NCBI GenBank assembly: GCA_020047775.1 | Contig: JAIFNK010000166.1 | Span: 1 to 11,421 of the forward strand | Length of the DNA stretch: 11,421 nucleotides | From: Akkermansia sp. | Lineage (GTDB): Bacteria; Verrucomicrobiota; Verrucomicrobiia; Verrucomicrobiales; Akkermansiaceae | Direction of reading: 5' to 3' | Part shown: positions 1 to 11,421 of the stretch, piece by piece | Numbering within the stretch: position 1 is the first letter of the stretch | Layout: every line of letters starts with the position of its first letter | Translations under genes and position numbers: made by a program | Notes under the pieces: model-generated | Told to the model about the DNA's origin: nothing | Database searches by the model: none | What the model saw: only the letters and a program-made list of their open reading frames with translations

Positions 1-516
1 CTGCGGATGGAATGCGAGCAGGCCTGTGAAAACGGCGACTTCCGGCGGGCGGGGGTGGGGCGCGGCGGAAATCTCGAAATCCGCGAGGACATCCGGCGGG
101 ACCAGGTGCTGTGGTTGCGGCCGGGCGAGTTTTCGGTGGAGCAGGAAATTTACCTGGCGTGGCTGGAAACTCTGCGGCTGGCGCTGAACCGGCGGTTTTT
201 CCTGGGCTTGTTCGAGTTCGAGGGGCACTTCGCGATTTACCCGGAGGGCGCGTTTTACAAACCGCATCTCGACCGGCACGCGGGGACGAGCGACCGGGTG
301 GTGACGGCGATTCTCTATCTGAATCCGGACTGGCAGCCGGGCGACGGCGGCGAGTTGAAAATCTGGACCACAGTGGGGGAAAAGTCGGGGGAGTTCGTGC
401 TGATCGAGCCGAGGATGGGTACGCTGGTTTGTTTCCTGGCGGGGGATTTCTGGCACGAAGTGCTGTCGGCGAAGAAAACGCGGATGAGCATCACGGGGTG
501 GTTCCGGCAGCGTTGA
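1..516 (+). CDS. 2OG-Fe(II) oxygenase, prolyl 4-hydroxylase-like (5'-partial)
   Basis: The product resembles the Fe(II)/2-oxoglutarate-dependent dioxygenases of the prolyl 4-hydroxylase/SM-20 type, which hydroxylate a protein or small-molecule substrate using oxygen and 2-oxoglutarate. Counting from the ATG at position 7, the iron ligands are visible as an HxD pair (H87, D89, in KPHLDRH) and a distal histidine (H150, in FWHEV). The arginine of RMSITGWF (R159) is placed to bind 2-oxoglutarate. YLNPDW and the G-D-G-G-E turn before the second half of the double-stranded beta-helix are also typical. The frame stays open through position 1, and family members usually have a few dozen more N-terminal residues. 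I therefore treat the ATG at 7 as probably internal and the gene as cut by the window edge. The C-terminus is complete. The substrate cannot be told from sequence. Confidence 0.85.
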   Translation: MRMECEQACENGDFRRAGVGRGGNLEIREDIRRDQVLWLRPGEFSVEQEIYLAWLETLRLALNRRFFLGLFEFEGHFAIYPEGAFYKPHLDRHAGTSDRVVTAILYLNPDWQPGDGGELKIWTTVGEKSGEFVLIEPRMGTLVCFLAGDFWHEVLSAKKTRMSITGWFRQR

Positions 517-539
517 ATCGGCAGAAGACGAGAATGGAG

Positions 540-656
540 AATAAGGAGCCACGACACTCCTGTCGTGGATGCGAATGGAAAGCCTTTGAAAAGAGCTTCG
601 CGCGTTTCAAAGACCACGCATTCGCCAGCACCACAGGAATGTGGTGCCTCCTTATT
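540..656. repeat. Nested palindromic repeat, REP/BIME-like
   Basis: Two 52-base arms (540-591 and 605-656) are inverted copies separated by a 13-base spacer (592-604). Each arm starts at its outer end with AATAAGGAG, followed directly by a 20-base hairpin: 549-568 (CCACGACA, loop CTCC, TGTCGTGG) and 628-647 (GCACCACA, loop GGAA, TGTGGTGC). Inward of the hairpin each has GCGAATG and TTTGAAA in the same spacing. The hairpin stems differ between arms at paired positions, so pairing is preserved in both. GGAG immediately 5' of a palindrome is the layout known for REP sequences mobilised by RAYT transposases; in the left arm GGAG is also the exact complement of the hairpin loop CTCC. Assignment to REP/BIME is an inference from this layout. 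No transposase is encoded here. Confidence 0.85.
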
Positions 657-691
657 GGGAACGGCTCCGCTTCATCACAGGCGGCGGGGGG

Positions 692-711
692 CATGCCCGT
701 CCTCCGGCATG
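692..711. other. Small hairpin upstream of the metallo-hydrolase gene
   Basis: CATGCC (692-697) and GGCATG (706-711) form a 6-bp stem around an 8-base loop in a G/C-rich stretch. It lies 28 bases before the chosen start of the next gene. It may be a leader structure or part of a degraded repeat; there is no T-run, so it is not an obvious terminator. Confidence 0.35.
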
Positions 712-739
712 GGCTTGCACGGGGAGTTCGGGGCTGTCT

Positions 740-1555
740 ATGGTCTCGCGCGTGACGGACTTTTCCTTAACATTTCTTGGCACGGGGACCTCGGTGGGGG
801 TGCCGGTGATTGGCTGCGATTGCGAGGTCTGCACTTCGGAGGATCCCCGGAACAACCGGACGCGGTCGTCGGTGCTGGTGCGGGCGGGCAATCAGACGCT
901 GCTGGTGGATTCCGGCCCGGACCTGCGGATGCAGGCGCTGCGCGAGGGGCTGCGGGAAATCGACGCGATCATTTACACCCACGCCCACTTGGACCATGTG
1001 GCGGGTTTTGACGAGTTGCGGGCGTTTTGCTGGCGGCGCACCGAGCGGCTGCCGATGCATGCGACGGAGAGTTGCATGGAAATTTTGAAAACGATGTTCG
1101 CCTGGGCGTTCTCCGACGAAGTGGACACCATCGGTTATGTCAGGGCGGGTCCACGCATCATCGACGGGCCGTTTTTTTATGGCGATCTGAAGGTGACGCC
1201 GCTGCCCGTGGAGCACGGGGCGGTGGAGACAATCGGTTATCTGTTCGAGGTGCCGGGCGCGCGGAGCCTGGCGTATCTACCGGATGTGAAACGGATCCCC
1301 GCCGACACCCGGCGGCTGCTCATGGATGTGGATGTGCTGGTGGTGGACGCGTTGCGGACGTGGGAGCATCCCACGCATTTCTCGCTGGCAGAGGCGCTCG
1401 CAACGGTCGAGGAAGTGCGGGCCAAGGAGACCTGGCTGACCCATCTGAGCCACGAGTATCACATCGATGAAATTTCCAAAACACTGCCGCCGGGGGTGCG
1501 GATGGCATGGGACGGGTTGCGGATTTCAATGAATCATGCGCCGGGTCTTGCATGA
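740..1555 (+). CDS. PhnP-like MBL-fold metal-dependent hydrolase
   Basis: This 271-residue protein belongs to the metallo-beta-lactamase fold, closest to the PhnP/RNase Z-like branch that cleaves phosphodiesters. Residues 13-31 carry GTGTSVGVP followed by a Cys-x-Cys-x-x-Cys cluster (C26, C28, C31), which in PhnP holds a structural zinc. The catalytic metal motif HxHxDH is THAHLDH (H81, H83, D85, H86). Further ligands are likely H159 (PVEHG), D182 (YLPD) and the histidines of THLSHEYH (H235, H238). The open frame reaches back to 641, but those codons read through the palindromic repeat and look non-coding, so I start at the ATG at 740, just before the first beta-strand. It is the first gene of the MBL/TIGR03790/DUF2851/thiS run. 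PhnP acts on ribosyl cyclic phosphate in phosphonate breakdown, but no other phn gene is seen, so the substrate remains open. Confidence 0.88.
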   Translation: MVSRVTDFSLTFLGTGTSVGVPVIGCDCEVCTSEDPRNNRTRSSVLVRAGNQTLLVDSGPDLRMQALREGLREIDAIIYTHAHLDHVAGFDELRAFCWRRTERLPMHATESCMEILKTMFAWAFSDEVDTIGYVRAGPRIIDGPFFYGDLKVTPLPVEHGAVETIGYLFEVPGARSLAYLPDVKRIPADTRRLLMDVDVLVVDALRTWEHPTHFSLAEALATVEEVRAKETWLTHLSHEYHIDEISKTLPPGVRMAWDGLRISMNHAPGLA

Positions 1556-1583
1556 TCGGTGCATCAAGGCATGCTCGCCGGCG

Positions 1584-3173
1584 ATGAGATTCCTGATCCG
1601 GATTGTGTTTCTGCTGACGGCGGCCTCCGCAGTGTCGCGCGCGGCGATTTCCGCGGAATCGGTGGCGGTGCTCTACAATTCCACGGTCCCCGAATCACGG
1701 AAACTCGCCGAGTTGTATTGCGACGTGCGACGCATCCCGGCGGAGAATCTCATCGCGCTGGACATGCCGGCCACTCCGGACATTTCGCGGGCCAGTTATG
1801 AAAAGTCGATTTTGAAGCCGCTGCGCGCGGAGTTCGAGAGCCGGAAATGGTGGAAACGCCAGACGGATGCGGGCGGCGTGACGCTGCCGGTAGTTAACCG
1901 GATTCGCGCGCTGGTCACGATGCGGGGTGTGCCGCTGCGGATCCAGTCGGTCCCGAAACCCGCACCCAAGCCCGGAGATCCGCCGGCCGACCCGCAGAAT
2001 CCGGTCGCCGGGCGCGACGATGCGTCGGTGGATTCCGAGTTGGCGATGTTCGGGGTGGAAGGGCTGCCGTCGGACGGGATTCTGCAAAACAAGTTCTACA
2101 AGAGCACCAAGCCGATCGGGGAAATGAACCTGCCGTTTCTGGTCCTCACCGCCCGGATTGACGCGCCGACCTTCGCAACCTGCGAGCGGATGATCCGCGA
2201 TGCGGTGGAGGTCGAGAAAACCGGCTTGTGGGGCAGGGCGTATGTGGACATCGCCAACAAGTTCCCGCAGGGCGACCAGTGGCTGGAGGCGGTGGTCATC
2301 GCCAACGCCGAGGCCGGCATCCCGACGGTGGTGGACCGCTTCAACGACACGCTGCCGAAAAACTATCCGATGACCGACGCCGCCTGTTATTACGGCTGGT
2401 ATGACTGGAGTCTCAGCGGTCCCTTCCTGAACAGCCGCTTCCAGTTCCGCAAGGGGGCTGTCGCGACGCACCTGCACTCGTTCAGCGCCGAGCAAATGGC
2501 CGATGCCGGGAAGAACTGGTGCGGCGGTCTGTTGGAAAAGGGAGCCGCGGTGACGGTTGGAAACGTCTATGAGCCTTATCTCCACCTCACTCACGATTAT
2601 GCCATCCTCCAGCAGCGGCTGTTGGAGGGATTCAGCTGGGGGGAAGCCTGCTGGATGGCGATGCCGGTGACCTCGTGGCAGGGCGTGGTGTTCGGCGATC
2701 CGATGTACCGCCCCTATCTGAACCTCGCCGGCGGCGGGGTGAAACAGGAGGGCGACATCCCATACCGCGCCTTGCGGGCGGCGGCGCTTGAGTGGAAAAA
2801 AAATCCTCTCGAACGTCAGAAACAGTTGGAGAAAGCGGCGGGCCGGATGAACAGCGGCGTTCTGGCGGAAGCGCTGGGGCTTGAGTTTTTACTACTCAAG
2901 GATCCCGCCGCCGCATCGAAGTGGTTCCACACCGCCAAAGGCTACTACGTGCCTGTGGAAGACAAACTGCGGCAGGATTTCCATCAGATCGCCATCGACC
3001 GCGCGGCGAACCGCAAGGATCAGGCGGTTCGCGACCTGCGGGACGCGCAGACGCGCTACGGGCCGATTCCCGAAGCCGAGGCCCTGAAGGGCTGGCTGGA
3101 TATCCTCGATCCGCCGCCGCCACCACCCGCCGATCCGACGAAGCCGCCGGAATTGAAAAAAACCTTGAAGTGA
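1584..3173 (+). CDS. TIGR03790 family secreted protein
   Basis: The 529-residue product matches the TIGR03790 family of unknown function. Recognisable blocks are the N-terminal AVLYNSTVPESRKLAELYC, then RIPAENLI, the middle CYYGWYDWSLSGPF, GAVATHLHSFSA, and the closing GNVYEPYLHLTHDY and GVVFGDPMYRPY. The start at 1584 begins with a basic, hydrophobic segment (MRFLIRIVFLL...SRAA) that looks like a Sec signal peptide, so the protein is probably exported. An in-frame ATG 16 codons upstream would place non-hydrophobic residues ahead of it and overlap the previous gene. After the conserved domain (to about residue 395), residues 400-510 are helical and TPR-like, followed by a proline-rich, lysine-ending tail. 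It follows the metallo-hydrolase by 28 bases and precedes DUF2851 by 12, which suggests one transcript. I know of no established biochemical role. Confidence 0.88.
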   Translation: MRFLIRIVFLLTAASAVSRAAISAESVAVLYNSTVPESRKLAELYCDVRRIPAENLIALDMPATPDISRASYEKSILKPLRAEFESRKWWKRQTDAGGVTLPVVNRIRALVTMRGVPLRIQSVPKPAPKPGDPPADPQNPVAGRDDASVDSELAMFGVEGLPSDGILQNKFYKSTKPIGEMNLPFLVLTARIDAPTFATCERMIRDAVEVEKTGLWGRAYVDIANKFPQGDQWLEAVVIANAEAGIPTVVDRFNDTLPKNYPMTDAACYYGWYDWSLSGPFLNSRFQFRKGAVATHLHSFSAEQMADAGKNWCGGLLEKGAAVTVGNVYEPYLHLTHDYAILQQRLLEGFSWGEACWMAMPVTSWQGVVFGDPMYRPYLNLAGGGVKQEGDIPYRALRAAALEWKKNPLERQKQLEKAAGRMNSGVLAEALGLEFLLLKDPAAASKWFHTAKGYYVPVEDKLRQDFHQIAIDRAANRKDQAVRDLRDAQTRYGPIPEAEALKGWLDILDPPPPPPADPTKPPELKKTLK

Positions 3174-3185
3174 TCCGACTCTGAA

Positions 3186-4559
3186 ATGACTTACGGTTTT
3201 CTGTTGGAATCGATTTGGCACCCGCCGCTGATGTTCGAGGAGTCCGGCTCTAACGGGCTGCCGCCGGAGCTGGAGTTGCAGGCCTTGTGGTTTGCCGGCG
3301 CCTTCGGGCGGGACTTCCGCACGACGGGCGGAAACAAGGTTAGAATCGTCCAGTTCGGTGAGTGGAACCGGGGAGCGGGACCGGACTTCATCCAGGCCGC
3401 GGTCGAAATCGACGGGGAGCTGCGGACCGGGCCGCTGGAATTGGACCCGCTGGCGGGTGACTGGGAAGCACACGGGCACGGGGTGAATCCCGCGTTCCGG
3501 GAGGTGGTGTTGCACGTGGTTTTCCAAACCGACGCCCGAAGGATTTTCACCCGGACCTGCGAGCACGGCGAGGTGCCGCAAGTGGTCATTTCCGCGACCC
3601 AGTTGGCCGACGCGCTGAACCGCCCGCAGCGCGAGGTGGCGATCGCCCATCCGGGGCGATGCGTCGCGCCGCTCAAGGGCCTGCCAACCGGCGCCATCGG
3701 GCGCCTGCTCGACGAGGCGGCGGTCTATCGGGCGGGAAACAAGGCGTCCCGCTGGCTGCGGACCGCCGACGCGCACGGGCGGGATGCCGCCTTGTTTCAA
3801 GCGACCGCCGAGACCTTGGGATACCGGGGAAATGCCCTCACGATGCGGCTTCTCTCGCAGCGCGCTCCGCTCTCGCTGCTCAAGTCCGAGGCCTCCGCCG
3901 CGGAGGCGATCCTCTTCGGCACCGCCGGATTCCTCTCGTCGGACCTGCACGAACTGGCACCGGCCGACACCCGCGACTATCTGCGAGGTTTGTGGGACAC
4001 CTGGTGGAAAAACCGGGCGTGTTTCGAGTCCACGGGCGGGCGGGTGATTCCCTGGAAGACCCACGGACAGCGGCCGGCAAATCACCCCCACCGCCGGGTC
4101 GGGGCGCTGACCGCACTGGCGGCGGTCTGGCCGCAATACCGGCGGCTTGCACTTGCCAGGCCATTCTCCGCGAAGCCGTTGATCGATTTCCTGCAATCGC
4201 TCGAGCACGGATTCTGGTCTTACCGGCACACGCTCACCTCGGCGGCCTCGCCCAAGCGGGTGGCGTTGTTCGGAAAAACGCAGGCGCTGGAACTGGTGGC
4301 CAACCATCTGGCACCGCTCGCGATGCACGAGGAGGGCATGAGCTTCGCGGTCTATCACAAACTGCGGAACTCCGCCGCCAACGACAAGGTGAAGCGCTGC
4401 GGGCTGCGGCTGTTCGGCTCCGCCAAGGCGGCCCAGCCGTGGATGCGGCGGGTGTGCCACCACCAGGCGCTGCTCCAGGTCTATCAGGATTTCTGCCTGG
4501 AGGATTTCACCGACTGCAAGGACTGCCCTTTCCCCGAACAACTCTCGCAATGGCGCTGA
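3186..4559 (+). CDS. DUF2851 family protein
   Basis: The 457-residue product matches DUF2851, a conserved family of unknown function seen in Bacteroidetes and Verrucomicrobia. The diagnostic stretch is near residues 55-120: GEWNRGAGPDF, then an acidic block (GPLELD, DWEAHGHG), then the strand EVVLHVVFQTD. The C-terminus carries a cysteine cluster (C in RRVCHH, FCLEDF, then DCKDCPFPEQL), which could bind metal. The central part is helical. In many family members the acidic block reads closer to VEIH; here it is LELD, a possible substitution worth aligning. The ATG at 3186 is 12 bases after the TIGR03790 stop, and the stop overlaps the thiS start (TGATG). A very long minus-strand frame covers the same region but is a codon-bias shadow. 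Confidence 0.85.
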   Translation: MTYGFLLESIWHPPLMFEESGSNGLPPELELQALWFAGAFGRDFRTTGGNKVRIVQFGEWNRGAGPDFIQAAVEIDGELRTGPLELDPLAGDWEAHGHGVNPAFREVVLHVVFQTDARRIFTRTCEHGEVPQVVISATQLADALNRPQREVAIAHPGRCVAPLKGLPTGAIGRLLDEAAVYRAGNKASRWLRTADAHGRDAALFQATAETLGYRGNALTMRLLSQRAPLSLLKSEASAAEAILFGTAGFLSSDLHELAPADTRDYLRGLWDTWWKNRACFESTGGRVIPWKTHGQRPANHPHRRVGALTALAAVWPQYRRLALARPFSAKPLIDFLQSLEHGFWSYRHTLTSAASPKRVALFGKTQALELVANHLAPLAMHEEGMSFAVYHKLRNSAANDKVKRCGLRLFGSAKAAQPWMRRVCHHQALLQVYQDFCLEDFTDCKDCPFPEQLSQWR

Positions 4560-4759
4560 TGAAAATCCAACTGAACGGAAATCCGCATGAAATCGAAGCG
4601 CCGCTGACGGTGAGCGCCTTGTTGGAGAGCATCGGCTTCGGCGACAAGCCGGTGGTCGTGGAGCTGGACGAACAGGCGCTTTTTCCCCGGGAATTTCCCA
4701 CCGCGATCGTCGCGGACGGCGCCCGCGTGGAGATCGTGGCGCTCGCGGCGGGTGGTTAG
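4559..4759 (+). CDS. thiS: Sulfur carrier protein ThiS
   Basis: The 66-residue product is a beta-grasp ubiquitin-like sulfur carrier of the ThiS type. Its C-terminal glycine receives sulfur as a thiocarboxylate and donates it to thiazole formation on ThiG in thiamine biosynthesis. Visible features are the opening strand KIQLNG, the helix LTVSALLESIGF, the strand VVVEL, LFPRE, and the end DGARVEIVALAAGG with the required terminal Gly-Gly. The ATG at 4559 overlaps the DUF2851 stop as TGATG, so translation is probably coupled; an in-frame ATG at 4550 would add three residues and is the alternative. The usual partner thiG does not follow, and the next 360 bases hold only a palindromic repeat. MoaD is a less likely alternative given length and motifs. 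Confidence 0.87.
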   Translation: MKIQLNGNPHEIEAPLTVSALLESIGFGDKPVVVELDEQALFPREFPTAIVADGARVEIVALAAGG

Positions 4760-4819
4760 ATTTTTTGACAAATGCAATTGTCGAAACCTCCTACCGCTTG
4801 TGCCACCAAGAGGTTGTCT

Positions 4820-5060
4820 GGAGTTCGCGCTTTAGCGTGCTCTTTCCCAAAGACAAGCTGAAGATGCTGTCGGGAAAGTCCATGAAGTCCCCAAAGGCAG
4901 GGATCGACCTCCGGGCGGTCCGCGCGAATGGGTGGCGAATGGACCGTCCATGGCCAGATTACCGAGCCTTTCATGGGCGGATTCATTCGCCATCCATTCG
5001 CAGGACCGGTGCGGAGACCGGTCCCTGCCATTTCCCGACAGCCTCTAAAGCTTGGACTCC
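4820..5060. repeat. Large composite palindromic repeat downstream of thiS
   Basis: The 360-base gap between thiS and the next gene contains no convincing gene and is largely this element. Inverted pairs, from outside in, are: GGAGT (4820-4824) with 5056-5060; GCTTTAG (4829-4835) with 5045-5051; GCTGTCGGGAAA (4866-4877) with 5031-5042; GGCAGGGA (4896-4903) with 5022-5029; and an 18-base pair with one mismatch, 4924-4941 with 4984-5001. Each arm holds its own hairpin: about 4901-4921, and a perfect 8-bp stem GGACCGGT (5003-5010) with ACCGGTCC (5017-5024). From GGCAGGGA to the end of the 18-base block the arms align over 46 bases without gaps. The left arm carries extra bases (about 28 near 4836-4865 and about 17 near 4878-4895), so it looks decayed or composite. 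Confidence 0.8.
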
Positions 5061-5120
5061 GCCAGGTTGCTAGACACATGTCCCCCAATTCCAATTCGGA
5101 CTTCTATTTGGGCAAACGGT

Positions 5121-5681
5121 CTATGCCGCCCGCCGCTTCCAGAGGATCCTGCCGATGAGGATACCGATGACCAGCGCGACCACGCCACCCAGATAGAGGC
5201 CGTTCTTGGCGGCGGCGAGGATCGGGTTGTCGAGCACGTTCATGGAGATGTGATAGGCGGCGAGCAGCCACTTGCCGTCCTGCTTGACCAGCGTGGCGGT
5301 CCAGCGGCTTTTCAGTTCGTAGCTCTTCCCTAGCAGGTGATATTCCCCCACGGTCTCGCCGAAGGAGATCCCGGTGTCGCCGCCATGCAAAATCGTCAGC
5401 TCGTCCGGAGTCGGCGGCACCTTGTAGCCCTTGAAGGAATCCTTCCCCATCCGCTCGAAGAAGTCCTTGAGCCCCTTTTGCCCGCGGCAGACCTCGGAGT
5501 TCTGCCAGGTGATGACGGCGTCGGGATGCACGTGCTTGATGACGCTGTCGATGTCGCCCTTGGTGATGGCGTCGATGATCGTGAGCCGCAAGGCCCGGAG
5601 TTCCTCGTGGGCGGGATCTTCCGCGGCGGTTACGGATCCCAACGTCAGAAAGACCATCAGCAGTTTTACGAACATTCGCAT
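5121..5681 (-). CDS. NTF2/SnoaL-like protein with signal peptide and C-terminal membrane segment
   Basis: This 186-residue protein begins with a probable signal peptide (MRMFVKLLMVFLTLGSVTAA, about 20 residues). A cone-shaped NTF2/SnoaL-like (DUF4440-like) domain follows, about residues 25-150. Family signs are the early helix with AITKGDIDSVIKHVHPDAVITW, the middle GKDSFKGY, and the closing strands RWTATLVKQDGKWLLAAYH. Residues about 160-182 form a hydrophobic segment (LYLGGVVALVIGILIG) followed by LWKRRAA, so the domain is probably held at the membrane on the outer side with a short basic cytoplasmic tail. It is the last gene of the sulfotransferase/P450 run, 30 bases after the P450. Members of this fold are enzymes or ligand-binding proteins, and the specific role cannot be assigned. 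The ATG at 5675 is an alternative start two codons in. Confidence 0.75.
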   Translation of the reverse strand: MRMFVKLLMVFLTLGSVTAAEDPAHEELRALRLTIIDAITKGDIDSVIKHVHPDAVITWQNSEVCRGQKGLKDFFERMGKDSFKGYKVPPTPDELTILHGGDTGISFGETVGEYHLLGKSYELKSRWTATLVKQDGKWLLAAYHISMNVLDNPILAAAKNGLYLGGVVALVIGILIGRILWKRRAA

Positions 5682-5711
5682 GGTGGGAGACTGGGCTAAC
5701 CGGATTTTAGT

Positions 5712-7070
5712 TCAATCCCGAACTTGGGCGCTTCTCGGGTGTGGCGTCATCATCATGCCGTGCTTCGACCGGAGGGTGATGTCCGGCAGCGGCTCCACCG
5801 GGTGGCCGGGGACCAGGTCGAAGTGGAACGACTGCATGACCATGGCCGTGATCAGCTGCGCCTCCAGCATGGCGAACTCGCTGCCAATGCAGGATCGCGG
5901 ACCCGCTCCGAAGGGAATGTAAGCCGCGGGGGGAGGGGACTCGAAGCGGGACGGATCAAACGCTTCGGGACGATCCCAGAACGCCGGGTGGCGGTGCAGC
6001 GCATACGGGGATATGACCACCGCCGAGCCGGCGGGCAGCGTGTAGCCGCCGATGACGTCCTCTTCAATCACGCGCCGCTCGATGATCCAGATCGGCGGAT
6101 AGAGCCTCATCGATTCCTGGATGACCGACTTGGTGTAGGTGAGCTGCGGCACGTCTTCGAGCGTGGGTTTCCTTCCGCCGAGCACCCGGGTGATTTCCTC
6201 GTAAAGCCGACTCTCGACCTCGGGGTGTCGGGAAATCAGATAGAACGTCCAGGTCAGCGCGTTGGCGGTGGTCTCGTGGCCGGCGAGAAGGAAGGTGATG
6301 GTTTCGTTGCGCAACTGGGAATCATCGAGTCCGGCGCCGGTCGCGTCGTCGCGGACCCGCATCAGCATGGATAACAGGTCGAGATCCGGATCGCCGGCCT
6401 CCTGCGCCCTGCGGTGCCGGGCGATGATCCGATAGACGACCTTGTCCACCTCGGCGAGTGAGCGGCGGAAGCTGCGGTTCGCCGGAGTGGGAAGCCAGTC
6501 CGGCCAGTTGACGAGGTTTCCCAACCGCCCGAACACGTGGGGCAGGATCACCCGCATCGCCTTTTCCACCGCCGCCGCGTCTTCGCCGGTGTTGAAGCTG
6601 AAAAGCGTCTGGCCGACGATGGAATACGTCAGTCGCGCCATTTCCGAGGAGATGTCTAACATTGTCCGGCCCTGCCATGACCGGATCGCCGCCTCGGTGG
6701 CCGTGGTCATCTGTTCCGCGAAGCCGATGATCTGCCGGTGGTGGAACGCGGGCTGGTCCATGCGGCGTTGGCGTTTCCACGCCTTGCCATTGCAGGTGAG
6801 CAGGCTTTCCCCCGTCACCGCGCGGATGGCGGCGGAGCTGCGGGTGTTTTTGTCGTAGTTGGCGGCCCGCTTTTGGAGCACTTGCTCGACGTGGTCCGGA
6901 TGATTCAGCAGGTGGACGACCTGGTTTCCCAACCGGCAGCGGACGATGTCGCCGCAGGTGGCGGCGGATTCCATGACCAGGCCGAGCACGTCCCGGCGGA
7001 ATTCCCGCAGGTTTCCCAACAGGAAATGGCCGGGCGGCCCGGGTGCCTTGCGCTTGGGAAGAGGGTTCAT
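5712..7070 (-). CDS. Cytochrome P450
   Basis: The 452-residue product is a haem-thiolate monooxygenase, which hydroxylates or otherwise oxidises a lipophilic substrate with electrons from a separate redox partner (none encoded here). Signature elements are complete: a proline-rich N-terminus (APGPPGHFLLGN), the C-helix WKRQRR (98-103), the I-helix oxygen-activation motif AGHETT (263-268), the K-helix ExxR (E319-R322), the FDPSRF motif (371-376) and the haem loop FGAGPRSCIG with C394 as thiolate ligand. There is no membrane anchor, so it is probably soluble. The frame stays open for 183 codons upstream, but that part reads antisense-like, arginine/proline-rich residues inside the sulfotransferase gene. 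The ATG at 7070 gives the standard length. It starts 2 bases after the sulfotransferase stop, so expression is almost certainly coupled. The motif set resembles the CYP4/CYP102-like bacterial branch; the substrate is unknown. Confidence 0.95.
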   Translation of the reverse strand: MNPLPKRKAPGPPGHFLLGNLREFRRDVLGLVMESAATCGDIVRCRLGNQVVHLLNHPDHVEQVLQKRAANYDKNTRSSAAIRAVTGESLLTCNGKAWKRQRRMDQPAFHHRQIIGFAEQMTTATEAAIRSWQGRTMLDISSEMARLTYSIVGQTLFSFNTGEDAAAVEKAMRVILPHVFGRLGNLVNWPDWLPTPANRSFRRSLAEVDKVVYRIIARHRRAQEAGDPDLDLLSMLMRVRDDATGAGLDDSQLRNETITFLLAGHETTANALTWTFYLISRHPEVESRLYEEITRVLGGRKPTLEDVPQLTYTKSVIQESMRLYPPIWIIERRVIEEDVIGGYTLPAGSAVVISPYALHRHPAFWDRPEAFDPSRFESPPPAAYIPFGAGPRSCIGSEFAMLEAQLITAMVMQSFHFDLVPGHPVEPLPDITLRSKHGMMMTPHPRSAQVRD

Positions 7071-7072
7071 TT

Positions 7073-8188
7073 TCAAATCGGATAGTTCCAGGTGTCGAAA
7101 CTGCGTTGCCATTCGCGGGCGATTTTCTCCCGGATCGGCGGCTCCAGCTCGTCGAACCGGTTCTTGCGGTAGCCGGAGAGGGAATCGACGTATTCCTGGA
7201 GCCCGGGCTCGAAGCTGTCGAAGCCGTCCAGATCCAGTTTTTGATAGAGCTCCCTCATCATCTGCATGGGAGCGCGTTCCAGGTCGTCGAAGCGGATCTC
7301 GTGGAACCGTCCCGCGGGAATCAGGTCGCGCTCGGCGAAGAACGCGTCGTGCAGCCGGGTGTAGCGGCGGATGATCCGGTCGTCGATCAGTTCCGTCTCC
7401 GGTTTCTGGAGGTAGCTGAACCACGTGGCCGTGTCGTAGTAGTGCCGGCACGACCTGAAGACCTGATAGGGATCGCGGTGGATGTGCACAAACCGGGCGT
7501 CGGGGAAAAGTTCCAGCAGCAGCCGGATCCGCGCGGTGTGGGGAGGGGACTTGAGGACCAGCGGGCGGCCGTATTTGAAGCTCAGTTTTTTCAGGAATCC
7601 GGTGAACGCGGATTTCCACTCGTCGATTTCCTCCCGGGGCACACCGCGGAAGTCGAGGTAGCGCGCATATTCATCCTCCCTGCGCGGGAAACTGACTCCC
7701 AGATAGAGAGATCGCAGGCTCATCAGGCAGGGGGCGAACTCGTCCTCCTGCGGCGACTGGAAGCCGAGAGCCATGCCGTCCATCGGCCGCGTTTTCGGGA
7801 CCATCCAGGCGAAGCGCCGGGTGTTGGTTTCCTCGGTGCAGAGGAAAGTGTGCGGATTGACGACCTGATAGGTGTTGGCGAAGGCGAACTGCCGGGTGTC
7901 CCGCGCGAGCAGGTTGTGCAGATGGGTGGTGCCGGACCGCCAGTGCCCGAGAACGAACAGCGGTGGTTGGATCTCGGTCGCTGCGACCCGCTCGCCGAAC
8001 TGCCGCTGCTCCTTCCGGCGGAAGTGGGAGTTCATGGCGTTGACGGCCGTGATGAACGCCGCCCGGTGCCAATACGCCGGATCCACGGCGAACCGGTTCC
8101 CGCGGAGGAGTCGGAGCCAGTCACCGGTGGTGATCCCGGCGAGGTAATTGTTGGCGATGCTCCAACGGTGTTTCAGCGGTCCAGGCAT
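7073..8188 (-). CDS. PAPS-dependent sulfotransferase family protein
   Basis: This 371-residue protein matches the Sulfotransfer_3-type family, which transfers sulfate from PAPS to a hydroxyl or amino group. The 5'-phosphosulfate loop is GHWRSGTTH (81-89) after the strand PLFVL. KSPPHT (213-218) and the 3'-phosphate segment HIHRDPYQVFRS (235-246) follow in the expected order. The block SPQEDEFA (about 145-152) is typical of this bacterial subgroup. No signal peptide or membrane segment is evident, so it is probably cytoplasmic. It heads the minus-strand run and is 2 bases from the P450 start, so the two likely act on the same molecule, with the P450 perhaps creating the hydroxyl that is sulfated. 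That order is inference. No clear Shine-Dalgarno precedes the ATG at 8188. The divergent 156-base region to the tRNA should contain its promoter, but I found no convincing one on this strand. Confidence 0.9.
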   Translation of the reverse strand: MPGPLKHRWSIANNYLAGITTGDWLRLLRGNRFAVDPAYWHRAAFITAVNAMNSHFRRKEQRQFGERVAATEIQPPLFVLGHWRSGTTHLHNLLARDTRQFAFANTYQVVNPHTFLCTEETNTRRFAWMVPKTRPMDGMALGFQSPQEDEFAPCLMSLRSLYLGVSFPRREDEYARYLDFRGVPREEIDEWKSAFTGFLKKLSFKYGRPLVLKSPPHTARIRLLLELFPDARFVHIHRDPYQVFRSCRHYYDTATWFSYLQKPETELIDDRIIRRYTRLHDAFFAERDLIPAGRFHEIRFDDLERAPMQMMRELYQKLDLDGFDSFEPGLQEYVDSLSGYRKNRFDELEPPIREKIAREWQRSFDTWNYPI

Positions 8189-8257
8189 TCGGGGCAGGGA
8201 AAAAATCTGTCATAACCCGCCAAGCCGTGCAATCCCGCGTCCCGAATCCTTGTCGTT

Positions 8258-8285
8258 TCGACATTTCGCCGATCTTGGGTATTTT
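8258..8285 (+). promoter_or_regulatory. Candidate promoter for tRNA-Asn
   Basis: TCGACA (8258-8263, 5 of 6 with the -35 consensus), a 16-base spacer, and TATTTT (8280-8285, 4 of 6 with the -10 consensus) lie about 60 bases before the tRNA. The match is modest and rests only on spacing and position. Confidence 0.35.
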
Positions 8286-8344
8286 TCCCTTGCCACAAGA
8301 CGTCCGGGAATCCCAAGGTCCGCCCGCGTCCGAAAGGAGCAAAG

Positions 8345-8419
8345 TCCGGCGTAGCTCAGCGGCAGAGCGGGTGACTGTTAATCACTAGGTCCGTGGTTCG
8401 ATCCCACGCGCCGGAGCCA
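8345..8419 (+). tRNA. tRNA-Asn (anticodon GTT)
   Basis: A complete cloverleaf can be folded. The acceptor stem is TCCGGCG (8345-8351) with CGCCGGA (8409-8415). The D stem is GCTC/GAGC (8354-8357, 8365-8368). The anticodon stem is 8370-8374 with 8382-8386, including one G-T pair at its outer end. The anticodon loop CTGTTAA places GTT at 8377-8379, so it reads AAC/AAU. The T stem is CGTGG/CCACG around TTCGATC (8397-8403). The discriminator is G8416, and CCA is encoded at 8417-8419. It sits between the sulfotransferase run and the decayed restriction-modification region, and tRNA 3' ends are common integration sites for islands. No second copy of the 3' end was seen in the window. Confidence 0.97.
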
Positions 8420-8526
8420 TTTAGAATCAGCATGTTATGGCTGAAAAAGAGATCCTTGATTGGCCGGTGTAGGCACTTTGCTGCATCGTGGAGTTCTCAA
8501 GCGGCTTTTGCAGTGATCGAAGAGCT

Positions 8527-8631
8527 TCAATACCCCCAGCTCTCGTGCCGGACGGGCAGCAGGTTCAGGGTTTGGCGGTGGGACTGCCACTTGGGCATGA
8601 ACTGGTTCATGAGGGCGAGTGAGATGATTTT
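8527..8631 (-). pseudogene. Remnant: C-terminus of YgjP/M48-type metallopeptidase
   Basis: About 34 codons ending in a proper TGA (8527-8529) read as SLALMNQFMPKW, then SHRQTLN, then ending HESWGY. From memory this resembles the extreme C-terminus of YgjP-like/M48 (DUF45) zinc metallopeptidases, where a segment of the form LMxxxMPxW...RxxLN...H..WxY closes the protein. The catalytic HExxH part is absent. Genes of this peptidase often follow hsdR in type I restriction-modification loci, which fits the fragment immediately upstream. It is in a different frame from the hsdR fragment and overlaps its stop by two bases. I see nothing convincing between its stop and the tRNA (8420-8526). The call relies on a short match supported by context. 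Confidence 0.6.
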
Positions 8632-8812
8632 AGCCGGCCTGTATCAGGTGGGCGCTGAGCAGGCCATCGTCGATATTGCTGTTGGCGGCGCGGTCGGATC
8701 GGTCGCCGAGGTAGCGATATTTCAGCTCGTCGCGGAACAGGGCGATGATCCGGTTCTGGGTGGCGCGTTCGGGTTTGCCGATCTGAAGGGTTGATTTTCC
8801 CTTGGTGAGCCT
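8630..8812 (-). pseudogene. hsdR: Remnant: N-terminus of type I restriction subunit HsdR
   Basis: Sixty codons between two stops read a segment strongly like the start of one HsdR subfamily: KSTLQIGKPERATQNR, then IIALFRDELKYRYLGD, then ANSNIDDGLLSAHL. The full subunit is roughly 1000 residues and provides the ATP-dependent translocase and nuclease of a type I system. Here only the first block remains: no nuclease, DEAD-box or helicase domain is present anywhere in the window. The frame ends at TAA (8630-8632), right where the peptidase-like tail begins in another frame, so this looks like one side of a deletion junction. Upstream, an in-frame TAG (8813-8815) separates the segment from an ATG at 8851, so even the start is damaged or was elsewhere. 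It lies downstream of the HicA-like gene on the same strand, the usual position for hsdR in such loci. Confidence 0.82.
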
Positions 8813-8873
8813 CTAACCAAGCGTTGTCCGGCGGGTGAAATTCGACTTCATGCCGTGTGTTTCGGGTCTTTTG

Positions 8874-8898
8874 GCCAGTGAAACCTATACCCACTGGC
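8874..8898 (-). terminator. Hairpin after the HicA-like gene (weak terminator candidate)
   Basis: GCCAGTG (8874-8880) and CACTGGC (8892-8898) form a 7-bp stem with an 11-base loop, beginning 7 bases beyond the stop of the HicA-like gene. No T-run follows on the minus strand, so it could equally be an mRNA-stabilising or processing structure. Confidence 0.35.
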
Positions 8899-8905
8899 AA
8901 TTTCC

Positions 8906-9193
8906 TCAGAGTTTTCCGGCCTGAACGAGGAGCTTCTCGTAATCCTCACGGGAAAGCGGACAGTCCAACAGGTCAAGAAACTGCTTTTTCGTCAGGCCAC
9001 ATTGCTTGGCCATTTGCGCCAGGAGGCTGTCGTCGATGTCGAAACTGCGGCCGTGACTGGTTTTCGTCGATGCGCGGGCCTTGGTTCCTGCCAATGACAG
9101 ATAGACGAAGTAATTGTGGTCCGCTCCCGGTTTGGTGGGCATGAAACCCTTGCGGGTAAGCCCGGTTTCGACTTCGGATTTATCGCGTGGCAT
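8906..9193 (-). CDS. Small HicA-like protein of restriction-modification loci
   Basis: The 95-residue product begins MPRDKSEVETGLTRKGF and continues with DHNYFVYLSL, KTSHGRSFDI and a helical end (LLAQMAKQCGLTKKQF, then CPLSREDYEKLL). The order helix-KGF, H-x-Y strand, then SHG strand and helix resembles the double-stranded RNA-binding-like fold of HicA mRNA interferase toxins, and the histidine of the SHG turn or of DHNYF could be the catalytic one. The usual HicA G-S-H-x-x-Y box is altered, so toxin activity is uncertain; it may be a divergent accessory of type I systems. I chose the ATG at 9193 because translation from 9265 would run through the previous gene. The two genes overlap by 14 bases (9180-9193), which suggests coupled translation. 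No HicB-like antitoxin is seen, unless the overlapping upstream protein has that role. A hsdR remnant follows. Confidence 0.65.
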   Translation of the reverse strand: MPRDKSEVETGLTRKGFMPTKPGADHNYFVYLSLAGTKARASTKTSHGRSFDIDDSLLAQMAKQCGLTKKQFLDLLDCPLSREDYEKLLVQAGKL

Positions 9194-10292
9194 GAGCTTC
9201 GGGAGGCACGAGTTGGCGGAGTTTTGTTTTGAGTTCACGGGCTGGCGGGGACAGGATGGCATCATCCTCGCTGCCGTATTCCAGCCACAGCATCACCAAC
9301 TGTTCGCGCAGTTCGTTCCACAGTTCGGCACGGGTGTGGGCGAAAACATCAATATCCAGTTCGGGGTGTTCCAGCCGCAGGAGTTGTTCGTCCTCGCTCA
9401 AAAACGGCTCCAAGCGCAGTGGCTTGGTGAGCACGGCACCGCGGGTGAACTCCGTGATCACGAACGGTGAGAGATCCAGTTCCTCGATGCGGGAAACCTC
9501 CACGATCTGCCGGGGGTGGCCGTCCTCGGCATCGACCACTTGGCCGGTCACTTGAATCAGATCCCGCCGGTTCTCGAACAACATGGGTTCAAGCGATTCG
9601 TCGTAGAGGCATTCCAGCGTGCGCCCCTTCGGGGCATAGAGCAGGCTGAGTTTGTGCTCGGAGAAGGAAATCGACAGGAGTTGTCCTGTGATGGTGCGGA
9701 TGCTCTGGCGGGGTTCCACCGGGCGGAGCACGGTCTCGATCCGGGCGGAGAGCGCATCATCCAGGCGGATGGGAGGTCCGACACAGTTCTGAAACTCGAA
9801 GGCGTAGCCAGCGCCGGGAGGGGGAGCCATGCTGCGGAGGCATTCCAGCATGCGCACACGCAGGCGGCCGTCTGCCACGAGCCCGATGAGGCCTTGCTCG
9901 TCCCCATCCAGAGTGGCGTGTGAGAAATTGTGAACCAAGCCCATCACCCCGGCGACATTGCCGGAGGGAAGCAGGCTGCGGCTGAGATCACCCACGCGAC
10001 CGGCCACCTTGAAGCTTCCCGCTACGGGAGGGCTACAGTGCAGGGTGTATTTGCGCTGGATTTCCCCGGAAACCCGCACGCGCTGGCGCACGGTGCGGTT
10101 CTCAACGGCCAGGGCGCTGAAATGAATCAACTGCTGCAAGCCTTGAAGTCCCTGCATCAGCAGGGCGACCGGAACCTCGTTCCCTCCGTCCTCGGGCAGG
10201 ATGCGGAACTCAATCTGGTCGGGATGGGGCGACTCGGACATCGCGGAACTGGTAGCAGGTGGAATTTGTCCTGCAAAGGGTATTTCACTCAT
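9180..10292 (-). CDS. Conserved protein of unknown function in a restriction-modification locus
   Basis: I do not recognise a named family for this 370-residue protein. It is soluble-looking, without signal peptide or membrane segments. After a low-complexity start (about residues 1-22) comes IEFRILPED, a helix with a repeated GLQ (LLMQGLQGLQQLIHFSAL), then beta-rich segments with many valines (TVRQRVRVSGEIQRKYTLHC, SFKVAGRVGDL). Near residues 210-290 another beta-rich part includes DLIQVTGQVVDAEDGHPRQI, which could be a small barrel. The C-terminus is acidic and helical (LDIDVFAHTRAELWNEL...MLWLEYGSEDDAILS). A second ATG at 10241 is an alternative start. The stop overlaps the HicA-like gene by 14 bases, and the RhuM gene lies 149 bases upstream on the same strand. 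Position suggests an accessory or antitoxin-like part of the locus; that is inference. Confidence 0.7.
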   Translation of the reverse strand: MSEIPFAGQIPPATSSAMSESPHPDQIEFRILPEDGGNEVPVALLMQGLQGLQQLIHFSALAVENRTVRQRVRVSGEIQRKYTLHCSPPVAGSFKVAGRVGDLSRSLLPSGNVAGVMGLVHNFSHATLDGDEQGLIGLVADGRLRVRMLECLRSMAPPPGAGYAFEFQNCVGPPIRLDDALSARIETVLRPVEPRQSIRTITGQLLSISFSEHKLSLLYAPKGRTLECLYDESLEPMLFENRRDLIQVTGQVVDAEDGHPRQIVEVSRIEELDLSPFVITEFTRGAVLTKPLRLEPFLSEDEQLLRLEHPELDIDVFAHTRAELWNELREQLVMLWLEYGSEDDAILSPPARELKTKLRQLVPPEAHATR

Positions 10293-10344
10293 ACCAATCT
10301 CGTCCTGCCGGTGAGGAGTTCAGGGCTTGGGTTGGTGCGAGGTG

Positions 10345-10368
10345 GGAGCCCAGGGCGATGCCTGGGCT
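10345..10368. repeat. REP-like hairpin between RhuM and the unknown gene
   Basis: The 149-base gap (10293-10441) is very G-rich and contains a perfect 8-bp hairpin, AGCCCAGG (10347-10354) and CCTGGGCT (10361-10368), with loop GCGATG. GGAG (10345-10348) precedes the CCCAGG...CCTGGG palindrome directly, the REP layout also seen at 540-656. A looser pair, GGCGC/GCGCC, brackets the following GGTTGGTGC-containing stretch (about 10376-10405). Hairpins of this AGCCCAGG type recur in planctomycete and verrucomicrobial genomes as far as I recall. It could also attenuate transcription from RhuM into the next gene. Confidence 0.65.
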
Positions 10369-10441
10369 GGGATGGGGCGCACGGTTGGTGCTGGGGTTTT
10401 CGCGCCGATCTGGGGCTCAGCGTTCCCGGGGGCGGGGGGGC

Positions 10442-11421
10442 TCATGGCTGATCCTCCTTTTGCGGTGGCAGTTGTTTGATCATGCGGTCGAAGTCGGACT
10501 CGAAAAGCCGGTCCTGGACGATGCGGTATTTTTCAAACTCGCTTTCGGCGTGGGCCTTGGCCAGTTCCGCCGTCACTTTGCCGGCATCTTGTAAAATTTC
10601 ACGATCCCAGAGCTGGAGGAATCCGCTCAGGCGTTTTTCCCAGTCCTCCATGGTCATCGGGATTTTGCGCATGGCCTGCATTTCGGCCATGTCGAGGTAG
10701 GCGGAGACAATGCGCTGCATTTGCCCAAGTTCGGAATCGGAGAGGTAGTTCTTGGCGATGGAAACGTCGTAGCGCTGGATTTTTCCTTGGGGCGCGGCTT
10801 CCCAACTGGTCAGCCCCATGTTCTCGTGCTTGTGGTCGGCGCGATCCACGATCACCTCCGCCGCCGTTTTGCCATGTACGGCGTAGTGCATCTTGTTCTG
10901 GACTGCGCCAAAAAACCGCTTGGTGGCGGTGGCGGATGAGTCGTAATCCAGCGCGGTAGCGTAGATGTCGGTGACTTTCTGGTAAAACTTGCGCTCGGAG
11001 AGGCGGATTTCCCGGATTTTCTCGAGTTGGCGCTCGAAAAACCCGTCCGTCAGAGTGCCGCCGTGTTTGAGTCGCTCTGCATCCATGGTCCAACCCTGGA
11101 TCGTGTAATCCTTGACGATCTGGTTGGCCCACTTGCGGAATTGCACGGCGCGCTCGTTTTCGATTTTGAAGCCCACGGCAATGATTGCTTGCAGGCTGTA
11201 GTGCTCAACGGAGCGCTGAACCTGGCGGCTGCCTTCGGTTTGAACGATTAAGTATTGCTTAACAGTTGCCACCGGATCCAACTCGTTATCGCTGAAAATG
11301 CGCTTCAGGTGCTGGTTGATGGCAGGGATGGAGACATCGTAAAGTGCCGCCATCATCTTCTGTGTGAGCCAGACGTTTTCATCTTCGTAACGCATTTCAA
11401 CGCTGGCCTCCGAGTCGCCTC
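10442..11421 (-). CDS. RhuM family protein (5'-partial)
   Basis: The product matches the RhuM family (virulence protein RhuM, Pfam RhuM), first described in a Salmonella pathogenicity island and often found beside restriction-modification or mobile genes; its biochemical role is not established. Signature stretches are RYEDENVWLTQKMMAALYDV near the N-terminus (a helix-turn-helix-like segment), SVEHYSLQAIIAVGF, ERAVQFRKWANQIVKDYTIQG, then the middle ATALDYD and FFGAVQNKMHYAVHGKTAAEV. The C-terminus is helical and charged. The first ATG inside the window is at 11395, but the frame continues to the edge with residues GDSEASVE that belong to the usual family start, so the gene begins outside the window. 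It is the most upstream visible gene of the minus-strand restriction-modification run. Hits of this family beside hsdS/hsdM would predict those genes just beyond position 11421. Confidence 0.88.
   Translation of the reverse strand, partial: GDSEASVEMRYEDENVWLTQKMMAALYDVSIPAINQHLKRIFSDNELDPVATVKQYLIVQTEGSRQVQRSVEHYSLQAIIAVGFKIENERAVQFRKWANQIVKDYTIQGWTMDAERLKHGGTLTDGFFERQLEKIREIRLSERKFYQKVTDIYATALDYDSSATATKRFFGAVQNKMHYAVHGKTAAEVIVDRADHKHENMGLTSWEAAPQGKIQRYDVSIAKNYLSDSELGQMQRIVSAYLDMAEMQAMRKIPMTMEDWEKRLSGFLQLWDREILQDAGKVTAELAKAHAESEFEKYRIVQDRLFESDFDRMIKQLPPQKEDQP

Follow-up and report, generated by a model that had tools for sequence, protein, structure and literature searches.

The locus raises the question of how the beginning of a type I restriction gene came to run into what looks like the end of a metallopeptidase gene, and of what became of the system to which the two belonged. 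The window analysed here is an 11,421-bp stretch of DNA from Akkermansia sp., the whole of contig C312 of a draft genome (3.06 Mb in 337 contigs, ~57% complete). An earlier reading made from the letters alone (the sequence-only reading) had proposed that a single deletion of 3-4 kb cut into both hsdR and a YgjP-type gene following it; comparison with relatives bears this out and puts the deletion at ~3.5 kb. The minus strand carries, in order, rhuM, p370, p95, a 73-bp element, the hsdR piece, the YgjP piece and a spacer, followed by a tRNA-Asn gene on the opposite strand:

10442..11419, minus strand: rhuM (Pfam Virulence_RhuM, E 6.2e-106), frame open to the window edge
9180..10292, minus strand: p370, an intact conserved protein, paired with p95
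8906..9193, minus strand: p95, an intact HicA-like small protein, overlapping p370
8825..8897, minus strand: 73-bp element just upstream of hsdR, between p95 and hsdR
8633..8812, minus strand: hsdR relic, the N-terminal 60 codons, with TAA directly after at 8632-8630
8619..8632, minus strand: deletion junction, placed by blastn against relatives' loci and by spacing comparison
8527..8618, minus strand: YgjP-family metallopeptidase relic, the last 29-30 codons and the stop
8420..8526, minus strand: spacer of 107 bp from the YgjP stop to the tRNA 3' end, containing ATGCAGCAAAGTG
8345..8419, plus strand: tRNA-Asn (GTT), convergent with the operon (ARAGORN)

The hsdR half is open over 60 codons (8812-8633, minus strand) and then meets the TAA. 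That it is the N-terminus of HsdR, as first proposed, is confirmed by a PADLOC REase_I match (E 3.9e-8, profile positions 4-51 of 1034) and by 44-80% identity to the HsdR N-termini of relatives in tblastn (the exception, L047, is 93% identical in a match of 27 residues only). Pfam and NCBIfam profile searches gave no match for this 60-residue piece. It has the N-terminal sequence that marks HsdR of the hsdR-ygjP subtype of type I operon; the complete protein with its SWI2/SNF2 motor and nuclease parts is not there. No in-frame ATG, GTG or TTG is found between the upstream stop and the junction, and since there is no in-frame start and a TAA follows codon 60, translation of the hsdR half is very unlikely.

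The peptidase side has an open frame of 38 codons (8643-8530, minus strand) that differs from the frame of the hsdR half. The homologous part is only ~29-30 codons, shorter than the ~34 originally suggested, and its last 29 residues are encoded by 8616-8530 (minus strand). Direct comparison with YgjP C-termini gives 40-82% identity over these 29-30 residues, which settles the nature of the tail in favour of the proposed peptidase; identity is 60-82% by tblastn in nine loci of the same genus (the L080 match spanning just 17 residues), and most loci match right up to the last residue before the stop. The Pfam YgjP-like match of the 38-codon frame is sub-threshold (E 0.1, profile positions 188-205 of 207), and NCBIfam and PADLOC returned nothing for this half. 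Thus a family search of the two translated halves identifies HsdR through PADLOC, and YgjP through an E of 0.1 in Pfam that is secured by locus comparison. At the level of sequence the assignment of both halves rests on PADLOC and on comparison with whole loci, family searches being weak for pieces so short. HExxH is the zinc motif of the peptidase; the relic, which starts at ~residue 209, past the VVHELxH stretch of relatives, does not contain it. PF01863 finds no other YgjP in the same genome.

The intact arrangement is known from other genomes. A contig search with the hsdR relic gave 44 loci (44-93% identity in the best segment). A YgjP tail lies downstream of hsdR in 37 of these 44 independently found loci, 36 of them at standard spacing, so the pairing is not chance; in the window, the same-strand YgjP peptidase directly downstream of hsdR is represented by its tail only. 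With whole-protein queries, a near-full-length HsdR is followed within 0-120 bp by a near-full-length YgjP in 36 of the 44 loci (including L043, whose HsdR match is spread over two frames), which upholds the expectation that in intact loci of this type a peptidase gene follows hsdR. The contig ends at most ~0.4 kb past the last hsdR match in L009, L025, L044, L047, L048 and L050, and L029 and L039 are truncated. Within the genus, G029 (L072) has an intact hsdM-hsdS-hsdR-YgjP operon adjoining a tRNA gene. Its HsdR has HSDR_N, SWI2/SNF2 and T1R_D3-like domains, and its peptidase, like that of G018, is YgjP over its full length by Pfam (E 3.9e-56 for G029, 1.3e-56 for G018).

These loci also give the missing length. 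In blastn against relatives' loci, hsdR DNA homology extends to 8631 and YgjP homology begins at 8618 or, in one relative and with a gap, at 8622; ~8-12 junction bases are matched by neither side. The joined points are 13 bp apart in the window; in the 40 loci measured the median distance is 3,535 bp, and 38 of them fall at 3,506-3,695 bp (the exceptions are L073 with 2,496 bp and L039 with 404 bp), the 40 being those with both segments among 83 loci, copies of the window left out. The microhomology that was to be looked for at ~8630 did not materialise: none is assignable at the junction in the alignment to relatives. Differences fall most often at third codon positions in 15 of 15 comparisons (46-71% of differences), the pattern that protein-coding DNA on either flank of the scar would show; as the relatives' genes are coding too, it says little about age. 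That the two halves form a real short fusion gene was considered and rejected, since they are in different frames and no start codon is present.

The best explanation, to which we assign a probability of about 0.92, is that a type I operon at tRNA-Asn suffered one ~3.5-kb deletion that fused hsdR to the end of YgjP, both ends now being pseudogenes. An hsdM-hsdS-(cargo)-hsdR-ygjP restriction-modification operon would have been lodged at the 3' side of the tRNA-Asn gene, and the deletion would have joined codon 60 or 61 of hsdR to ~codon 209 of the peptidase gene, with no more than a short filler at the junction. With it would have gone the motor and nuclease parts of HsdR and the active site of YgjP, and what is left of either gene would be a pseudogene end. 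With motor, nuclease and peptidase active site gone, the system cannot restrict DNA; the predicted disappearance of the restriction nuclease is thereby upheld, HsdR having collapsed to 60 codons without a start. The event was probably a single one, with end joining or replication slippage a likelier cause than homologous recombination, and hsdM and hsdS would lie, or have lain, beyond the contig end. Two or more nested deletions would give the same appearance.

That such an operon occupied this site can be seen in G306 of the same genus (L138), which is syntenic with window positions 797-1403, 1659-4692 and 8308-8616 at 70-72% DNA identity. At the orthologous tRNA-Asn it has HsdR residues 606-1051 (its contig starts there) and an internally broken YgjP (5-58 and 93-238); an hsdR-YgjP operon therefore once stood at the site. 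Window 8467-8616 is also 77% identical to G036. Elsewhere too hsd-YgjP tails have a tRNA gene at 108-132 bp, tRNA-Val in G029 and tRNA-Met in G036 and G035. The tRNA position is common, not universal: a tRNA was found in 3 of 8 loci, all in the same position, and in 3 of 12 loci of a further scan (three of the 12 also belonging to the set of 8; L141 was covered, L143 was not). In that scan L138 has the tRNA in the same position, L137 has a tRNA-Asn convergent with its YgjP fragment at a distance of 428 bp, and L135 has a tRNA-Met on the opposite side of the relic. In five loci, and within the stretches of sequence covered, 13-30 base substrings of the tRNA's last 45 bases had no second exact copy that would mark a duplicated attachment site.

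Some further observations concern the site itself. By eye, ATGCAGCAAAGTG is exact in the YgjP-tRNA spacers of the window, G036 and G035 (L074, L077) and has one change in that of G306; it occurs beside both tRNA-Asn and tRNA-Met. The tRNA-Asn gene and its left flank are common to the window, G001, G011, G013 and G034, and the sequence after tRNA-Asn differs between G001 and G013. A segment with P450 and sulfotransferase genes (window 4760-8270) is absent between left flank and tRNA-Asn in G001, G011, G013, G034 and G306, and for this reason looks like an insertion in the present genome. After tRNA-Asn, G001 (L081 566-1708) has an HTH protein and a DNA-ligase-like protein, phage-like by eye, which makes the site a likely hot spot of integration.

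Upstream of the scar, the sequence-only reading had the accessory genes surviving apparently intact. This stands for p370 and p95. As members of the operon, however, the three genes are not usual: a search of the 44 hsdR loci, which extend up to 10 kb upstream, returned nothing for rhuM, p370 or p95 at E <= 1e-3. RhuM corresponds to PDC-S05 in PADLOC, aligned from profile position 26; its gene has probably lost its 5' part to the contig end. The p370 family has at least 149 proteins at E <= 0.001, itself included; Pfam, NCBIfam and PADLOC give no family for the window's p370, and 5 of 33 members touch DUF7946 (best E 0.0032). There are 59 homologues of p95, and PF07927 HicA_toxin is matched by 6 of the 26 family members scanned, the window's p95 being without a Pfam match. 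Together, p370 and p95 (8906-10292, minus strand) form a conserved two-gene module, a candidate toxin or defence pair. A 10-kb Geminocystis plasmid, pGM3709_06, carries a p370 homologue (32% identity over 61%), and the 95-residue neighbour of that homologue resembles p95 by eye.

The 73-bp element bears on how these genes came to be there. In G320 (L140 11191-11119) it is 92% identical and just upstream of hsdR; in L009 (8841-8908) it is 90% identical and sits ~1 kb upstream of hsdR, with hsdM on its other side; elsewhere in the genus there are weak partial matches only, in 4 of 73 genomes. Since two other hsd loci have the element as well, rhuM-p370-p95 would, to judge by sequence, probably be cargo of the hsdS-hsdR slot. 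Alternatively, the site may have gone through successive deletions and replacements at a tRNA hot spot, with rhuM-p370-p95 coming later and never having been in an hsd operon. The lack of the three genes in all 44 hsdR loci, of p370 in the other genomes of the phylum that were sampled (0 of 239) and the differing content after tRNA-Asn in G001 and G013 are what this has in its favour. It nevertheless appears rather unlikely, since the recurrence of the 73-bp element at hsdR in G320 and L009 makes the p95-hsdR border look like an hsd operon border, and the available text of PMC12255303 describes the hsdS-hsdR interval as a potential hot spot where pairs of this sort settle.

The sequence-only reading had suggested that a methylation-only system could have been left. 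Loss of HsdR alone leaves a working methyltransferase in type I systems, and hsdM and hsdS could survive just past the contig end as an active methylation-only system that has shed restriction; that p370 and p95, the genes upstream of the scar, look intact is in keeping with this. (HsdM2S is the methylating complex, according to the available text of PMC12255303.) We regard such survival as unlikely. Neither hsdM nor hsdS is found within the window, whose contig ends inside rhuM, and the recovered, 57%-complete genome has no hsdM of the hsdR-ygjP subtype. It has eleven N6_Mtase matches, and its best HsdM is only 37-40% identical to that of G029, over residues 3-460; for the HsdM segment of relatives that starts at residue 1 the figure is 67-83% in 30 of the 44 loci, and in the remaining 14 no segment of this kind lies within reach. 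With ~43% of the genome missing and the contig ending in rhuM, the absence of hsdM proves little. Elsewhere, HsdM is detected only at 749-798 in L136 (G019:C361, whose contig begins at that point) along with HsdS only from 542, at 945-972 only in L135 (G317:C219), and not at all in the 20-kb locus L039; hsdM is therefore not regularly spared. The segment after tRNA-Asn in G013 is partly found on contig C298 of the present genome, one putative flank, which has no hsd match and thus neither supports nor excludes a surviving hsdM/hsdS.

Scars of a similar kind recur. A scan of 73 genomes of the genus (its own included) with full YgjP, with a lower cut-off of 50% identity, gave 17 close loci: 8 nearly full length (one of them the query), 2 split (G306 and G308:C31, with two matches each) and 7 fragments, which cover the following YgjP residues:

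G035: 147-238
G317:C219 (L135): 141-222 (starting at 129 by tblastn)
G019:C90: 176-238
G023: 202-238
G019:C361: 201-238
the window: 209-238
G323: 149-173

All seven are without residues 1-128, and fragments with the N-terminus only number 0, the window itself being among the seven, found because of its tail, and short N-terminal fragments possibly being harder to detect. G013 has an additional 17-residue YgjP tail, outside the count of 17. In G019:C361 (L136 1017-3391) an MqsA/M78-like match (1-196) runs into the YgjP match from 201, overlapping and in another frame; from 1586 onward this locus is 94% identical to the intact locus of G028 (L076 2659-4463), with no DNA-level alignment upstream, so that only one flank is common. 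HsdR lacks 514-873 in G018 and stops at 138 in G308:C31 (YgjP then following in two frames). Less clear-cut are G036, with hsdR matches on two contigs, G317:C132, with an HsdR match in two frames near residue 40, and G308:C252, which has YgjP without an HsdR match. Outside the genus, Zoogloea ramigera NBRC 15342 (L039 10004-10647) has an independent scar, with HsdR 13-109 joined out of frame to YgjP 124-238.

Tentatively, and with considerable doubt, the hsd-YgjP operons of the genus might be seen as fast-eroding, often tRNA-anchored islands in which deletions tend to take hsdR together with the peptidase core and spare the YgjP tail; this would fit HsdR and peptidase forming a functional unit, with cargo (here rhuM and the p370-p95 pair) outliving the restriction enzyme. 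If true, the peptidase would be useless or costly once HsdR is gone. Both genes are whole in G029, G028, G320 and G308:C231, which runs against a simple decay rule.

That an assembly artefact joined distant parts of an intact locus at 8630 is highly improbable even for a draft metagenome assembly of 337 contigs and 57% completeness: the junction is 2.8 kb inside the contig, 8527-8812 has a single match in its own genome, the hsdR piece is startless, a similar scar is present in the record of a named Zoogloea strain, and the downstream flank of the G019 fragment is 94% identical to the intact G028 locus. A full-length hsdR of the subtype elsewhere in the genome, which had been named as a finding that would speak against a scar, was sought; none is among the matches listed, where other HsdR-like proteins are at most 37% identical.

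The locus is a case of ordinary restriction-operon decay; it adds one more example to a process already known, and gains some interest from the recurrence of similar scars. It is a clean natural example of restriction loss, the nuclease and its companion peptidase having been removed and the gene ends kept as a marker. The scars recurring in one genus, together with the Zoogloea record, form a set that can be used to ask how often restriction goes before methylation, and whether there is a tie between HsdR and its little-characterised YgjP/M48 partner.

A limited search for papers on YgjP/M48 peptidases with restriction-modification and hsdR loss found none on hsdR-YgjP scars, and the nearest comparisons are as follows. 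The Zoogloea locus has, like the window, an HsdR N-terminus fused out of frame to a YgjP C-terminus with few bases between; its breakpoints and host differ, and its 20 kb contain no HsdM match. In Staphylococcus aureus JSNZ restriction was likewise lost by deletion in hsdR, although the available text of PMC12554148 mentions hsdR only, whereas here hsdR and a peptidase gene are both affected. The G029 operon has the same order as the window, with HsdR 70% and YgjP 60% identical to the relics, and ends 108 bp from the tRNA 3' end, the tRNA being tRNA-Val in place of tRNA-Asn; it and the 36 near-complete loci differ from the window in having near-complete genes and different cargo or none.

The closest described parallel is the RRDM island (RptR-RMS-DarTG-M48) of E. 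coli E2348/69. As far as the available text of PMC12255303 goes, a metallopeptidase gene follows hsdM-hsdS-[toxin/defence pair]-hsdR there, the plan proposed here as well, and its hsdS-hsdR interval is described as a potential recombination hot spot and a site for defence systems. That peptidase is called M48 in the same text, which does not name YgjP, so that its likeness to the window's YgjP is by description only. The RRDM island is reported there as intact and active against phage; in contrast, only the ends of hsdR and of the peptidase gene are left in the window, the cargo would be rhuM-p370-p95, and the contig stops at 11421, short of any rptR, hsdM or hsdS. The p370-p95 pair, with the 73-bp element at its hsdR border, may be a counterpart of the island's toxin/defence pair.
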